NCBI RefSeq assembly: GCF_902705855.1
Contig: NZ_CACSIJ010000012.1
Span: 282,770-346,769, forward strand
From: Zhongshania aliphaticivorans
Lineage (GTDB): Bacteria > Pseudomonadota > Gammaproteobacteria > Pseudomonadales > Spongiibacteraceae
Length of the DNA: 64,000 nt
Direction: 5' to 3'
A model generated the notes under the pieces. It saw nothing but the letters and a program-made list of their open reading frames with translations, made no database searches and was not told where the DNA came from. The position numbers and the translations under genes are program-made. Every line of letters begins with the position of its first letter. Position 1 is the stretch's first letter. This document shows positions 1 through 64,000 of the stretch, piece by piece.

Positions 1-1
1 T

Positions 2-376
2 GACGTTTTGGCATTTACTGCAAATCAAAAATTGCGGGACTTCGTGTGCATGACTACAAGCAATATGCGAACAAGCGACATATTTATTCGTCGAACTAAG
101 CTTGTGTACCAATAGCTCAGACTCCAAATAATCCAAAATTCGGTAAACTGACATTGTCGGCATTGATGCTTCAGCATGTTTATTATAGGCATCTGCCACT
201 TCATAAGCCGACAGAGGGGTGTTTGATACTAGCAGGAGTTCCAAAATGCGCTTTCGCTTTTCGGTTAAGCGACCACCTGAGTAGGCACAAATATCCTGTG
301 CTTTGCCCATAATGGTGTTTAGTCGCTGCTGTTTCAAAGCTGTATCTCCAAATAACGCTTGAGTTATTGTGAGCAT
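2..376 (-). CDS. zur: Zur, zinc uptake repressor (partial, C-terminus outside window)
   Basis: Fur-superfamily repressor that senses zinc and shuts off zinc import. The minus-strand frame opens at an ATG at 376 and runs off the window edge, giving the first 125 residues. The winged-helix part spans about residues 25-95 (ICAY..GRLTEKRKRIL, then MPTMSVYRILDYLE). It is followed by STNKYVACSH and the metal-site segment with Cys119-x-x-Cys122 (ICSKC). This arrangement matches Zur rather than Fur: E. coli Zur has STNSYVLC and FICDRC at the equivalent places. The next genes on the same strand upstream are an AztD-like zinc protein and a His-rich receptor, which supports zinc as effector. The start has only a weak Shine-Dalgarno sequence; a later Met at residue 23 is possible. 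Confidence 0.85.
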   Translation of the reverse strand, partial: MLTITQALFGDTALKQQRLNTIMGKAQDICAYSGGRLTEKRKRILELLLVSNTPLSAYEVADAYNKHAEASMPTMSVYRILDYLESELLVHKLSSTNKYVACSHIACSHAHEVPQFLICSKCQNV

Positions 377-499
377 AACTCACTGATGCAGCTATATTCT
401 CTCAAAATCGGCGCAAAGACTAAACATATGCGCTTAAATTACTTTGGCGCCCCTCATCATCATAATAGCTCTCAACTGCTCTAGATTTTTACTAAACAT

Positions 500-524
500 A
501 AAAAAGCGGAAGCTAGGCTTCCGC
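500..524 (-). terminator. Rho-independent terminator after the aztD-like gene
   Basis: On the minus strand GCGGAAGCC, a one-base centre and GCTTCCGC form a tight hairpin (506-524), followed by a run of T (501-505 read as A on the plus strand). It lies 30 bases past the stop of the AztD-like gene and separates the receptor/AztD transcription unit from zur. Confidence 0.75.
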
Positions 525-556
525 AAATATCTGACAGAGACTAAATATGATCGCGC

Positions 557-1927
557 TTAATGATCATGTTCTTCTGCAATACCCAGCCACGTAATCATGC
601 TCGGCGCATAATCCAGTTCAATCTCACCCGTAACCTCAAAGGTGTCTAAATCCACAATCACAATATGTTGAGAAATGGGATCTGCAACATAGAGAGTATG
701 GCCATTTTGCGAGAACGTCATTGAGAAGTTAGCGCCCTCCGGCATCGCGTTAAGATCAGCACCGGTGATTTCTAAACGCCCGCTGTACTCCCAGTGGGTG
801 TAATCCCCTTCTTGGTGAGGTGTTATTTGTGTGAGATAGCCTTGATCATCCAAAATAACAAATTGCTCAGCCTCATAGGCAAAACCACGCGCCACGGGCT
901 TGGCATTTTCAAGTGGCTCCCAGTCTACTAACTCAAGCTCCCCTAAAACCGGATCGATAACAAAAAATTGGCTGACATCACCCGACGAAGCTAAGCCGAT
1001 AAATTGTCCACTATCCGTATGCCCCCAAATACTACCGATACGCGCACCCTCAATAAGAGTGTCTGGGTTGTCTAGCTTTTGTGCGCTGTAATCGCCAGCT
1101 TCACCTTCTAACGCAAGCAATACGCCATCGCTACAACCGAAAATTACATGGGTTTCGTTCTGAGCCGCACCGTGTAAATCCGGGCAAGCTACGTCGAGTG
1201 TTTGCTCTAGCTCATAACTGCCATTGTGAAAGTGGTACACACCAACCTGATCAGGAAGGACAAAATTATTAGATGTACTGTCTGCATCGTCTCGACGAAT
1301 AGTCGATAGTAACTGCTCGCCTCTAGGCTCCGCTACACCGTGCATTGGCATATCAAAATTTATCTGAGCCGGTATGCCAGCCCCTGCGATTAACTCATCG
1401 GTAATAACCTGAACCGAGGCATTAGTATCGGCAGCCGCATCACCATCATAAAAAATGGCCACTTCGCCATCATGTGCAACAAAGTGCGTTGGCCGACTGC
1501 CAGCAAGGCTGTAATTAATAAGTTTTGGCGTAGAGGAATACAAATCAAAATGATCATCATGGGGCTCCTGCCACAAGCCGCCATCAACAAAGCTTACTTT
1601 GTTGGCATTGCGCTCGATCAATGCTGCATAACGATAAGCGCCCGAGGCGTAAACCGAACTCGGTATAGCATCTAGTGCAATTGATGTAATTAAATCATTA
1701 TCATCTAAATCAAAAACCTCGGCCTGCAGCTCGCCGGAGTTAAGTACAAATAGCCGCCCACCTGCTTCACCACCATGATTGTGATCATCATGGTCGTCGT
1801 CATCGGTAACGATAGGCTCTCTTTCAACGATTCTAGTATCGCCACCGCCACACGCGGTAAGCGCCAGCACCGCACTCATTGCCATAACAAGAGCCTGCAG
1901 CTTAAAGATTGTATTCTGTTGTTTCAT
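557..1927 (-). CDS. AztD-like periplasmic zinc metallochaperone (lipoprotein-like signal)
   Basis: 456-residue exported protein, probably a beta-propeller of the AztD type that binds zinc in the periplasm and hands it to an importer. A hydrophobic signal ends in LTAC (Cys26), which looks like a lipobox. An Asp/His-rich stretch follows at about 42-51 (DDDDHDDHNH), and the C-terminus is again His-rich (EEHDH). MHGV and CPDLHG, the latter with Cys and His close together, resemble the conserved metal-site loops of AztD proteins. The start at 1927 is supported by AAGGATGA upstream. It lies 53 bases downstream of the receptor gene on the same strand, so the two are likely co-transcribed. Zinc specificity is inferred from the sequence and from the nearby zur. 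Confidence 0.7.
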   Translation of the reverse strand: MKQQNTIFKLQALVMAMSAVLALTACGGGDTRIVEREPIVTDDDDHDDHNHGGEAGGRLFVLNSGELQAEVFDLDDNDLITSIALDAIPSSVYASGAYRYAALIERNANKVSFVDGGLWQEPHDDHFDLYSSTPKLINYSLAGSRPTHFVAHDGEVAIFYDGDAAADTNASVQVITDELIAGAGIPAQINFDMPMHGVAEPRGEQLLSTIRRDDADSTSNNFVLPDQVGVYHFHNGSYELEQTLDVACPDLHGAAQNETHVIFGCSDGVLLALEGEAGDYSAQKLDNPDTLIEGARIGSIWGHTDSGQFIGLASSGDVSQFFVIDPVLGELELVDWEPLENAKPVARGFAYEAEQFVILDDQGYLTQITPHQEGDYTHWEYSGRLEITGADLNAMPEGANFSMTFSQNGHTLYVADPISQHIVIVDLDTFEVTGEIELDYAPSMITWLGIAEEHDH

Positions 1928-1980
1928 TTTTCATCCTTAAAATGTAAATGTGAATTAATGGGGTTACCGAATTCCTAGCA

Positions 1981-4302
1981 CTAAAATTCGCCGCGAATAC
2001 CGACGGTAAAATTGCGCCCTGGTCGCGGAGCGATATCTTTAATAAAGGAGGTGTGAACAAAGGCCTCAGTATCACCGAGGTTTTCCGCTTTCAAAAATAG
2101 CGTTACGTCTTTAGAACCCATTGGCAGCCGGTAGCTTACGGTTGCATCAACCATGTCGTAGCCGTCAGTGGTCGTTTCCAAAGCTGCCACATCGCTCTGC
2201 TTGGCATACCGCGTCCAACTTAGCATTGCGCTAGTGCGCTCACCGCTATACTCCAAGTCCGCACCAAAACGTAGTGGCGGAGTTCGCGGCAGCGCTGTGC
2301 CGTCACTCAGCTCTGCGTGAACATAGTCGGAAAACACAGCAGTTTGCCAATGCTGATTTAGTTTCCAGATTCCCTGTGCTTCGAAGCCATAGAATTCCGC
2401 GTCTGCATGACTAAACAGATACACAGGTAATTCATCTTCGTGCTCATCTTCGCCGCCGTGATCATGATCATGCCCGCTCTCGGCGAATAGGCCTGTTGCA
2501 CCTTGGTAATAGTAGTTATCAATTTGGTTATAAAATAAATTTAAAATAATTCCGACATCACCTTCGTGCTTACGAAAAGTTAGGTCGATATTATTCGAGG
2601 TTTCCAGCTCAAAATCAGAACCACTTAAAGCAAAATGCTGTTCGCCACCCTCTTCATGCAGTGCAAATAATGCCCCCACTTCATAGGATCCCGTACCGAT
2701 ATGAGGCCCAAAAGATAATAACTCTGACGCTGACGGCGCGCGCTGAGATCGTGAAACCGAAATACCTAGGTTATAGCCGGGTATAAAATCCCACACGGCA
2801 CCCAGAGACACACTAAATGGACTGAAATCATGATCTACTGCAAATACACGGCTTACTTCATCGCTGTGGCCGTGGTGCTCCTCCTCCACATCGTGCCCGT
2901 GTACCTCAATACTCGGCAACAACACCCTATCTGCACTTACGGTAACATGCTCTATCCGCGCACCCATTTGCACTAACACATCGCCAAAGTGCCGCTCTTC
3001 CATTAACGCCAGTGCGAAGGTTTCGGATTCTGACGGCGGTGTAAATGCTTCTTCACCCTCAGCCTCAACTTCACTATTTTTATAATGTAAATTTAATGCG
3101 CCCTTCCAATGGGCCCATTCTTGGTGAAATAAATCGACTCGCAACTCTGAGCTTTGATTAAAAAACTGCGTGCCTACCACGCCACCCTCAATTTCAGAAT
3201 GGGTATAATCAGTGTAGGAGGCTCGGGTGTGAATGGCGTTTAGCCATGGTGAATCTAGGTTTATTTCACTTATTAACTGGTATCGGTCCTGCTCTAAATC
3301 AGCGTATACACCCTCTTCTTCGCCCTCATCACCTCCGTGACTATGGCCAGGGATTCCGTATTCTCTGTCTAAACGACCTACTGAAATACCAACATAGCCA
3401 TTGTCCAATAAATAGCTGCTGCCCAAGGTATAACCACTCGATTCCTCATCGCTATTGGCAACAGTCTTTTCCCCATCCAGCGCAACTGGCACATCATAGT
3501 CATCTGATTCTCGGCTGAAACCATCTACATAAAATGCAAAATTGTCAGTACCACTGCTGGCATTAAAAGACGCCAGATTTTGCTTATCGACGGATTCTCG
3601 GCTCAATAAAACTTCACCACGGGTTTCAGAGCTAATGGGCACGCGTCTATCCACCACATTCACAACACCGCCGATCGCGCCACTGCCGTAGAACAAAGTT
3701 GCAGGGCCGCGTAATACTTCCAACTGCTGGGCGGTTGACACCTCGGATGCCACCGAATGATCTGGCCCCACCCGCGACACATCACTCACATCCAAATTAT
3801 TCTGGGTGATTAAAACCCGTGGCCCGCTTAGGCCACGAATTACCGGCGTGCTCGCAACCGAGCCATGAAAATTAGTGTTTACACCGGGCTGGCGACCCAA
3901 ACTATCGCCCAAGGTCGCTGCCTGCTGTCTGCGCAAGGCGTCACCACTCAACACCGTAACCGGTACAGACGATTCAATAACAGAGGCGTGAACCGGCAAG
4001 CCGACGACATCGACTTGCTCAATAACGGTATTCGATAGGGTGACCACAATAGCCCCACCTTCTTGCTCATGCAGATGTAGCATACGGTGGCTATACCCCG
4101 CCGCCATTACATGAATTTCATTGCTATCACCCTGCAAAAAAAATCGACCTTGCTCGTCAGTGACAACTGTCTGAGCAGAACTAAGCCCTTTAACTATGGC
4201 CCCCGCAACCGGCGCTCCCCTATCATTCACAACAACGCCCTCTACGGCATGAGCCTTTATAGAGGCCAGCGCAAGGATGCCAAGCAATAGCTTGTATTTC
4301 AT
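1981..4302 (-). CDS. TonB-dependent outer-membrane receptor, probable zinc receptor (ZnuD-like)
   Basis: About 773-residue TonB-dependent receptor. A signal peptide (MKYKLLLG..KAHA) is followed by a CarboxypepD-like beta-sandwich (VEGVVVNDRGAPVAGAIV), a plug domain (about residues 110-220: RRQQAATLGDSLGRQPGVN, GPRVLI, LRGPATLFYGSGAIGGVVNV) and a 22-strand barrel ending in F. Several predicted loops are rich in His, Asp and Glu: HSHGGDEGEEE, VEEEHHGHSDE and HDHDHGGEDEHEDE. This is typical of receptors that capture zinc. The start is set at 4302 rather than the further upstream 4332 because GGAGAG sits just before this ATG and the signal peptide begins here. A Zur-box-like palindrome lies upstream and a zinc-chaperone gene follows. 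Confidence 0.85.
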   Translation of the reverse strand: MKYKLLLGILALASIKAHAVEGVVVNDRGAPVAGAIVKGLSSAQTVVTDEQGRFFLQGDSNEIHVMAAGYSHRMLHLHEQEGGAIVVTLSNTVIEQVDVVGLPVHASVIESSVPVTVLSGDALRRQQAATLGDSLGRQPGVNTNFHGSVASTPVIRGLSGPRVLITQNNLDVSDVSRVGPDHSVASEVSTAQQLEVLRGPATLFYGSGAIGGVVNVVDRRVPISSETRGEVLLSRESVDKQNLASFNASSGTDNFAFYVDGFSRESDDYDVPVALDGEKTVANSDEESSGYTLGSSYLLDNGYVGISVGRLDREYGIPGHSHGGDEGEEEGVYADLEQDRYQLISEINLDSPWLNAIHTRASYTDYTHSEIEGGVVGTQFFNQSSELRVDLFHQEWAHWKGALNLHYKNSEVEAEGEEAFTPPSESETFALALMEERHFGDVLVQMGARIEHVTVSADRVLLPSIEVHGHDVEEEHHGHSDEVSRVFAVDHDFSPFSVSLGAVWDFIPGYNLGISVSRSQRAPSASELLSFGPHIGTGSYEVGALFALHEEGGEQHFALSGSDFELETSNNIDLTFRKHEGDVGIILNLFYNQIDNYYYQGATGLFAESGHDHDHGGEDEHEDELPVYLFSHADAEFYGFEAQGIWKLNQHWQTAVFSDYVHAELSDGTALPRTPPLRFGADLEYSGERTSAMLSWTRYAKQSDVAALETTTDGYDMVDATVSYRLPMGSKDVTLFLKAENLGDTEAFVHTSFIKDIAPRPGRNFTVGIRGEF

Positions 4303-4619
4303 TTTTCTCTCCAATAATGCGATTGCAAACATTCGCCAAATTTAGGCCCAGTCTGCCTCGTAAAATATTCCTATAGATCCAAGCGTCACCCGCCAACATT
4401 TGAGATATGATATACCATATCATTAATAAGTCAAAGACACCTCTTAGAAATATCCCGCCGTAAGCCGCGTACTCAATTTTAAAAATGACGCCGCCAACGG
4501 AAATTAATTACCTTTCATGTAATTTCGTCTTTATCGACGAGAACACCACGATCAGTAGCCCTCATGATATAGCGTACCCATCTATACCAATTTCAGACGG
4601 CAATTAATTCGGATCTACT
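4303..4619. other. Divergent intergenic region with a Zur-type site
   Basis: This 317-base gap separates the minus-strand receptor from the plus-strand aldehyde dehydrogenase. Apart from the palindrome at 4407-4423 and the GGAGAG ribosome site of the receptor I see no gene or further structure. The dehydrogenase ATG has no clear Shine-Dalgarno sequence. Confidence 0.6.
4407..4423. promoter_or_regulatory. Candidate Zur box
   Basis: ATGATAT-ACC-ATATCAT is a perfect 7-3-7 inverted repeat, 105 bases upstream of the receptor start. Read as a 7-1-7 site, TGATATA-C-CATATCA differs from the gammaproteobacterial Zur core TGTTATA-n-TATAACA at only three positions. The zinc-type genes downstream and zur itself nearby make Zur the natural binder. 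Confidence 0.6.
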
Positions 4620-6089
4620 ATGGAAAACCCGCGCAGTACCAACACCCAAACTAATCAGCACCCGAGCGAGCTTGGCTGCTTAACGCCAGAACTAAACTCG
4701 CGAATTCAGCAGATATTTTCTGGGCAGGCAAAAGCCGCTATCGCGCTTAGAAAATCCAGTGCCGACGAGCGAATCGCCAAACTAAAACGCCTGCGCAGCG
4801 TGATCATGGATCACCAGCAAGCGATCATCGATGCGGCACAAAAGGATTTTGGACGCAGCCCCGCCGAAGTCGAGTTCACCGAATTAATGCCGGTGATTAT
4901 GGAAATTTCTGACCACTGCAAGCATCTTAAAAAGTGGTTAAAACCTCGTCGCGCAAAAATGTCGGCCATGATGTTTGGCAGCAGCTCTTACACCCAATAC
5001 GAAGCCCGTGGTCGTTGCCTGATTATTGCGCCGTGGAATTACCCCATCACCCTTTGCCTTGGCCCACTGGTGCCGGCTATTGCCTGCGGCAATACCGTTA
5101 TAATTAAAACTTCGGAAATGGCACCCAATTTCTCAAAGGTATTGGTGAGTATTGTCACCAGCTGTTTTGACGAAAACGAAGTCGCCATCGTTGAAGGCGA
5201 CGTTAGTGTGGCATCAGCTTTACTAGACCTACCCTTCGATCATATGTTTTTTACCGGTGCCCCCAATATCGGCAAAATCGTAATGAGCGCGGCGGCGAAA
5301 CACCTCAGCAGTGTCACCTTGGAACTGGGCGGGAAATCGCCGATTATTATTGACGAGACAGCGGATATAGAATTAGCCGCTCGCACCATTGCATGGGCCA
5401 AGTACATCAACAATGGTCAAACCTGCATCGCACCCGATCACATTTACGTTCACCAGTCGGTAATGCAAGACTTCACCCATGCAATCACCAATGCCATGAA
5501 CGAATGGTATGGCGAAGGCATGGCAGCTAAGACCAGCCAGCTCGCCCGTATTATTAACCGTCGCCACACCGAGCGCGTAAATGGCTTGCTACAGGATGCA
5601 AAAGACCAAGGTGCCAACGTGGTTTACGGTGGCGCAGTTGATTTAGACACCAACTTTATTTCACCCACCCTGCTAAGCGACATTCCAGACCATGCCCGCA
5701 TTATGCAGGAAGAGATTTTCGGCCCACTAATGCCACTAATATCTTATAACTCTGTTGATGAAGTGCTTAACAAAATCAACAGCCAGCCCAAGCCATTGGC
5801 GCTGTATATATGGAGCAGAAGTAAACAGAATGCCGACAAGATCATTGCCGAAACAAGCGCCGGCGGAACCTGTGTAAACCATATTGCGGCACATTTCTTA
5901 GATCAAAATCTGCCCTTCGGCGGCGTCAATAATTCGGGAATCGGTAGCTACCATGGCGAATGGGGTATTCGTGCCTTCGCTCATGAGCGCGCCATTGTGC
6001 GCTCGCACTATATGACCGCGAAGATGTTCTTCCCCCCCTACACGCCGCGTATCCGCAAAATACTCGGTCTGGTTTTAAAATACATTTAA
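4620..6089 (+). CDS. Aldehyde dehydrogenase, coniferyl aldehyde dehydrogenase-like
   Basis: 489-residue NAD(P)-dependent aldehyde dehydrogenase that oxidises aldehydes to acids. The oxyanion Asn140 is in APWNYP, the cofactor-binding stretch is GNTVIIKTSE (158-166) and FTGAPNIGK (211-219), the general base Glu235 is in LELGGKSP, and the catalytic Cys269 is in NNGQTCIAPD. All key residues are present. The C-terminal tail (PYTPRIRKILGLVLKYI) and overall pattern fit the class 3-like, CalB/coniferyl aldehyde dehydrogenase branch. The true substrate cannot be read from the sequence. It stands alone on this strand and converges on the thiopurine methyltransferase gene 15 bases away. Confidence 0.9.
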   Translation: MENPRSTNTQTNQHPSELGCLTPELNSRIQQIFSGQAKAAIALRKSSADERIAKLKRLRSVIMDHQQAIIDAAQKDFGRSPAEVEFTELMPVIMEISDHCKHLKKWLKPRRAKMSAMMFGSSSYTQYEARGRCLIIAPWNYPITLCLGPLVPAIACGNTVIIKTSEMAPNFSKVLVSIVTSCFDENEVAIVEGDVSVASALLDLPFDHMFFTGAPNIGKIVMSAAAKHLSSVTLELGGKSPIIIDETADIELAARTIAWAKYINNGQTCIAPDHIYVHQSVMQDFTHAITNAMNEWYGEGMAAKTSQLARIINRRHTERVNGLLQDAKDQGANVVYGGAVDLDTNFISPTLLSDIPDHARIMQEEIFGPLMPLISYNSVDEVLNKINSQPKPLALYIWSRSKQNADKIIAETSAGGTCVNHIAAHFLDQNLPFGGVNNSGIGSYHGEWGIRAFAHERAIVRSHYMTAKMFFPPYTPRIRKILGLVLKYI

Positions 6090-6101
6090 TTCCAGCAATG
6101 A

Positions 6102-6134
6102 CTGCTAAGGCCTATCTACTTCTGGCCTTAGCAG
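6102..6134. terminator. Perfect hairpin across the convergent 3' ends
   Basis: CTGCTAAGGCC (6102-6112) and GGCCTTAGCAG (6124-6134) form an 11-bp stem with an 11-base loop. It covers the stop codon and last codons of the tpm gene and lies just past the aldehyde dehydrogenase stop. No T-run follows on either strand, so it may act as an RNA 3'-end hairpin rather than a classical intrinsic terminator. Confidence 0.5.
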
Positions 6135-6755
6135 GTACACCACTTCCTCAGCCTTAACCTGCCCTTTTAAGCCACCCGCCACAGTAATACGCTCCACGTA
6201 CGCAATGCTGTAGTGTTCTTCGTAATGCTCACGCAACTCTTTTTCAGTTACAGAAAAAGGTGGGCCATCATGCACACTCTGATCATACTCAAAGCAAATC
6301 ACCAACTGCTGCGCGTGGTGTGAAATATCCTTAAGGAGCTGGGTATATTTACATCGCATTGCAAATGGCAGGGCCACTAAGGCAGCGCGATCATATATAG
6401 CGTCAATCGGCTGAAGTATCTCCGCGTTCAATTCAAAAATATCGCCAAGATAAATATCTATATTGCTAGCAGAATAATGCAGCAATTTACCTACTGGCTT
6501 GACCTGCGCAGTCACCCCCAGCTCAGCAAACAATTCTTTTACCGCTATTTCACTTAGCTCTGCACCAACAACGCGATAATTATTTGCCAACAACCACGCA
6601 ATGTCCTTGGTCTTGCCACATAGCGGAATAAACACACGATCACCCGCCGACAAGGCAAGTTGGCTGAAATGCGCTTTTAATAAGGGATTACCCTGCTCTT
6701 GGTGGAAACCAATCTCTCTAGCATCCCATCTGCTATGCCAAAATTCAGCATCCAT
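6105..6755 (-). CDS. tpm: Thiopurine S-methyltransferase
   Basis: 216-residue SAM-dependent methyltransferase of the bacterial TPMT family, which methylates thiopurines and, in pseudomonads, selenite/tellurite oxyanions. The N-terminus (FWHSRWDAREIGFHQ), the SAM loop region (VFIPLCGKTKDIAWLL, VVGAELS) and the middle motif (IYDRAALVALP) are diagnostic. Length matches the family. The ATG at 6755 is divergent from the merR-type gene. Metalloid detoxification is a family-level possibility only. Confidence 0.92.
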   Translation of the reverse strand: MDAEFWHSRWDAREIGFHQEQGNPLLKAHFSQLALSAGDRVFIPLCGKTKDIAWLLANNYRVVGAELSEIAVKELFAELGVTAQVKPVGKLLHYSASNIDIYLGDIFELNAEILQPIDAIYDRAALVALPFAMRCKYTQLLKDISHHAQQLVICFEYDQSVHDGPPFSVTEKELREHYEEHYSIAYVERITVAGGLKGQVKAEEVVYLLRPEVDRP

Positions 6756-6788
6756 ATACGCCCCCTAAACTATTCATCCCATCAATAA

Positions 6789-6809
6789 ACTTGCTTGTGA
6801 ATAGCAAGT
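6789..6809. promoter_or_regulatory. 7-7-7 inverted repeat between tpm and merR-type gene
   Basis: ACTTGCT-TGTGAAT-AGCAAGT is a perfect inverted repeat centred between the two divergent starts. It could be an operator for either gene. Confidence 0.4.
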
Positions 6810-6828
6810 ACGAAAGATAGCATACAAG

Positions 6829-6850
6829 CTCAAGTCGACTTTAAGTCAAG
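6829..6850 (+). promoter_or_regulatory. Candidate MerR-family operator
   Basis: CTCAAGTCGACTTTAAG lies directly ahead of the MerR-type gene. It resembles the CCTCAAGTTAACTTGAGG dyad used by several MerR/SoxR-family activators, with one arm degenerate. Autoregulation would be expected. Confidence 0.4.
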
Positions 6851-6859
6851 AGGAAAACC

Positions 6860-7279
6860 GTGGATATTGGCGAAGTGGCAAAAGCCACGGGGCTAGCCCC
6901 ATCTACTCTCAGGTATTACGAGGAAATCGGACTAATCCAGTCTAATGGTCGCAAGGGCTTAAGACGTCTATTCCAGCCCAAAATATTAGAGGAGTTAGCG
7001 CTAATCTCTTTAGGCAGAAAGGCTGGCTTCTCCTTAGATGATATACGCGGAATGTTTACTCCGCGCGGACCAGAAATTGATCGCGGCCAATTGCTAGAGA
7101 AAGCGAATGAGCTAGATAACAAAATCGCTGAGCTAAGCGCCATCCGCGACGGGCTGCGCCACGCTGCAGCATGTAAAGCAGCGAATCATTTAGAATGCCC
7201 AAGCTTGCTCCGTATTGCGGGTAAAAACCGAAATAGAGCTACGCTTAGTAAAAGCCCTGCAAAATCTAGTCGCAGCTAA
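6860..7279 (+). CDS. MerR-family transcriptional regulator
   Basis: 139-residue regulator with the N-terminal MerR winged helix (MDIGEVAKATGLAPSTLRYYEEIGLI, residues 1-26; then GLRRLF) and a coiled dimerisation helix (about 78-107). The effector region has Cys at about 109 and 118 (ACKAANHLECPSL), as in MerR proteins near short-chain hydrolases. The basic tail after residue 120 (KNRNRATLSKSPAKSSRS) is unusual. It starts with GTG at 6860 behind GAGGAAAA. The alpha/beta hydrolase gene follows 66 bases downstream and may be its target or co-transcribed. The inducer is unknown. Confidence 0.85.
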   Translation: MDIGEVAKATGLAPSTLRYYEEIGLIQSNGRKGLRRLFQPKILEELALISLGRKAGFSLDDIRGMFTPRGPEIDRGQLLEKANELDNKIAELSAIRDGLRHAAACKAANHLECPSLLRIAGKNRNRATLSKSPAKSSRS

Positions 7280-7345
7280 TATCCGTAAACTGGGCTATTC
7301 ACGCATATACATGCGCCACCGATATCTAGATTAAGACCATAACTT

Positions 7346-8161
7346 ATGAAAATTTTTCTTATATTTACAGCCATACTATTTATTCTCGGCTGCTCTACGC
7401 TGGCCTTTAATAAATCTGCCGACTACCGAAAAATTGAAAATGTGGTCTATAAAAAAATTGATGGCCAATCATTAGCTGGCGATATGTATATTCCCAATAT
7501 AGCCGGCAATAAGCCCGCCGTTCTTGTCGTACACGGCGGCGGATGGACAAACCGCAGCGGCAAAATGGAAGGCATTAGCACCAAGCTCGCCCGCGCCGGA
7601 TTTGTGGTATACAACATAACTTACCGACTCGCACCGGAAAGTCGTCACCCAGCGCAAGTGAATGACGTATCAGATGCCCTCGCATGGCTATATCAACATG
7701 CAGACAAATATGGCATTGATAACCGCAATATCAGTGGCTGGGGTTACTCTGCGGGAGCCCATTTAATACTGATGGCAGGATTAGACCGCCAAGATGCGCC
7801 GACGCTTCGGAGCATCGTCGCCGGCGGCACCCCCGCCGACCTGACTCGCTGGCCCAATTCGCCACTGGTTCTAAAGCTAATTGGCGAGCCGATGGCGAAA
7901 GCCAAAGCGGAATGGCAAGACGCTTCCCCCGTCAACCATGTTACTAAAAACTCACCACCGGTATTTTTATACCACGGGCAATGGGACACCCTAGTCGAAC
8001 CTGAGCAAATGGCATTAATGGCAGATGCCCTAAAGCAAAAGGGTATTCCCGTTGAAACTTACACTGTGAATTTTCTAGGGCACATATTGACCTATGCAAT
8101 GGCGGGCAGCGCCGAGCGCAGCGGTATGGCATTTTTACGAACTTACAGAGTGAGTAAATAA
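7346..8161 (+). CDS. Alpha/beta hydrolase, probable lipoprotein esterase
   Basis: 271-residue esterase/lipase of the alpha/beta-hydrolase fold (BD-FAE/Abhydrolase_3-like). The N-terminus is a lipoprotein signal ending LGCS (Cys16), so the enzyme is likely membrane-anchored in the periplasm. HGGGW (about 64-68) forms the oxyanion hole, GYSAG (about 133-137) holds the nucleophile Ser, the Asp is likely in HGQWDTL, and the His in FLGHILTY. The catalytic triad is therefore intact. It sits 66 bases after a MerR-type regulator on the same strand. The substrate is unknown. Confidence 0.82.
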   Translation: MKIFLIFTAILFILGCSTLAFNKSADYRKIENVVYKKIDGQSLAGDMYIPNIAGNKPAVLVVHGGGWTNRSGKMEGISTKLARAGFVVYNITYRLAPESRHPAQVNDVSDALAWLYQHADKYGIDNRNISGWGYSAGAHLILMAGLDRQDAPTLRSIVAGGTPADLTRWPNSPLVLKLIGEPMAKAKAEWQDASPVNHVTKNSPPVFLYHGQWDTLVEPEQMALMADALKQKGIPVETYTVNFLGHILTYAMAGSAERSGMAFLRTYRVSK

Positions 8162-8179
8162 ATTAACAATATTCAAACA

Positions 8180-8785
8180 TTATTGGATTTTGGTAATAGG
8201 TATATATGCCGCCTGCGATTCTACTCGGCTAAACCACCGCTTGATATGTTTATAGGATGACAGATCGTACTCACCCTCTTCAGCCACGTGTGTGTAAGCA
8301 TATAAGGCAATATCCGCCACGCTATATGCGTCGCCAGCAAAAAAATCGCGATGTTTTAAATGGGATTCCATGACATTAAGCGCAGCGTACCCCAAGGGCA
8401 TGCGCTGTTCTATTTGACTTAAATTAGCCTGCCTGTCCTTTAATAGGGAGATCCAAAACCGCAGCGTCGCAATATAGGGTTCATGGCTATATTGTTCAAA
8501 GAACATCCACTGCAAAGCCTGAGCGCGCTCAAAGCGATCCGAGGGTATAAATTTAGATCCCTCAGCCAAATACCAAATTGCCGCATTTGATTCGGGCAAA
8601 TACTTTTCACCCACTTGCAGAACTGGCACCCGACCATTTGGATTAATGTTAAGAAAATCTTCGGTTCTAGACTCACGCCTCAAAATATCTACTTCTATCG
8701 ACTCATACGGAATACCGAGCTGATGCATAAGAAGCCGAATTTTGTAACAATTTCCTGAGCTTTGAAAATTATAGAGTTTATACAT
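8180..8785 (-). CDS. Glutathione S-transferase family protein
   Basis: About 201-residue GST. An N-terminal thioredoxin-like domain has YNFQSSGNCYKIRLLMHQLG, the cis-Pro segment GRVPVLQ and the glutathione-gamma-glutamyl motif PESNAAI. It is followed by an all-helical domain with the N-capping Asp motif YSVADIALYAY. The start is placed at the second candidate ATG (8785), which has GGAG about six bases upstream and gives the usual GST N-terminus MYKLYNF. The P-loop kinase gene lies 74 bases upstream on the same strand. Confidence 0.9.
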   Translation of the reverse strand: MYKLYNFQSSGNCYKIRLLMHQLGIPYESIEVDILRRESRTEDFLNINPNGRVPVLQVGEKYLPESNAAIWYLAEGSKFIPSDRFERAQALQWMFFEQYSHEPYIATLRFWISLLKDRQANLSQIEQRMPLGYAALNVMESHLKHRDFFAGDAYSVADIALYAYTHVAEEGEYDLSSYKHIKRWFSRVESQAAYIPITKIQ

Positions 8786-8859
8786 TTTAACTCCATACTC
8801 GCGAGAAAAATTAAGACTCGGCACCTAGACAAGCGAAGTAAAACAGCCGTGAGCAAATA

Positions 8860-9357
8860 TTATTGCGCATATCGCGTAATTTTCTTGATATTAAAACCTT
8901 CTTCAGATGCAGGAGCCATAAAATACTTTGTGACCTGCTCAAACATCTCTGCGGTATCAGTCGCGGCTCTCTCAGGCTGCTCTTTACGTCGCTGTTCAAT
9001 CTGTTCTAAGCAAAGCTCATTAGGCAGATCGATATATACCAGTTTATGCGGCGCATTAATTTCCGAGAAAATTTCTCGAAACCAATTTCGCTGAGAAAGC
9101 GTATTCGCCGGAAAGTCCATCACAACATCGCTTCCCGCACACAATATAGATTGAACAAGCTTCTTAATCGGCGGCTTCAACAGATTTGAATATTCAATAT
9201 AGTCATTTAGTGATGCAATTTTGCGCGGGTAAAGTGAGGCAAGCCATTCATCTTCAGACAGCAACACCGCCTTGCTTTGCTGCGCCAATCCAATAGCTTC
9301 GGTAGATTTCCCTGCACCCATTTTTCCGCAAAAAAAAGTTAATAGTCCTTTCTTCAT
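8860..9357 (-). CDS. P-loop kinase-like ATPase (AAA_33 / zeta-toxin-like fold)
   Basis: 165-residue single-domain P-loop protein. The Walker A motif is GKMGAGKST at residues 11-19. The segment VLLSEDEWLASLYP resembles the substrate-binding Asp/Glu of small-molecule kinases, VVMDFPANT corresponds to a Walker B-like strand, and QRRKEQPER gives a lid with arginines. Such proteins often phosphorylate nucleosides, sugars or other small molecules, and some relatives are zeta toxins. No antitoxin-like gene is adjacent, so a toxin role is unlikely. Substrate unknown. Confidence 0.7.
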   Translation of the reverse strand: MKKGLLTFFCGKMGAGKSTEAIGLAQQSKAVLLSEDEWLASLYPRKIASLNDYIEYSNLLKPPIKKLVQSILCAGSDVVMDFPANTLSQRNWFREIFSEINAPHKLVYIDLPNELCLEQIEQRRKEQPERAATDTAEMFEQVTKYFMAPASEEGFNIKKITRYAQ

Positions 9358-9501
9358 GGTCGCTCTCTACTCTGATTTAATTCTCCGCCTATTACTTTAA
9401 GCAAAACTGGCTAGCCAATTTTATGCGCCGGCACTCCAATAGCTTTGCTCAGTATGACAGTATCATATGCCAATACTCACTCTGAAGAACAACTCGAGCT
9501 T

Positions 9502-10956
9502 CTATTCCAGTTCCTCAGCGTCAGTTTCGGCCTTGAAACTCACCGACTGCACCACTGGGTCATTCAGATCCCAGCCGCCGCCAATCACGGCGGCTAGTTG
9601 CAAAGCCGCTTGCAGGCGGTCTGCTGCGGTATTCAATCTGGTACGCCGTGTATTAAGAGTTTGATTTTGCGCGGTAGCCACTTCTAGAAAACTCACCAAG
9701 CCCGACTTATAACGGTTGTTAACGATGCGTTCATTTTCTTCCGCCAGTTTTAATAATATATCCTGCTGTTCAGCTTTTTCTTTTAACAAACTAATTGTCG
9801 CTAGTGCATTTTCCACTTCAGCTAAGCCGTCTAATACGGTTTGTCGGTAGGCGCCAAGTTGTTCGTCGTATTGGGCAACTGCAATATCTTTGCTTGCGCG
9901 ACGAGCGCCGCCATCGAATAAGGTTTGCAGCAGTGACGGCCCAACAGACCATATGGCTTGCGGTGCGTCGAATAGATCACTAAATCTTCCAGCACTCACG
10001 CCGTAACCCGCGCTAATACTAAAGCTTGGCAGCCATGCCGCTTGCGCCACACCGATTTGGGCGCTGGCGGCGGCCAGTTGGCGCTCAGCGGATACCACAT
10101 CAGGGCGCCTAGAAATAAGTGTTGATGGCAGCGACGCCGGCAGTGCCGGTAACTCAGGTAATACTTGTGCGGGCGCTAGTGAGTAATTCACCGGCGCTTT
10201 ACCAAGCAGTACCGCAATGCTGTTTTCTTCAATGGCGCGCTGATTTTTTAAATCGATAAGATCAGTTTTTAATGACTGGCGCTGGGTTTCTGCCTGAATC
10301 ACATCTGAGCGCGGCACAATGCCCGCTTTATATTGGTTGGTTGTGAGCGTTGTTGAGCGCTCGTAGGCCTCCATGGTTTGCTCAAGAATTAGGCGCTGTA
10401 AATCCAAGGCGCGCAGACGAATATAACTCTGAGCGACGGCGAGCTGAATATTCAAACGCGCAGCGACTAAGTTCGCGGCGCTACTTTGCATACCGGCTTT
10501 ACTGGCTTCTACACTGCGACGAACGCGACCCCACAAATCTGGTGCCCAGCTTGCGTTTAAACGAGCGGAATAACTTTCGCTCACGCTTACATCGTCACCG
10601 CCGCTGCGGCTACCGTTCAAAGAGGCGTCAAACTGCGGGCTGTAATCCCCACGTGCCAATCGCCATTGCCCTTTCGCGGCTCGGTAGCGCGCCTCGGCCT
10701 GCGCCAATGTTTGATTCGCCTTATTAGCCTGATTAATAAGTAGGTTTAACTGTGGATCGTTAAAGGCTGTCCACCAATCACCCTGCGCAGCCCAGCTCTG
10801 AGGTGACATAGTTTGCCAACCCGAGTCGTATTTAAATTCTGCCGGCACCAAGGATTCTGGCTGCTGATAATCTGGCCCCACGGTACACGCTACCAAACTT
10901 AGTAGCAGTGCTAGTGCTGGCAAATATTTTGTGTTGGATAATTTCATAAATGTCAT
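9502..10956 (-). CDS. opmB: Outer-membrane factor of RND efflux pump (NodT/OprM family, OpmB-like)
   Basis: About 484-residue outer-membrane channel lipoprotein. The signal peptide ends LVAC followed by TVGPDYQQP, the hallmark start of the NodT/OprM family. Two repeated coiled-coil OEP domains follow (ARLNASWAPDLWGRVRRSVEA in the first; WSVGPSLLQTLFDGGARRAS in the second). The frame extends to a TTG at 10971, but the ATG at 10956, directly after the permease TGA stop (TGAAATG), is preferred; a third Met at 10947 is possible. As last gene of the operon it completes the tripartite pump. Confidence 0.9.
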   Translation of the reverse strand: MTFMKLSNTKYLPALALLLSLVACTVGPDYQQPESLVPAEFKYDSGWQTMSPQSWAAQGDWWTAFNDPQLNLLINQANKANQTLAQAEARYRAAKGQWRLARGDYSPQFDASLNGSRSGGDDVSVSESYSARLNASWAPDLWGRVRRSVEASKAGMQSSAANLVAARLNIQLAVAQSYIRLRALDLQRLILEQTMEAYERSTTLTTNQYKAGIVPRSDVIQAETQRQSLKTDLIDLKNQRAIEENSIAVLLGKAPVNYSLAPAQVLPELPALPASLPSTLISRRPDVVSAERQLAAASAQIGVAQAAWLPSFSISAGYGVSAGRFSDLFDAPQAIWSVGPSLLQTLFDGGARRASKDIAVAQYDEQLGAYRQTVLDGLAEVENALATISLLKEKAEQQDILLKLAEENERIVNNRYKSGLVSFLEVATAQNQTLNTRRTRLNTAADRLQAALQLAAVIGGGWDLNDPVVQSVSFKAETDAEELE

Positions 10957-10957
10957 T

Positions 10958-13900
10958 TCACTTTTTTTCAACAGCAGGCACAGCGTGATTTTTAGCGGAG
11001 GATTTATCCCTCAGTACAAATTGACGCAAGCGCTCTAAATACAGATAAATAATAGGCGTGGTATACAGGGTTAATAGCTGACTTACCGCCAAGCCACCGA
11101 TAATGGTAATACCGAGTGGGCGGCGCAATTCTGCGCCCTCGCCAAAGCCAATCGCCAAGGGAACAGCACCAAGTAGGCCCGCGAGATTGGTCATGAGTAT
11201 TGCCCGCAGCCGCAAACGAGCTGCTTCGCGAATTGCCTGCTCTGGCTGCATGCCGTCGCGGCGCTGAGCTTGCAGGGCAAAGTCGATCATCAATATCGCA
11301 TTTTTCATCACAATACCGATCAACAAAAACAAGCCGAGCAAGGCGATCAAACTCAGCTGGGTTTGGCTAGATTTTAATGCCAACAATGCCCCAATGCCCG
11401 CCGAAGGCAAGGTGGATAAAATGGTCAGCGGATGCAAGGTACTTTCGTATAACACGCCCAATACCAAATACACCGCCAACAGCACCCAAAGAATTAACCA
11501 GGGCTGACTCAAGTCGGCGCCAAAATCAGGCCGCCCGCCATCGGGCGCAACGTGTACTGCAGTTGGCAGCATAATACTGTCCAGTGCCCGAGCAATCGCC
11601 TCTTCTGCCTCTTGCGCAGTCACGTCCGGCGCTAAACCGTAGCCTATGCCCTCGGAGGCAAATTGACCTTCATGGCGAATGCGATCTTCGCCCATGCCGT
11701 AATCCCAGGTCGCAAAGGTAGACAGTGGCACACGAGCGCCATCACTAGTTAAGACATTTAATTGGCTCAGCACCGCAGGCTGTGAGGTATAACCTGGTGA
11801 GAGCTCCATCACCACGCGATACTGGTTCATATCATCGTACAAGGTCGCGACCTGACGCTGGGAAAACGCGTTGTTTAGCATCGATGCGACGGTGCTCATA
11901 TCAACGCCATACTGTTTAGCCAACTCGCGATTTATATTCAAAGTAACCTGCCGAGCGTCTTCATTCCCCACCGAATCCACGTCAACCAATTCAGGCAAAT
12001 CCTGCATGGCCTGCGAGGCAATGCGGCTCCACTTATCCAAGGCTTCTAGGGAATCTGAACGAAGAATTAATTCGTATTCGCTGCGACTAAAGGGCGAGCT
12101 TAGGCGAATGTCTTGATCCACCATCATGTGTAACATCGCCCCCGGCACCTTCGGCGCGTTTGCCCGCAGCCGATCTACCACCGCCTGCGCAGACACACCG
12201 CGCTCTGACAAAGGCTTTAAATTTAGGGTGAGCTGGGCATTGGTTAAACCGCCACTGCCACCGCTGGTGCCGGTTACATCGGCCACCGCAGGGTCACTTA
12301 AAATATACTGCCGAAAGACTTCAATTTTTGGCTGCATTAACTGAAATGAAAAGCCGTCGTCACCGCGCACAAAACCCCGCACCTGCCCAGTGTCCTGTTG
12401 GGGTAAAGTGGTTTTTGGCAATGAGACATATAAATACACATTGCAGCCAATCACCCCAACCAGAACTAACATTACAACAATGCCGTGACGAAGAGCCCAA
12501 TCTAAACTGCGCGCATAGCCGTTTTTAAGTGATTCAAACATCTCATGGCTATACGCCGCCATGCGATTTTCAAATCCCGCGCTTAGGTTTTCACCATCGG
12601 AAGAATTAATTTCTCGGCGTGGGCGCAACCAGCGGGCGCATAAGCTCGGCGTTAAAGTAAGCGACACCACCAAAGAAATTAACATTGCCGCAGCGAGGGT
12701 GATGGAGAATTCACGAAACAAGCGCTCCACCACACCACCCATAAAGAGTATCGATACAAACACCACCACTAGTGCCAAGTTCATTGCCAGTAGTGTAAAG
12801 CCCACTTCTTTTGCACCAACCAAGGAAGCGCGCAATGGCGATAAGCCCGCCTCAATGTGACGCTCTATATTCTCAAGCACCACGATGGCGTCATCGACCA
12901 CCAAACCACAGGCCACAACCAAGGCCATAAGCGACAAATTATTTAGAGAAAATCCATAAAAATACATGACAACGAAGGCGCCAATCAGTGACACCGGAAT
13001 CGCAATCGAGGGAATTAAAGCAGTGCGTAAACTTCCTAAAAACAGCCAAACTACCAACATGACCAAGGCGACTGATATTAGCAAACTCAGTTGCGCTTCG
13101 CTTAGCGTCGCGCGAATAACCGGCGAGCGATCCATAATCACTGATAACTCACTGTCTGCCGGCATTAAGGCCCGCAGCCGTGGCAGCTCGTCATAAATAG
13201 CGTCGATGGTTTCAACAATATTAGCACCGCTTTGGCGACTTATCATAAGCATTACGGCGGGGCGATCATTGTGAAAACCGCTGCTGTATCTGTTTTCTAC
13301 CGACTCAGACACCTCAGCCACATCGCCCAAACGCACCACGGCACCGTCGTTATGACGAATAACCAAATCACGATACTCGCTCGCCTTGCGCAAGGGATCA
13401 TTGGTACTCACCCGCCAGCGATGACTGCTGTCTTCAATAACACCGAGTGGCCGCAGGGCATTCGCCTGACTAATAGCATTGCGCACTTCGTCTAAGGCAA
13501 TGCCACGATGTAATAACGCACCGGGATCGAGTTGCACCCGCACCGCGGGTAAAGAAGCACCACTAACGCCAACTTCGCCCACGCCGACAATTTGCGCTAA
13601 GCGCTGTGAAAGAATCGTCGAGGCGGCATCGTATAATTCACTGGGAGACAAGTTGGGCGAGCTTAGCGCCAAACCCATTATCGGCGCCTGTGACGGATCT
13701 ATTTTACGAAACTCAGGGTTCCCCGGCATACCCGCCGGCAATTCACCGCGCACCACATTGATCGCTGCCTGTACGTCTCGTGCGGCTTCATCTAAATTGC
13801 GATCAAGATCAAAGGTCAACACCACTTGGGTAGAACCTTGATTACTCGACGACGAGATTGCAGAAATACCGCTTATACTGCCTAGCGCGCGCTCCAAGGG

Positions 13901-14095
13901 CGTCGCCACCGTACTAGCCATGCTTTCTGGACTAGCGCCTGGCAGGCTGGCGGTCACACTAATTACCGGAAAATCGACCTGCGGAAGCGGCGCCACTGGC
14001 AGCAGCCGCCACGCTAGCAAACCGACCAAAACCAGTGCCAAGGACAATAAGCCCGTGGCGACTGGACGATAAATAAATGGCCGAGAGAGATTCAT
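10958..14095 (-). CDS. muxC: RND multidrug efflux permease (MuxC/MdtC-like)
   Basis: 1045-residue inner-membrane proton/drug antiporter of the HAE1 RND family. It has the N-terminal [16 protein letters not shown] segment, the porter region with [10 protein letters not shown] and GASPESM, and TM4 carrying the proton-relay pair in [16 protein letters not shown]. The usual 12 TM helices with two large periplasmic loops are visible. It begins with a 4-base ATGA overlap with the preceding permease gene, typical of the MdtB/MdtC and MuxB/MuxC heteromeric pairs, so the working pump is probably a heterotrimer. Confidence 0.92.
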
Positions 14096-17000
14096 CCCTT
14101 GTTACTCGGCAAATCAATGTCGTCGTTCAAACTAAGATCTGAATCGGTGTATTCTGCGCCACTAAAACGATCAAAAAACAAATACACCACCGGCGTAGTA
14201 AACAGTGTTAAGACCTGACTCACCAGCAAACCACCGACCATAACTAAACCCAAGGGTTGGCGTAATTCTGCACCAGAGCCGCCCGCTAACATTAGCGGCA
14301 AGGCGCCAAACAAGGCCGCCAAGGTCGTCATTAAAATGGGTCGGAATCTTAATAGTGCAGCGCGGTGAATTGCTTCCCGTGGGCTCATGCCATGATTACG
14401 TTGAGCGTCGAGTGCAAAGTCCACCATCATAATGCCATTTTTCTTTACCAAGCCAATTAGCAAGACCACCCCAATGACCGCGATCATGTCTAAAGATCGG
14501 CCCGTGATAAGCAGTGCTAGTAAAGCACCAACCGTCGCCGACGGCAGCGTAGACAAAATCGTAATCGGGTGAATCGTGCTTTCATACAAGACTCCCAGCA
14601 CCACATACATGGTCGCCACCGCCGCCAAGACCAGCCACAACGTATTAGAGAGCGACGCCCTAAACGCTTCCGCCGCGCCTTGGAAACGGCTTTCAATACC
14701 CAGCGGTAAACCAATCTCTAACTCTGTCTCTTGTATTGCCGCTACTGCCTCACCAAGCGACGCACCCTCGGCCAAATTGAAAGACAAGGTCGCAGCGGGA
14801 AACTGCCCCTGATGATTAATCACTAATGCCGCGGGCCGTTGCTCTACCGTCGCTACACTGCTCAGGGGCGCGGGCACACCAGAAGCAGTTGGCACATACA
14901 AACTCTTTAGTGCCGCCAAACCGCTGCTCTGCACTGGGTCGACTTCTAAAACCACGCGGTATTGATTCGACTGGGTAAACAGCGTTGCGATTTGGCGCTG
15001 GCCATAAGCATTCTGCAATGTATCTGCGATAGACGATACGCTAACGCCAAGCCGCGCCGCCGCGTCGCGGTCGATATTGATATACGCCTGCTCGCCCTGC
15101 TGCTGTAGGTCGCTAGCAACATCGACAAGCTCTGATCGCTGCTGTAGTGCTGACATAAGTTTAGGCACCCACTCCGCAAGTTCAGCGGTGCTGGCTGCGG
15201 TTAAGGTGAAACGATATTGAGTGCGACTAATTTGATCTTCTATGCTGAGTTCTTGTACTGGTTGAAACCACGCTTCAATTCCCGGTACATCTTCAGCGCG
15301 TTCTCGCAGGCGCTCCATCACCTCAAATACTGATTCGCTGCGTAAATGATGGGCGGGTAAATTGATAAACATACGCCCGCTATTCAGGGTGGTATTACTG
15401 CCATCGACACCAATAAAAGACGACAAACTCGACACGCCTGGATCTTCTAGTAAGGCCGCAGCCAAGGCTTGTTGACGACGCGACATAGCCGCAAAAGACG
15501 AGTTCTGCGGCGCCTCGGTCACGACCTGAATCACGCCACTGTCTTGTATTGGAAAAAAGTCTTTATCGACGGCGAAATATAATAAAACCGTAAGTAAAAT
15601 CGTCGCCAACATCGCCAGCATAGCGGCGGGTTGACGAGCCAATACCCAGTCCAGCATCTCACCGTAGCGCGCAATAAATTTATCCATTGCACCCAGTTCT
15701 TGATGTTCAGTTTGCAGTGGCTCGCGCAACATACGCGCACACATCATCGGCGTGAGTGTGAGCGACACCAGCAGCGAAATACCGATAGCCACCGCCAAGG
15801 TAACGGCAAACTCGTGGAACATACGGCCAACCACATCCGCCATAAATAGCAGCGGAATAAGTACGGCGATTAAAGACAGCGTTAAAGATATTAAGGTAAA
15901 GCCGATTTCCTTAGCGCCTTTTAAGGCCGCCGCCAATGGGGTTTCGCCGTTCTCGCGATGACGGGCAATATTTTCCAACATCACTATGGCGTCATCGACC
16001 ACAAAGCCGGTGGCGATGGTTAAAGCCATTAGACTTAAATTATTAATTGAGAATTCTGCCAAATACATAAAGGCAAAGGTACCGACCAATGACAAAGGCA
16101 CGGCAATACTGGGAATAATCGTGGCGGGCACACTGCGTAAAAACGCGAAGGTCACCAATACCACCAAGCCAATCGCAAATAATAATTCTTTTTGCACGTC
16201 TTTCACTGACGCACGAATGCTATTGGTGCGGTCGGTCAACACCGTCACATCCACCGCCGTGGGCATAGTCGCAGAAAGCTGCGGCAATAGCGCCCGCACG
16301 CGATCGGCAACTTCAATAACGTTGGCGCCAGGTTGTTTTTGAATATTCAATAACACCGCCGCCTGGCTATTTGCCCATGCTGCTAAGAATCGGTCTTCAG
16401 CGCCGTCACTAATTTTAGCCACATCGCCAAGACGCAGCGGCGCGCCGTCTTGATAGGCGATGATGAGTTTTTCATAATCTTTAACCGAACGAATTTGGTC
16501 GTTGGCGTCGAGCAAGGTCGTGCGATTTGGGCCGTCGAAACTGCCCTTGGGTTGGTTCACATTGGTGGCGGCAATCACCGAGCGAATTTCATTTAGACTC
16601 AGACCATAGGCGGCAACCGCAGTGGGATTAACCTGTATACGCAGCGCCGGACGCTGTCCGCCCGCCAAACTCACCAAGCCCACGCCCTGCAACTGCGCCA
16701 GCTTTTGCGCCATGCGAGTGTCCACAAGATCGTGAACTTCTGGCAGGGCTAAACTTTCGGAGCTGATCGCCAAGGTCATGATCGGCGCATCCGCCGGATT
16801 CACCTTGCGGTAGATTGGCGGCGTTGGTAAATCATTCGGCAATAAACTATCTGCCGCATTGAGCGCGGCCTGCACCTCTTGTTCAGCCACACCTAAATCG
16901 ACTTCCAGCGCGAACTGCAGAGTAATTACCGACGCGCCGCCAGAGCTGGTAGACGCCATTTGCTTAAGGCCGGGGATTTGCCCCAGTCGTCTTTCCAGCG

Positions 17001-17199
17001 GTGCGGTAATTGTCCGCGCGGTGACATCTGGGCCAGCGCCTGGGTGAAAGGTGAATACCTGAATAATTGGATACTCAACCTGCGGCAAGGCAGACACCGG
17101 CAATAAACGCCATGCCAAAATACCCGCCGCCAATAGCGCAAGCATCAGCAGCGAAGTGGCAACCGGCCGTAAAATAAAGGGGCGTGAGATGCTATTCAT
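14092..17199 (-). CDS. muxB: RND multidrug efflux permease (MuxB/MdtB-like)
   Basis: 1035-residue HAE1-type RND permease, paralogous to the next gene. It has [19 protein letters not shown] at the N-terminus, the EYPIIQV/GAGPDV porter loop and the TM4 proton-relay motif [16 protein letters not shown]. It also has the C-terminal repeat segment [19 protein letters not shown] and GAELRQPLG. It starts eight bases after the adaptor gene and overlaps the following permease by four bases. Two distinct permeases in one operon is the Mdt/Mux architecture, which handles aminocoumarins, bile salts and beta-lactams in studied species; its substrates here are unknown. Confidence 0.92.
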
Positions 17200-17207
17200 C
17201 GTCGCGC

Positions 17208-18542
17208 CTAATTATTACGTGGAGTGGGAGTACTAGCGTCGCGATTCGAACGCTGGCCACCGGCACCATCTTGGCCCTTGCCTGCGCCGTCGCGCATTGG
17301 CATACCCTGCCGCTGACCGCCTTCACCGCGCTCCGCATTTTTTCCTTCACGGGGCCGCTGCCCCTGTGCTGAGTCAGCACCTACTATCGGCACATCGCCT
17401 TCGACAATGACCTGACGACCATCGCGTAAACGATCTAAGCCTTCTAGTACCACTCGGTCACCGGGCTTCAAGCCCTCAGTAATAGCAACTCGATCACTGT
17501 CGACAATACCCGTCGTCACCTGACGAATAAACGCCTTACTGTCTTCCACCACATAAACATAGCTGCCTTGAGAACCATGCTGAACTGCATCGGCGGGAAC
17601 CGTTAATACATCGTCAATACTATTTAAGCGAAGACGCACATTCACAAATTGATTCGGAAATAATTCATTGTCCGTATTGTCAAACACCGCCCGCACTCGC
17701 AAGGTGCCCGTGGTGGTATCAATCTGATTATCTAAAGTCGCGAGTTTGCCGGTGGCAATTACAGTTTGCTCATTGCGATTTAAGGCCTCGACCCGCAACG
17801 ATTTGTCACCGTTAAAGGCTTTTACCAATGCGGGGACTTCGACCTCAGGCACGGTGAACATCACCGCGATAGGCTTGGTTTGAGTAATGGTCACAATGCC
17901 GTCACTATCGTTGGCAGCGATTAAATTACCGGCATCTACACGGCGCAAACCTAAACGACCGGAGATCGGCGCTTCAATACGTGTCCAAGACAGCTGCAAG
18001 CGCGCGTCGTCAACTTGGGCCTGCTGACTTTTATTGGCACCCTTTAATTCCCGCACTAGCGCCGCCTGACTGTCTAACTGTTGACGAGCAATAGAGTCTT
18101 CAGCGTAAAGCCCTTGATACAGATTTAAATCAACTTCCGCATTGGCAAGCTGCGCTTGGTTCTGCTGTAGCTGACCTTGTGCTTGTTCTAGCTGTGCCCG
18201 GTAGGGAGCAGGATCAACCTCTGCCAACAAATCGCCCTTGTTAACCTCTGTCCCTTCTGTGAAGGTGATTTTATTAAGCACACCCCCTACCCGACTGCGG
18301 ACAATAACGGTATTCAGCGGCGTAACCGTACCAATAGAACGAACCTGCACATCAAGGCCACCCATTTCAACAGGAACCACCTTCACCGAGGAGGTTTGAC
18401 CACCCCAGCCACGCCGCATCATTGGTTCTGGTGCTGGCGGCGTGCGGCCCAACAAATACCAAATACCGACAACAAAGAGCAGCAATATCACAACCCAAAT
18501 GACAGCCTTGCGAGAACTACTTAAACGCGGGGAATTATTCAT
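17208..18542 (-). CDS. muxA: RND efflux periplasmic adaptor (MuxA/MdtA-like)
   Basis: 444-residue membrane-fusion protein. One N-terminal TM/signal anchor (about 13-31) is followed by the barrel-sandwich/lipoyl half-motifs ([17 protein letters not shown] and [21 protein letters not shown]). These flank a coiled-coil hairpin of Gln/Ala-rich heptads (about 112-185), and then come beta-barrel and membrane-proximal domains ([10 protein letters not shown]). The last roughly 60 residues are an Arg/Gly/Gln-rich low-complexity tail, longer than in E. coli MdtA. It is the first gene of the operon. No Shine-Dalgarno sequence is obvious at the ATG. Confidence 0.92.
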
Positions 18543-18705
18543 TTATAAAAAACCATTGCGGGCGCTTCAGCGCAAAATCGACATTCATCGCTGAGCAGTG
18601 AAAAAAGTATTACTGATTAAACACAGCAAGGGGAAAAACCCCTCGTTTTAAACGCAAAAAATTATGCTGAGTATACCCTCAAACCACCCTACGGGTATTT
18701 CAGCC

Positions 18706-18826
18706 AACATATTTGGGGGGCAGTGTAAAAACTCAGATTGGAACGCTCGGTACTCGAATGTATGCAAAGAACCGATATTCACACTGGCCTCTACGTAAGG
18801 AGTTTTTACACTGACCCAAAATATTA
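18706..18826. repeat. Short inverted-repeat element (MITE-like) upstream of muxA
   Basis: CAGTGTAAAAACTC (18721-18734) and GAGTTTTTACACTG (18800-18813) are a perfect 14-bp inverted repeat 65 bases apart. The similarity continues outward: ATATTTGGGGGG before the left arm and, on the opposite strand, ATATTTTGGGT before the right arm. The unit of about 110-120 bp contains no ORF. It lies between the stop of the reductase gene and the muxA start, inside the likely muxA promoter region. Confidence 0.5.
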
Positions 18827-20377
18827 GTATACGTCGCGGCGGTATAGGCCAGCGTCGCTTAAGGCGTCAACAAGGCTGTCGCCCAATATGGCGCGAAGTT
18901 GCTGGTCTACTGCGCTCGCCATGCCTTCGCGACTTCCGCAGACGTATATTGCAGCCCCTGTCGCCACCCATGCTTTTATTGATTCGGCATTTACCAAAAT
19001 GGCATCTTGTACATAGGCGGGCTGATTGGGGTCCCGCGAGAAGGTCAAATCAATACGCGGCAAATATCCGCTATTTTGCCAGTCCGCAATTTCTTCTTTA
19101 AATAGGCGATCCGCGTCGGGGCTGCGTTCGCCAAACAGCAGCCAGTTGTCATGACGGGCATTCAAGTTACGGGCCTGCATATGCCCACGCAATCCGGCAA
19201 ATCCCGATCCATTGCCAATTAAAATCATTGGTATATTCGACGCCGGCGCATGAAATAGTGGATTGCTGCGCAAGCGCAGCATAACGGTGTCGGCAATTGC
19301 GAGGTGCACACCCAGCCAGTTCGACGCCACACCCGGCACGCCATCAGTGCACTGCACTCTTACCAGTAAATCAAGGCATCCACTTTGCGGTATCGACGCA
19401 ATTGAATATTCTCGCTTGGCCAATAAAGGAAATTCATTAAGCCACGCAGTAATAGCTTTTACGTTATTGCCATCTGGCGCCGCAATGTTTTTAGCTGTTA
19501 AATCCCTGCGAGCAAGTTCTTCGAGTAGGCTACGAGATTCACCTTCTATCGATAACACCACGCTGCCATCGAGTTGATGCTGGGCGGCAAACTCCGCACA
19601 ACGCTTTGCGCTGTTGCGCGGAATAATTTCTGCGATATCCCCCGCTTGCCACTGATCATTTTCTTGCAAAGAAGAAAATCGTAAATGAAGCAATGGCTCA
19701 CCTAAGCTGCCCTGATTAAGCACTTGACGAGATTCCAAACGCCAAGCTTGATAGTCAGCCTCGACAGCCCTCGGCATTTGCGAAGGAATATCTGCACCGA
19801 AAGTTTGCAGCTGTCGATACCAGCGCTGCATGACGTCTGCCTTTGCAGTGTCGTCGTTTCCGTCAAGCTCTAAAGGTGCAAACGCCGGCTCAGCACCATG
19901 GCCAGACAAACCCGCATGCAGCTTGTGACCAAAAGCGCAAAAATGTTGGTAGGCGCTGTCACCCAGCGCCAATACCGCAAATTTTAAATGAGAAAACTGC
20001 GAAGAATCGCTATTTAGGTAGCGCCTTGCAAAGCGATTGCCATTATCCGGTGGCTCACCCTCACCATAGGTACTGGCAATAAAAAACGCGTGCTTTGTAC
20101 TCGCCAAGACCTCGTCGTTCACTCGGTCTAGCGGCAGCACCCGCACCGGCCCAGCGGCCTGTAATGCGTTTGCGCTTTGTTGGGCCAAGCCGAGGGCAAT
20201 GCCGCTTTGGCTGGCATAAGCCACCAGCACAGAGGCCGCGGACTGGTTTTCTGCATTGGCAGGAAATTGCACACCGCCACTATTGCGGCGGCGAAATTGC
20301 CATAGGCAATACACCCATAGCAATGCGTACAAACTTGACACCGCCACAACCAGCAGTGATCGCTCCCAAAGGGCCAC
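18824..20377 (-). CDS. Membrane-anchored flavodoxin/FNR-type reductase (sulfite reductase alpha-like)
   Basis: 517-residue diflavin reductase. A single N-terminal TM helix (about 7-27) precedes an FMN flavodoxin domain (LVAYASQSGIALGLA at about 50; STYGEGEPPDN; FAVLALGDSAYQHFC). This is followed by a CysJ-like FAD domain (REYSIASIPQ) and an NAD(P)H domain (ILIGNGSGFAGLRGHM, LLFGERSPD, YVCGSREGMA) ending in an aromatic YRRDVY. Such proteins occur in iron-uptake operons with PepSY proteins, where they are thought to pass electrons to reduce ferric siderophores or the PepSY haem. It is the last gene of this operon and its stop abuts a short inverted-repeat element. Confidence 0.82.
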   Translation of the reverse strand: MALWERSLLVVAVSSLYALLWVYCLWQFRRRNSGGVQFPANAENQSAASVLVAYASQSGIALGLAQQSANALQAAGPVRVLPLDRVNDEVLASTKHAFFIASTYGEGEPPDNGNRFARRYLNSDSSQFSHLKFAVLALGDSAYQHFCAFGHKLHAGLSGHGAEPAFAPLELDGNDDTAKADVMQRWYRQLQTFGADIPSQMPRAVEADYQAWRLESRQVLNQGSLGEPLLHLRFSSLQENDQWQAGDIAEIIPRNSAKRCAEFAAQHQLDGSVVLSIEGESRSLLEELARRDLTAKNIAAPDGNNVKAITAWLNEFPLLAKREYSIASIPQSGCLDLLVRVQCTDGVPGVASNWLGVHLAIADTVMLRLRSNPLFHAPASNIPMILIGNGSGFAGLRGHMQARNLNARHDNWLLFGERSPDADRLFKEEIADWQNSGYLPRIDLTFSRDPNQPAYVQDAILVNAESIKAWVATGAAIYVCGSREGMASAVDQQLRAILGDSLVDALSDAGLYRRDVY

Positions 20378-20401
20378 GATAAACTAGCGCGCAGTTAAAA
20401 C

Positions 20402-21226
20402 TTACTGTGGCAACACTTCCAATGTTGCTGAATAACTACCTTGACGTGTTGTCGCTGGCTTCGCGGCCTTATCGTCTTGGTATTCAGCTTCTAGCCAGTA
20501 GCGTCCCGCTGATGGCCACTCAACGCTGACCACACCTTTCTTGTCGCTAACAACTTTAATTTCATTTGGGCTGTTGCGGTAACGCGAGCCGTCGGGAATA
20601 ACCGTAACTTCAACACCGACTGCAGGCTTGCCATCGATCATAAAACGGAATTGGGCTTTTTCACCGGAGAACAAATCATTGGGGTGAGTAATGGGCTGCA
20701 TTTCCAAGCCTTCGTTCTGCAATTCAAATACCGTTTTACTAGGCTGACCGGCAGTAACGAAGGTTTCCATACGACGCGATGACTGACTTACCTGCAATTT
20801 TTTTGCATTTTTGGGTACAGCTTTTTCAAACTCACCGGGTGCTGGTGTTTCACCACGGCCAGGCCAAAAGCCGCGTTTGCCATCTTCCGTTTCCCAGCGC
20901 GCGCGAAGCCCACTGCTGGCACTGAATACTTTATATGTACCTTCTTTACTCAACTCTAAATCAAAGCTGCTACGGTATTTTCCGGTATGCTGGTTTTGCA
21001 TTTCTACTTCTTTACCATCTGGGCCAATAGCCTTCATGCCGTTCAAACGCATAGGAGCATGGTCGGTGTAAAAAATATCGTTAGACACAGCAGCGTCAAA
21101 GGTTACCCAGGCATTCTCGCCAGACAATACTGTGGCGGCGGGTAAAACCCATGCACGGTGAGCATTGGCCACTAGGGGCAGCGACATAGCTAATAAAGCA
21201 ATAAGTGGTAATTTCGTTTTCATCAT
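20402..21226 (-). CDS. DUF4198 domain-containing secreted protein
   Basis: About 274-residue exported protein with a signal peptide ending VANAH. The mature protein begins HRAWVLPAATVLSG, the usual DUF4198 start, and the C-terminal half looks like an immunoglobulin-like carboxypeptidase regulatory fold (FMIDGKPAVGVEVTVIPDG; GVVSVEWPSAGRYWLEA). DUF4198 proteins (NikK-like) accompany metal-uptake systems and may bind metal through the N-terminal His. Of three closely spaced Met codons, 21226 fits best with GGGA six bases upstream. It sits in the TonB-ExbBD-PepSY operon. Confidence 0.8.
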   Translation of the reverse strand: MMKTKLPLIALLAMSLPLVANAHRAWVLPAATVLSGENAWVTFDAAVSNDIFYTDHAPMRLNGMKAIGPDGKEVEMQNQHTGKYRSSFDLELSKEGTYKVFSASSGLRARWETEDGKRGFWPGRGETPAPGEFEKAVPKNAKKLQVSQSSRRMETFVTAGQPSKTVFELQNEGLEMQPITHPNDLFSGEKAQFRFMIDGKPAVGVEVTVIPDGSRYRNSPNEIKVVSDKKGVVSVEWPSAGRYWLEAEYQDDKAAKPATTRQGSYSATLEVLPQ

Positions 21227-21294
21227 TTTCATTCCCAATCATGTTTCGTGTATGTGAATACGCAGCAAGCGTTGCAATAAAAATCTGCGAATAC

Positions 21295-21801
21295 TTACGG
21301 AGTCAGCTGTAGTGCAATTTTTCCTAACTCGGTTTTGCCTTGAACTTCCAAGAGCTGACTAGATTTAGCCGGCCACTCAAATGGGATTTGCAATAATTCG
21401 CGACCACCAACTTCACGGGCGGCCTCAACATATAATTTGTAACTACCCGCTGCTAAATTCTTCAGATTTTTTGTATCTACGATGTGCACACCCGGTTGCT
21501 GAGTCGCACCGGTAATACCATCCACCGGCATATCTAAGCTCCGGCCGCTGCGGCGCCACCACTGGCGCATATCTTTCAGCCACTGTTCACCTTTCTCACC
21601 GCTCTTATCAAGCTGATACCATACGACCAAATTAGTAACGTCGCCGCTATCCTTGTTCTGAACCCACATTGCAACATAGGGACGGTGATACTCAGCCACA
21701 TCAATACGCGGTAACTCTACAGAAAGCGCCAAGTCCCCTGCCTGTGCAGCGCCAATACACGCAAAGCCCAGCAAGGTCATCGCCGTCATTTTCTTGATCA
21801 T
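21295..21801 (-). CDS. DUF2271 domain-containing periplasmic protein
   Basis: About 168-residue secreted protein with a signal peptide (cleavage near AAQAG). It has the DUF2271 signature VELPRIDVAEYHRPYVAMWV, LVVWYQLDKSGEKGEQWLKDMRQWWR and VDGITGATQQPG. Function is unestablished; homologues travel with PepSY proteins and flavin reductases in iron-regulated operons. The ATG at 21801 is supported by AGGAAGGG upstream; the frame could begin one codon earlier at TTG. Confidence 0.85.
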   Translation of the reverse strand: MIKKMTAMTLLGFACIGAAQAGDLALSVELPRIDVAEYHRPYVAMWVQNKDSGDVTNLVVWYQLDKSGEKGEQWLKDMRQWWRRSGRSLDMPVDGITGATQQPGVHIVDTKNLKNLAAGSYKLYVEAAREVGGRELLQIPFEWPAKSSQLLEVQGKTELGKIALQLTP

Positions 21802-21870
21802 CAAATTTCCCTTCCTTTTTAAGGCCTAATGTCAGCGAAATGTTTAATAAGTTTCACCCCGAGAAGACAG

Positions 21871-22491
21871 TTAATGGACAAATAAAATAATTAATATCAG
21901 CGGTATCACTAAGCCCAAACCAACCATTGGCCAGGTGCTAGGCCGACTGCCGGCATGACGCTGCAATAGCAGTAAGCCAGACACGCAAAACACCACACAG
22001 GCAATTGCAAATACATCGATGAACCAGCTCCAAGCCGTACCGGTATCACGCCCTTTATGAAGGTCGTTTAAATACGCAATCCAGCCCCGTGTCGTGCGCT
22101 CATATAAAATATCGCCACCGGCTAAATCAATACTCAGCCATGCATCACCACCCGGCCTTGGCAGCGCGACATACACTTCCTCGTCGCTCCACTCGCCCCG
22201 TGCCGAGGCGGGAATATAAATACTCAACTCGTGCTCTAACCATGCCCGCAATTCTTTACTCAACTGGGCTTTCTCGCTGTCGGGCACAATCACCGCATCT
22301 AACACAGACGGCGGTAAAACACTTTCTATTGAGGTCACTACCGGCGTGGCTGGAATTATTGCAGCGTGATTAAGGGTAATACCTGTGGCCGCAAACATGA
22401 GCATTCCCACTAGGCAAACCGCCGAGCTGATCCAATGCCATTGACGCAGGGAGCCAAGATGCCAGTGCGCAGGAATAATTTTTAGCGCCAT
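21871..22491 (-). CDS. PepSY-associated membrane protein
   Basis: 206-residue inner-membrane protein. TM helices are at about 18-40, 158-180 and 188-205, with a periplasmic PepSY-like domain between the first two. Conserved His residues sit in WHLGSLRQWHW, TLNHAA and DLHKGRDTG, positions used for haem binding in PepSY_TM proteins such as PiuB. It probably takes part in ferric reduction at the inner membrane together with the downstream reductase. It lies between exbD and the DUF2271 gene. Confidence 0.82.
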   Translation of the reverse strand: MALKIIPAHWHLGSLRQWHWISSAVCLVGMLMFAATGITLNHAAIIPATPVVTSIESVLPPSVLDAVIVPDSEKAQLSKELRAWLEHELSIYIPASARGEWSDEEVYVALPRPGGDAWLSIDLAGGDILYERTTRGWIAYLNDLHKGRDTGTAWSWFIDVFAIACVVFCVSGLLLLQRHAGSRPSTWPMVGLGLVIPLILIILFVH

Positions 22492-22546
22492 AAATTAGGC
22501 TTCCAATACGTCACTCTAATTCCGCAATCGCGAATCATCACTGGGC

Positions 22547-22963
22547 TTAATTCTCTGGCTCGGTAACAAAGCCGAGTTTTAAAATTCCCGATCGTTGCAC
22601 TGCCGCCATCACTTTTAATACATGCTCGTAGCTGGCACTGCGGTCACCGCGAATATGCACTTCTGGCTGAACTGGGCTCGCCGCCGCGGCGATTAAACGC
22701 TGTTCCAGCGCCTCCATTGTCATTTCAGTTTTATCCCAATGAATTATTCCCTCGGCGGTAATCGACAGAGTTACCGCATCAGGTTTGATATCGTTGGGAG
22801 TATTGTCAGCGCGGGGCAAATCCACTTTTACCGAGTTGGTTATGACGGGCACGGTAATAATAAAAATAATCAGCAATACCAACATAACGTCTACCAGCGG
22901 CGTCATATTGATCTCGCTCATTACCTCGCTGCTGTCATCGTCCAAGCCGCCACCAAATGCCAT
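22547..22963 (-). CDS. exbD: ExbD, TonB-system biopolymer transport protein
   Basis: 138-residue protein with a single TM helix (MTPLVDVMLVLLIIFIITVPV, where the Asp is the proton-translocation residue of ExbD/TolR) and a periplasmic C-terminal domain (VHIRGDRSASYEHVLKVMAAVQRSGI). It partners ExbB to energise TonB. Its start is one base from the exbB stop. Confidence 0.92.
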   Translation of the reverse strand: MAFGGGLDDDSSEVMSEINMTPLVDVMLVLLIIFIITVPVITNSVKVDLPRADNTPNDIKPDAVTLSITAEGIIHWDKTEMTMEALEQRLIAAAASPVQPEVHIRGDRSASYEHVLKVMAAVQRSGILKLGFVTEPEN

Positions 22964-22964
22964 A

Positions 22965-23699
22965 TCACACTCCCTCGCGCTTTTGCTGCGCCTTGGCTAA
23001 GCTGCTAACAACATCGCCGCTGCGATTTGCGGGCGCCGCGCCGGTAATGAGGTAGGCGTGTAGCTGGTGCGCAAAACGATTTAACTTACTGATGATGGCC
23101 TTATTGCCACGGGCCAAGGTGTTGTATGCCAATACCGCAGGAATCGCGACCGCCAAACCAAAGGCGGTCATGATTAAGGCCTCGCCAACTGGCCCCGCCA
23201 CTTTATCGATACCCGCTTGGCCAGACACACCAATGTTTACCAAGGCGTGGTAAATACCCCACACGGTGCCAAATAAGCCTATGAATGGTGCGGTTGAGCC
23301 AACCGATGCCAACACCGCGAGTCCACGCTGAAGATTTTCTGAGCTTTCGTCGATTGAGCCTTTTAAGCAGGCGGTTAGCCATTCGGCCAAAGGCAAATGC
23401 CCATGCAGATCGGCTTTGTGATTTACATGGTGATCCAAGCCAGACTGCCCTTCTTCGGCAAGGTTGCGGAAAGGGTTGTTTTGCTGATTGCCCAGCATGT
23501 GCAGGCCCTCAGCAAAACTTTGCGCATGCCAAAAATCAATCAAGGCGCGTACAGGTTTACGCAGGCGATACAAGCGCCATGAACGAATCACAATCACGTA
23601 CCAAGATGCGATGGACATCGCCAGTAGCATTACCGCCACAACCTTGATGACCATATCGCCCTGTGTCCACAAGGCCTCTACGCCATAGGGGTTTTCCAT
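22965..23699 (-). CDS. exbB: ExbB, MotA/TolQ/ExbB proton channel
   Basis: 244-residue inner-membrane protein with three TM helices (about 15-35, 135-158, 175-197). It has the family motifs LAVLASVGSTAPFIGLFGTVWGI and PVGEALIMTAFGLAVAIPAVLAYN. It forms the proton channel that powers TonB. It is translationally packed with exbD and lies 77 bases after tonB. Confidence 0.93.
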   Translation of the reverse strand: MENPYGVEALWTQGDMVIKVVAVMLLAMSIASWYVIVIRSWRLYRLRKPVRALIDFWHAQSFAEGLHMLGNQQNNPFRNLAEEGQSGLDHHVNHKADLHGHLPLAEWLTACLKGSIDESSENLQRGLAVLASVGSTAPFIGLFGTVWGIYHALVNIGVSGQAGIDKVAGPVGEALIMTAFGLAVAIPAVLAYNTLARGNKAIISKLNRFAHQLHAYLITGAAPANRSGDVVSSLAKAQQKREGV

Positions 23700-23776
23700 A
23701 AAACTACATCCTCAAATTCAGTTGTGCCGACTGCAACCGCAGCGTCGTAAAAAATAAAGATCTAACATTCTCGCCA

Positions 23777-24475
23777 CTATTGGTTCAATGAGAATTCCAG
23801 CGGTTGTAAATACCAGTATGGAATGGGCTCATCTCCGCGTTTAGCAGGTAAATAGCGCCAGCGTTTCACCGCCTTCATCGCCGTCTTATCCAATCGCTCA
23901 AAGCCGCTGGACTGTTTAATTCTCACCTCACCCACTGTGCCATTCGGCAAAATGAGTAATTCCAATACCACGATGCCCTCTTCCTTTAAGCGCCGAGAAA
24001 TACTCGGATACGCAGGCGCCGGATTGTTTAAGGGGTTGGCGTCATGACGCGGCGGCGTAATCGGCGCACCCAAGGTCTTGTTGTCATTTTCCGAAACCCG
24101 TGCCTGCTTCTGCGCGGGAGGCGGCGGTGCCGGTTGCTCTTCTGCCTGCTCTTCGCGGCTAATCGCCTTTTCCGATGGTGGCGCTTTAGGTGGCGGCGGC
24201 AGTTTCGGTTTCGGCTTGGGCTTAGGTTTTGGCAGCGGCTTGGGTTTGGGCTTTGGTTTAGGCGGCTCCGGCGTTTTTTCTGGCGGAGGCGTTTTTCTCT
24301 CACTCGGTAATTGCACCGCCTCGGCCGGTGGCGCGGGGATCAGCACCCCCTGAATACTGGGCATTACCACCTGCTTGTGCTCCGGCGATGGGATATACAC
24401 CACCGCTGCGATAGCGCCACCATGTATGGCGAGCACTAATAAAAGCCCCCACCAAGAGTCGTATGCCGACTTCAC
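23777..24475 (-). CDS. tonB: TonB energy-transducing protein
   Basis: About 232-residue TonB. An N-terminal TM anchor with the SHxxxH-like core (SWWGLLLVLAIHGGAIAAVV) is followed by a Pro/Lys-rich periplasmic spacer of KP repeats (about residues 60-100) and a C-terminal TonB domain (AYPSISRRLKEEGIVVLELL, SSGFERLDKTAMKAVKRWRY). The open frame begins upstream; a TTG at 24517 is possible. I favour GTG at 24475, which has GAGAG upstream and overlaps the stop of a 42-codon upstream frame by GTGA. It heads the iron-uptake operon and could serve the receptors at 2-4.3 kb and 33.5-35.7 kb. Confidence 0.88.
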   Translation of the reverse strand: MKSAYDSWWGLLLVLAIHGGAIAAVVYIPSPEHKQVVMPSIQGVLIPAPPAEAVQLPSERKTPPPEKTPEPPKPKPKPKPLPKPKPKPKPKLPPPPKAPPSEKAISREEQAEEQPAPPPPAQKQARVSENDNKTLGAPITPPRHDANPLNNPAPAYPSISRRLKEEGIVVLELLILPNGTVGEVRIKQSSGFERLDKTAMKAVKRWRYLPAKRGDEPIPYWYLQPLEFSLNQ

Positions 24476-24600
24476 TGCGCGACTCTCTCGATAATCCAGC
24501 CGCCATTTTTCAGACAACCGTGTTTGCTGCCAGCATTTCCTACTCGCACTGTCGCCGAACCGTAGCTCTCCGCGTTGTATCGCGTTACCGCAGCCTTCAT
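24472..24600 (-). other. Possible 42-codon upstream ORF coupled to tonB
   Basis: In the tonB leader an ATG at 24600 opens 42 codons (MKAAVTRYNAESYG...WIIERVAQ) ending in TGA at 24474-24472. That stop overlaps a GTG of the tonB frame as GTGA. The 4-base overlap is the usual sign of translational coupling. No strong Shine-Dalgarno sequence precedes it and no family is recognised, so it may be coincidence. Confidence 0.3.
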
Positions 24601-24755
24601 TTTGTCGCTTAAATTCCGTGATATGTGTTTAAGATCACCACCCTAGTCCATCAACCCGGTGAGCCAGCACTGTGTCCTGCCTATTTGCTTAGCGCAGCTT
24701 TCTTAAGCGCGCAGGAATTAACTAGCAATATACAGCCGCGCAAGAATACTATTAA

Positions 24756-24770
24756 TGAGAATGATTATCA
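24756..24770 (-). promoter_or_regulatory. Fur box overlapping the tonB-operon promoter
   Basis: TGAGAATGATTATCA matches the 7-1-7 Fur consensus TGATAATnATTATCA with a single mismatch. On the minus strand it overlaps a promoter-like TTGATA, a 17-base spacer and TATTCT. Iron-Fur would therefore block transcription of tonB-exbB-exbD and the genes behind them. Confidence 0.75.
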
Positions 24771-24991
24771 AAGGTAAAGTGAGAATATATTTAGTTACTA
24801 TTTCTAGTTGGGTGAGAAATACCCACGCATTTGTTTGGGCAACGTTAGCGCTCGCCCCCGATACCGGCTGCGCCAAAACCACCTACCGTCGCAAGTTTCT
24901 ATAAATCCCCGATTTCGATTTCAAAGGTGAACGGGAACAATCGCACAAGTCCACCGCCCCCTTTCCACCGATGTCGGCCCGTCACGCACCA

Positions 24992-25023
24992 CTGTCATCA
25001 TTTCGTCTAAAAACTTCTATATA
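24992..25023 (+). promoter_or_regulatory. Possible Pho box and -10 of the alkaline phosphatase genes
   Basis: CTGTCATCATTTCGTCTA (24992-25009) resembles a PhoB site of two CTGTCAT half-sites 11 bases apart, the second half being poor. A TATA-type -10 (TCTATA, 25018-25023) follows about 10 bases later, the spacing expected where the Pho box replaces the -35. The tentative call rests on position and on the phosphatase genes. Confidence 0.4.
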
Positions 25024-25166
25024 AACGCAATCAAACTGTAAACCTTTCGCCCTAGTCTCTTAACCACTCATTGGTATTAGAGCCCTGCTCAATACCACCG
25101 CTCACAGCTACAGCCATGCCATACCGACAAAAGGAAATTTCAAATTTCCAGACTAGGAGCCTTCAC

Positions 25167-26753
25167 ATGCGTATAAGAACCGCCATTTTGTCAGGGGTAT
25201 TGCCCATCGCAATTGCGTCGCACGCCGCCGCTGTGGTAATGCCCGCACATCAGACCAGCAACCCCTGGTATACCGACGCCGCCACTAGCACAAACGCTAA
25301 AGCCGCTGCGACCACACCCAATAAAGCAAAAAACGTCATCCTCTTTGTAGGTGACGGCATGGGGGTGTCTACGTTAACCGCCGCACGCATCCTCCAAGGT
25401 CAGCAAAAGGGTAATCAAGGCGAGGAAGGTCTTTTAAGCTTTGAAACCTTTCCTCATACCGCCTTAGTAAAAACCTATAATGTGGACGCGCAAACACCTG
25501 ATTCAGCCGGTACCATGATCGCGATGATGTCTGGAGTAAAAAGTGATGCCGGCGTGCTTGGCGTCTCAGAAAACATCGAGCGCGGTGATTGCAGTACGGT
25601 TAGCGGCAATGAATTAATCACCGCCATTGAGCTTGCCGAATTAAAAGGCATGTCGACGGGGATAATTTCTACCGCACGTATCACCCACGCTACCCCGGCG
25701 GCAGCCTATGCAAAATCCGCTGACCGCGACTGGGAAGACGATGGCGACTTGCCAGACGATGCCAAAGCCGCAGGCTGCGAAGATATTGCATCGCAACTAA
25801 TCAATTTTGAACCCAACCTAGAAGCCCGCATTGAAGGCGCAGACGTCGATGGCTTAGACGTAGTAATGGGTGGCGGTCGTCGCAGCTTTTTGCCCAAAGA
25901 TGCCGCGTTTAACAGCGACGACGCGGTAAGTAGTGTTGAGGGCGATCGCACTGACAACCGCGATCTCACCGCGGAGTGGAAAGCACGCTACCCAAACGGC
26001 GACTATGTGTTTGATCAAAGTAGTTTTGACGGCGTAAATGCCAACACCGCCACCAAACTATTTGGCCTGTTTAACGAGTCACATATGCAGTACGAGGCTG
26101 ACCGTGGCAATGACGTTGCCGGCGAGCCATCGCTGACTGAAATGACCACAAAGGCCATCGACATTTTAGACAACAATAGCAAAGGCTATATATTAGTTGT
26201 GGAGTCGGGTCGTATCGATCACGGTCATCACGCCGGTAGTGCTTACAGCGCACTCACCGATGCGATTGAATTGTCTAATGCAGTAAAAGCCGCCGCCGAC
26301 GCCACCAGCGCAGACGACACCTTAATTCTGGTCACCGCCGATCACAGCCATGTATTCACCATTGCCGGTTACCCTAAACGCGGTAATCCGATTCTGGGTA
26401 AGGTGGTTAACGTAGGTGAAACAACGCCAACTACCGCCGCCGATGGCATGCCTTACACCACTGTCGGCTACACCAATGGCCTTGGCTTTCACGACCTTGG
26501 CAACGCCACCGATGGCGACGCGGTATATTCTGAAGGCGTTCAAGCAGGACGAGCGGATCTTGCCAGTGTCGACACAGAATCATCAGGCTTTCACCAAGAA
26601 GCATTAGTACCACTGGATTCTGAAACCCATGCCGGCGAAGATATCAGCCTTCACGCCCGCGGCCCTGGCTCACAATTTGTGCGCGGCGTTGTCGAGCAGA
26701 ACCTAGTTTTCCACTTGATCAATCAAGCACTTGATCTGCTGGCCAGCGAATAA
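25167..26753 (+). CDS. Alkaline phosphatase (PhoA family), periplasmic copy
   Basis: About 528-residue secreted alkaline phosphatase that releases phosphate from organic monoesters. The start is placed at the ATG at 25167 (AGGAGCC upstream), which begins a signal peptide MRIRTAIL..SHAAAV. Metal- and catalytic-site motifs are intact: VGDGMGVST with Asp63, TPDSAGTM with nucleophile Ser113, HATPAAAYAKSADRDWEDDGD, VESGRIDHGHHAG, VTADHSHVF and ETHAGEDI. It is followed 11 bases later by a close paralogue. Confidence 0.92.
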   Translation: MRIRTAILSGVLPIAIASHAAAVVMPAHQTSNPWYTDAATSTNAKAAATTPNKAKNVILFVGDGMGVSTLTAARILQGQQKGNQGEEGLLSFETFPHTALVKTYNVDAQTPDSAGTMIAMMSGVKSDAGVLGVSENIERGDCSTVSGNELITAIELAELKGMSTGIISTARITHATPAAAYAKSADRDWEDDGDLPDDAKAAGCEDIASQLINFEPNLEARIEGADVDGLDVVMGGGRRSFLPKDAAFNSDDAVSSVEGDRTDNRDLTAEWKARYPNGDYVFDQSSFDGVNANTATKLFGLFNESHMQYEADRGNDVAGEPSLTEMTTKAIDILDNNSKGYILVVESGRIDHGHHAGSAYSALTDAIELSNAVKAAADATSADDTLILVTADHSHVFTIAGYPKRGNPILGKVVNVGETTPTTAADGMPYTTVGYTNGLGFHDLGNATDGDAVYSEGVQAGRADLASVDTESSGFHQEALVPLDSETHAGEDISLHARGPGSQFVRGVVEQNLVFHLINQALDLLASE

Positions 26754-26764
26754 GGAGAGTGACC

Positions 26765-28411
26765 ATGAAATATTTTAAAGTAGCAATTTTAAGCGCGGCC
26801 GTAGCAGGCCTCGCAGCCTGCGGCGGCGACAATGACAAAAAGAGCAGCTCAAACAACAATAGTAACGCTGCCATTATTGAAAATACCCGCAGCAATGCGT
26901 GGTATAGCGACGCAGAAGCAAAAATAGCCGCCACCACCCAAGCCAACCTCAATCGCGGCGCGGCAAAAAACGTCATCCTTTTTGTCGGTGACGGCATGGG
27001 TATTTCTACCGTGACCGCCGCCCGTATTCTTGCTGGCCAGCTTAAGGGGCAATCAGGCGAAGAAAACAATCTAAGCTTCGACCTTTTCCCCTACACCGGC
27101 TTAGCAAAAACCTATAACGTCGATGCGCAAACGCCAGATTCAGCCGGCACTATGACGGCACTCATCTCCGGCGTAAAAACCGACGTTGGTGTGATTGGCG
27201 TGAATGAAAATATTGTTCGCGGCGACTGCACAACCGTTGCAGGCAATGAATTAGTTACCGCCCTTGAACTCGCAGAAATTGCCGGCAAGTCCACCGGCAT
27301 ACTGTCTACCGCCCGCATCACCCACGCCACCCCCGCAGCGACTTATGCAAAATCTGCTGACCGCGACTGGGAAGACGATGGCGACATGCCCGCCGCAGCA
27401 ATAAGCGCTGGCTGTGAAGACATCGCATCGCAGCTCATTAACTTTGAGCCTAATTTAGAAGCCCGCATTAATGGCGTCGATGTAGATGGTATCGAAGTCG
27501 TCATGGGCGGCGGTCGTCGCAGCTTTTTACCTAAAGACGTGGCATTTAACAGCCCAGACGCCGTCAGCAGCGTTGAAGGTGATCGCACCGACAGTCGCGA
27601 CCTAACCGCTGAGTGGAAAACACGCTACCCCAGTGGCAATTACATTTTTGACCAAACTAGTTTTGACGCCATCGATACCGAAAGCACAAGCAAGGTACTC
27701 GGCTTATTCAATGAATCACATATGCAATACGAAGCCGACCGTGGCAACGACGTTGCCGGCGAACCCTCGCTAAGTGAGATGACGGAAAAAGCAATCAAGA
27801 TCTTAGACAATAACGACAATGGCTATTTCTTGATGGTTGAATCTGGCCGTATTGACCACGCTCATCACGCTGGCAACGCCTACAATGCGCTAAACGACGC
27901 AGTAGAATTATCGGAAGCTGTCGCCAAGGCCGTTGAACTTAGCAATAGCGATGACACGCTCATTATCGTCACCGCCGACCACAGCCATGTTTTCACTATT
28001 GCTGGCTATCCTAAACGCGGCAACCCCATCCTCGGCAAAGTCGTCGGTATTGGCTCTAACAGCCCATCGCTGGCCGCCGATGGCACACCCTATACGACAT
28101 TGGGCTACACCAACGGCTTGGGCTTCCGCGATCTTGGCAATGAAACCGACGCTGACGAAGCCTACAACCAAGCAATTGACGCTGGCCGCAAAGACCTGTC
28201 GCAAATTAATACTCAAGCTCCGGGCTTCCATCAAGAGGCATTAATTCCTCTCGGTTCAGAAACCCATGCGGGCGAAGACGTTGGCGTATATGCATCCGGC
28301 CCTGGCGCCGCATTGGTTAGCGGCACTAACGAGCAAAACATGGTCTTTCACGTAATGAATTACGCAGCAGACCTTGTGAACAAAGCCAATAGCAAGCAAG
28401 TGGCCCCTTGA
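26765..28411 (+). CDS. Alkaline phosphatase (PhoA family), lipoprotein copy
   Basis: About 548-residue paralogue of the preceding gene, aligned almost end to end without large gaps. The catalytic motifs are retained (VGDGMGIST, TPDSAGTM with Ser126, RIDHAHHAG, TADHSHVF, ETHAGEDV). The N-terminus differs: the signal ends in LAACGGD (Cys19), a lipobox, with a Ser/Asn linker after it, so this copy is probably lipid-anchored. ATG at 26765 has AAGGAGAG upstream; a GTG two codons earlier is a less likely start. The pair looks like a recent tandem duplication with changed cell location. Confidence 0.92.
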   Translation: MKYFKVAILSAAVAGLAACGGDNDKKSSSNNNSNAAIIENTRSNAWYSDAEAKIAATTQANLNRGAAKNVILFVGDGMGISTVTAARILAGQLKGQSGEENNLSFDLFPYTGLAKTYNVDAQTPDSAGTMTALISGVKTDVGVIGVNENIVRGDCTTVAGNELVTALELAEIAGKSTGILSTARITHATPAATYAKSADRDWEDDGDMPAAAISAGCEDIASQLINFEPNLEARINGVDVDGIEVVMGGGRRSFLPKDVAFNSPDAVSSVEGDRTDSRDLTAEWKTRYPSGNYIFDQTSFDAIDTESTSKVLGLFNESHMQYEADRGNDVAGEPSLSEMTEKAIKILDNNDNGYFLMVESGRIDHAHHAGNAYNALNDAVELSEAVAKAVELSNSDDTLIIVTADHSHVFTIAGYPKRGNPILGKVVGIGSNSPSLAADGTPYTTLGYTNGLGFRDLGNETDADEAYNQAIDAGRKDLSQINTQAPGFHQEALIPLGSETHAGEDVGVYASGPGAALVSGTNEQNMVFHVMNYAADLVNKANSKQVAP

Positions 28412-28440
28412 TTAAATAATAAAAACTTTTAGACCATCAT

Positions 28441-28470
28441 GACGCTGGTTCACGCCAGCGTCTTTATTTT
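28441..28470 (+). terminator. Rho-independent terminator after the phosphatase pair
   Basis: GACGCTGG (28441-28448), loop TTCACG and CCAGCGTC (28455-28462), followed by TTTATTTT. It lies 30 bases past the second phosphatase stop and separates it from the next gene. Confidence 0.8.
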
Positions 28471-28506
28471 AAAAAGTGACAAACTGACATTCGCAAGGAT
28501 TTCCCC

Positions 28507-29277
28507 GTGACGTTCGCAACACGCTTTAAGCCTATTCTTAATCGTCCCAAAGCAGCGATGCTTTTCATTGGCGCCTTGATCATCGCACTGCCCACACACG
28601 CTGAAGAGTGCAACCCCAACACCCCTATCAGCGCCCACTACCAAGTCACCAGTCGCAATACTGCACAGACAGAAAAAACCACCACTAAACAACTGATATT
28701 ATGGCGCCAGAAAAACAGTGTGGCCGAGCAATTTCCAGCCAAGGGAATTACAGAAATATGGGAACGCAACCACAGCAATAGCATAAAACTGAATCGCTAT
28801 TTCGACGCCTATCAACGCGGCATAGAATATTCACCAAGCGAAGTGAAAGATGTAAACGGCGACGATGACTGGAGCATGAAAACCCAACTTGTCGCCGATT
28901 CGCTGTTACAGAAAATGAGTTTAAGCAATCGCGAAGGCAGCGGCTGTGAACGCGAAGAAAGCTATTTATTAGCCGAAAAAAATTACACTGCCACCCTAGT
29001 TTGGCTGCCTGCTTATCGCCTAGTAAAGTCCTATCACATGCAAAGTGGATCGCGGGAACAAGAGTGGACACTAAACAAAAAGACGACGGACAAGAACAGC
29101 ATTAATCATTTTTTTAAACAATATTCAGATTATAAAACTACTGACTACGCCGACATTGGCGACAGCGAATCAGATCCCTTTTTACGAAAAATGATCCGAC
29201 TAGGATTTATTGAACACGGCAGCTCAGGCATGTATGACACCCAGGGCAATGATATTGGTGGCTCGCATCAACACTAA
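28507..29277 (+). CDS. Secreted protein of unknown function
   Basis: 256-residue protein starting with GTG behind AAGGATTT. A signal peptide (about 15-32, LFIGALIIALPTHAEE) makes it periplasmic or exported. The mature part begins with CNPNTPISAHYQV and is largely predicted beta strand. It includes a Trp/Lys-rich middle (ILWRQKNSVAEQFP, VTEIWERN-like) and two further Cys that could form a disulfide. The C-terminus is Gly/His-rich (GGSHQH). I do not recognise a named family. It follows the phosphatases but is separated from them by a terminator, so a phosphate link is only a guess. Confidence 0.65.
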   Translation: MTFATRFKPILNRPKAAMLFIGALIIALPTHAEECNPNTPISAHYQVTSRNTAQTEKTTTKQLILWRQKNSVAEQFPAKGITEIWERNHSNSIKLNRYFDAYQRGIEYSPSEVKDVNGDDDWSMKTQLVADSLLQKMSLSNREGSGCEREESYLLAEKNYTATLVWLPAYRLVKSYHMQSGSREQEWTLNKKTTDKNSINHFFKQYSDYKTTDYADIGDSESDPFLRKMIRLGFIEHGSSGMYDTQGNDIGGSHQH

Positions 29278-29404
29278 GCAAACGGTTCAAAACTTTAGCA
29301 TAACGTCACGAACGGCAAAAACCAGCGCAAAATCAAATAGCACCAAGGATGGCGCGTATTAGGGGGCAATACAGGGACAGTAGCTATGCCGAGGCCTAGG
29401 ATCC

Positions 29405-30061
29405 TTAGTTAAGCCGAAAATAATGCAGTACTTGCCCCTTAAACTCTTCCGTCAAAAAGCCGCTAGTTTCGGGCTTATGCTGACTATGGGAGTAACCCAA
29501 GGTCACCATCTTTTTACTAAACGCTGCATGATTTAATCTACCGGGATCAACCAATATCACCTCGCATTGCGGTTTAGCGTGGCGTTCAATAAATTCTGAC
29601 AACAAGGCAATATGCTCACGCTCATATAAAATATCGGAGCCAATAATGACGTCAAACTCGCCTAGCCCATCACTAAGATCATTCCACCCTGTACGCAAAA
29701 ACGGAATTTTCATCCCACTATTCAAACGCACATTTTCTATCAAAAAATTACCCGCTTCAGGATGAATATCGGTGGCAGTAATATCAGCATGTCGTGCATT
29801 AAGTAATAAACTGGTCAGCGCCAAACCGCAGCCGACTTCTAAAATACGCTTCCCCTCAACGGCAAAAGTCGCCATTTCATTTGCCAGTACCGCGCTAGAA
29901 TCCCACACCACGCCAAACAGCGACCATTGCGCAGAGGAAATCCCCAACGCCTCGGCCTCACCCAAAGTATCTGAAAACTGCTGATTATCGCGAAGACTAC
30001 GGACGTGAATATCAAACCCTTGAACATCAATGGTTTGGTAACGAAGACGAACAGCTTCCAC
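29405..30061 (-). CDS. Class I SAM-dependent methyltransferase (protein-lysine methyltransferase-like)
   Basis: About 218-residue methyltransferase of the Methyltransf_16 type. SAM motif I is ILEVGCGLALTSLLL, the acidic residue is in ITATDIHPEAG, and the post-motif IIGSDILYE carries the (D/E)xxY signature of the lysine-methyltransferase branch. The frame stays open to 30238. The GTG at 30061 is chosen because GGGAG lies six bases upstream and the conserved region starts here (RLRYQTIDVQGFDIHVRSL). The target protein is unknown. Confidence 0.75.
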   Translation of the reverse strand: MEAVRLRYQTIDVQGFDIHVRSLRDNQQFSDTLGEAEALGISSAQWSLFGVVWDSSAVLANEMATFAVEGKRILEVGCGLALTSLLLNARHADITATDIHPEAGNFLIENVRLNSGMKIPFLRTGWNDLSDGLGEFDVIIGSDILYEREHIALLSEFIERHAKPQCEVILVDPGRLNHAAFSKKMVTLGYSHSQHKPETSGFLTEEFKGQVLHYFRLN

Positions 30062-30304
30062 AACATACTCCCAAACGGCTGACGTAAGCCGCGAACTAAG
30101 GTAGTTCGCAACACGCACACCTGCACTATAGACGTATACACACGCCACGTCGCGCCAATGCCGATACTGGGGGTTTATCATTAATGAAAGAGCTAGGAAA
30201 TTTGGCACACAAGGATGTAACAATCCGGTCAAAAACACCTACTCATGGCAGTAAGCCCTAGCAAGTCATATGTGGTTTTCGCCAAAGCTATAAATTGAGA
30301 GCCT

Positions 30305-30345
30305 AAAAAAACCCAACCCTATGTTTGCACACAGCGGCCGGGTTG
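30305..30345 (-). terminator. Rho-independent terminator after efp
   Basis: On the minus strand CAACCC (30345-30340), a loop of about 20 bases and GGGTTG (30319-30314), then a T-run of seven (30305-30311). It closes the earP-efp transcription unit. Confidence 0.65.
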
Positions 30346-30363
30346 TTTTATTCGCAGGTCCGC

Positions 30364-30936
30364 TTAAACGGGGGCTTTAGCGCGCGATTTATACTCGCCA
30401 GTGCGGGTGTCAATTTCTATCCAATCGTCAATTTCACAGAAATCGGCAACTTTGATTTCAGTGCCGTTGCTCAATTTGGCTGGCTTCATGACTTTACCCG
30501 AGGTGTCGCCGCGAGCCGAGCCTTCGGTATAAGTGATCTGACGAACAACCATGGTCGGTAGATCGACAGAAATTACTTTGCCCTCAAAGAATACGGCTTC
30601 GCAAATATCACTCATGCCATCAACAATGTAAGGTAATACGCTTTCGATATCTTCTTCGTTTAGTTCGTACTGATTGTATTCTTCGTCCATGAATACATAT
30701 ATAGACTCAGCAACGTACGAGTAGGTTACCGCAATGCGTTCAAGGATAACGGGTTCTACTTTATCGTCGGTTTTATACACGGTTTCCGTCGTAGAACCAC
30801 TCAATAGGTTCTTCAACTTCATTTTAACAATGGCACTGTTACGGCCAGATTTCGTAAATTCTGCTTTCTGAACCATCCAAGGCTGGCCGTCGATCAGAAT
30901 CACACTATTGGGCTTCATTTCTTGTGCTGTTTTCAT
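30364..30936 (-). CDS. efp: Elongation factor P, arginine-32 type
   Basis: About 190-residue EF-P that enters the ribosomal E site and relieves stalling at polyproline. Three domains are visible: KOW-like (1-65), OB (66-128) and C-terminal OB ending in [16 protein letters not shown]. The tip of domain I reads [17 protein letters not shown] with Arg at position 32, as in Pseudomonas EF-P, instead of the Lys modified by EpmAB. Arg32 is the target of rhamnosylation by EarP, encoded just upstream. ATG at 30936 is used; the 12 codons before it have no homologous counterpart. Confidence 0.93.
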
Positions 30937-30988
30937 AGGTTTATCCGAATGGAGATTGATATAAGCCAGCAATTTTTTTGGCTGCGTA

Positions 30989-32131
30989 TCATACCCAATT
31001 CTGGTAAAACTGCACTAGCGATTCTGCAAGATTATTTTGCCCCTCTAAATACGCAGCCCAATCCTCTGAGTGCCCCACCAGATCGGCCCCTCCGACGAAT
31101 AGCCGATCTTTCATATCTGCCGGCAATACACCCGTATTCCAGGCCAGCCACGAGCTAATCGTGGCGGTCTTTGCGCCTGCACTTAAACCTTCGTTGTAGC
31201 AACGCAAAAATGCATCTAACTTAACAAAGTGGGCACCTTCTTGCTGAGGATAGATATGCCATAAAAATGGACGCGCTGCCCACTGAGCGCGAACGAAGGA
31301 GTCTTCCCCCCTAACCACATTAAAATCGCAGCTCCACAACAATAAATCGTAGTCCGGCTGGCTCAAAAAAGGGATGAACTGTATGCACACACTACCCCGT
31401 TGATAACGCTCGCCCAGCTCAAACGCCTCCCGCCCCAGCCATCGACAAACATCTCCGACAACCCTCCCCACTGGCACCAAAAAATGATAACGTCGCTGAC
31501 CTTCGCATATCGCATCAAGCCATTGCGTCAGAGCGGGGTTTTCATAACAAAACAAAGAAACCAAGGTGCTGTCAGCAATCTCATCCACACCAATCGTACT
31601 GAGAAACTGTGCTTTAGCACGGTCATTTTGCTGGAACGCACTCCGTCGCTGCAACAAGTTCGTTTCGCGAAGCAATCCGCCGGTGTTAGTGCTAAAACCA
31701 GGGAAGAAAAAATACTTCTGCAGTCCATTTTGCTGTAGCGACGGCAGGCCATGACAGCCCGCCACCCAATCTTCGGCACTTAAATATTCTAAGTTTAGCC
31801 ACAGAGGAGGGACTGATCGCGCAGCCATTGCTGCAAGATACTTTAGAGGCAGCTGACAGCCAAAGGCCTCGACCACCACGTCGGCGGGTACAACCTCCCG
31901 CCACTCCGGCGACCAATAATGAACCCAAACGCGGCCAATCTGCCGCGGGGCGTAACTGGAAATTCCAGTTGGGGATATCCCACTCAGGCGCGCCAAGGTT
32001 TCAGGGTCGTCGACCCAAAGCCGCACCTCAGCGTCATACTCTTCTGCCAATTGCCGCGCCAAGCGCCAACACACGCCCGCATCGCCATAATTATCAATAA
32101 CATGGCAAAATATGTCCCAACTTGTACGCAT
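30989..32131 (-). CDS. earP: EarP, EF-P arginine rhamnosyltransferase
   Basis: About 380-residue GT-B glycosyltransferase (GT104) that transfers rhamnose from dTDP-rhamnose to Arg32 of EF-P. The diagnostic N-terminus is [24 protein letters not shown], with the catalytic Asp in NYGD. The C-terminal nucleotide-sugar site is [26 protein letters not shown]. The order earP-efp on one strand with 52 bases between them is the usual arrangement. ATG at 32131 is chosen over a TTG four codons earlier. Confidence 0.94.
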
Positions 32132-32242
32132 GAATGCCCGCAATGAATAAAAACACGGTTGAATGAAATAGTTGAATTACGCAGTGTAAGCGGCCGCCGG
32201 CTTTCGCAGAGCGACTAATACTAACGCTAGAAGATGGATATT

Positions 32243-32272
32243 AAAAAGTGGGATTTGGTGATCCCACTTTTT
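32243..32272. terminator. Bidirectional terminator downstream of the crotonase gene
   Basis: AAAAAGTGGGAT (32243-32254), loop TTGGTG and ATCCCACTTTTT (32261-32272) form a 12-bp perfect stem flanked by A/T runs. It lies 18 bases past the crotonase stop. Confidence 0.8.
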
Positions 32273-32289
32273 ACGGCTGGCTGCTGCTC

Positions 32290-33099
32290 TTATCTTGCAA
32301 GGTTTACACGGGGAAGTACGGGCTCCCGCTTTTCTAAAAATGCCGCCAAGGCTTCGCGGTGTTCTTCACTATTGCGACAGCGTTGGAAGTTTTTAATTTC
32401 CTCTGCGATATAGCTCTCGCAACTCATTTCCTCGGCGTTTTTCAAATTGCTTTTAATACATCCCAGCGCATTTGTCGGCCCATCGGCTAAGCGCGTTGCC
32501 AAGCTCTCCACTTCGCCACACAGGGCATCCACCTCACAGACTTTACTTAACAAGCCATTTTTAAAGGCTTCATCTGCGCTATAAGTTGGACAAAGCAAAC
32601 AGAATTCCCGCGCTTTACCCGCGCCCATCCATTTACTTAGAAAATACGCGGCGGCGAAATCACCAGACAGGCCTATTTTAGTATGGGCGTATCCTAGGGT
32701 GGCCGTCGTGTCAGCTAGACGAAAATCGCAGGCCAAGGCCAAGGACAAGCCGCCACCAACAGCGGGGCCACGGATCATCGCAATGGTCGGTTTGGGCATC
32801 TCATGTAATAACATGGCGGCCTCGGCCCCCACTCGTAATAAGACTTCGGTAGAATATTTACGGGTGTGCTCGAGACCTAGCGCCAAATTTTTGATATCTG
32901 CGCCCGAACAAAATGCGTCCCCAGCACCCTCTATCACCACCGCCCCGACCGAGTCATCTTGCGCGGCGTCTCGTATGTAGTGGTATAAAGAGGTCACCAT
33001 CTCTTCATTTATCGCGTTCTTTGAGGCGGGGCGACTTAAAATAACGTGCAATATTCTACCCTGACGACGGGTGTGAACAGGGCCAATCTCATTAATCAT
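32290..33099 (-). CDS. Enoyl-CoA hydratase/isomerase (crotonase) family protein
   Basis: 269-residue crotonase-fold protein acting on acyl-CoA. The oxyanion-hole segments are present (FCSGADIKNL; GPAVGGGLSLALACDFRLA). At the two catalytic Glu positions of classical hydratase the sequence reads YAHTKIGLSGDFAAAYFL. The first Glu is missing and an Asp stands near the second, more like isomerases or ring-type crotonases than 2-enoyl-CoA hydratase. The exact reaction is therefore open. It is a single gene and ends at a bidirectional terminator. Confidence 0.85.
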   Translation of the reverse strand: MINEIGPVHTRRQGRILHVILSRPASKNAINEEMVTSLYHYIRDAAQDDSVGAVVIEGAGDAFCSGADIKNLALGLEHTRKYSTEVLLRVGAEAAMLLHEMPKPTIAMIRGPAVGGGLSLALACDFRLADTTATLGYAHTKIGLSGDFAAAYFLSKWMGAGKAREFCLLCPTYSADEAFKNGLLSKVCEVDALCGEVESLATRLADGPTNALGCIKSNLKNAEEMSCESYIAEEIKNFQRCRNSEEHREALAAFLEKREPVLPRVNLAR

Positions 33100-33517
33100 T
33101 ATTTTTATCCTATTAACTGCTAAAGAAGGCGCATCCTTGCTTTGTGCAAAGCACCTTGTTCCTAGCTTTTCTGCCAGTCATGCCTACAAAATACGGGACA
33201 ATATCGCGAAAAACAATCGATAAAACACGAGCTTTTGAGGTAAGGGCCACACTAAACAATAAAGTGTCGGCTCACGACCTTAAAGCACCAAAAATGAGCT
33301 CACATTCCTTCCATACCACTTCTTTACCAGCAAAAAATGCCCACCAACTGTGCTCCTTTAGGTAAGCACCAAATAAAACACTAATCTAAATACAAACTAT
33401 TTGTATTTGATATTCATTCTCATTACTATATGTCCGACTTCAGGCTTCACCTAAATTATATATCCGCAGCCGCACAAAAAGTGGCCGCACTAGAGACTTA
33501 TCCAGGAGATACTTAAC
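33100..33517. other. Divergent intergenic region before the siderophore receptor
   Basis: This 418-base gap holds the Fur-type site at 33408-33422 and the AGGAGAT ribosome site of the receptor (33503-33509). A short plus-strand frame (33144-33365) has no recognisable features and is not called. Confidence 0.55.
33408..33422 (+). promoter_or_regulatory. Fur box ahead of the siderophore receptor
   Basis: TGATATTCATTCTCA, on the other strand TGAGAATGAATATCA, differs from the Fur 7-1-7 consensus at two positions. It lies about 95 bases upstream of the receptor start, and an iron-repressed receptor is expected to carry one. Confidence 0.7.
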
Positions 33518-35668
33518 GTGACCGACCTACACCAAGTAAACCGACCGCAACGTAAATTACTCGCGCAAGCGATTGGCTTTGCAATAGCTAGTACTGCATT
33601 GCCAGCGCTAGCGGCAGAAGAAGCACAGCAAACTCTACCTGCAGTAAAAGTTGAATCTACCGTCATCTCTCCTTATAAAGCAGAAAAAGCCTCATCCCCC
33701 CAGTACACCCAAAAGCTGGCCGACACGCCAAAAACCATCACCGTTGTACCTGAGCAAATACTGCGCGACCAAGCCGTGACCAGCCTTCGCGATGCACTGC
33801 GTAATGTTTCTGGTATCACCATGCAAGCAGGTGAAGGCGGCGCAGCAGCTGGTGACAACCTGAGTATTCGCGGCTTTGACGCGACCAACGACCTCTATGT
33901 AGACGGTGTTCGTGATATTGGCGCGTACAGCCGCGACACCTTCAACCTTGAGCAATTAGAAGTTACCAAAGGCCCATCATCAACTGTTAGCGGCCGTGGT
34001 TCAGCGGGTGGTTCGGTTAACTTAGTAAGCAAGACTGCAAAATTTGAAGAGTTTAAACGCGGCACCATCATGGTCGGCAACGAAGACCAACTGCGCGCCA
34101 CAGCAGATATCAATGCGACATTGACGAGCAACTTAGCCGGCCGCATCAACCTCATGACACAAGACAGTGGCGTACCTGGCCGTGACGTGACTAAAAACAA
34201 AGGCAGCGCCTTTGCCGGCGCCTTAACCTACTTATTGTCAGATAAAACAACTTTGTCCGGTGGCATTACCTATCTAGACCAAGACAACACCCCCGACGGC
34301 GGCGTGCCATTACTCACTAACGCCAACGGCCAGCGCTACCTAGACGAATCTACCGCAGAAAATTACTACGGTGTTGAAAACCGCGATTTCGACGAAAACG
34401 AAATCACCACATTCAAATTTGCCGTTGAACACAACTTTAGCGAGACCTTAAGCCTGCGCAACCAGACGTTTATCGGCACCACCGAAACCTCTGCCGCCTT
34501 CACCCGTCCCAGCTTTGACTCAGCTACCGGTGAAGTCCGCCGCGGCGGTGTAAAAAGTCGCGACGAAGACCGTGACATTCTCTCTAATCAGACAAGCCTG
34601 CGCAGCGACTTTACCAGCGGTGGAATTCAACACAATCTCGTCACAGGCTTTGATGTCACCCAAGAGGAATACACCTACTACGAGTTGCTGAACACCGACG
34701 ACAACCCAGCCAATGTTGACCTATACAACCCCGTAACTAACGATCCTTACAACGGCTCTATTACCCGCACGGGCGGAAAGCGCAAAGGGACCTACGACGC
34801 ACTTTCTTTCTTTGTAAGTGACACCCTTACCTTTACACCTCAGTGGTTGCTCACTGTAGGTATGCGTGTTGAAGATTACGATCAAGATTACACACAGGAT
34901 TATTCATCCACCAACCGCGACGGCAGCATCACCTCACCGTACACCTATAAATCTAGCGACACCTTAGTAAGCTGGAACGCCGCCATTACCTATAAACCCG
35001 TTGAAAACGGCAGTATTTATTTTGGTATCGGCAATGCGCAAACGCCTCTGGGCAGCAACCTAACACTGTCATCGGATGAACAAAACCTAGATGCTGAAGA
35101 AGATCAAATCTTAGAACTCGGCACCAAGTGGGAACTGTTCGATGCCAAGGTTCTTGCCAATGCAGCACTATTCCGCTCGGTTAAAACCAACGCAGCGACC
35201 AACGACGTCGACAACGACGACGCGCTAGTACTCGACGGTGAGCAAGTAGTACAAGGCATAGAACTAGGCATTAACGGCACCATCACATCAAAGTGGGCGA
35301 TCATCGCCAACTACACCTATACCGATAGCGAAATCAAAGATTCTGGCGATCCAGCAGAAGTTGGCGTGGTTATTTTCAATACGCCTGACCACAGCGCCAG
35401 CCTATGGACTACCTACCAAATTGATCGCGCATGGCAAGTGGGTGGTGGTCTGCAGTACATTGGCGAATACGAGAATGGTGACACGACTGAGCTAGATGCA
35501 ACCACCTTACTTAACGCGACCGCGTCGTTCCAAGCGACTGATAACGTTAAGCTTCAGCTAAATGCCAACAACTTAACTGATGAAAAATATCTGTTAAAAC
35601 CCCGTGGTAGCCGTGGCGTGCCCGGACCTGGTACCGGCGTTACACTTACCGCAAGTCTGGAGTTCTAA
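33518..35668 (+). CDS. fiu: TonB-dependent catecholate siderophore receptor (Fiu-like)
   Basis: 716-residue outer-membrane receptor starting with GTG behind AGGAGAT. A signal peptide ends at LPALAAEE, followed by a TonB box region (ESTVISPY), a plug domain (TPKTITVVPEQILRDQAVTS, NLSIRGFDATNDLYVDGVRD, LEVTKGPSSTVSGRGSAGGS) and a barrel ending in SLEF. The plug wording and the piuC gene next door match Fiu/PiuA-type receptors for monomeric catecholates. It depends on TonB-ExbBD, encoded at 22.5-24.5 kb. Confidence 0.9.
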   Translation: MTDLHQVNRPQRKLLAQAIGFAIASTALPALAAEEAQQTLPAVKVESTVISPYKAEKASSPQYTQKLADTPKTITVVPEQILRDQAVTSLRDALRNVSGITMQAGEGGAAAGDNLSIRGFDATNDLYVDGVRDIGAYSRDTFNLEQLEVTKGPSSTVSGRGSAGGSVNLVSKTAKFEEFKRGTIMVGNEDQLRATADINATLTSNLAGRINLMTQDSGVPGRDVTKNKGSAFAGALTYLLSDKTTLSGGITYLDQDNTPDGGVPLLTNANGQRYLDESTAENYYGVENRDFDENEITTFKFAVEHNFSETLSLRNQTFIGTTETSAAFTRPSFDSATGEVRRGGVKSRDEDRDILSNQTSLRSDFTSGGIQHNLVTGFDVTQEEYTYYELLNTDDNPANVDLYNPVTNDPYNGSITRTGGKRKGTYDALSFFVSDTLTFTPQWLLTVGMRVEDYDQDYTQDYSSTNRDGSITSPYTYKSSDTLVSWNAAITYKPVENGSIYFGIGNAQTPLGSNLTLSSDEQNLDAEEDQILELGTKWELFDAKVLANAALFRSVKTNAATNDVDNDDALVLDGEQVVQGIELGINGTITSKWAIIANYTYTDSEIKDSGDPAEVGVVIFNTPDHSASLWTTYQIDRAWQVGGGLQYIGEYENGDTTELDATTLLNATASFQATDNVKLQLNANNLTDEKYLLKPRGSRGVPGPGTGVTLTASLEF

Positions 35669-35709
35669 TTCCTAACACGCAATAATGTAAGTGTCAGGGA
35701 AAAATCACC

Positions 35710-35734
35710 GCCCCGCCTATGCGGGGCGTTTTCG
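35710..35734 (+). terminator. Terminator or attenuator between receptor and piuC
   Basis: CGCCCCGC, loop CTAT and GCGGGGCG (35710-35729), then TTTTCGTT. It lies between two same-strand genes with only 82 bases between them, so it may lower piuC expression rather than stop it. Confidence 0.7.
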
Positions 35735-35750
35735 TTAAAGGTTTAAAAAC

Positions 35751-36431
35751 ATGCTCGTTAAAATACCCGCTCTTCTCAGTAAAACAGAGGTCGCGCACTG
35801 CCGCAGTATTATGGAAGCCGCAGAATGGGTAGATGGCAAGGTGACCGCGGGATACCAATCAGCAAAGAATAAAAACAATATTCAGTTAGCAGAAAATTCC
35901 AATGCGGCAAACCAGCTTGGCGACATTATTTTAGCCGCGCTCGCCAAAAACAATTTATTCATGTCTGCTGCACTACCGCTAAAAATCTTTCCCCCCTTGT
36001 TTAATTGCTACCAAGGCGGCCATTCCTTTGGCGTACACGTCGACAATGCTATTCGGCAGGTAAAGGGTACGGCGGTTAAAGTACGAACCGATCTATCGAT
36101 GACACTGTTTTTCTCAGAGCCAGAAGAATACGACGGCGGAGAATTGGTGATTGAAGATACCTACGGCACACAGAGCATCAAACTCGCTGCGGGCGATATG
36201 ATTTTATACCCGTCAACCAGCTTACACCGAGTCACACCCGTTACCGAAGGCAGGCGTCTAGCCTCCTTTTTTTGGCTGCAAAGTATGGTCGCCAGCGACG
36301 AAAAACGCAGCTTGTTATACGACATGGATATGAGCATTCAGAATCTAAGCCAGGGCAATGAAGACCACCCTGCGATTATTCAGCTCACTGGGGTTTACCA
36401 CAATTTATTACGGCAGTGGGCGCAAACCTAA
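35751..36431 (+). CDS. piuC: PiuC/YbiX Fe(II)/2-oxoglutarate-dependent dioxygenase
   Basis: 226-residue PKHD-type hydroxylase. Iron ligands are His and Asp in FGVHVDNA (about residues 96-98) and His in TSLHRV (about 158). The 2-oxoglutarate-binding Arg is in [10 protein letters not shown]. Length and motifs match YbiX/PiuC, which in E. coli and pseudomonads sits next to the Fiu/PiuA receptor and affects uptake of catechol-type siderophores. Its natural substrate is not established. Confidence 0.93.
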
Positions 36432-36459
36432 TTAGCTTATGCACCCACCCAGAGTAATA

Positions 36460-36936
36460 CTAAGATTCGTCGTCGCTAGTATTGCGATATTTTAACTGTA
36501 AACCCTTTAAAAAATTTCGCAAAATCTGATCTTTACAGTCTCGATAATGCTTGTGATCTGGCTTGCGAAAGAAAGCGCTTAACTCGTGCTTACTAATTTT
36601 AAAGTCAGCCAATTCTAAAATAGCCATGACATCTTCAGCCTTAAGACTTAATGCGATTTTTAATTTCATAAAAATCATATTATTCGTCAATCGTTTTTCA
36701 ACTGCGGGCTTCGGGCCATCTTTGGCGCCACGCATATCGACAATTAGACCGTTCAAAAATGCCGCCAGCAGCAAATCACTGCAATCTTCGTAGCCCTCAT
36801 CACCTTCTTTCTTTAACCACGCACTCACTTCTTCTCTAGAAACATGGTGATCTGCCAAACCGTAAATCGCCATCATTTTTGCATCATTAAAATCAAAGAT
36901 GTAACGCACTCGGCGCAACACATCGTTATTTACCAT
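36460..36936 (-). CDS. yehS: YehS-like DUF1456 protein
   Basis: 158-residue cytosolic protein with two copies of the DUF1456 helical repeat: NDVLRRVRYIFDFNDAKMMAIY...SAWLKKEGDEGY, then NNMIFMKLKIALSLKAEDVMAIL...SAFFRKPDHKHY. Function is unknown despite wide conservation in gammaproteobacteria. The start is supported by AGGAA upstream. The next gene on this strand upstream is the RbgA-like GTPase, 25 bases away. Confidence 0.9.
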   Translation of the reverse strand: MVNNDVLRRVRYIFDFNDAKMMAIYGLADHHVSREEVSAWLKKEGDEGYEDCSDLLLAAFLNGLIVDMRGAKDGPKPAVEKRLTNNMIFMKLKIALSLKAEDVMAILELADFKISKHELSAFFRKPDHKHYRDCKDQILRNFLKGLQLKYRNTSDDES

Positions 36937-36961
36937 TGTTGATTCCTATTACGGTTTTATA

Positions 36962-37897
36962 TCAATCGTCAGAGCGGCGAGAGCCTTCTTTAAAACGACG
37001 TTTACGCGCCTGATTCTCTTCTTCTTTCTTAGCTTTAGCTTCAGCAACCGCGAGATTTTCTCGCTCAATCATCGCCGGTGTTTCAAGACTAATACGGCCC
37101 AATGTACCAGCACGTAATTCATTAATTAATACTTCGCAAATTTTATGAAGGTTTATACGCCCTCCCGCACTTAAGGCTCCGCGACGCAGCGCGGCAGCCT
37201 CTAAAAATGCCAATTCAGTGTTTGGAATACTATCGAGTTGGTAGCGCGCTTGCAGTAATTCAGGGTAGGCCTTAATTAAATAATCGGCGGCGTAAAAGCC
37301 AACATCGTCATATTCCATGGCAGTATTTTTAATCGCGCCAGTTACTGCAAGGCGGTAGCTACTGTTGGGGTTTTCAATTTTGGGCCACAAAATACCAGGG
37401 GTGTCGAACAACACAATGCCGCTACCCAAATTAATACGCTGCTGACTTTTTGTAACTGCCGGTTCATTGCCGGTCTTGGCGATAATACGATCCGCCAAAA
37501 TATTAATTAAGGTCGATTTTCCCACATTAGGAATACCGACAATCATGGTATTAATGGTTTTTAAACTGGCGTCTTTGGCGGGAAACATTTTGCGGCACAG
37601 CTCAATGAGCTGTTTGATTTTAGTCGGGTCGTCAGTGGTGGTGGTAAATGACTTAACGCCGCGATCTCTTTCTAGGTATTGCTGCCACTCTGCAGTCACT
37701 TTAGGGTCGGCCAAATCAGCCTTGCTCAGCACCTTGATACAGGGCTTATCGCCACGCAATTTTGCGATGGCAGGATTCTCACTGGAGTTGGGAATACGTG
37801 CGTCCAAGACCTCAATCAGCAGATCAACCTGAGGTAAGACCTCGGCTATCGCCTTTTGGGCTTTGTGCATATGCCCTGGATACCACTGAATCGCCAT
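36962..37897 (-). CDS. rbgA: Ribosome biogenesis GTPase (YlqF/RbgA-like)
   Basis: About 311-residue circularly permuted GTPase acting in large-subunit assembly. The motif order is permuted: G4 (LSKADLAD, about 58) precedes G1 (GIPNVGKSTL, about 122) and G3 (DTPGILWP, about 175). The N-terminal IQWYPGHMHKAQKAI is the YlqF signature. A basic tail (KKEEENQARKRRFKEGSRR) probably contacts rRNA. ATG at 37897 follows AAGGCG. Confidence 0.92.
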   Translation of the reverse strand: MAIQWYPGHMHKAQKAIAEVLPQVDLLIEVLDARIPNSSENPAIAKLRGDKPCIKVLSKADLADPKVTAEWQQYLERDRGVKSFTTTTDDPTKIKQLIELCRKMFPAKDASLKTINTMIVGIPNVGKSTLINILADRIIAKTGNEPAVTKSQQRINLGSGIVLFDTPGILWPKIENPNSSYRLAVTGAIKNTAMEYDDVGFYAADYLIKAYPELLQARYQLDSIPNTELAFLEAAALRRGALSAGGRINLHKICEVLINELRAGTLGRISLETPAMIERENLAVAEAKAKKEEENQARKRRFKEGSRRSDD

Positions 37898-38038
37898 CAA
37901 CTACGCCTTATCGATCAAAGGCGCTATTGTACGTTAAGCAGACCGACTTTGGGTAAACTCAGCTCGATTCACTCAGAAATCGACTCGCTATGAACACATA
38001 CGCTAATAATACGACGCAGATGAAAGCGTCATCTTAAA

Positions 38039-38503
38039 TTAGCCCAAGGGTAGGTATACGTCGGTCAACATATCTTTCTCTGCAATATGGGGACCCACAT
38101 TTAGGTAATGAAAAAATATGGGGAAGTTCCCGAGCTGCTCGCCGCTGCGTGGTAACCAATGCTGATATAAATACGCCGCAGCCTCAACATTGTCACGGGA
38201 GCCAATATGACGCGCCACCGCACATCGGCAGGCCGGAATACACTTATTAATTACGCCATAGGTATTCGGTAGTACATCGTCTAATACCGAAACAGCTAAA
38301 TCCACTCGATACGCCGACGCGGTTACCGCTCGCGGATCATTGTAATGCACGCCATAGCTGCGATGCTCTGGTGACGGTGCTAAGCCATTTTCTTTTCGCC
38401 ATGCAACGAGTTTAGCAATGGCCTGCCCCTCCGCTTCTGGCGCCCCCACATGCTCAATCACTGCAATTTTGGTCTCAGGAAAATCAATAATATTAACCTG
38501 CAA
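38039..38503 (-). CDS. GyrI-like (AraC effector-binding) domain protein
   Basis: About 154-residue stand-alone GyrI-like domain (SbmC/BacT fold). It has the typical opening VNIIDFPETKIAVIEHVG, a middle segment (GVHYNDPRAVTASAYRVDLAVSV) and a closing FPIFFHYLN...TDVYLPLG. Such proteins bind small hydrophobic ligands or DNA gyrase. A TTG at 38503 is favoured because AAGGAGG lies six bases before it; the frame could open at 38533. Confidence 0.85.
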   Translation of the reverse strand: MQVNIIDFPETKIAVIEHVGAPEAEGQAIAKLVAWRKENGLAPSPEHRSYGVHYNDPRAVTASAYRVDLAVSVLDDVLPNTYGVINKCIPACRCAVARHIGSRDNVEAAAYLYQHWLPRSGEQLGNFPIFFHYLNVGPHIAEKDMLTDVYLPLG

Positions 38504-38539
38504 TGAGATCCTCCTTCCTTCAATCCGAAACACTATGCC

Positions 38540-38983
38540 TTACAACAACTCAGTTTTAGATCGGTCGCCCTCAGAAAACACCGCCACCAATGAATAGCGC
38601 ATAAACCCGCTGCAGGTACTCAAATAATCACGTATTTCGTGTTTAACAATATCCGCAAAACCCTCGTCTTTAAATTTCCAATGTGTAGACTCATCGAGAT
38701 ATGGCTGCAGTGAAGCCATATCACAAACCACCCGATACGGCGATTCCTGTAGTTTGCTGTCATCTGCCACAACAACGTTTAAGACAAAGCTCTCATCAAA
38801 TTCAAATATTAGGTAAAGGGAATCATCTTGAATACTGCTATGCAATTCACCAACCGCTTTATTGACGCAGGCTGCCAGCAAAGGCGCAAAATCGGCCTCG
38901 AGCTGCGCTACACTATTTATAAGATACTTCGCTTTAACCCCACTTTCCGCCGGAGATGACAACACCTCCCACTCAATATTCAT
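38540..38983 (-). CDS. Conserved protein of unknown function
   Basis: About 147-residue cytosolic protein, acidic, without signal or TM segment. I recognise no family. It has an alternating helix/strand pattern and a C-terminal segment SGFMRYSLVAVFSEGD. The start chosen, 38983, gives MNIEWEVLSS; the frame opens earlier at 39064. It lies 36 bases upstream of the GyrI-like gene and may be co-transcribed. Confidence 0.6.
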   Translation of the reverse strand: MNIEWEVLSSPAESGVKAKYLINSVAQLEADFAPLLAACVNKAVGELHSSIQDDSLYLIFEFDESFVLNVVVADDSKLQESPYRVVCDMASLQPYLDESTHWKFKDEGFADIVKHEIRDYLSTCSGFMRYSLVAVFSEGDRSKTELL

Positions 38984-39073
38984 CGCTGTAAGACCCTTAA
39001 TTTTATGAACGTCAATTCTTAGATTAGCGGTGTGATGTAGCCAGCTAATTAGTGTTGGATACAAAAATTACCG

Positions 39074-39114
39074 CAAAAAAAACAAAAGGCCCTTCTGCTG
39101 CCAGAAAGGCCTTT
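39074..39114 (-). terminator. Rho-independent terminator after pbpG
   Basis: On the minus strand AAAGGCC (39114-39108), a loop of 16 bases and GGCCTTTT (39091-39084), followed by TGTTTTTTTT. It lies 23 bases past the PBP7 stop. Confidence 0.7.
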
Positions 39115-39136
39115 AATCTTTGTGTCGCTAACTAAG

Positions 39137-40060
39137 CTAACGAATACTTGCTGTCGTTCTCGCGGCGAGATGCTCCGACACTTTCTTTTTCTGATATACC
39201 TGTGCGGCGGTAGCAACACTGCCGCCCTTGCCAGTTTCAAGCCAACGCTTTATGCGGCCGGCGTCGCCAATTGGGCTAGTTTTACCAAAGGAGTCCAACA
39301 TCACAAACAGTAAATTTTTGCCGTCGACATTCGCTTTCATCACAAGGCAGCGACCAGCTTCATTGAGATAACCCGTTTTGCTCATTGCCACGTCCCAACG
39401 CTGATAGCGTACCAGCGAATTAGTATTCACATAAGCAAGGCGATACCCAGGGCTGCGAAAATTTGCGGTGTGGGTTGTGGTAGTCGAATACTCAGCAATC
39501 ACTGGATATTTCGCTGCAGCTGCAATTAATTTGGCCATGTCCGCGGCGGTCGACACATTGTGGTGAGACAGGCCACTAGTATCTACGTAGTGAGTATTTT
39601 TCATGCCTAAGGCACGGGCTTTAGCATTCATTTTAGCGACAAATGCGCTTGTGCCACCTGGATAATTTCTGCCCAGTGCCGCCGCCGCTAAATTTTCCGA
39701 GGACATAAGCGCCAAACGCAATGCTTCGCCACGGGGCAACTCAGAATCTACGCGAATACGAGAGTAATAATTGTTAATCGCTTTGCGGTCCGCTTGAGAA
39801 AAGCGAATGCTCTCACGCAGCGACTGTTTAGAGTCTAGCACCACCATTGCCGTCATAACCTTGGTTAAAGACGCTATTGGCTTCACTATGTCGGCATATT
39901 TTTGATAGACGACTTCGCCAGTATCGGCATCAACCACCATCGCACTGACCGATGCCAGTTGTAAATTTGCGGGATTAGATCCCTTTGTCGGCACACTGTT
40001 CGCCGCCATAGCAGGTAAAGCTAACAGCGATAAAAATAGCGATATCATTATTTTAATCAT
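39137..40060 (-). CDS. pbpG: D-alanyl-D-alanine endopeptidase PBP7/8
   Basis: About 307-residue periplasmic serine peptidase that cuts D-Ala-meso-DAP crosslinks in peptidoglycan. A signal peptide ends ALPAMAAN. The three active-site motifs are present: SLTK (Ser64), SEN (about 121) and KTG (about 228). The NxxYPGGTSAFVAKMNAKARALGM segment is typical of PBP7. Start 40060 is the ATG of MIKIMISL; an in-frame TTG lies six codons upstream. Confidence 0.93.
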   Translation of the reverse strand: MIKIMISLFLSLLALPAMAANSVPTKGSNPANLQLASVSAMVVDADTGEVVYQKYADIVKPIASLTKVMTAMVVLDSKQSLRESIRFSQADRKAINNYYSRIRVDSELPRGEALRLALMSSENLAAAALGRNYPGGTSAFVAKMNAKARALGMKNTHYVDTSGLSHHNVSTAADMAKLIAAAAKYPVIAEYSTTTTHTANFRSPGYRLAYVNTNSLVRYQRWDVAMSKTGYLNEAGRCLVMKANVDGKNLLFVMLDSFGKTSPIGDAGRIKRWLETGKGGSVATAAQVYQKKKVSEHLAARTTASIR

Positions 40061-40150
40061 TATGTCACTTCTAACCAATTAGTTAAGCGGAAGGTAGCAT
40101 AGCCATCTTGGCCAAACTGCCAACCTGTTCAATATTTCTACAAAATCCCT

Positions 40151-40558
40151 TTATTCGTCGCTTTTTAGGCGCAGCGTATCTAAAATTTGATCTACCGCAG
40201 CGCGATCCATATCTCGGTCGTCTTCAGCGCAAGCGTAGCTCACAAGTAGCAAATGACCACCGCCGTATAAGAACCATTCGCGAATATAGTCTCCTTCTTC
40301 AACAGTTTCAAACTCCCAGCCACGATAATCGTCACCAATTTTGCAAGATTTGCCGCTACTGACCGATATACCGACTTCATTCATCAATGCCAAAAGATCT
40401 TTTTCAGTCGCCGCTTTGCCGTGCTTGGCCTGTAAACTACTCAAGCTAATGCAGCCTAATTCGTCCTGATCAAAGATCAGAATACTGTCTTCATCCTGCT
40501 CGGTGCGCCACTCTTCAGGCAAACCAATGAACCACCAATCAGACTCAACTTCTTGCAT
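40151..40558 (-). CDS. Conserved small acidic protein, unknown function
   Basis: 135-residue cytosolic protein, rich in Asp/Glu, with no signal or TM segment. It opens with ESDWWFIGLPEEWRTEQDED and continues through an LFYGGGHLLLVSYACAEDD core near the C-terminus, suggesting one mixed alpha/beta domain. I recall similar short proteins in other gammaproteobacteria but cannot name a family. It is the gene after rimI, 45 bases downstream. Confidence 0.6.
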   Translation of the reverse strand: MQEVESDWWFIGLPEEWRTEQDEDSILIFDQDELGCISLSSLQAKHGKAATEKDLLALMNEVGISVSSGKSCKIGDDYRGWEFETVEEGDYIREWFLYGGGHLLLVSYACAEDDRDMDRAAVDQILDTLRLKSDE

Positions 40559-40603
40559 AATTTCTATCTCGATAATTTCGCTAAGCGTGTGGATTTATAT
40601 CAT

Positions 40604-41050
40604 TTACAGCAACGGCAAATCGGCCGACATCAATACCGCGTCTTCATGCCCGTCGCCAAGTGGATAATATTTTTTGCGGATGCCGTCTTCAGCAAACCCC
40701 AGCTTACTATACAAGGCCCGCGCTACGGTATTGGATACCCGCACCTCAAGCAAGCAGCGTTGGCCGCCGAATTGTTGCATCCACTCAAGCCCTTCGGTCA
40801 GTAAATGCCGCCCTACACCACTGCCACGGCTATCGGTGTCGACCACAATATTCAGCAGGCTAACTTCATCTAAAACCAAGGTATACGCACTGATCGCCAA
40901 CAACTCATTGTCTTGCCAATAACCAAGACAATGGTCATCGCGAAGGCTGCGCAACCAATTTACCCGCCCCCAAGGATGCGGGTCTGAGCGGGTTTCTATT
41001 AATAAGCAGTGCTCAAGGTGGTGAATACCAAGCATAGCGACACGAGGCAT
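40604..41050 (-). CDS. rimI: RimI-type N-alpha-acetyltransferase
   Basis: About 148-residue GNAT enzyme that acetylates the N-terminus of ribosomal protein S18. The acetyl-CoA loop is VVDTDSRGSGVGRHLL, and the RimI-specific stretches LLNIVVD, CLLEVRVSNTVARALYSKLGFAEDGIRKKYYP and GHEDAVLM are present. ATG at 41050 follows the HolD-like stop by four bases; a GTG at 41065 would overlap it. The pairing with a HolD-like gene mirrors E. coli holD-rimI. Confidence 0.92.
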   Translation of the reverse strand: MPRVAMLGIHHLEHCLLIETRSDPHPWGRVNWLRSLRDDHCLGYWQDNELLAISAYTLVLDEVSLLNIVVDTDSRGSGVGRHLLTEGLEWMQQFGGQRCLLEVRVSNTVARALYSKLGFAEDGIRKKYYPLGDGHEDAVLMSADLPLL

Positions 41051-41054
41051 GATG

Positions 41055-41903
41055 TTATTCGGCACCTTGGCTTATAAACGAATGGCTGCGCAACTGCTGC
41101 CAAAGTGAGGCTTTTAAACCGCCATCCTCCAGCATTGCTGCGGGCGCGGCGCTAAATATCGCGGCCAAACCGGCCGACAACAAGATGGTCTGATCGAAAT
41201 ACGCTTTTATTTCATCGCCAAACACAATCACGCATTGCGCATTTTGACGCTCCGCATGGGCCATTACATTACCTAGCAAGGCATCTTTAGCCGCATTTTC
41301 ACCCTGCGCAAACCCCGAGGTTTTAAGCACTGGCCACTGAAATTTAGCGCTAGAAAACGTCGGCGCTGTATCGAGTTTACGGTGGGTTTTAATGGCAAGC
41401 GCAATATTCGCCAGTAAGCGCTTTTCAGCCGGATTAAGCGGTTTGGCGCTGGTGTCCGCAACAAATAGCACCCCGATACCGGTGCCAACCAAATCGACAT
41501 TAAAGGCCGGATTAGCTTGCGCCCCGTTTGCCACGGCATCTGGATCATCTTTTCTTAACGGTGCGGGTCGCGCCTGCGACTTACCATCTAAGTTTAAACC
41601 TTCGAGCTCAGACGCAATACGCGACCGACTCTGGCCCTTTTCCAGCGCTAGTCGCGCAGCAGCGTTTTGACTGTCTCGCTGCCCGCTTAGACTTTGGTAT
41701 TCACTTTCAATATCGTAGGTTTCATTCCCGTCGCTATCGCTGTCATAGCGCTCTGCCGTGCCCGATTCGGCTTCGTCGTACTCCGCTGACAAAAACTCCA
41801 TCTCGCACAGTGGCGACGCGGCCGCACCGTCTAGTACAAAACGAGGCACGTAGCTGTCTACGCCCATCGCCTGCAAATAATCTAAGCGCAGTGCTTCGTT
41901 CAC
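41055..41903 (-). CDS. HolD-like protein (candidate DNA polymerase III psi subunit)
   Basis: 282-residue protein. Its ends resemble E. coli HolD: N-terminal RLDYLQAMGVDSYVPR against a QLQQLGITQWSLRR-type start, and C-terminal KASLWQQLRSH against RAALWQQI. A long variable middle (about residues 40-130, acidic then low-complexity) accounts for twice the E. coli length. Position directly before rimI supports the assignment. The start is a GTG immediately after the leuA TAA, so expression is probably coupled to leuA. Sequence similarity is weak, so the role in the clamp loader is inferred. Confidence 0.55.
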   Translation of the reverse strand: MNEALRLDYLQAMGVDSYVPRFVLDGAAASPLCEMEFLSAEYDEAESGTAERYDSDSDGNETYDIESEYQSLSGQRDSQNAAARLALEKGQSRSRIASELEGLNLDGKSQARPAPLRKDDPDAVANGAQANPAFNVDLVGTGIGVLFVADTSAKPLNPAEKRLLANIALAIKTHRKLDTAPTFSSAKFQWPVLKTSGFAQGENAAKDALLGNVMAHAERQNAQCVIVFGDEIKAYFDQTILLSAGLAAIFSAAPAAMLEDGGLKASLWQQLRSHSFISQGAE

Positions 41904-43448
41904 TTACACGCCCCGCTGCGGATGCGCTTTTAACACGCCGGCTTCTAACAGATTCAATGCATCAAGATAGGCCTTAACCGAGGCCACAATAATGTCGGTA
42001 TCAGCGCCGTTGCCATTCACAATGGTGCCGTTTTTTTCTAGACGCACCTGAACTTCGCCTTGGGAATCCGTGCCGCTGGTAATGGCATTTACAGAATACA
42101 GCTGAAGATTCGCTCCGCTGCTCACAAGGCTTTCCACAGCCTTAAACGCCGCGTCTACGGGGCCATCGCCGTCAGCAGACGCCTGTTGCGTTTCGCCATC
42201 GATAACGAGCTCTATATTGGCGTGGGGCTTAGAACCAGTGCGTGATATCGCTTCTAAACCAGCAAAGCTATATCGCAACTCCCGCTCAGCAGGCTGCACC
42301 TCACTCATTAACGCTTGTAAATCTTCATCAAAGATTTCGTGTTTTTTATCTGCCAGCTCTTTAAAACGGGTAAATGCCAAATTCAAGGCTGCCTGGTTAT
42401 CTAAGGTAATACCCAGCTCCCCAAGCCTCGCTTTGAATGCAGCACGACCAGAATGCTTACCCAACACCAATTTGTTCGCATTCCAGCCTACATCTTCGGC
42501 GCGCATAATTTCGTAAGTTTCGCGGTGCTTTAAAACACCGTCCTGATGAATACCCGATTCATGTGCAAAAGCATTCGCCCCCACAATGGCCTTATTAGGC
42601 TGAACTGGGAATCCAGTAATCGACGATACTAGGCGTGAGGTGGGAACAATTTGCGTAGCATCTACACTGACTTCAACTGGGAATATATCTGCGCGGGTGC
42701 GCACCGCCATCACCAGCTCTTCGAGCGAAGCATTACCCGCACGCTCGCCCAAGCCGTTAATGGTACATTCCACTTGTCGCGCACCGTGCATAACCGCCGA
42801 CAGCGAGTTCGCCACGGCAAGCCCTAAATCATTATGGCAATGCACCGAGAAGATGGCTTTGTCCGCGTTCGGAATTGAATTCATCAAACGCGCAACCATC
42901 GCACCGTATTCACCAGGTTCACCGTAACCGACGGTATCGGGCAGGTTAATAGTGCGCGCGCCGGCGTCGATAACCTGCTCAATGATGCGGCATAGGAAGT
43001 CGTATTCAGAGCGCGACGCGTCTTCGCAGGAAAACTCAACATCGCCAATTAAATTACGTGCGTGCTTTACCGCCGCCACTGCGCGCTCAACCACATTGTC
43101 AGGGGCCATCCGCAATTTGTATTCCATGTGAATCGGCGACGTAGCTATAAAGGTATGAATACGACCGGATTCCGCTGGGCGCAAAGCCTCTGCTGCGCGG
43201 TCGATATCTTCTGCACCGGTACGCGCTAGGCTGCAAATTGTGCTGCCCCTAACCGCCTCAGCCACCGCTTTTACCGACTCAAAATCACCAACGCTGGCTA
43301 TCGCAAACCCCGCCTCAATGACGTCTACACCCATTTTTTCGAGCATTTTTGCTATCCGCACTTTCTCGTCACGGGTCATCGAGGCGCCAGGGCTCTGCTC
43401 GCCGTCACGAAGGGTGGTATCAAAAATAATCAGCCGATCTTTAGCCAT
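41904..43448 (-). CDS. leuA: 2-isopropylmalate synthase
   Basis: About 514-residue enzyme condensing acetyl-CoA with 2-oxoisovalerate, the first step of leucine synthesis. The HMGL-type TIM barrel has [16 protein letters not shown] at the N-terminus, [14 protein letters not shown], and the metal-binding [13 protein letters not shown], with [22 protein letters not shown] after it. The C-terminal regulatory domain for leucine feedback is present (about 385-510). ATG at 43448 follows GGGAG. This is the shorter LeuA type. Confidence 0.95.
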
Positions 43449-43818
43449 GAAAAACTCCCGCAATCATCATTATTCGTCGCCAGCTAACCGCAGCCGCGCA
43501 ATCTATGCGGCAATTATAGTCGGACATGAGCCAGACTTCTTGGCTCTTTTCACCATCCAGACGGGATTTTTCTCCGTAATACAGTCCAAACTCGGTAAAA
43601 ATGCCAAGCCTAGTAAATGAACTTAGGCCATTGTTAACGTCAAACTCCGGGAGGGCCACAACAAGGGAATTGAAGCAAAGCGCAATTTACAGACGTTTCT
43701 ATTGGCGATTTTGTATACAATTTAACCCACAGCTGTGACCTGATGGATATGACAGGTAACAACAAACCAGCAAGCCAACGGCTTGCTCACCACAATTAAC
43801 GGAGTAATCCGCTGTATC
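43449..43818. other. Divergent leuA / secreted-hydrolase intergenic region
   Basis: A 370-base gap holding both promoters. I looked for a leucine-rich leader peptide before leuA and saw none; a minus-strand frame at 43441-43659 has scattered Leu only. No T-box or clear terminator hairpin was recognised. Confidence 0.45.
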
Positions 43819-45306
43819 ATGCGAAGCATCTTTATTTTTTGCATAGCACTCGTCCTTCCACTGCTAACTCAACTCGCAGTGGCGAACGAACAATCGCCAA
43901 AAACACTCGACGAGTCCCGCGAACTGAACTCCACCACTGTCAGTGAATTGACGAAGGAGGAAGGGACCACCTTTACCTCAAATAAACGCAGAAACACCTC
44001 TTTAAACAGTGACTTTGATAAAAGCGCAGAAAACCAAGCCTCGCCAGAAGTCGCCTTCACCTTGTTAGGACAAGATATTTTACGGGGCAGCTTTGAACGC
44101 CTGTATTGGACCGCGGGCCAAGCTATCGCCGGCTTAGCCATGCCGACCCCTATTCTGGTTGCGGCGGGTAATAATCCTGGCCCAACTCTGTGTTTAACTG
44201 CAGCCGTGCACGGTGACGAGCTCAACGGCGTAGAAGCCATACGCCGCGTAATGTTCAGTTTAGAGAGCGACAAACTCAATGGCGTGGTCATTGGTGTACC
44301 CATCGTTAATATGCACGGCTTTCGTCGCACCTCGCGGTATCTGCCAGACCGTCGCGACCTCAATCGCTATTTTCCTGGCGACCCTAAGGGCAGCTCCGCC
44401 GGCCGTATCGCCCACAGTTTTTTTAATGAAATCATCACCCATTGTGACCGCTTGATCGACATCCACACCGGCTCATTTCACCGTACCAACCTTACCCAGT
44501 TACGTGGCAACCTCGGCAAAGAAAGCGTAATGCAGTTCAGTAAAATGTTTCATGACGTTACCGTGTTAGACGGTGCTGGCGCACCAGGCACATTGCGCCG
44601 CGCCGCTGTAGACGCCGGAATTCCAGCGGTAACGCTGGAAGCAGGTGAGCCACTACGACTGCAACTTAAAGAAGTCGTACAAAGCGTCAACGGCATTAAA
44701 GCGGTGATGTACCACATGAATATGATCGGCCAAAAGCCCAGCCGCGCGCCCAAGCAAAACGTGTTTTACAAATCGACATGGCTGCGCGCCGATCAAAGCG
44801 GTGTTTTTCTTACCGAAGCGAAGCTTGGCCAAAACGTAAAAAAAGGCGACATTCTGGGCACCGTCACCGACCCCATCACCAACCGCAGCTCGGTCATCAG
44901 AACCAATGTAGACGGTCAAATAATTGGCCTCGCATTAAACCAAATGGTTATGCCGGGCTTTGCCGCCTATCATGTTGGTATTGCTGCTGATGAGAAGAAA
45001 GTCGCCGCTGACAAAGTTGCAGACAGCGTGGTTGCAGAAGCCCTAGAGCCCGTAGCCGAGAACATGAAGGAAGTTGCGCGAGAGGCTGCACAAACCGCTG
45101 CCAAAACCAGCAACGACCCCGCCGAGGTTAGCGCCGCTGCTCGTAAGGCGGTACAAGACGCTGCCCGCAATGCATCGCAATTGGTAGACCAGCCTAAATC
45201 TGACAAAGATAAAGACAGTTCTCCCAACGAAATAGACAAAGTAATCGACCCTGAGTCTATTAGCTCTCCACGCCCCAATGACGAGCTTGAGGAGCATCCC
45301 GAGTAA
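43819..45306 (+). CDS. Secreted AstE/AspA-family zinc hydrolase with Ala-rich tail
   Basis: About 495-residue exported M14-type protein of the succinylglutamate desuccinylase/aspartoacylase family, which removes acyl groups from amino acids. A signal peptide (MRSIFIFC..QLAVANE) is followed by a polar linker. The zinc ligands are His131 and Glu134 in AAVHGDE and His216 in DIHTG; the substrate-binding region is RRDLNRYFPGD and VTLEAG. A C-terminal barrel-like domain (GVFLTEAKLGQNVKKGDILG) follows. The last roughly 110 residues are an Ala/Asp/Lys-rich predicted helix and disordered tail, unusual for the family. The substrate is unknown. Confidence 0.8.
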   Translation: MRSIFIFCIALVLPLLTQLAVANEQSPKTLDESRELNSTTVSELTKEEGTTFTSNKRRNTSLNSDFDKSAENQASPEVAFTLLGQDILRGSFERLYWTAGQAIAGLAMPTPILVAAGNNPGPTLCLTAAVHGDELNGVEAIRRVMFSLESDKLNGVVIGVPIVNMHGFRRTSRYLPDRRDLNRYFPGDPKGSSAGRIAHSFFNEIITHCDRLIDIHTGSFHRTNLTQLRGNLGKESVMQFSKMFHDVTVLDGAGAPGTLRRAAVDAGIPAVTLEAGEPLRLQLKEVVQSVNGIKAVMYHMNMIGQKPSRAPKQNVFYKSTWLRADQSGVFLTEAKLGQNVKKGDILGTVTDPITNRSSVIRTNVDGQIIGLALNQMVMPGFAAYHVGIAADEKKVAADKVADSVVAEALEPVAENMKEVAREAAQTAAKTSNDPAEVSAAARKAVQDAARNASQLVDQPKSDKDKDSSPNEIDKVIDPESISSPRPNDELEEHPE

Positions 45307-45378
45307 GCCGAGCTTACTCGGCTAACTCCAGATTCTAGCTATACACGGGTACTGCGGTCATGGTGAACCGCAGTACCC
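45301..45378 (+). terminator. Tandem hairpins at the 3' end of the hydrolase gene
   Basis: First, GAGTAAG / CTTACTC (45301-45307, 45313-45319) overlaps the stop codon. Second, GGGTACTGCGGT / ACCGCAGTACCC (45347-45358, 45367-45378) is a 12-bp perfect stem with an 8-base loop. No T-run follows, so the second is a strong RNA hairpin rather than a textbook intrinsic terminator. Confidence 0.5.
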
Positions 45379-45626
45379 CAGCGATTAAGTAATGTTAAAC
45401 AATTTTCATATTGATATTTATACTCGCTAAAGCCCCGCCCCCCCTAGATTTGCTCTAAATATGTACAGCCCCAGCCTAAAAGCGCATTTATTTATTGCTT
45501 TTCAGGCTGCCACATACCATTCAGTATGTGCTAGCTTATGCTTAGAAAATAATATGGTGCTCAAAATCCAGCCCTAAACGATTCCACACCCAATATCGAA
45601 TAAATACTCGTAAATAGGAATGATGC
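45307..45626. other. Intergenic region before the NorE/NorF pair
   Basis: A 320-base gap. It contains the hairpin at 45347-45378 and an inverted repeat CACATAC-CATTCA-GTATGTG (45511-45530) about 97 bases before the NorE-like start. I found no TTGAT-nnnn-ATCAA site of the FNR/Dnr type. No gene is evident. Confidence 0.5.
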
Positions 45627-46199
45627 GTGAACAAGAGTGTTAAAGAAAAACATATACCTGGAGAGACAGGTATATGGGTATTTGTACTTGGCGATATGTT
45701 TATCTTTGGCTTGTTTTTTGTCACCTTTGCCTACTATCGCAGCTTAGATCTCGCCCTGTTCCAACAGTCTCAGCTTAAACTCAATCAGAATTGGGGAGCC
45801 CTAAATACCGTTTTACTGCTGACCAGTTCGTGGTTTGTTGTTATTGGTATGAGTGCTGTTCGCAAGAACCTTAGGTCGATGTCTCGGGCCTGCTTATCTT
45901 TAGCATGGCTCTGTGGCTTCGGTTTTGGGGTCGTCAAGTTCTTTGAATACGGTGAAAAAATAAATCATGGCATTACATTAACCACCAATGATTTCTTCAT
46001 GTACTACTACATTTTCACAGGCATTCATTTCCTGCATTTAATTATTGGTCTGTGCGTATTGGCATACTTGATTGTGCGCTTAGGTAAAAATAAGCCTTTA
46101 TCTGAAGATCTACCTTTACTAGAAGGCGGCGCAACATACTGGCATATGGTTGATCTATTGTGGATCGTTCTGTTTTCAATTCTCTATCTAATTAAATAA
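45627..46199 (+). CDS. norE: NorE-like cytochrome c oxidase subunit III family protein
   Basis: 190-residue integral membrane protein with about five TM helices and the subunit III pattern: GETGIWVFVLGDMFIFGLFF near the N-terminus, IFTGIHFLHLIIGL in the middle and GATYWHMVDLLWIVLFSILYL at the end. Length under 200 residues and the following NorF-like gene identify it as NorE type, an accessory protein of nitric oxide reductase. It starts with GTG at 45627 behind AGGAATG. No norC or norB occurs in this window. Confidence 0.85.
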   Translation: MNKSVKEKHIPGETGIWVFVLGDMFIFGLFFVTFAYYRSLDLALFQQSQLKLNQNWGALNTVLLLTSSWFVVIGMSAVRKNLRSMSRACLSLAWLCGFGFGVVKFFEYGEKINHGITLTTNDFFMYYYIFTGIHFLHLIIGLCVLAYLIVRLGKNKPLSEDLPLLEGGATYWHMVDLLWIVLFSILYLIK

Positions 46200-46200
46200 T

Positions 46201-46458
46201 ATGAAATCAATATTCTTACAAACCAACACTGCTATTTGGGCGCTGTTAGCATTAGCGACAACATTGTCGTGGTATATGGGCAGCGACGCCGCACTCAATA
46301 TTCCGGCGGCAATGCTATTAATCGCGTTTTTCAAAACCCGCCTTGTGATTATGCACTTTATGGAAGTGAATCACGCCCCCGTGGGTCTGCGCCTTATATG
46401 TGAGGCTTGGGGAATAGTGTGCTGCGCCGCGTTAATAGTCTTGTATCTTCCGAGCTAG
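46201..46458 (+). CDS. norF: NorF-like cytochrome c oxidase subunit IV family protein
   Basis: 85-residue membrane protein with three predicted TM helices (about 10-26, 33-52, 63-83). The segment FKTRLVIMHFMEVNHAPVGLRL is the hallmark of the NorF/COX IV-like small subunit. It starts one base after the norE stop. Role as nitric oxide reductase accessory factor is inferred from the family and the pairing. Confidence 0.82.
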   Translation: MKSIFLQTNTAIWALLALATTLSWYMGSDAALNIPAAMLLIAFFKTRLVIMHFMEVNHAPVGLRLICEAWGIVCCAALIVLYLPS

Positions 46459-46635
46459 CACGACCATTAGTATTGTAGGCAGGGCAAGTCACAGACTGCG
46501 AATGCTATACAGCGTTGATTTAAATACCTAGTTTCAGAAAATCTAAATCTCTAATTTTATTTACATAAAGTTGATTTCATTCAATACCAACCATAACAGT
46601 TCGTAAGCAAAAACAAGCCATCGCCGGGTCTCGGC

Positions 46636-47238
46636 TCAATTAGCTTGGTAGGCGTCGAGCATGCTCGCCATGTCGTCGGCAAGGGCTGCAATCTGTTCGC
46701 TGGGTACATTGCGCTCGGCAAATGCCCGCAAGCCAATAATCTGCGTTTGTAGCAAGCGGGCCAACCTCGCGCACTCAACATCCCCACGTAACTCCCCCGC
46801 CGCCTTGGCCTGCTCCAGCGCTTCGCAGAGTTTGTGTTCTATGGTCGCGAGTATTACGTCGACCTGAGACCGTAATGCAGCGTCTTCGGCATTAACCTCC
46901 AGCAAGGTCTTAATCAGCATGCAGGCTTGTGCAGGTGCTTGCGCGGCGTCACTACAGGGCTGGGCAAATGAACGTAGATATCGCTTCAAACCGTCAATTA
47001 CGCTCGGCGATCCTTCGGCTATCCGATCAAAGTCTTCGCCAGCCCGGGCGGCGTACGCATCCAGTGCTTCAGAAAATAGGCCGCTTTTGCTACCAAAGGT
47101 GGCATAAAGGCTCCCAGGACGCATGTCTAAAGCATTTTCAATATGCTTCATCGAAGTGGCGTAATAACCTCTGGACCAGAACAGTTCAACGGCACTATCA
47201 AGGGCAATTTGGCGATTAAAGCTAGCAGTGCGAGCCAT
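46636..47238 (-). CDS. TetR/AcrR-family repressor
   Basis: About 200-residue regulator with an N-terminal helix-turn-helix (IALDSAVELFWSRGYYATSMKHIENAL, then GSLYATFGSKSGLFSEAL) and a C-terminal ligand-binding domain with Cys residues (CSDAAQAPAQACMLIKTLLE). It belongs to the group with a TetR_C-type domain that often controls redox or degradation genes. The start is ATG at 47238; the frame stays open upstream to 47364 but there it runs through the operators. It is divergent from the CxxC protein gene and likely represses it. Confidence 0.88.
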   Translation of the reverse strand: MARTASFNRQIALDSAVELFWSRGYYATSMKHIENALDMRPGSLYATFGSKSGLFSEALDAYAARAGEDFDRIAEGSPSVIDGLKRYLRSFAQPCSDAAQAPAQACMLIKTLLEVNAEDAALRSQVDVILATIEHKLCEALEQAKAAGELRGDVECARLARLLQTQIIGLRAFAERNVPSEQIAALADDMASMLDAYQAN

Positions 47239-47285
47239 CGGCGTATCTCTGATAAAGGCCGCTGTGCAGTCGACCGCTTTTGATT

Positions 47286-47301
47286 TTGAATGATCGTTCA
47301 A
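47286..47301. promoter_or_regulatory. TetR-type operator, copy 1
   Basis: TTGAATGATCGTTCAA is a near-perfect 16-bp palindrome, 48 bases upstream of the TetR-type start. A -35-like CTTGAC follows at about 47309. A second copy lies at 47349-47364. Confidence 0.75.
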
Positions 47302-47348
47302 TTTTATCTTGACTGCGACCCATGGTGCAACTACGATTAAACACAAAC

Positions 47349-47364
47349 TTGAACGATCACTCAA
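47349..47364. promoter_or_regulatory. TetR-type operator, copy 2
   Basis: TTGAACGATCACTCAA is a second version of the same 16-bp palindrome (consensus TTGAAYGATCRYTCAA), 63 bases from the first centre to centre. It ends 15 bases before the CxxC-protein ATG, where binding would block transcription or its start. Confidence 0.75.
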
Positions 47365-47379
47365 AAAAGGATTCCATCA

Positions 47380-47931
47380 ATGAGCACATTTACTCTACAT
47401 GACAGAAATAGCGCACCTGACGCAGCCAAACCTCTATTAGAAGGCTCGCAGAAATCATTTGGTATGATTCCGGGATTACATGCAGTGATGGCCGAAGCGC
47501 CAGGCTTACTTGAGGGCTACCAAGTCTTGCATAGCCTGTTTCTTAACAGCAGCTTTAACGCCGATGAAAAAACCGTAGTATGGCAAGCAATCAACGTTGA
47601 GCATGACTGCCATTACTGCGTACCGGCACATACCGGCATCGCCAAGTCTATGAAGGTTTCAGACGAGATCAGCAATGCGCTTCGTGATGAAACACCACTG
47701 CCTACCGCTAAACTTGAGGCCTTACGCGACTTTACCCTAGCTATGGTGCGCCAGCGTGGCGAGCTTGAAGAAAAGCAACTACAAGACTTTTATGATGCAG
47801 GTTATACCCAGCAAAACGTACTAGACGTTATATTGGGGCTAAGCCAAAAAGTCATGAGTAACTATACCAATCACGCTGCCAAAACGCCTGTCGATAAAGC
47901 CTTTAAGCCCTTCGCATGGGAAAAGAAATAA
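47380..47931 (+). CDS. Carboxymuconolactone decarboxylase/AhpD-family CxxC protein
   Basis: 183-residue all-helical protein of the CMD/AhpD family. The redox-active pair is in VEHDCHYCVPAHTGIAK (Cys-x-x-Cys followed by His), so it is more likely a peroxidase/alkylhydroperoxidase-like or thiol-dependent enzyme than a decarboxylase. It starts behind AAGGA and directly downstream of the TetR-type operators. Substrate unknown; electrophile or peroxide stress is a reasonable guess. Confidence 0.87.
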   Translation: MSTFTLHDRNSAPDAAKPLLEGSQKSFGMIPGLHAVMAEAPGLLEGYQVLHSLFLNSSFNADEKTVVWQAINVEHDCHYCVPAHTGIAKSMKVSDEISNALRDETPLPTAKLEALRDFTLAMVRQRGELEEKQLQDFYDAGYTQQNVLDVILGLSQKVMSNYTNHAAKTPVDKAFKPFAWEKK

Positions 47932-48138
47932 TCTCCAACACCAGCGCCTTTAGATAATCCTTTACCTAAAGGCACTGGCTCATAATGTGAACGTACTTTT
48001 AACACACTGCCTGTAAACAAAATCACTGTGCCACGGGTAATAACTTAGATATCGGCCTGTCTACCATTCAATCATTTATGCGAAAGCAGAAGTATTGCCG
48101 CAATACTCGAATGAAGATTTAAACGGGGTCTACATAGA

Positions 48139-48828
48139 ATGAACAAAATCAGCGACATCGATGTACTTCTTTTCGACGTAAATGAGACGCTAGTCGATAT
48201 TACAATCCTCGAACCTTTTTTCCTGCGTGTTTTCAAAAACCCATTGGTGCTAAGAAGCTGGTTTGCCGAGCTTGTTCTGTATTCGCAAACAATGACCGCC
48301 TCGGGCCTATATGAACCGTTTGGAAACTTAGCCGTTGGCGTCCTGCGTATGGTCGGAAGCAATCACAATATTACGATCAACGACGACGATGTCTCAGAGT
48401 TTAAATCTCTACTCGGCAATATGCCGGCGCACCCTGATGTGATACCGGCGCTAACACGCTTGCAGACTGCTGGATTTCGTTTGGCAACGTTAACAAACTC
48501 TGCGCCCACGCAATCGCCGACGCTATTAGAAAAAGCAGGGATCAGCGAATTTTTTGAGCAGCAGTTGAGCGTCGATGCAGTGCATGCGTTCAAGCCGCAT
48601 CCGGCAACGTATCGTCATGCCGCACAGGAATTGGCAGTGGAGCTAGATCGGATATGTCTTGTGGCATGCCACTTATGGGATACCATCGGCGCACAAGCCG
48701 CAGGTAGTTATGGTGCGTTCATCACTCGCCCCAACAACAATATTCTTATCGCTGAAAACGTACCTCAGCCAGACTTTGTTGCCCGCGACCTTATCGACCT
48801 CGCGGACCAGCTTGTGGGGCGCTCGTGA
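48139..48828 (+). CDS. HAD-family hydrolase (haloacid dehalogenase type II-like)
   Basis: 229-residue HAD enzyme. Motif I is LLFDVNETLVD with the nucleophile Asp14, motif II is LATLTNSAP, motif III includes the Lys in HAFKPHPATYRHA, and motif IV is VACHLWDTIGAQAAG. The FDVNETLVD and CHLWD wording is typical of type II haloacid dehalogenases, which hydrolyse 2-haloalkanoic acids. Many members have other substrates, so activity on haloacids is not assured. Confidence 0.88.
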   Translation: MNKISDIDVLLFDVNETLVDITILEPFFLRVFKNPLVLRSWFAELVLYSQTMTASGLYEPFGNLAVGVLRMVGSNHNITINDDDVSEFKSLLGNMPAHPDVIPALTRLQTAGFRLATLTNSAPTQSPTLLEKAGISEFFEQQLSVDAVHAFKPHPATYRHAAQELAVELDRICLVACHLWDTIGAQAAGSYGAFITRPNNNILIAENVPQPDFVARDLIDLADQLVGRS

Positions 48829-48911
48829 TGCCATCAGCAAATTAAATCCAATACCAAACACCAAATTCACGATTCCAAGCACACTCTTAGTTTCAACATA
48901 AGGAGAAGACC

Positions 48912-49565
48912 ATGACCACCCCTCAAAACAAACTGCGGATAGACATCGTGTCAGACGTGGTCTGCCCTTGGTGCGTCATCGGCTACCGGCAGCTAGCAAC
49001 AGCGCTCGAGGCAAGCGGCACCCCACACGAAATTCACTGGCACCCCTTTGAGCTAAACCCCAACATGCCGGCAGAGGGCCAAAACCTGCAAGACCATGTA
49101 GCAGAGAAATACGGTACGACCAAGGCGCAATCAGCGGACAGCCGAGTAAGAATGACCGAGGTGGGCGCCGAGGTAAACTTCAAGTTTCACTTTGCCGACG
49201 ACATGCGTATGCACAACACCTTTAATGTGCATCAGCTTTTACATTGGGCCAGTCAGCAAGAGCGCACGCACGATCTGAAGCAGGCACTCTTTGCAGCCCA
49301 CTTCACCCATGGCCGCAATCTGTCTGACGACAGCGTACTAGCGGATGTGGCTGCTGAAATCGGGCTGGACCGGAGCGAGGCTCTGGCGGTACTGGAAGAT
49401 CAGCGCTTTGCCGCAGACGTGCGCGCCGCCGAAAAAGTTTGGCTAGACGAAGGGATTCAAGGTGTACCGGCCATGATCTTCAATAACCGCCACCTCATAA
49501 CCGGAGCCCAAGGAGTCGAGAATTACAGCCGCGTTTTGCAAGAGTTGGCCAAAGAAAATAGCTAA
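48912..49565 (+). CDS. DsbA-family oxidoreductase, FrnE-like
   Basis: 217-residue cytosolic thioredoxin-fold protein with the CxxC motif in DVVCPWCVIGYRQL (about residues 18-21), an inserted helical domain and the cis-Pro segment GIQGVPAMIFNNRHLITGAQ. There is no signal peptide, so it works in the cytoplasm, as FrnE does in stress tolerance. Strong ribosome site AAGGAGAAG. It lies 83 bases after the HAD gene on the same strand. Confidence 0.9.
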   Translation: MTTPQNKLRIDIVSDVVCPWCVIGYRQLATALEASGTPHEIHWHPFELNPNMPAEGQNLQDHVAEKYGTTKAQSADSRVRMTEVGAEVNFKFHFADDMRMHNTFNVHQLLHWASQQERTHDLKQALFAAHFTHGRNLSDDSVLADVAAEIGLDRSEALAVLEDQRFAADVRAAEKVWLDEGIQGVPAMIFNNRHLITGAQGVENYSRVLQELAKENS

Positions 49566-49684
49566 GCGTTCAGGCAACACTCGAAGAGACGAAGAAGCGG
49601 CTTGAGAATCAGACTCGATTTTCTCGCCGCTCCAGATAAGAGCTGAACTGGAACTGCCGCTAAAGACACAGTTCAGTAACAAAA

Positions 49685-51154
49685 TCACGCCGGCAATGAA
49701 AAACCAAGCTCGCGCTCCAGCTGCGCAGCCAGACTAAACAAGGTCTCTTCATCATTCATGCGTCCGGTAAATTGCATGCCAATTGGCAGACCGTCGCTAC
49801 TACTGTGCAGAGGCACCGACATCCCCGGTAGGCCGGTTATATTACCCATCATCGTGAATGCCATTTTCTCTAATATCGGCGAAGCCATTTGCTCAACAAG
49901 ACCTGAGCGCAGCAATAATCTCCCGATATTTAAGCGGTGAGAGGCAAGCATCAGCAGCTCTTCAATTTTGCTATTGGGTAATTGACCATGCGGAACGGCT
50001 GGCGTCGGAATGGTCGGACAAAGCATCAGGTCGTGATGCTCCAACAAACGCCCCATCGCCAATTGAATATCGTGCCACCCTTTTTTTGCACTAACAAAAT
50101 CTGCAGCGCTGAGTGAGCGGCCTATCATCGCCATATTTTTAGTGGCCGGTTCAAACTGCTTTACACACGCAGCCCCATATAAAGCCTTGTATCCAGCAAC
50201 CATGGCGGCAACTTCGCCGCACACCACTACAAAAAAGTCGCGCCAAAATCGCTCGATATTGATCTGCGGCTCAAACTCAACCACCTCATGGCCAATTTCA
50301 CGCAACTGCTGCGCCGTTTTGTTTAATGCGATTTCTACGTCAGGATGTATTTCGGTATTTACCAGCGGTCGCCTGCTCAGGGCGATACGCAGCGGCTTTG
50401 GTTCACGCTGGGTAGCAGACAAAAACGAGCCACTTGGTAAAACAATATTATAGGGTGCACCGATCTCATGACCGCTAGTGCAATCGAGCATCGCTGCACT
50501 GTCACGCACACTGCGCGTTAAGACGTGTTCCGCGACAGCGCCCTGCCAGTCTTCACCTTGATCGGGCCCGAGGGGATTGCGTCCTCTAGAGGGCTTCAAG
50601 CCAAACACACCACACCAAGACGCGGGAAAGCGAATTGAGCCGCCACCATCGCCACCGTGAGCCATCGGAACAATGCCCGCCGCCACTGCCGCTGCGCTGC
50701 CACCCGATGAACCACCGGTACTGTAACCAAGCTTATGGGGGTTATGACTAACGCCATGGGCCTTGGGTTCGGTGGTGATAATTAAGCCAAACTCTGGGGT
50801 ATTGGTTTTGGCAAAGATATTCACACCGCTCGCCTTGTAACGACGCACTAGCTCACTGTCGTAATTTGGCACCGCCGTCATACCGCGACTCCCCATTGTC
50901 AGCGGCTCACCGGCAAAAGCCGCCAATAAATCCTTTAATACAAAGGGCACACCCGTGAATGGGCCGTCGGGCAAACCGTCGTTAATATGTCGATAAGCCC
51001 GGTCTTCAAAACGATGAATGAGCGCATTAATACTTGGGTTAATCTCATTAGCACGCGCAATCGCGGCCTCTAGCAACTCAGACGGCGTCACCTCTCCCGC
51101 CTTTATCAAGCCCGCCAAACCCAGCCCGTCGTACTCGCGGTATTCTGTAAACAT
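49685..51154 (-). CDS. Amidase (amidase signature family)
   Basis: 489-residue amide hydrolase. The Ser-cisSer-Lys triad is visible: Lys in GVPFVLKDL (about 74), cis-Ser in STGGSSGGSAAAVAAG (about 150) and nucleophile Ser in HGGDGGGSIRFPAS (about 174). It resembles bacterial amidases such as 6-aminohexanoate-cyclic-dimer hydrolase and other broad amidases rather than GatA; no gatB or gatC is near. Strong ribosome site GGGGAGG. Confidence 0.9.
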   Translation of the reverse strand: MFTEYREYDGLGLAGLIKAGEVTPSELLEAAIARANEINPSINALIHRFEDRAYRHINDGLPDGPFTGVPFVLKDLLAAFAGEPLTMGSRGMTAVPNYDSELVRRYKASGVNIFAKTNTPEFGLIITTEPKAHGVSHNPHKLGYSTGGSSGGSAAAVAAGIVPMAHGGDGGGSIRFPASWCGVFGLKPSRGRNPLGPDQGEDWQGAVAEHVLTRSVRDSAAMLDCTSGHEIGAPYNIVLPSGSFLSATQREPKPLRIALSRRPLVNTEIHPDVEIALNKTAQQLREIGHEVVEFEPQINIERFWRDFFVVVCGEVAAMVAGYKALYGAACVKQFEPATKNMAMIGRSLSAADFVSAKKGWHDIQLAMGRLLEHHDLMLCPTIPTPAVPHGQLPNSKIEELLMLASHRLNIGRLLLRSGLVEQMASPILEKMAFTMMGNITGLPGMSVPLHSSSDGLPIGMQFTGRMNDEETLFSLAAQLERELGFSLPA

Positions 51155-51383
51155 CGTGGCCTCCCCTTATTATTCTTATGATAGTAGCAAGTAATGCATG
51201 GCCTGTTGCAATGGACAAAATGTAGCCGCTAAGTAAATAATCAAAATGCCTTTGGCTGAATACCCATTTCGCGCTACAGTATTCGGGCTGGGCAAACGGA
51301 TACGTAAGCACCCAGAATTTACAACAAACATTCAAATGCTCTTCGCAACACCTTTTAATCCATAACAATACAAGGTTGTAGCT

Positions 51384-51635
51384 ATGCCTCTACCCAAAGA
51401 CATTCTTGACGAAATACGTGTACTCACCCAATTCAACCCCGCCTCCGCATTAGAAGGCATTAAGGTACATCACACCGCAGAATCGGGCACTATCGCCGCC
51501 ACCCAACGCCTTTACGATAAAGACCTTATTACCCTACCCGACGGTGGCTATCTAACAAGCAGCGGCCAAGAAGTCATCCGTCATCTAGACAGCCTACTTA
51601 CCGTTTTACAATGTAAAGAAGCGGTTCCCAGCTAA
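51384..51635 (+). CDS. TIGR02647-family small protein
   Basis: 83-residue protein matching the TIGR02647 pattern: NP..ALEGIKVHHTAESGTIAATQRLYDKDLITLPDGGYLTSSGQEV. The shape suggests a compact winged-helix-like fold and the family is sometimes labelled DNA-binding, but function is not known. Single gene behind AAGG. Confidence 0.85.
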   Translation: MPLPKDILDEIRVLTQFNPASALEGIKVHHTAESGTIAATQRLYDKDLITLPDGGYLTSSGQEVIRHLDSLLTVLQCKEAVPS

Positions 51636-51770
51636 TATCATCACCTCAAATAGGGTCGGTAATTAGAGCCCAAATGCTCCAGTGCCGACCATGTACGCGC
51701 CCCCACTTTACGTGATTCCCATACTCAATTTCAGATACACTCTCTGCTCTCACCCAATGCAGAGCTGTTA

Positions 51771-52766
51771 ATGGATCCTCTTACCCAAGGCTTACTCGGC
51801 GCAGTCGCTGTTCGCAATTCCGGCAGTAAAGTAGCAAAGCGCGGTGGCGTGGTGCTGCTCGGCTTTTTAGCGGGCATGGCCGCTGATTTAGACGTGATCA
51901 TTCGCTCTACTAGCGACCCCTTGTTATTTTTAGAGTATCACCGCCAATTCACCCACTCGCTTATTTTTATTCCCTTGGGCGGACTCATCTGCGGCTTGGT
52001 TTTACATAAACTGATAGGCCAGCGGAACGCCCTTAGCTGGCAACAAAGTGTGCTGTTTTGCACGCTGGGTTACGCCACCCACGCCCTGCTCGATGCCTGC
52101 ACCACCTACGGCACCCAGCTTTACTGGCCGTTTAGCAATGAGCGAGTCGCGTGGAATATCATGTCGATTATCGACCCCCTATACACCCTACCCATTGCGG
52201 GATTGCTCATTCTAAGCCTGCGTAAGCACTGGCGCTGGGCTGCCCCCTTCGCGCTATTTTGGATGTTTGCCTACCCCACCCTCGGCTGGTGGCAGCGCGA
52301 TCGCGCCGAAGCCGCGGGCCACGAACTCGCCGCTAGCCGCGGGCACCTTGTTCGCAGCTTGGAAGCAAAGCCGTCTTTCGGAAATATCCTGCTGTGGAAA
52401 ATTGTCTACCGCACAGATACTGCGTATTACATAGACGCAGTGCGAGTTGGTCGCGAGCCCAAGATTTTCCCCGGTGATAGCATCCCTCTACTCATACTCA
52501 GCGACATACCGTGGCTGCTAGCGGATAGCCGCCAAGCAACCGACCTAGAGCGCTTTCGTTGGTTCTCAAAGGGTTATATTGCCCTTGATCCAAACAACCC
52601 CCAACGCATTATTGATATTCGTTATTCCCTGCTGCCGAATGAGCTGGATGCGCTATGGAGTATTGAATTATCGCCAGACACCCCCAATAAACCAGTCATC
52701 TACCAAACCCATAGAAGCGATGGCAAAGAGAAGCTTCGTCAATTATGGCAAATGCTAACGCAATAA
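51771..52766 (+). CDS. YdjM-like membrane-bound metal-dependent hydrolase
   Basis: 331-residue inner-membrane protein of PF04307. The opening MDPLTQGLLGA, DLD in GMAADLDVII, and HRQFTHSLIFIPLGG with clustered His and Asp residues form the presumed metal site. Further His/Asp follow in YATHALLDACTTYGTQLYWPF. About four to five TM helices occupy residues 25-175. The C-terminal half is soluble. Substrate unknown; E. coli YdjM is SOS-regulated, but I saw no LexA box upstream here. Confidence 0.87.
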   Translation: MDPLTQGLLGAVAVRNSGSKVAKRGGVVLLGFLAGMAADLDVIIRSTSDPLLFLEYHRQFTHSLIFIPLGGLICGLVLHKLIGQRNALSWQQSVLFCTLGYATHALLDACTTYGTQLYWPFSNERVAWNIMSIIDPLYTLPIAGLLILSLRKHWRWAAPFALFWMFAYPTLGWWQRDRAEAAGHELAASRGHLVRSLEAKPSFGNILLWKIVYRTDTAYYIDAVRVGREPKIFPGDSIPLLILSDIPWLLADSRQATDLERFRWFSKGYIALDPNNPQRIIDIRYSLLPNELDALWSIELSPDTPNKPVIYQTHRSDGKEKLRQLWQMLTQ

Positions 52767-52802
52767 TTTGTTAGCCGTCTCGCGACCAAATACGGATGAC
52801 TC

Positions 52803-53786
52803 ATGGCTAAATTATCAGTGCTAGACCTTTCCCCCATTACCGCCGATGGTGATGCGGGCACGTCCCTACAGAACAGCCTATCACTGGCACAGCACGCTGA
52901 AAAATGGGGATTTAATCGCTATTGGCTGGCGGAACACCACAATATGCAGGGCATTGCCAGTGCCGCTACCGCTGTTGTGATCGGTCACATTGCTGGGGGT
53001 ACCAAGACTATCCGTGTTGGAGCCGGCGGCGTTATGCTACCCAATCACGCGCCCCTCATTATCGCCGAACAGTTTGGCACCCTAGAGGCCCTATACCCGA
53101 ATCGCATCGATCTTGGACTTGGTCGCGCACCCGGCACAGATCAAGCCACCGCCTACGCCATGCGCCGCAACATGGATTCCGACGTCGATCAGTTCCCACG
53201 CGATGTGGTAGAACTAATGGGTTACTTTGGTGAACCGCATCCCGATCAAAAGATTCATGCCGTACCCGGAAGCGGCCTTAATATTCCGTTTTGGATTCTA
53301 GGCTCCAGCTTATTCGGCGCCCAGTTAGCTGCGTCACTTGGCTTGCCCTACGCCTTTGCATCGCATTTTGCACCAGAGCAAATGCTGCCTGCGATTGCCC
53401 TGTACCGCGAACGCTTCCGCCCTTCCGCGCAGCTAGATAAGCCTTATGTGATGTTGGGTTTTAACGTGTTTGCCGCCGACACCGACGCCCAAGCTCACTA
53501 TATAGCGAGTTCGATGCAGCGTGCTTTCGTCAATTTGCGACGCGGGCAGCCGGGGAAACTGCAGCCCCCCGCGGATAACTATCTAGCGCAACTATCAGGC
53601 GGCGAGCAAATGCTGCTTCGTCAAATCATGTCCTGCTCAGCGATTGGCACCGCCGATAAAGTACAAGAAGACATGCAAAAATTTATCGATAAAACCCAAG
53701 CCGATGAACTGATGATCACCTCGCAAATTTACACCCACGAGGCACGCCTACGGTCTTACGAAATTGTGTCATCGCTTAAGCTATAA
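52803..53786 (+). CDS. LLM-class flavin-dependent oxidoreductase (luciferase-like)
   Basis: 327-residue TIM-barrel FMN monooxygenase-fold protein of the MsnO8 type. Characteristic segments are LSVLDLSPI at the N-terminus, [55 protein letters not shown] and [16 protein letters not shown]. The substrate is unknown; no partner flavin reductase is adjacent. It starts 37 bases after the YdjM-like gene. Confidence 0.92.
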
Positions 53787-53821
53787 CACGAGAACACCTG
53801 TATAAAAGCAGGCTAACTAAG

Positions 53822-53852
53822 CGAATCTGGCTATAAATAACAGCCAGATTCG
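53822..53852. terminator. Hairpin between convergent LLM and mscS genes
   Basis: CGAATCTGGCT (53822-53832), loop ATAAATAAC and AGCCAGATTCG (53842-53852) form an 11-bp perfect stem. It lies between two convergent stops (53786 and 53872) and probably ends both transcripts, though T-runs are lacking. Confidence 0.6.
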
Positions 53853-53871
53853 GGAAAATTGAGTAGTAGCT

Positions 53872-55182
53872 TTACTTCCCCATGCTCTCGTTGAGCACCC
53901 GCACCTCGCGCTGAGGGAAGGGGATTTGGAAGCCGTTGTCACGCATAGCTTCAAAAATCATCAGGAGCAAATCGCCACCGACACGGTTTTTACCGTCATC
54001 GATACCCATCATCCAAAACTCGACGAACATATTCACGCCAGAATCACCAAAACTGTCAATTTCGCAATCGGGTCGTTCTTCAAACGGAATACTCTCGCCG
54101 CTAAGAACCTGCGCATGCGAGGCCACGGTTTCTTTGATAATTTCGACTAACTGACGGATATCAGAATCGTAAGCTACCGAAAAATCGACGCGGTAACGTT
54201 GCTTTTTATTTTTGTGAGTCCAGTTAGTAAAACTCTCCGTTACGAACTTTTCATTTGGCACCATGATGTCTTTGCCATCATAGGTTTCCAAGGTGGTCGA
54301 TCTAAGAGTCAGCTCCCGAACAAATCCGGTGCGGCCATCTTCAAGCTCAATGTAGTCATCTAGGGAAATGGATCGGTCGAGTAAAATAATAATGCCAGAG
54401 ATAAAGTTGGATGCTATCGCCTGCAAACCAAAACCAAGCCCCACACCCAAGGCACCACCAAACACCGCCAAAGCAGTGAGATTAACCCCCATGACTTGCA
54501 ACAGTAGCAAGAAAATCAAAACAAAAATGGCCACTTCAAACAATTTTGCGGCCACTTCCCTGGTTCTAAAATCGAGCTTTTCCTGACGTCGAATAATCTC
54601 CTGGCCCGTGCTATTCGACACTCGCCCCAACCAAAATAGCAGCGAGCCAAACAAGGCCACGCGAACAACGCCATAAGCTGAAATATCTATATTACCCACA
54701 GAGATTTTCATGTCTTCGAGTATGGCAATAATCGGCTCAAGCACATTCAGTAAATGCAAGAACAGCAATGGCTGGCCAATCCAGCGAAACACAAACGCGA
54801 TGAAATCATTTTTTACATAATCACGAATTAGCGACCTAAAAACCAACATCATGGCGACAAATAACGCCGTTCTCACCAGCCAGAACGCCCCTATGAACTG
54901 CGCACTCAATTCAACAGAAAAACTCAAAACCAAAATGGTAAGCAAGGGGAATATCAGCACTCCCAGCTTGCCGGTAAGCCTACGCAGCGGTTTAAGCGGC
55001 GCATTCGCTGGCGCATCGGCAAAGAGAGGAACAAACTTACGAATGTAGGTGGTAATAAAAAAGGTTATACCAAAAACGACTAATACCAACGCTAGCTGGG
55101 CGTAGGTCTGAGTTTGCAAGAAAACCGCAAGTATCTGCTCCGCAAGGTCTATAGAAGCCTGTTTGTAATTTTCAAAATCCAT
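53872..55182 (-). CDS. MscS-family mechanosensitive ion channel
   Basis: 436-residue inner-membrane channel that opens under osmotic downshock. About six N-terminal TM helices precede the pore helix AVFGGALGVGLGFGLQAIASNFISGIIILLD. After it come the beta domain SISLDDYIELEDGRTGFVRELTLRSTTLETYDGKDIMVPNEKF and the alpha/beta cytoplasmic cage. The extra TM helices make it longer than E. coli MscS (286 residues), like YbdG/YnaI-type homologues. Confidence 0.92.
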   Translation of the reverse strand: MDFENYKQASIDLAEQILAVFLQTQTYAQLALVLVVFGITFFITTYIRKFVPLFADAPANAPLKPLRRLTGKLGVLIFPLLTILVLSFSVELSAQFIGAFWLVRTALFVAMMLVFRSLIRDYVKNDFIAFVFRWIGQPLLFLHLLNVLEPIIAILEDMKISVGNIDISAYGVVRVALFGSLLFWLGRVSNSTGQEIIRRQEKLDFRTREVAAKLFEVAIFVLIFLLLLQVMGVNLTALAVFGGALGVGLGFGLQAIASNFISGIIILLDRSISLDDYIELEDGRTGFVRELTLRSTTLETYDGKDIMVPNEKFVTESFTNWTHKNKKQRYRVDFSVAYDSDIRQLVEIIKETVASHAQVLSGESIPFEERPDCEIDSFGDSGVNMFVEFWMMGIDDGKNRVGGDLLLMIFEAMRDNGFQIPFPQREVRVLNESMGK

Positions 55183-56114
55183 ACTATACGCCCATGTTAT
55201 TCATTCCAATCTTATGAAATTCAACTCTTCTATTTGATCCAACTCTCACTGGCACCGCCACATGACTTCACTAAAAACTAAGTATCAGGAAATACAATAC
55301 TGTGAAAACCCAAGCTTTCGATACAACCCGACCATCTACGATCAGCAACTTCGCTACTATCCTCTCATATGCCGGCGCTATCTGCGATGAAGGCGGTTGG
55401 GCTCCTACAATCATTTCCTCGCTAGTATTTCAGGCATTAATATCTTCGCGTTGCTTAAGGTATCCTCAACCCTATAGCTAAGCGAATTACAGAACGTCAA
55501 TACTCTTCTACTAAAACTGCGACACTAAATACTCAATTGAGGCCCACCAATATCACTAGGACTATCCTCAATGTGTCACATTAATATTTCCCCAAAGCAC
55601 CGGCCTTCATATACCAATTAAACCGCTGAATAGTAAACGGCGACATTGTCGACTTCTCCGACAAAGAGAATTTCAAGCTGCATCTTGCCGTTTCTAGAAA
55701 ACATCGTTATGTGAGGCGGCCAAGTAGAGTTAGACTACACAATAACCACAAAACGATAACCGCCACTCTACCACTTTCTCTTAATAATCTTATTACTTCC
55801 TCTAAACCGGCTTCTCAGATTAGCAACAGCCATCATCAGCCGCCATACAATTATCTATACTTTATTAAAGTCGCGTACTACTTTCCGTGCCCCCAAAAAG
55901 TGATGTAGATCTCGCTTTTAAAGTCATCACAGCTAAATGCGTACTAATACGAATACGAGAATTTATGTAACTCCGACATAGTCTATCCACACGGGGGATG
56001 TATATCCCAATAACTAGTTTGCTGCTGACAAGACATTAATCGAACAAGCTATCTGTTTCGTTTAAAAACTCTGTTTAGCAACACACGGTGCACATAGTCT
56101 AGCGAACGAAAGTC
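55183..56114. other. Gene-free stretch before the BLUF/GTPase module
   Basis: This 932-base stretch, the longest gap in the window, is AT-rich. I found no frame with convincing coding features; the longest plus-strand frame (55711-55908, 65 codons) has a composition unlike neighbouring proteins and no ribosome site. No tRNA, repeat array or decayed gene could be recognised by eye. It may contain the promoter of the downstream module, a decayed gene or an unrecognised RNA. Confidence 0.5.
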
Positions 56115-56942
56115 ATGAAACGAATTGCGTGTATAAGCACGATCACACAACATCCTGATGAGGGAGACGCTTCCACACAACTCATGGAGCTCTATAACTC
56201 AACGCGGGTTTACAACAGAGAAAACGATATCACCGGCGTATTTCTTGTTTCAGGTAGCAGCTGCCTGCAAATTATGGAAGGCAACGCAGAATCCCTCGCA
56301 AGTGCCATTTACCGTATGGGGCGCGATTCTCGTCTTAGTGACTTCAGCGTTGTAATGAATTGCAACAACGATATCGCCGAATTTTCAGGCTGGAAAATCC
56401 GTATCATTAGCTCTGGAGCTAACGCACATTTGGATTTTATCGCAAGACTTAAAGAAACCCTAGCAGACAAAATTCAAGCAAAAAACAATCACGACAACGC
56501 ACGCTTAGACAGCTTCTTTGGCAAACCAGAGCTTAGCGCTAACGTTCAACCGCCAACGTTAGCCGCTCCGACGGACGTCAATAGCACTAGCAAAAAAACA
56601 TACGATAATTGTGTAATTTCCGTTTCTGCATGGCCACGACCAACACAAATACGGATGACACCAGAGCTAATTCGTATCTGTTCCAATCTCACGAAAAGAC
56701 CCGCACATTTCGAACGTATTTTAGCCTTGAATCTTTGCTCCTCTACTGAAAAATTAACTCATTACTTATCTGCGTTAGAAAGCTTAGGTTTGCTAAAAAC
56801 GCACTCTAGCGTCGGAACCCCAAATTTGAGAGTTGTTAACAACCCACCCAAAGCAACCAATGCGGCAACACAAACAGTCAGCAGTACCGCCGACAGATTC
56901 AGCCGTGTTCTAAAACGCTTTATCGCATCAGCTAAAGCTTAG
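56115..56942 (+). CDS. BLUF-like sensor protein lacking the photoactive Tyr, with C-terminal helical domain
   Basis: 275-residue protein. Residues 1-95 follow the BLUF fold: KRIACIS (strand 1), [24 protein letters not shown] and FSGWKIRII. Asn34 and Gln52 align with the flavin-binding Asn and Gln of PixD/AppA. The Tyr essential for photochemistry (LIYSS in PixD) is Cys6 here, so light sensing by the known mechanism is unlikely. After a polar linker, residues about 165-225 ([22 protein letters not shown]...[10 protein letters not shown]) look like a winged-helix or DUF4388-like domain. It is the first gene of a module with a small GTPase and two Roadblock proteins. Confidence 0.72.
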
Positions 56943-56955
56943 GAAGTCGCTAATA

Positions 56956-57525
56956 ATGGATCAGATATATAATAAATTGGCGATAGTGGGTGAAGTAGGT
57001 GCAGGTAAAACTCAGCTCATTAACACTATTAGTGAAATCTCCCCGTTTGCTACCGAAGCGAGATCTTCGGTCGATATTGGCAAAGAATACACAACCGTTG
57101 GCATTGACTATGGTCGCTTGAGCCTCGATGCCGATATAGCACTGGGACTTTTCGGCTTACCAGGTCAAAAACGATTTTCGTTGCTATGGGATATGGTGAA
57201 CACCTCATTGTGGGGGCTCGTCATTCTAGTCAAATACGGTGATGGCGTTAATATCGACGCAATCGACGATATCCTTACCCACTTCCAGCCACTTAAAGAT
57301 AACGTCCCGGTCATAGTCGGTGTCAGCCATTCCGAAAACGCGACTGCCGACGAGTTAGACGTACTTTTGGAATTTTTAGAACACGTTTTACAAGGGCACG
57401 GGCTATCGGCCCCGATCATGCCCGTTGATCCGCGAGATATTGAGTCCTCTCTCATGCTGCTCCAGATGATCGATGCAATAAATAACACAGACGAGTATGA
57501 AGGAGCACAACTAAATGTCGTTTAA
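56956..57525 (+). CDS. Small Ras-like GTPase (COG2229/MglA-like)
   Basis: 189-residue stand-alone GTPase. G1 is GEVGAGKT (residues 12-19), the switch I region is [15 protein letters not shown], and G3 is replaced by FGLPGQKRF, where PGQ matches the MglA/COG2229 switch II. The usual NKxD (G4) is replaced by GVSHSEN, so guanine specificity may be altered or relaxed. It starts 13 bases after the BLUF-like gene and overlaps the next gene by 11 bases. Proteins of this group act as polarity or signalling switches regulated by Roadblock partners. Confidence 0.82.
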
Positions 57526-57922
57526 TAATATGTTGAGTGAACGACTTATCGACTTATTCGATGATTATTCGAACAACGATAATGCGATAGAAATTATTTC
57601 ACTGGCGACAACTGACGGGTTTCCCGTCCATCATTTTTCGCGCCTACATGAAGGATTTGATGTCGAAACCATGGCCGCTGCTGCAAGTACGCTTTACTCA
57701 GTAAGCAATGCTGTCACTAAGCAGATTTTATCAAAAAGCTTCAAAATTACGTTTATTGAATCTGAGCAAGGCAATGTCGCTTTTGTCGCCCTACAATTGA
57801 ACGACAAGGATTTCGTACTATCCATGTCGGCCAAAAGCAATATGAACATCGCTAATTTGCGTTTATTAATTAACAGATTAGCAAATGAAATTGGAGATAT
57901 TGATCTAGCCGATGTCGCATAA
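57515..57922 (+). CDS. Roadblock/LC7-domain protein (first copy)
   Basis: 135-residue single-domain protein. The pattern [19 protein letters not shown], then [20 protein letters not shown], then [28 protein letters not shown] fits the Roadblock/LC7 fold of MglB-type GTPase regulators. It starts within the last codons of the GTPase gene (AAGGAG upstream), implying coupled translation and a fixed ratio of the two proteins. Confidence 0.8.
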
Positions 57923-58035
57923 ACCTTAAAGCATTCAAACCTTGACATATACGTCGTAAAACGTAATTAGAAAACAAACTACACCATTAACAATTTAATA
58001 ATAGCTATACGAATTTAATCAGGAGAGTAAAAAGT

Positions 58036-58398
58036 ATGAGTAATTTAAATGACGCGGTAAAAAACTTAATGGAAATCGACGGTGCGATAGGTTGTGCCGT
58101 TGTCGACTACACCTCCGGAATGCTATTAGGTTCCGCCGGCTCTGGGGTTGACTTAGAAATGGCTGCAGCTGGAAACAGTGAAGTAGTCAAGGCGAAGTTG
58201 AAAACAATGAAATCGCTTGGAATCACCGGCAATATAGAGGATATTTTGATCACACTTGACACACAGCTGCATATTATTCGTCCAAGCACAACCAATGAAG
58301 GCCTTTTTATCTATCTCGTACTTGATAAAAAGAACTCAAATCTAGCGCTTGCCCGCCGCAAAACGGCGGATATCGAGAGTGCACTGCAGCGAGTTTAA
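58036..58398 (+). CDS. Roadblock/LC7-like protein (second copy)
   Basis: 120-residue single-domain protein with the same outline: AIGCAVVDYTSGMLLGSAG, a central helix (LEMAAAGNSEVVKAKLKTM) and IEDILITLDTQLHIIRP...LFIYLVLDKKNSNLALAR. It is shorter and diverged from the first copy. It has its own AGGAGAG site and lies 113 bases downstream, so it could be made from the same transcript or a separate promoter. It may form homodimers or a heterodimer with the first copy. Confidence 0.75.
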   Translation: MSNLNDAVKNLMEIDGAIGCAVVDYTSGMLLGSAGSGVDLEMAAAGNSEVVKAKLKTMKSLGITGNIEDILITLDTQLHIIRPSTTNEGLFIYLVLDKKNSNLALARRKTADIESALQRV

Positions 58399-58456
58399 TT
58401 AACCGTAAAATCGGATCCAACACGTTTCAATTGTATTTGGCTCCGTATAGCATAAT

Positions 58457-58486
58457 AAAAACGCCCTCTTTTTGGAGGGCGTTTTT
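58457..58486. terminator. Bidirectional terminator between the Roadblock gene and glnN
   Basis: AAAAACGCCCTC (58457-58468), loop TTTTTG and GAGGGCGTTTTT (58475-58486). T-runs on both strands let it end the BLUF/GTPase/Roadblock transcript and the convergent glnN transcript. Confidence 0.85.
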
Positions 58487-58543
58487 ATTTCAAAAAATAT
58501 AATCTCAAAAAGTTGAGCGCAGCCGAAAAAGACTGCGCACAGA

Positions 58544-60718
58544 TTATTTGATGAATAACATTTCAGAATATTTCGGCAGTGGCCACAAATCATCTGCAAC
58601 CAAAGTTTCCAAGGTGTCAGCGTGGCCACGAACTTCAACCATCAAACTACGCAAGGTGCTTGCAGCGTACTGCATATGCGCTTCAGTAGAATCAAAGTCA
58701 TGCACTTCTAATGCAGCGCTGAGTTTTGATACCGCTGCCATCATCGCGTTGGCTTCACCGGCAACAGCGGCAGCAATGCCGCTGTCTAAAGTAATATTCA
58801 ATGCCGCCATTGACGACGCGGTCGTTGCGATTTGCGATAGGTACTCGACCGCCGCTGGGTAAATCATAGTAGTCGCCATATCGACAACCAACTTAGCTTC
58901 GACCTCAATAGACAGCAAGTATTGCTCTGAATAAACCTCAAAGCGGCTTTCTAGCTCGACGGGGGTTAATACGCCAGTGCTAGAGAACAACTTAACAACA
59001 GACTCTTCGCGGAAAGCTGGCAATGCGTCTGCAGAAGTCGGCAAATTTTTAAGACCGCGATCCTCAACAGCCATGCGGTGCCATTCAGCTGAGTAGCCGT
59101 CGCCACCAAAAATTACGCTGCTGTGACCTTCCATCAATTCCTTCAAAACTTTAACTGCAGCAACCGGCTTGCTGGTGCCAGTGGCTAACTCAGTTTCAAG
59201 CTTGTCAGCAATCCAGTTCAAAGAATCAGCCAACATGGTATTCATCGCTACCAGTGGGCCAGACACTGAGGCTGAAGAACCTACCGCACGGAATTCAAAA
59301 CGGTTGCCAGTGAAGGCAAACGGTGACGTGCGGTTACGGTCGCCAGGATCACGTTCAAATTTAAGGATTTGGCTCAAGCCTGAATCCATAAAGCCACCCA
59401 CTTCAGAGGTCAGTAGCTTACCTTCTTTAATGTCGTTAAATACGCGCTCTAACTGGTCGCCCAGATAAACAGACAAAATAGCTGGAGGCGCTTCGTTAGC
59501 ACCTAAACGGTGATCATTTGACGCTGACGCGATAACAGCACGCAAAAGAGGCCCAAAAAGGTGCACGCCACGAATTACTGCACCACAAAAGAGCATAAAG
59601 TTAATATTTTCATGGGGTGTGCTACCTGGGTCCAGTAAATTACCCTGAGTTGCGTTACCCACCGACCAGTTCACGTGTTTTCCTGAGCCATTCACGCCTG
59701 CAAAAGGTTTTTCGTGCAATAAACATACAAAGCCATGACGCTTTGCAGTCAGCTTTAGCAGGGTCATCAGTAGCTGCTGGTGATCAGATGCGATATTCGC
59801 TGCCTCATAATAGGGCGCGATTTCAAACTGACCTGGTGCTACTTCGTTGTGATGGGTCTTAGCTGGAATACCTAAACGGTACAATTTGTCTTCTAAATCT
59901 TGCATGAAGACCTGAACACGCTCCGGAATAGCAGCAAAGTAATGGTCGTCAAACTGCTGACCTTTCGCTGGCGGGGCGCCAAACAAAGTACGCCCCGCTA
60001 GCAGTAAATCTGGACGACTATTGGCGAAGTTCGAGTCAATCAGGAAATATTCCTGCTCAGCACCGCAGCTAGAGTTCAGCGCAGCAATGTCAGTTTCGCC
60101 CATTAAAGACAGAACACGCTGCCCGGCTTTATTCATTGCAGAGTTAGAGCGCAGCAGTGGAATTTTCTTATCCAGCGCTTCACCGGTCCAACTCATGAAA
60201 ACGCTAGGAATCATCAGCGTTGAACCGTTATCGGTGTGCATAATGTAAGCAGGGCTGGTTGGGTCCCATGCGGTATAACCACGCGCAGCGTTGGTCATAC
60301 GCAGGCTGCCGTTAGGGAAAGAAGAGCCGTCTGGCTCACCTTTAATTAACAAGCTACCGGTGAATTCAGTAATCGCATTACCGTCTGAATTGGTAATGAT
60401 AAAGCCGTCGTGCTTCTCAGCAGTGGCGTTGGTCATTGGGTAGAAAATATGCGAGAAAAACTTAACGCCTTTACCTAGCGCCCAATCTTTCATAGCCGCA
60501 GCAACAACGTCAGCCGTAGCTGAATCAAGCGGAGCACCAGTCTGTACGGTAGTTTTCACTGCCTTAAATGCATTTTTAGACAGCGCCTCCTCCATCTTCG
60601 CAAGATTGAATACATCACTTGCCCAGATTTTACTGAGAGGTTCAGGCATCGTAACGTCTATCGACTTACGATTAACAATTTGAGAAACAGCTTGAACACG
60701 CGCTTGATTGCGACTCAT
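58544..60718 (-). CDS. glnN: Type III glutamine synthetase
   Basis: 724-residue ATP-dependent glutamine synthetase of the GSIII family, usual length. Signatures include SCGAEQEYFLID, HHNEVAPGQFEIAPYYEAAN, FAGVNGSGKHVNWSVGN and NRTSPFAFTGNRFEFRAVGSS, the GSIII ATP and glutamate sites, with the long C-terminal helical extension. It makes glutamine from glutamate and ammonium, typically under nitrogen shortage. A sigma-54-type promoter lies about 90 bases upstream. It starts at ATG 60718 behind a GAGG site. Confidence 0.95.
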   Translation of the reverse strand: MSRNQARVQAVSQIVNRKSIDVTMPEPLSKIWASDVFNLAKMEEALSKNAFKAVKTTVQTGAPLDSATADVVAAAMKDWALGKGVKFFSHIFYPMTNATAEKHDGFIITNSDGNAITEFTGSLLIKGEPDGSSFPNGSLRMTNAARGYTAWDPTSPAYIMHTDNGSTLMIPSVFMSWTGEALDKKIPLLRSNSAMNKAGQRVLSLMGETDIAALNSSCGAEQEYFLIDSNFANSRPDLLLAGRTLFGAPPAKGQQFDDHYFAAIPERVQVFMQDLEDKLYRLGIPAKTHHNEVAPGQFEIAPYYEAANIASDHQQLLMTLLKLTAKRHGFVCLLHEKPFAGVNGSGKHVNWSVGNATQGNLLDPGSTPHENINFMLFCGAVIRGVHLFGPLLRAVIASASNDHRLGANEAPPAILSVYLGDQLERVFNDIKEGKLLTSEVGGFMDSGLSQILKFERDPGDRNRTSPFAFTGNRFEFRAVGSSASVSGPLVAMNTMLADSLNWIADKLETELATGTSKPVAAVKVLKELMEGHSSVIFGGDGYSAEWHRMAVEDRGLKNLPTSADALPAFREESVVKLFSSTGVLTPVELESRFEVYSEQYLLSIEVEAKLVVDMATTMIYPAAVEYLSQIATTASSMAALNITLDSGIAAAVAGEANAMMAAVSKLSAALEVHDFDSTEAHMQYAASTLRSLMVEVRGHADTLETLVADDLWPLPKYSEMLFIK

Positions 60719-60807
60719 TAAGGAAACCTCGCCTTATAGAATGATTAAGTAATGGGTATCACTTGAGGTTACTGAGAATCAGGAACTGAAATGATTGTCA
60801 AAATACT

Positions 60808-60823
60808 AGCAAAATTTGCACCA
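60808..60823 (-). promoter_or_regulatory. Sigma-54 (-24/-12) promoter of glnN
   Basis: On the minus strand TGGTGCA-AATT-TTGCT fits TGGYRYR-N4-TTGCW at every fixed position, including the invariant GG and GC. It lies 90-105 bases upstream of glnN in the right direction, predicting nitrogen control through NtrC. No clear NtrC dyad was seen in the adjacent 200 bases. Confidence 0.7.
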
Positions 60824-61016
60824 GTCTGACGCAAACACTGCCAATTCAGAAAAATATTTCTATTTTATTACCATGCCCGCGGCAGTATAGCGCCACGCCA
60901 AACAAATACTAGAGTTTGCCAAACCGAGCAGGCGGGCCACATACAAGGCAATAGGTTTTGCCGGTATACTGCGCGTCCTTTTACCTCAATCAGCCCACCG
61001 CAGCGAAACACCGACC

Positions 61017-62243
61017 GTGCCGACTAGCCTTAATAAATACGACGTGATCATTCTTGGTGCAGGCGCATCTGGCCTGATGTGCGCACTCACCGCGGCCCAA
61101 CGCGGCCGTCGCGTGCTAGTGCTAGAAAAAGCCAACAAAGTGGGTAAGAAAATTCTCATGTCTGGCGGCGGACGCTGTAATTTCACCAATCACTTTGTAG
61201 AAGCCGACAATTTCATCTCAAACAACCCCCACTTCAGCAAAGCCGCGCTGACCCGCTACACCCAGTGGGATTTCATCGGCATGGTAGAGCGCCACCAGAT
61301 TCCCTACGAAGAACGCCGTCACAGCCAATTGTTTTGCCTGAATTCGGCAAAAGACATACTCAATATGCTGTTGGACGAATGCGCCAAAGCCGGCGCAGAA
61401 ATCCGCACCCACGCAGAATTAGTCTCTATCACAGAAGTCCAGCAAAGCGAGGACTCCGCTCGCTACCAACTTGTCGTAAACCAGCAAGGCAGCCATCTTG
61501 AGCTGCGTTGCCACTCTTTTGTTGTTGCCTCCGGTGCGCTATCCATTCCCACCCTCGGCGGCAGTGGTATTGGCTACGATATTGCTCGGCAATTTGGACT
61601 GACACTTACCAAGCGTCACGCTGGCTTGGTGCCGTTTATGTTCAGCGATGCGATGAAGCAGCTCTGCGAGAAACTCGCTGGTTTAGCGCTAGAAGTCGAG
61701 CTGAGCGCAAACAAAATCAGCTTCACTGAGAACATTCTCTTTACCCACCGCGGTATCTCCGGCCCCGCCGCGCTGCAAGTCTCGAATTACTGGAATCCCG
61801 GCGACAGCATCACCGTTAACTTACTTCCGAACGTCGACGCCGGCGATTGGTTGCTAAATGCTAAAAAAGAGCAGGCAAAAAGCCTATTAAGAACGGTGCT
61901 AAGTCACAAATTATCTAAAGGCTTAGTCGCAGAACTGCAATGGCTGTGGTGGCATGATCAAGCCGAAAAACCGATGTCTGAATTTTCCGACAAACAACTT
62001 ATTAGCATTGGCGAAAAACTCAATAACTGGTTATTAAGACCCTCCGGTACTGAGGGCTACCGCACCGCAGAAGTCACCCGTGGTGGTGTCGACACCGCCG
62101 GCATTAGCTCCAAAACAATGGAAGCAAAAAACCAAGCTGGATTGTATTTTATTGGCGAAGTCGTCGATGTTACGGGCTGGCTCGGTGGCTTTAATTTCCA
62201 ATGGGCGTGGTCATCGGGTTACAGCGCGGGATTAGTAGCGTGA
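61017..62243 (+). CDS. BaiN/YhiN (HI0933)-family flavoprotein
   Basis: 408-residue NAD(P)/FAD-dependent oxidoreductase. The dinucleotide-binding motif is VIILGAGASGLMCALTAAQRG at the N-terminus, followed by LEKANKVGKKILMSGGGRCNFTN, the HI0933 signature. The C-terminal FAD contact is FIGEVVDVTGWLGGFNFQWAWSSGYSAG. The biological substrate in this group is mostly unknown. The start is GTG at 61017. It overlaps the next gene by GTGA. Confidence 0.92.
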   Translation: MPTSLNKYDVIILGAGASGLMCALTAAQRGRRVLVLEKANKVGKKILMSGGGRCNFTNHFVEADNFISNNPHFSKAALTRYTQWDFIGMVERHQIPYEERRHSQLFCLNSAKDILNMLLDECAKAGAEIRTHAELVSITEVQQSEDSARYQLVVNQQGSHLELRCHSFVVASGALSIPTLGGSGIGYDIARQFGLTLTKRHAGLVPFMFSDAMKQLCEKLAGLALEVELSANKISFTENILFTHRGISGPAALQVSNYWNPGDSITVNLLPNVDAGDWLLNAKKEQAKSLLRTVLSHKLSKGLVAELQWLWWHDQAEKPMSEFSDKQLISIGEKLNNWLLRPSGTEGYRTAEVTRGGVDTAGISSKTMEAKNQAGLYFIGEVVDVTGWLGGFNFQWAWSSGYSAGLVA

Positions 62244-62740
62244 GTTCAGGCATCAGTATTCGCCCCTATCGTGTAACTGAATTAAACGCAGTGGTAACGC
62301 TATTTCAACGCAGTATCCGCGAGCTCGGCGCAAAACATTATAGCGACGCTCAACACGCGGCATGGGCACCAGACAAAATAGATCACGGGGCATGGCAGCA
62401 AAACCTAGCTAACGCACACACATTAATTGCAGAAGTAAATCACCACATCGCCGGCTTCATATCCTTCTACACCAAAGAAGACGCCACCGGCTACATCGAT
62501 CTACTTTACTGCTGCCCTCACCATTCACGGCAAGGCATTGCCAGTGCCCTCTACACACAGGCGGAAGCGATACTCTACCGCGAAGGTACAAACACCCTCC
62601 GTACACATGCAAGTTTAAGTGCCCATGCATTCTTTACTCGGCAGGGCTTCGTTGTTGAACAATTAGAAACCGTTAGCCGCCGCAATATTGAACTGCCCCG
62701 TTATGCAATGCGCAAAACACACCCAAAATCACCGCTGTAA
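62240..62740 (+). CDS. GNAT-family N-acetyltransferase
   Basis: About 166-residue acetyltransferase. The fold elements are ISIRPYRVTELNAVVTLFQ, AGFISFYTKEDATGYIDLLYCCPHHSRQGIASALY (acetyl-CoA loop SRQGIAS) and ASLSAHAFFTRQGFVVEQLE, the PhnO/YafP-like pattern. The GTG at 62240 overlaps the TGA of the flavoprotein (GTGA), so it is translationally coupled. Substrate unknown. Confidence 0.87.
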   Translation: MSSGISIRPYRVTELNAVVTLFQRSIRELGAKHYSDAQHAAWAPDKIDHGAWQQNLANAHTLIAEVNHHIAGFISFYTKEDATGYIDLLYCCPHHSRQGIASALYTQAEAILYREGTNTLRTHASLSAHAFFTRQGFVVEQLETVSRRNIELPRYAMRKTHPKSPL

Positions 62741-62814
62741 CTTTTCAACCCCACAACGCAATCATGCTAAAATCCACTGCTTGATTGCCATTTCTGCTGG
62801 AAGCCATCACACCC

Positions 62815-64000
62815 ATGATCAGACTGACCGACCTCAAACTGCCGCTAAACCATAGCGACGCTGAATTACGCAGCGCGATTCTCGGAAAACTATCACTGGC
62901 CGACACCGAATTACTCGACTTCTCAATATTTAAACGCAGCTACGACGCCCGTAAAAAAGACAATATTCTACTGATTTATATGCTGGATTTAAGCCTCACC
63001 ACGGAGGCAGAACAGCGCTTACTCGCTGACAAAAAATTACAGGCCATCGTTCGCCCAAGCCCAGATACCAGTTACAAATTCCTTGCCCAAGCCGCCAGCG
63101 ATTTTCCCACCGCAGAACAACAGCGCCCCGTCATTATCGGCTTTGGCCCCTGCGGTATTTTAGCAGCCTTAGTGCTGGCGCAAATGGGCCTAAAGCCCAT
63201 AGTGTTAGAGCGCGGCCAAGACGTGCGACAACGCACCAAAGACACCTGGGGGCTGTGGCGAGAACGCAAACTCAACACTGAATCTAATGTGCAATATGGA
63301 GAAGGCGGCGCAGGCACCTTCTCCGACGGCAAGCTCTACAGCCAAGTGAAAGACCGGCGTTTTCTAGGCCGTAAAGTCATGACCGAATTCGTCAAAGCGG
63401 GTGCGCCAGAAGAAATTCTAATGGTCAGCAAACCGCATATCGGCACCTTTAAGCTGGTAAAAATGGTAGAAAATATCCGCGCCGAGATTACCCGCTTGGG
63501 CGGCGAAATACGCTTTAACACCAAGGTCGATACCGTTCACCGCGAACCAGCAGATAACGATCAAGGCCAAGTTACCGGCCTCACCCTAAGCACCGGCGAG
63601 CACTTACCAACCCGCCACGTGGTGCTGGCTATCGGCCACAGCGCCCGCGACACGTTTGAAATGCTGTTAAACCAAGGCGTTTATATTGAACCAAAACCGT
63701 TTTCCATCGGTTTTAGAATTGAGCACCCACAGTCTGTTATCGATAAAGCACGATTTGGCGAGTACGCCGGCCACCCAATATTAGGCGCCGCCGACTATAA
63801 ATTGGTTCACCACTGTAAAAATGGCCGCAGCGTTTACAGCTTCTGCATGTGTCCTGGAGGCACCGTAGTTGCCGCCACATCGGAAAAAGGTCGCGTTGTG
63901 ACCAATGGTATGTCGCAATACTCTCGTAATGAACGCAATGCCAATGCCGCCATTGTCGTGGGCATAGAGCCAGAAAAAGACTACCCAGAACACACGCTAG
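62815..64000 (+). CDS. FAD-dependent dehydrogenase (COG2509-like), partial
   Basis: At least 395 residues, continuing past the window. An N-terminal domain of about 95 residues (MIRLTDLKLPLNHSDAEL...) precedes a Rossmann FAD motif RPVIIGFGPCGILAALVLAQMG. Then come VLERGQDVRQRTKDTWGLW, YGEGGAGTFSDGKLYSQVKD and KPHIGTFKLVKMVENIR, wording diagnostic of the COG2509 family. Function is not established. Start ATG 62815; no stop inside the window. Confidence 0.9.
   Translation, partial: MIRLTDLKLPLNHSDAELRSAILGKLSLADTELLDFSIFKRSYDARKKDNILLIYMLDLSLTTEAEQRLLADKKLQAIVRPSPDTSYKFLAQAASDFPTAEQQRPVIIGFGPCGILAALVLAQMGLKPIVLERGQDVRQRTKDTWGLWRERKLNTESNVQYGEGGAGTFSDGKLYSQVKDRRFLGRKVMTEFVKAGAPEEILMVSKPHIGTFKLVKMVENIRAEITRLGGEIRFNTKVDTVHREPADNDQGQVTGLTLSTGEHLPTRHVVLAIGHSARDTFEMLLNQGVYIEPKPFSIGFRIEHPQSVIDKARFGEYAGHPILGAADYKLVHHCKNGRSVYSFCMCPGGTVVAATSEKGRVVTNGMSQYSRNERNANAAIVVGIEPEKDYPEHTL

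Follow-up and report, generated by a model that had tools for sequence, protein, structure and literature searches.

A Group 3-type MglA locus of Zhongshania with a BLUF-fold sensor in which cysteine replaces the photoactive tyrosine

In a 64,000-nucleotide stretch of the Zhongshania aliphaticivorans genome (the window), we identified a locus that is a Group 3-type MglA system and whose sensor protein begins with a BLUF-fold domain, a version that appears undescribed in the literature searched. The photoactive tyrosine of this domain has been exchanged for a conserved cysteine, so the BLUF-fold domain of the window lineage probably no longer responds to blue light in the canonical manner. On balance we favour the explanation that, in Zhongshania and its kin, the ancestral BLUF light input of such a switch has been turned into a non-photochemical sensor in which the cysteine matters. 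The features of the module are the following:

56115..56942, plus strand: sensor gene (275 aa)
56115..56414, plus strand: BLUF-fold domain of the sensor, residues 1-100 (Pfam match, AlphaFold2 model, residue tables)
56601..56813, plus strand: winged-helix domain of the sensor, residues 163-233 (hhalign, AlphaFold2 model)
56886..56939, plus strand: C-terminal basic helix of the sensor, residues 258-275 (AlphaFold2 model, moderate confidence)
56956..57525, plus strand: MglA-type small GTPase gene (189 aa; PGQ, G4 without lysine, G5 D-x-R)
57515..57922, plus strand: RB1, Roadblock/LC7 protein, MglB-like (135 aa; Pfam Robl_LC7)
58036..58398, plus strand: RB2, second Roadblock-fold protein (120 aa; AlphaFold2 order of elements and weak matches)
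58457..58486 (about), no strand: hairpin, probable terminator (read by eye)

The initial annotation described four tightly packed genes on one strand with a shared terminator. Genes and strand are as described, with a gap of 13 bp between the sensor and GTPase genes and an overlap of 11 bp between those of the GTPase and RB1, but the packing is looser at RB2, which lies 113 bp from RB1 and may therefore have a promoter of its own. The terminator is a G+C-rich hairpin with A and T runs on either side, seen by eye between RB2 and a convergent glutamine synthetase III gene; it is absent from the scanner's list of three terminator-like sites, where 2.9 were expected. Promoter prediction was uninformative, yielding 3 sites where shuffles gave an expectation of 6.9, and no RNA family reached its gathering score within 55183-58700.

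Passages of PMC4316618 (Wuichet and Sogaard-Andersen, 2015) describe Group 3 MglA systems, which belong to beta- and gammaproteobacteria, as comprising an unknown protein with a winged-helix C-terminus, MglA and one or two MglB proteins, and give a G4 motif without lysine and a DAR-like G5 as marks of the group. Our module resembles these systems in gene set, in the G4 and G5 motifs of its GTPase and in taxonomic range; the difference lies in the N-terminus of the sensor, which is receiver-like in theirs and a BLUF domain, with tyrosine or cysteine, in ours. The main text of that paper contains no occurrence of the word BLUF. The earlier statement that no description of this exact set was known thus holds for the BLUF form, for which we found none in the literature searched, but not for the architecture, which is that of Group 3. 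The GTPase of the window contains the MglA-type PGQ, a G4 without lysine (VGVSHSE) and a D-x-R G5, and the motifs [VI]G[VI][ST]H-x-[DE] at G4 and D-x-R at G5 are each present in 15/15 GTPases from such modules. Searched with its single sequence, the GTPase had no relative of solved structure at E up to 0.01, and a profile search of structures matched eukaryotic Rab and LRRK2 Roc chains.

RB1 scores 25.2 bits against Pfam Robl_LC7 (cut-off 23), and its profile matches CvnB5 (E=4.5e-6) and other Roadblock structures. RB2 is above no Pfam cut-off. We rejected it as an RB1 homologue when profile-profile comparison gave no significant match, and its assignment therefore rests on predicted topology and weak matches: the AlphaFold2 model (mean pLDDT 88.1) runs helix, two strands, helix, three strands, helix, which we take to be the Roadblock order, and the sequence matches LAMTOR5 at 0.0058 and a Roadblock chain at 0.12. 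Its identity to the window copy is 55-96% over 21 relatives. Of the two genes originally read as Roadblock/LC7, the first is thus confirmed by Pfam and the second placed by its topology and these matches, and the pairing of an MglA-type GTPase with Roadblock proteins is borne out.

The actinobacterial conservons (CvnA-D; Group 2 MglA) follow a similar four-gene logic, in which an MglA-type GTPase is accompanied by a sensor, a Roadblock protein and one more protein; unlike them, the module has no histidine kinase, joins sensor and winged helix in one protein and has two Roadblock proteins. None of its four proteins contains a kinase domain, the criterion for CvnA, or matches the Pfam profile of DUF742 at E up to 1, CvnC being presumably the DUF742 protein. 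The Myxococcus MglA/MglB(/MglC) system and the Snodgrassella mgl locus share with the module a GTPase with Roadblock partners. Myxococcus MglA belongs to Group 1 and has a consensus G4, according to passages of PMC4316618. The Snodgrassella locus is placed in Group 3 by its authors, and mutation of an orphan mglB changed colony edges, which they attribute to type IV pili; in the corresponding passages of PMC11112851 a BLUF sensor is not mentioned. In Synechocystis, the BLUF protein of the PixD-PixE system controls pilus-based motility, but PixD acts through PixE on PilB1 and no GTPase is involved; in the passages of PMC9090330 concerned, MglA occurs in reference titles only. A search for Roadblock, Psychrobacter and GTPase together found no literature, and one for BLUF, Roadblock and GTPase returned an optogenetics review only.

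The BLUF similarity proposed for the first protein is confirmed by the Pfam profile PF04940, which matches residues 19-95 from profile position 15 with E=4.7e-11 and 43.1 bits, against a curated cut-off of 25 bits. A second cysteine-bearing sensor scores 43.5 bits from position 16, and four tyrosine-bearing ones score 77.7-92.4 bits from positions 1-4. The AlphaFold2 model of the sensor has a mean pLDDT of 83.1, with means over ten-residue blocks of 86-98 in residues 1-100 (94-98 in 21-90) and 89-96 in residues 161-230; values fall below 50 in residues 143-159 and in much of 234-251, and the last blocks reach 74 and 60. In this model the N-terminal part runs strand, helix, strand, strand, helix, strand, strand, presumably the BLUF order, and is joined to the winged helix by a flexible linker. 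The protein carries Cys6 at the site of the photoactive tyrosine and retains Asn34, Gln52, Asp71 and Arg73; Leu74 occupies the position of AppA His85, leaving the Asp-x-Arg-His signature (AppA Asp82-Arg84-His85) incomplete. It thus shares with the BLUF photoreceptors AppA, PixD, OaPAC and BlrP1 the Pfam family and the order of structure elements, whereas the clade of the window differs from them in having cysteine for tyrosine, no histidine, often no glutamine, and a coupling to GTPase and Roadblock proteins.

Among 65 aligned sensors, site 6 is tyrosine in 39 and cysteine in 25, the start being missing in one; every sensor without the tyrosine (25/25) has cysteine. In BLUF domains from elsewhere in the gammaproteobacteria the site, where covered, is tyrosine in 32/32 cases; this comparison set of 33 frames from 30 loci, one frame containing a stop, favours high scorers, and a GTPase or Roadblock relative of the module's kind lies near none of the 30 loci. 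Further residues were counted in an alignment of 44 sensors picked by hand from the 65 (L053, L121, L138 and near-copies are among those omitted). The histidine equivalent to AppA His85 is present in 33/33 other BLUFs, in 20/21 tyrosine sensors and in 0/23 cysteine sensors (38/39 and 0/25 when all 65 sensors are counted), and the glutamine of the flavin site in 33/33, 21/21 and 15/23, respectively. The signature is intact in Psychrobacter, Arenicella and others, with Tyr, Asn, Gln and Asp-x-Arg-His in the two genera named. A tyrosine-to-cysteine change of BLUF domains (Y21C) was not found among the literature matches listed, and six residue terms sought in PMC4630285 gave no match.

In a tree of GTPase, RB1 and RB2 combined, 21 cysteine rows form a single clade (support 97/92). 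Tyrosine-bearing modules surround this clade, so the change ran from tyrosine to cysteine, and forcing the tyrosine rows into one clade is rejected (p-AU 4e-52). Forcing both cysteine groups into one clade is likewise rejected (p-AU 6.5e-5; the groups were named after the first tree had been seen), and the replacement apparently happened twice. The careful tree comprises 55 of 106 rows, after removal of rows that were long, sparse or near-identical and of most rows without BLUF; its rows are relatives found by similarity. The early description of a former light sensor is thereby upheld. One transition in the codon suffices to turn tyrosine into cysteine, and repeated arrival at cysteine may therefore partly reflect mutation.

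From these observations, we hypothesize that the BLUF domain joined the system as an intact blue-light receptor, as the Psychrobacter and Arenicella sensors and others would still be. Along the window's lineage, tyrosine would then have given way to cysteine and parts of the flavin pocket would have been re-lined, so that the domain would no longer be a canonical BLUF photoreceptor; we infer that canonical photochemistry has been lost. The altered domain would have remained under selection and functional as a sensor, with the cysteine acting perhaps as a redox-reactive thiol or a ligand contact. A signal taken up by the BLUF-fold domain would be relayed, by way of the flexible linker, the constant winged helix and the tail helix, to the GTPase and the two Roadblock proteins in complex with it, altering the nucleotide state of the GTPase, with type IV pili or transcription as candidate outputs. 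We put forward more tentatively, leaning somewhat against it, a wider proposal: that these modules form a family of light-gated Ras-like GTPases (BLUF-winged helix, MglA and two Roadblock proteins, with the signature preserved in Psychrobacter and Arenicella), twice independently made into a cysteine-based sensor of a cue other than light, such as redox state, through the tyrosine-to-cysteine change and a rebuilt flavin pocket.

The winged helix is over no Pfam cut-off, but hhalign aligned the C-terminal 125-residue ends of the sensors with those of two sets of non-BLUF sensors (probability 98.9, E=3.8e-17; 97.5, E=5e-12). Genes encoding a winged helix alone occur on two Kangiella contigs and one Marinicella contig, and on another Marinicella contig (L138) a separate tyrosine-type BLUF gene overlaps a gene for a winged helix alone. 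The winged-helix part is therefore constant and the N-terminal domain exchangeable, being BLUF, another domain, absent, or BLUF encoded by a separate gene. As it is constant beside the GTPase genes, the winged helix may be the transmitter through which the sensor acts on the GTPase/Roadblock complex, a role that fits at least as well as a DNA output. The fold of the proposed winged-helix-like output is thus supported by model and hhalign, while DNA as its target is not required. A GTPase-gated transcriptional regulator whose winged helix binds DNA, which we consider rather unlikely, is the role suggested for Group 3 in 2015; a winged-helix fold is given by Phyre2 in passages of PMC4316618 and by our model, the net charge of the whole domain has a median of +2 (range -4 to +8, 44 sensors), and two Zhongshania genomes have orphan sensors without a GTPase. 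The putative recognition helix (209-224), however, has a median charge of -1 (range -4 to +1, 44 sensors), unusual for DNA binding, and none of the positions conserved in at least 80% of the 44 sensors (Trp-Pro, Cys, Leu) is basic. The last 20 residues of the sensors have a median net charge of +4 (44 sensors). An amphipathic tail was rejected as a general feature: the tail of the window's sensor, with its modelled helix 258-274, passes with a hydrophobic moment of 0.62, reached by 32 of 2000 shuffles, and three other tails have 0.51, 0.54 and only 0.15, the last failing.

The BLUF-fold domain might instead be a signal-blind scaffold or dimerisation unit, with Cys6 serving only for packing in strand 1 and control of the switch lying elsewhere. 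The glutamine, arginine and serine of the pocket do vary among the cysteine sensors and the histidine is always gone; positions 43, 45, 50 and 74 differ from the residues of ordinary BLUFs (position 95 is variable already among tyrosine sensors); and cysteine is a one-step transition away from tyrosine. Against this, seven positions within residues 1-100 are invariant among the 23 cysteine sensors, whose mean pairwise identity is 38%, and Cys6 belongs to them (shared history means that these are not 23 independent observations); the cysteine also arose apparently twice, and a site used for packing alone should at times accept Ala, Val, Ser or Leu. A cysteine that is functional rather than structural would account for this pattern, and we regard the scaffold as unlikely. 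The dN/dS of the BLUF part is 0.03-0.08 at dS 0.9-1.4 in three Zhongshania genomes, pairs with L049 being left out for mostly saturated dS.

Less probable still is that the cysteine form remains a flavin photoreceptor by another route, through either photoreduction of the flavin or a light-driven bond between flavin and cysteine like that of LOV domains. The cysteine aligns with the tyrosine of the flavin site, cysteine-less LOV proteins can signal by flavin photoreduction (passages of PMC4682037), and Asn34, Gln52 and further flavin-contact positions are kept in the window protein and in most cysteine sensors. Since several of these residues persist (Asn34, Gln52, Asp71, Arg73 and position 67, which maps by offset to the flavin-contacting Arg63 of OaPAC and is Arg or Lys in 22/23 cysteine sensors), cysteine sensors may still bind flavin. 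Asn34 and Gln52, which the initial annotation had noted, are indeed kept in the window protein but not clade-wide: with asparagine in 20/23 cysteine sensors and glutamine in 15/23 (Asp71 in 19/23), they argue only weakly for flavin chemistry having been retained, and loss of the histidine in 23/23 and of the glutamine in 8/23 is difficult to reconcile with a conserved flavin photochemistry throughout the clade.

If the tyrosine forms work as their sequences suggest, they would be Ras-like GTPases placed under direct blue-light control within one operon, an optogenetic switch of natural origin for a GTPase of the polarity type. The cysteine forms would supply the before-and-after pair for how a photoreceptor may become another kind of sensor. 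The exchangeable N-terminus suggests the entry point of the signal in Group 3 systems, whose sensor protein, formerly only of 'unknown function', gains a handle; a light-switchable form would let the output be tested.

All four genes are present in 54 of the 61 distinct BLUF-bearing modules collected, a biased set: loci were gathered by GTPase similarity (best 80 of 245) and from genome samples, Psychrobacter is over-represented, and some loci were drawn twice from one genome. The same gene order recurs in four other Zhongshania genomes and is conserved in many genera. With BLUF similarity confirmed as well, neither of the results that the initial annotation named as refuting it was obtained. 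RB2 is present in 5 of 18 Zhongshania genomes, and in three genomes of the genus a sensor gene occurs with neither a GTPase nor a Roadblock gene; two of these sensors are full-length and one is truncated (G010), reflecting either decay or a GTPase-independent role. Despite this patchy presence and the truncated orphan, a chance neighbourhood or decaying pseudogene operon has almost no probability, for the conserved order rules out chance adjacency of the window's copy and dN/dS, which places all four genes under strong purifying selection, rules out a pseudogene. In 12 neighbourhoods inspected by eye, no neighbour that might indicate the output was conserved across genera. Outside the module, the only genes seen to recur there are shared by two Psychrobacter loci (L059 and L061), and two Kangiella loci likewise have neighbours in common.

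The initial annotation had placed four genes on the + strand, and the gene positions bear this out: a sensor of 275 residues is followed by an MglA-type GTPase and two Roadblock-type proteins (RB1 and RB2). The residues it had named, Cys6, Asn34 and Gln52 in the sensor and PGQ in the GTPase, are all present. The module is flanked by two genes:

53872-55182, - strand, MscS-type channel gene, upstream of the module and divergent
58544-60718, - strand, glutamine synthetase III gene, downstream of the module and convergent

The proposed BLUF relationship of the sensor is upheld by a Pfam profile search (BLUF, E=4.7e-11). The claim of two Roadblock proteins holds in that search for RB1, which scores above the Robl_LC7 cut-off; RB2 has no Pfam match above any cut-off and is supported by its AlphaFold2 model (mean pLDDT 88), whose order of elements we take to be that of a Roadblock domain. 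The GTPase scores barely above the cut-off for ATP_bind_1 (28.7 bits; cut-off 27), and its matches to small_GTP and Ras fall under theirs. In the AlphaFold2 model of the sensor, the BLUF-type domain is predicted with high confidence, the winged helix has block pLDDT values of 89-96, the last helix (258-274) is of moderate confidence and the linkers (143-159 and 234-251) are of low confidence. Three Zhongshania genomes share conserved blocks in the roughly 200 bp 5' of the operon (window 55900-56114), among them most of the 25 bases directly ahead of the sensor start codon; this stretch is a possible regulatory region.

Group 3 MglA systems, as characterized in a 2015 survey (PMC4316618), belong to beta- and gammaproteobacteria. 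They comprise an MglA in which G4 is often without Lys and G5 reads DAR, one or two MglB proteins, and a functionally uncharacterized protein that is receiver-like at its N-terminus and winged-helix-like at its C-terminus. We observed that all 15 aligned module GTPases have a G4 motif of the form [VI]G[VI][ST]H-x-[DE] and a G5 of D-x-R, and that the C-terminal 125 residues of the BLUF sensors align with the equivalent ends in two non-BLUF sensor sets (hhalign probability 98.9, E=3.8e-17, and 97.5, E=5e-12). Because of these motifs and the shared sensor C-terminus, we interpret the module as a Group 3-type system in which a BLUF domain appears to replace the receiver-like domain; the published N-terminus is receiver-like, whereas that of the window's sensor is BLUF. 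The type of system is already known, and the BLUF-bearing form is provisionally the new part: among the papers listed, full-text searches, whose literature left subscription papers mostly outside, gave no description of this form with MglA, MglB, Roadblock or GTPase, nor did a search for Roadblock and GTPase in Psychrobacter.

Among 106 distinct modules, the sensor carries a Cys-BLUF in 22 and a Tyr-BLUF in 39, with another or no recognised domain in 45 (one of which, L118, lies on a contig ending ahead of the sensor). On the 106-row tree, one group (SH-aLRT 94) unites L118 with the 61 BLUF-bearing modules. In Kangiella (loci L130 and L137) and Marinicella (L141), the gene ahead of the GTPase encodes barely more than a winged helix (115-155 aa); in Marinicella L138, which falls outside the BLUF group, a separate 145-aa Tyr-BLUF gene overlaps a winged-helix-only gene, and in Marinicella L133 a separate Tyr-BLUF gene lies further upstream. 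From the winged-helix-only and separate BLUF genes, we infer that the winged helix is the constant element beside the GTPase and the N-terminal domain the variable input. A protein of about 151 residues, of unknown family, precedes both separate Tyr-BLUF genes (L138:3755-4213 and L133:2778-3233) and may belong to the separate-BLUF system.

Within Zhongshania, a sensor relative is found in 8 of 18 genomes (the window's own counted), and RB2 in five, namely the window's, G005, G007, G008 and G009, all of which have the four genes in identical order. In G004, G010 and G015 the sensor stands alone: the GTPase, RB2 and Robl_LC7 were searched for in each and not found. Of these three orphan sensors, two are full-length (L051, L052) and one is truncated (L053); G006, apart from the eight, has one weak stand-alone BLUF match. 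Across the order, 34 of 293 sampled genomes have a GTPase match, the best at 40% identity or less in 24 of the 34. Across the class, RB2 matches at E 1e-20 in 16 of 369 sampled genomes, and 26 further loci include Tyr-bearing BLUF sensors in L202, L203 (apparently the L084 gene again), L204, L217 and L218. Among the matches listed from named genomes (the best 80 of 245 GTPase relatives), BLUF-bearing modules occur in Zhongshania, Gilvimarinus, Pseudomaricurvus, Teredinibacter, Oceanobacter, Parathalassolituus, Psychrobacter, Arenicella and others, in the order sensor-GTPase-RB1-RB2 or, in Psychrobacter, Arenicella and some others, RB2-sensor-GTPase-RB1. The four-gene set is complete in 54 of the 61 distinct BLUF-bearing modules; the seven incomplete ones (L094, L107, L109, L115, L116, L117 and L123), several of them interrupted by contig ends, include L115, where RB1 was not found, and L123, where both RB1 and RB2 are absent from its 10.5 kb. 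Psychrobacter sp. NZS113 has two adjacent modules within 7.4 kb (L102), and Psychrobacter glacincola 1447 has three copies on separate contigs (L097, L105, L108). L160 and L161 encode related GTPases with extended reading frames of 318-329 aa, a pair of them close together in L161, which suggests fusion to a further domain.

At the photoactive site, 65 aligned BLUF-family module proteins (the separate L138 BLUF included) have Tyr in 39 and Cys in 25, the site being missing with the gene start in one. Asn34 and Gln52 are kept in 39/39 Tyr proteins; the Cys proteins have Asn in 21/25 and Gln in 15/25. Among gammaproteobacterial BLUF domains outside these modules, Tyr is found in all 32 that cover the site, and Asn and Gln in 33/33 each; no GTPase or Roadblock relative of the module kind was found within the flanks examined at their 30 loci. 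In a hand-picked alignment of 23 Cys and 21 Tyr sensors, with the AppA His85 position assigned through chain 2iyg, His occupies that site in 33/33 other BLUFs, 20/21 Tyr sensors and 0/23 Cys sensors, and Arg the AppA Arg84 site in 31/33, 21/21 and 15/23, respectively. An AppA simulation study describes a response of both residues to flavin movement (PMC10278134), and another paper reports that the light-induced red shift is lost when the BLUF Tyr is mutated (PMC5899715). The Cys sensors also have Phe at position 43 in 18/23 (Leu in 33/33 other BLUFs), Val at position 45 in 20/23 (mostly aromatic in other BLUFs) and mostly aliphatic residues or Cys at position 50 (Phe in 32/33 other BLUFs); at position 95, where 30/33 other BLUFs have Met, the Tyr sensors already vary. 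In OaPAC, the flavin contacts include Asn30, Gln48, Arg63 and Asp67 (PMC11533990); mapped by offset onto the 23 Cys sensors, these sites hold Asn in 20, Gln in 15, Arg or Lys in 22 and Asp in 19, and their retention counts against a lost flavin site.

In a careful tree of GTPase, RB1 and RB2, built without the sensor columns from 55 of the 106 rows, 21 Cys rows form one clade (support 97/92). A single Tyr clade was rejected (p-AU 4e-52), as was union of L121 with the main Cys clade (p-AU 6.5e-5), for groups named after a first tree was seen and with L121 a long row. L121 is a Cys sensor from a metagenome bin, beside an Arenicella-like Tyr module. Since the Tyr rows are not one clade and all other BLUFs examined have Tyr, Cys is, on these comparisons, the derived state, and the change apparently happened twice. 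The larger quick tree of all 106 rows agrees, and there the Tyr relatives nearest to the main Cys clade are L077 and L085, from two uncultured Pseudomonadales (support 88).

Comparison of the window with L047 and L048 gave low dN/dS for the BLUF part (0.03-0.08; dS 0.9-1.4), winged helix (0.005-0.04), GTPase (0.02-0.04), RB1 (0.05-0.06) and RB2 (0.03-0.06), the sensor linkers evolving faster (finite values 0.19-0.46). Over residues 1-100, the 23 Cys sensors share a mean pairwise identity of 38% and seven invariant positions: Arg3, Cys6, Arg31, Gly41, Glu55, Gly56 and Trp93. The last four are likewise invariant in the other BLUFs covering them, Arg3 is present in 13/33 of these, and Cys6 is not invariant there. 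We read the invariance of Cys6 as pointing to a function for the Cys. Alternatively, it may be kept through packing or through mutational ease, Tyr to Cys being a single transition. We consider it fairly probable, if with slightly less confidence because most Cys sensors keep several flavin-contact positions, that the module is a Group 3-type switch in which a former BLUF photoreceptor is now a working non-canonical sensor and the Cys matters.

We hypothesize that in such a switch the BLUF domain would receive a cue, the winged helix and tail would rearrange, the RB1/RB2 pair would change GAP or exchange activity on the GTPase, and the GTP-bound GTPase would engage an effector. By analogy with Myxococcus MglA and Snodgrassella mgl, pili are a plausible target: in work on the Snodgrassella Group 3 mgl locus, mutation of an orphan mglB altered colony edges, an effect that its authors put down to type IV pili (PMC11112851). 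Transcription would be the other candidate. Over the 44 sensors, the median net charge is -1, slightly acidic, for the putative recognition helix and +2, slightly basic, for the winged-helix domain as a whole; the acidic helix weakly favours protein over DNA contacts. We regard the BLUF-bearing form as of more than routine interest, because its Tyr-bearing sisters allow a direct test of a light-gated MglA switch.

The best sequence-matched solved relative of the sensor (window:56115-56939) is a light chain of axonemal inner-arm dynein f/I1 (8glv_D9, E=0.0011) rather than a photoreceptor, and Pfam TEX47 matches under its cut-off both this sensor and a Tyr-bearing one (E=9.8e-5). From these two matches, a BLUF-like domain may also be present in a dynein; Roadblock light chains likewise occur in this motor family.
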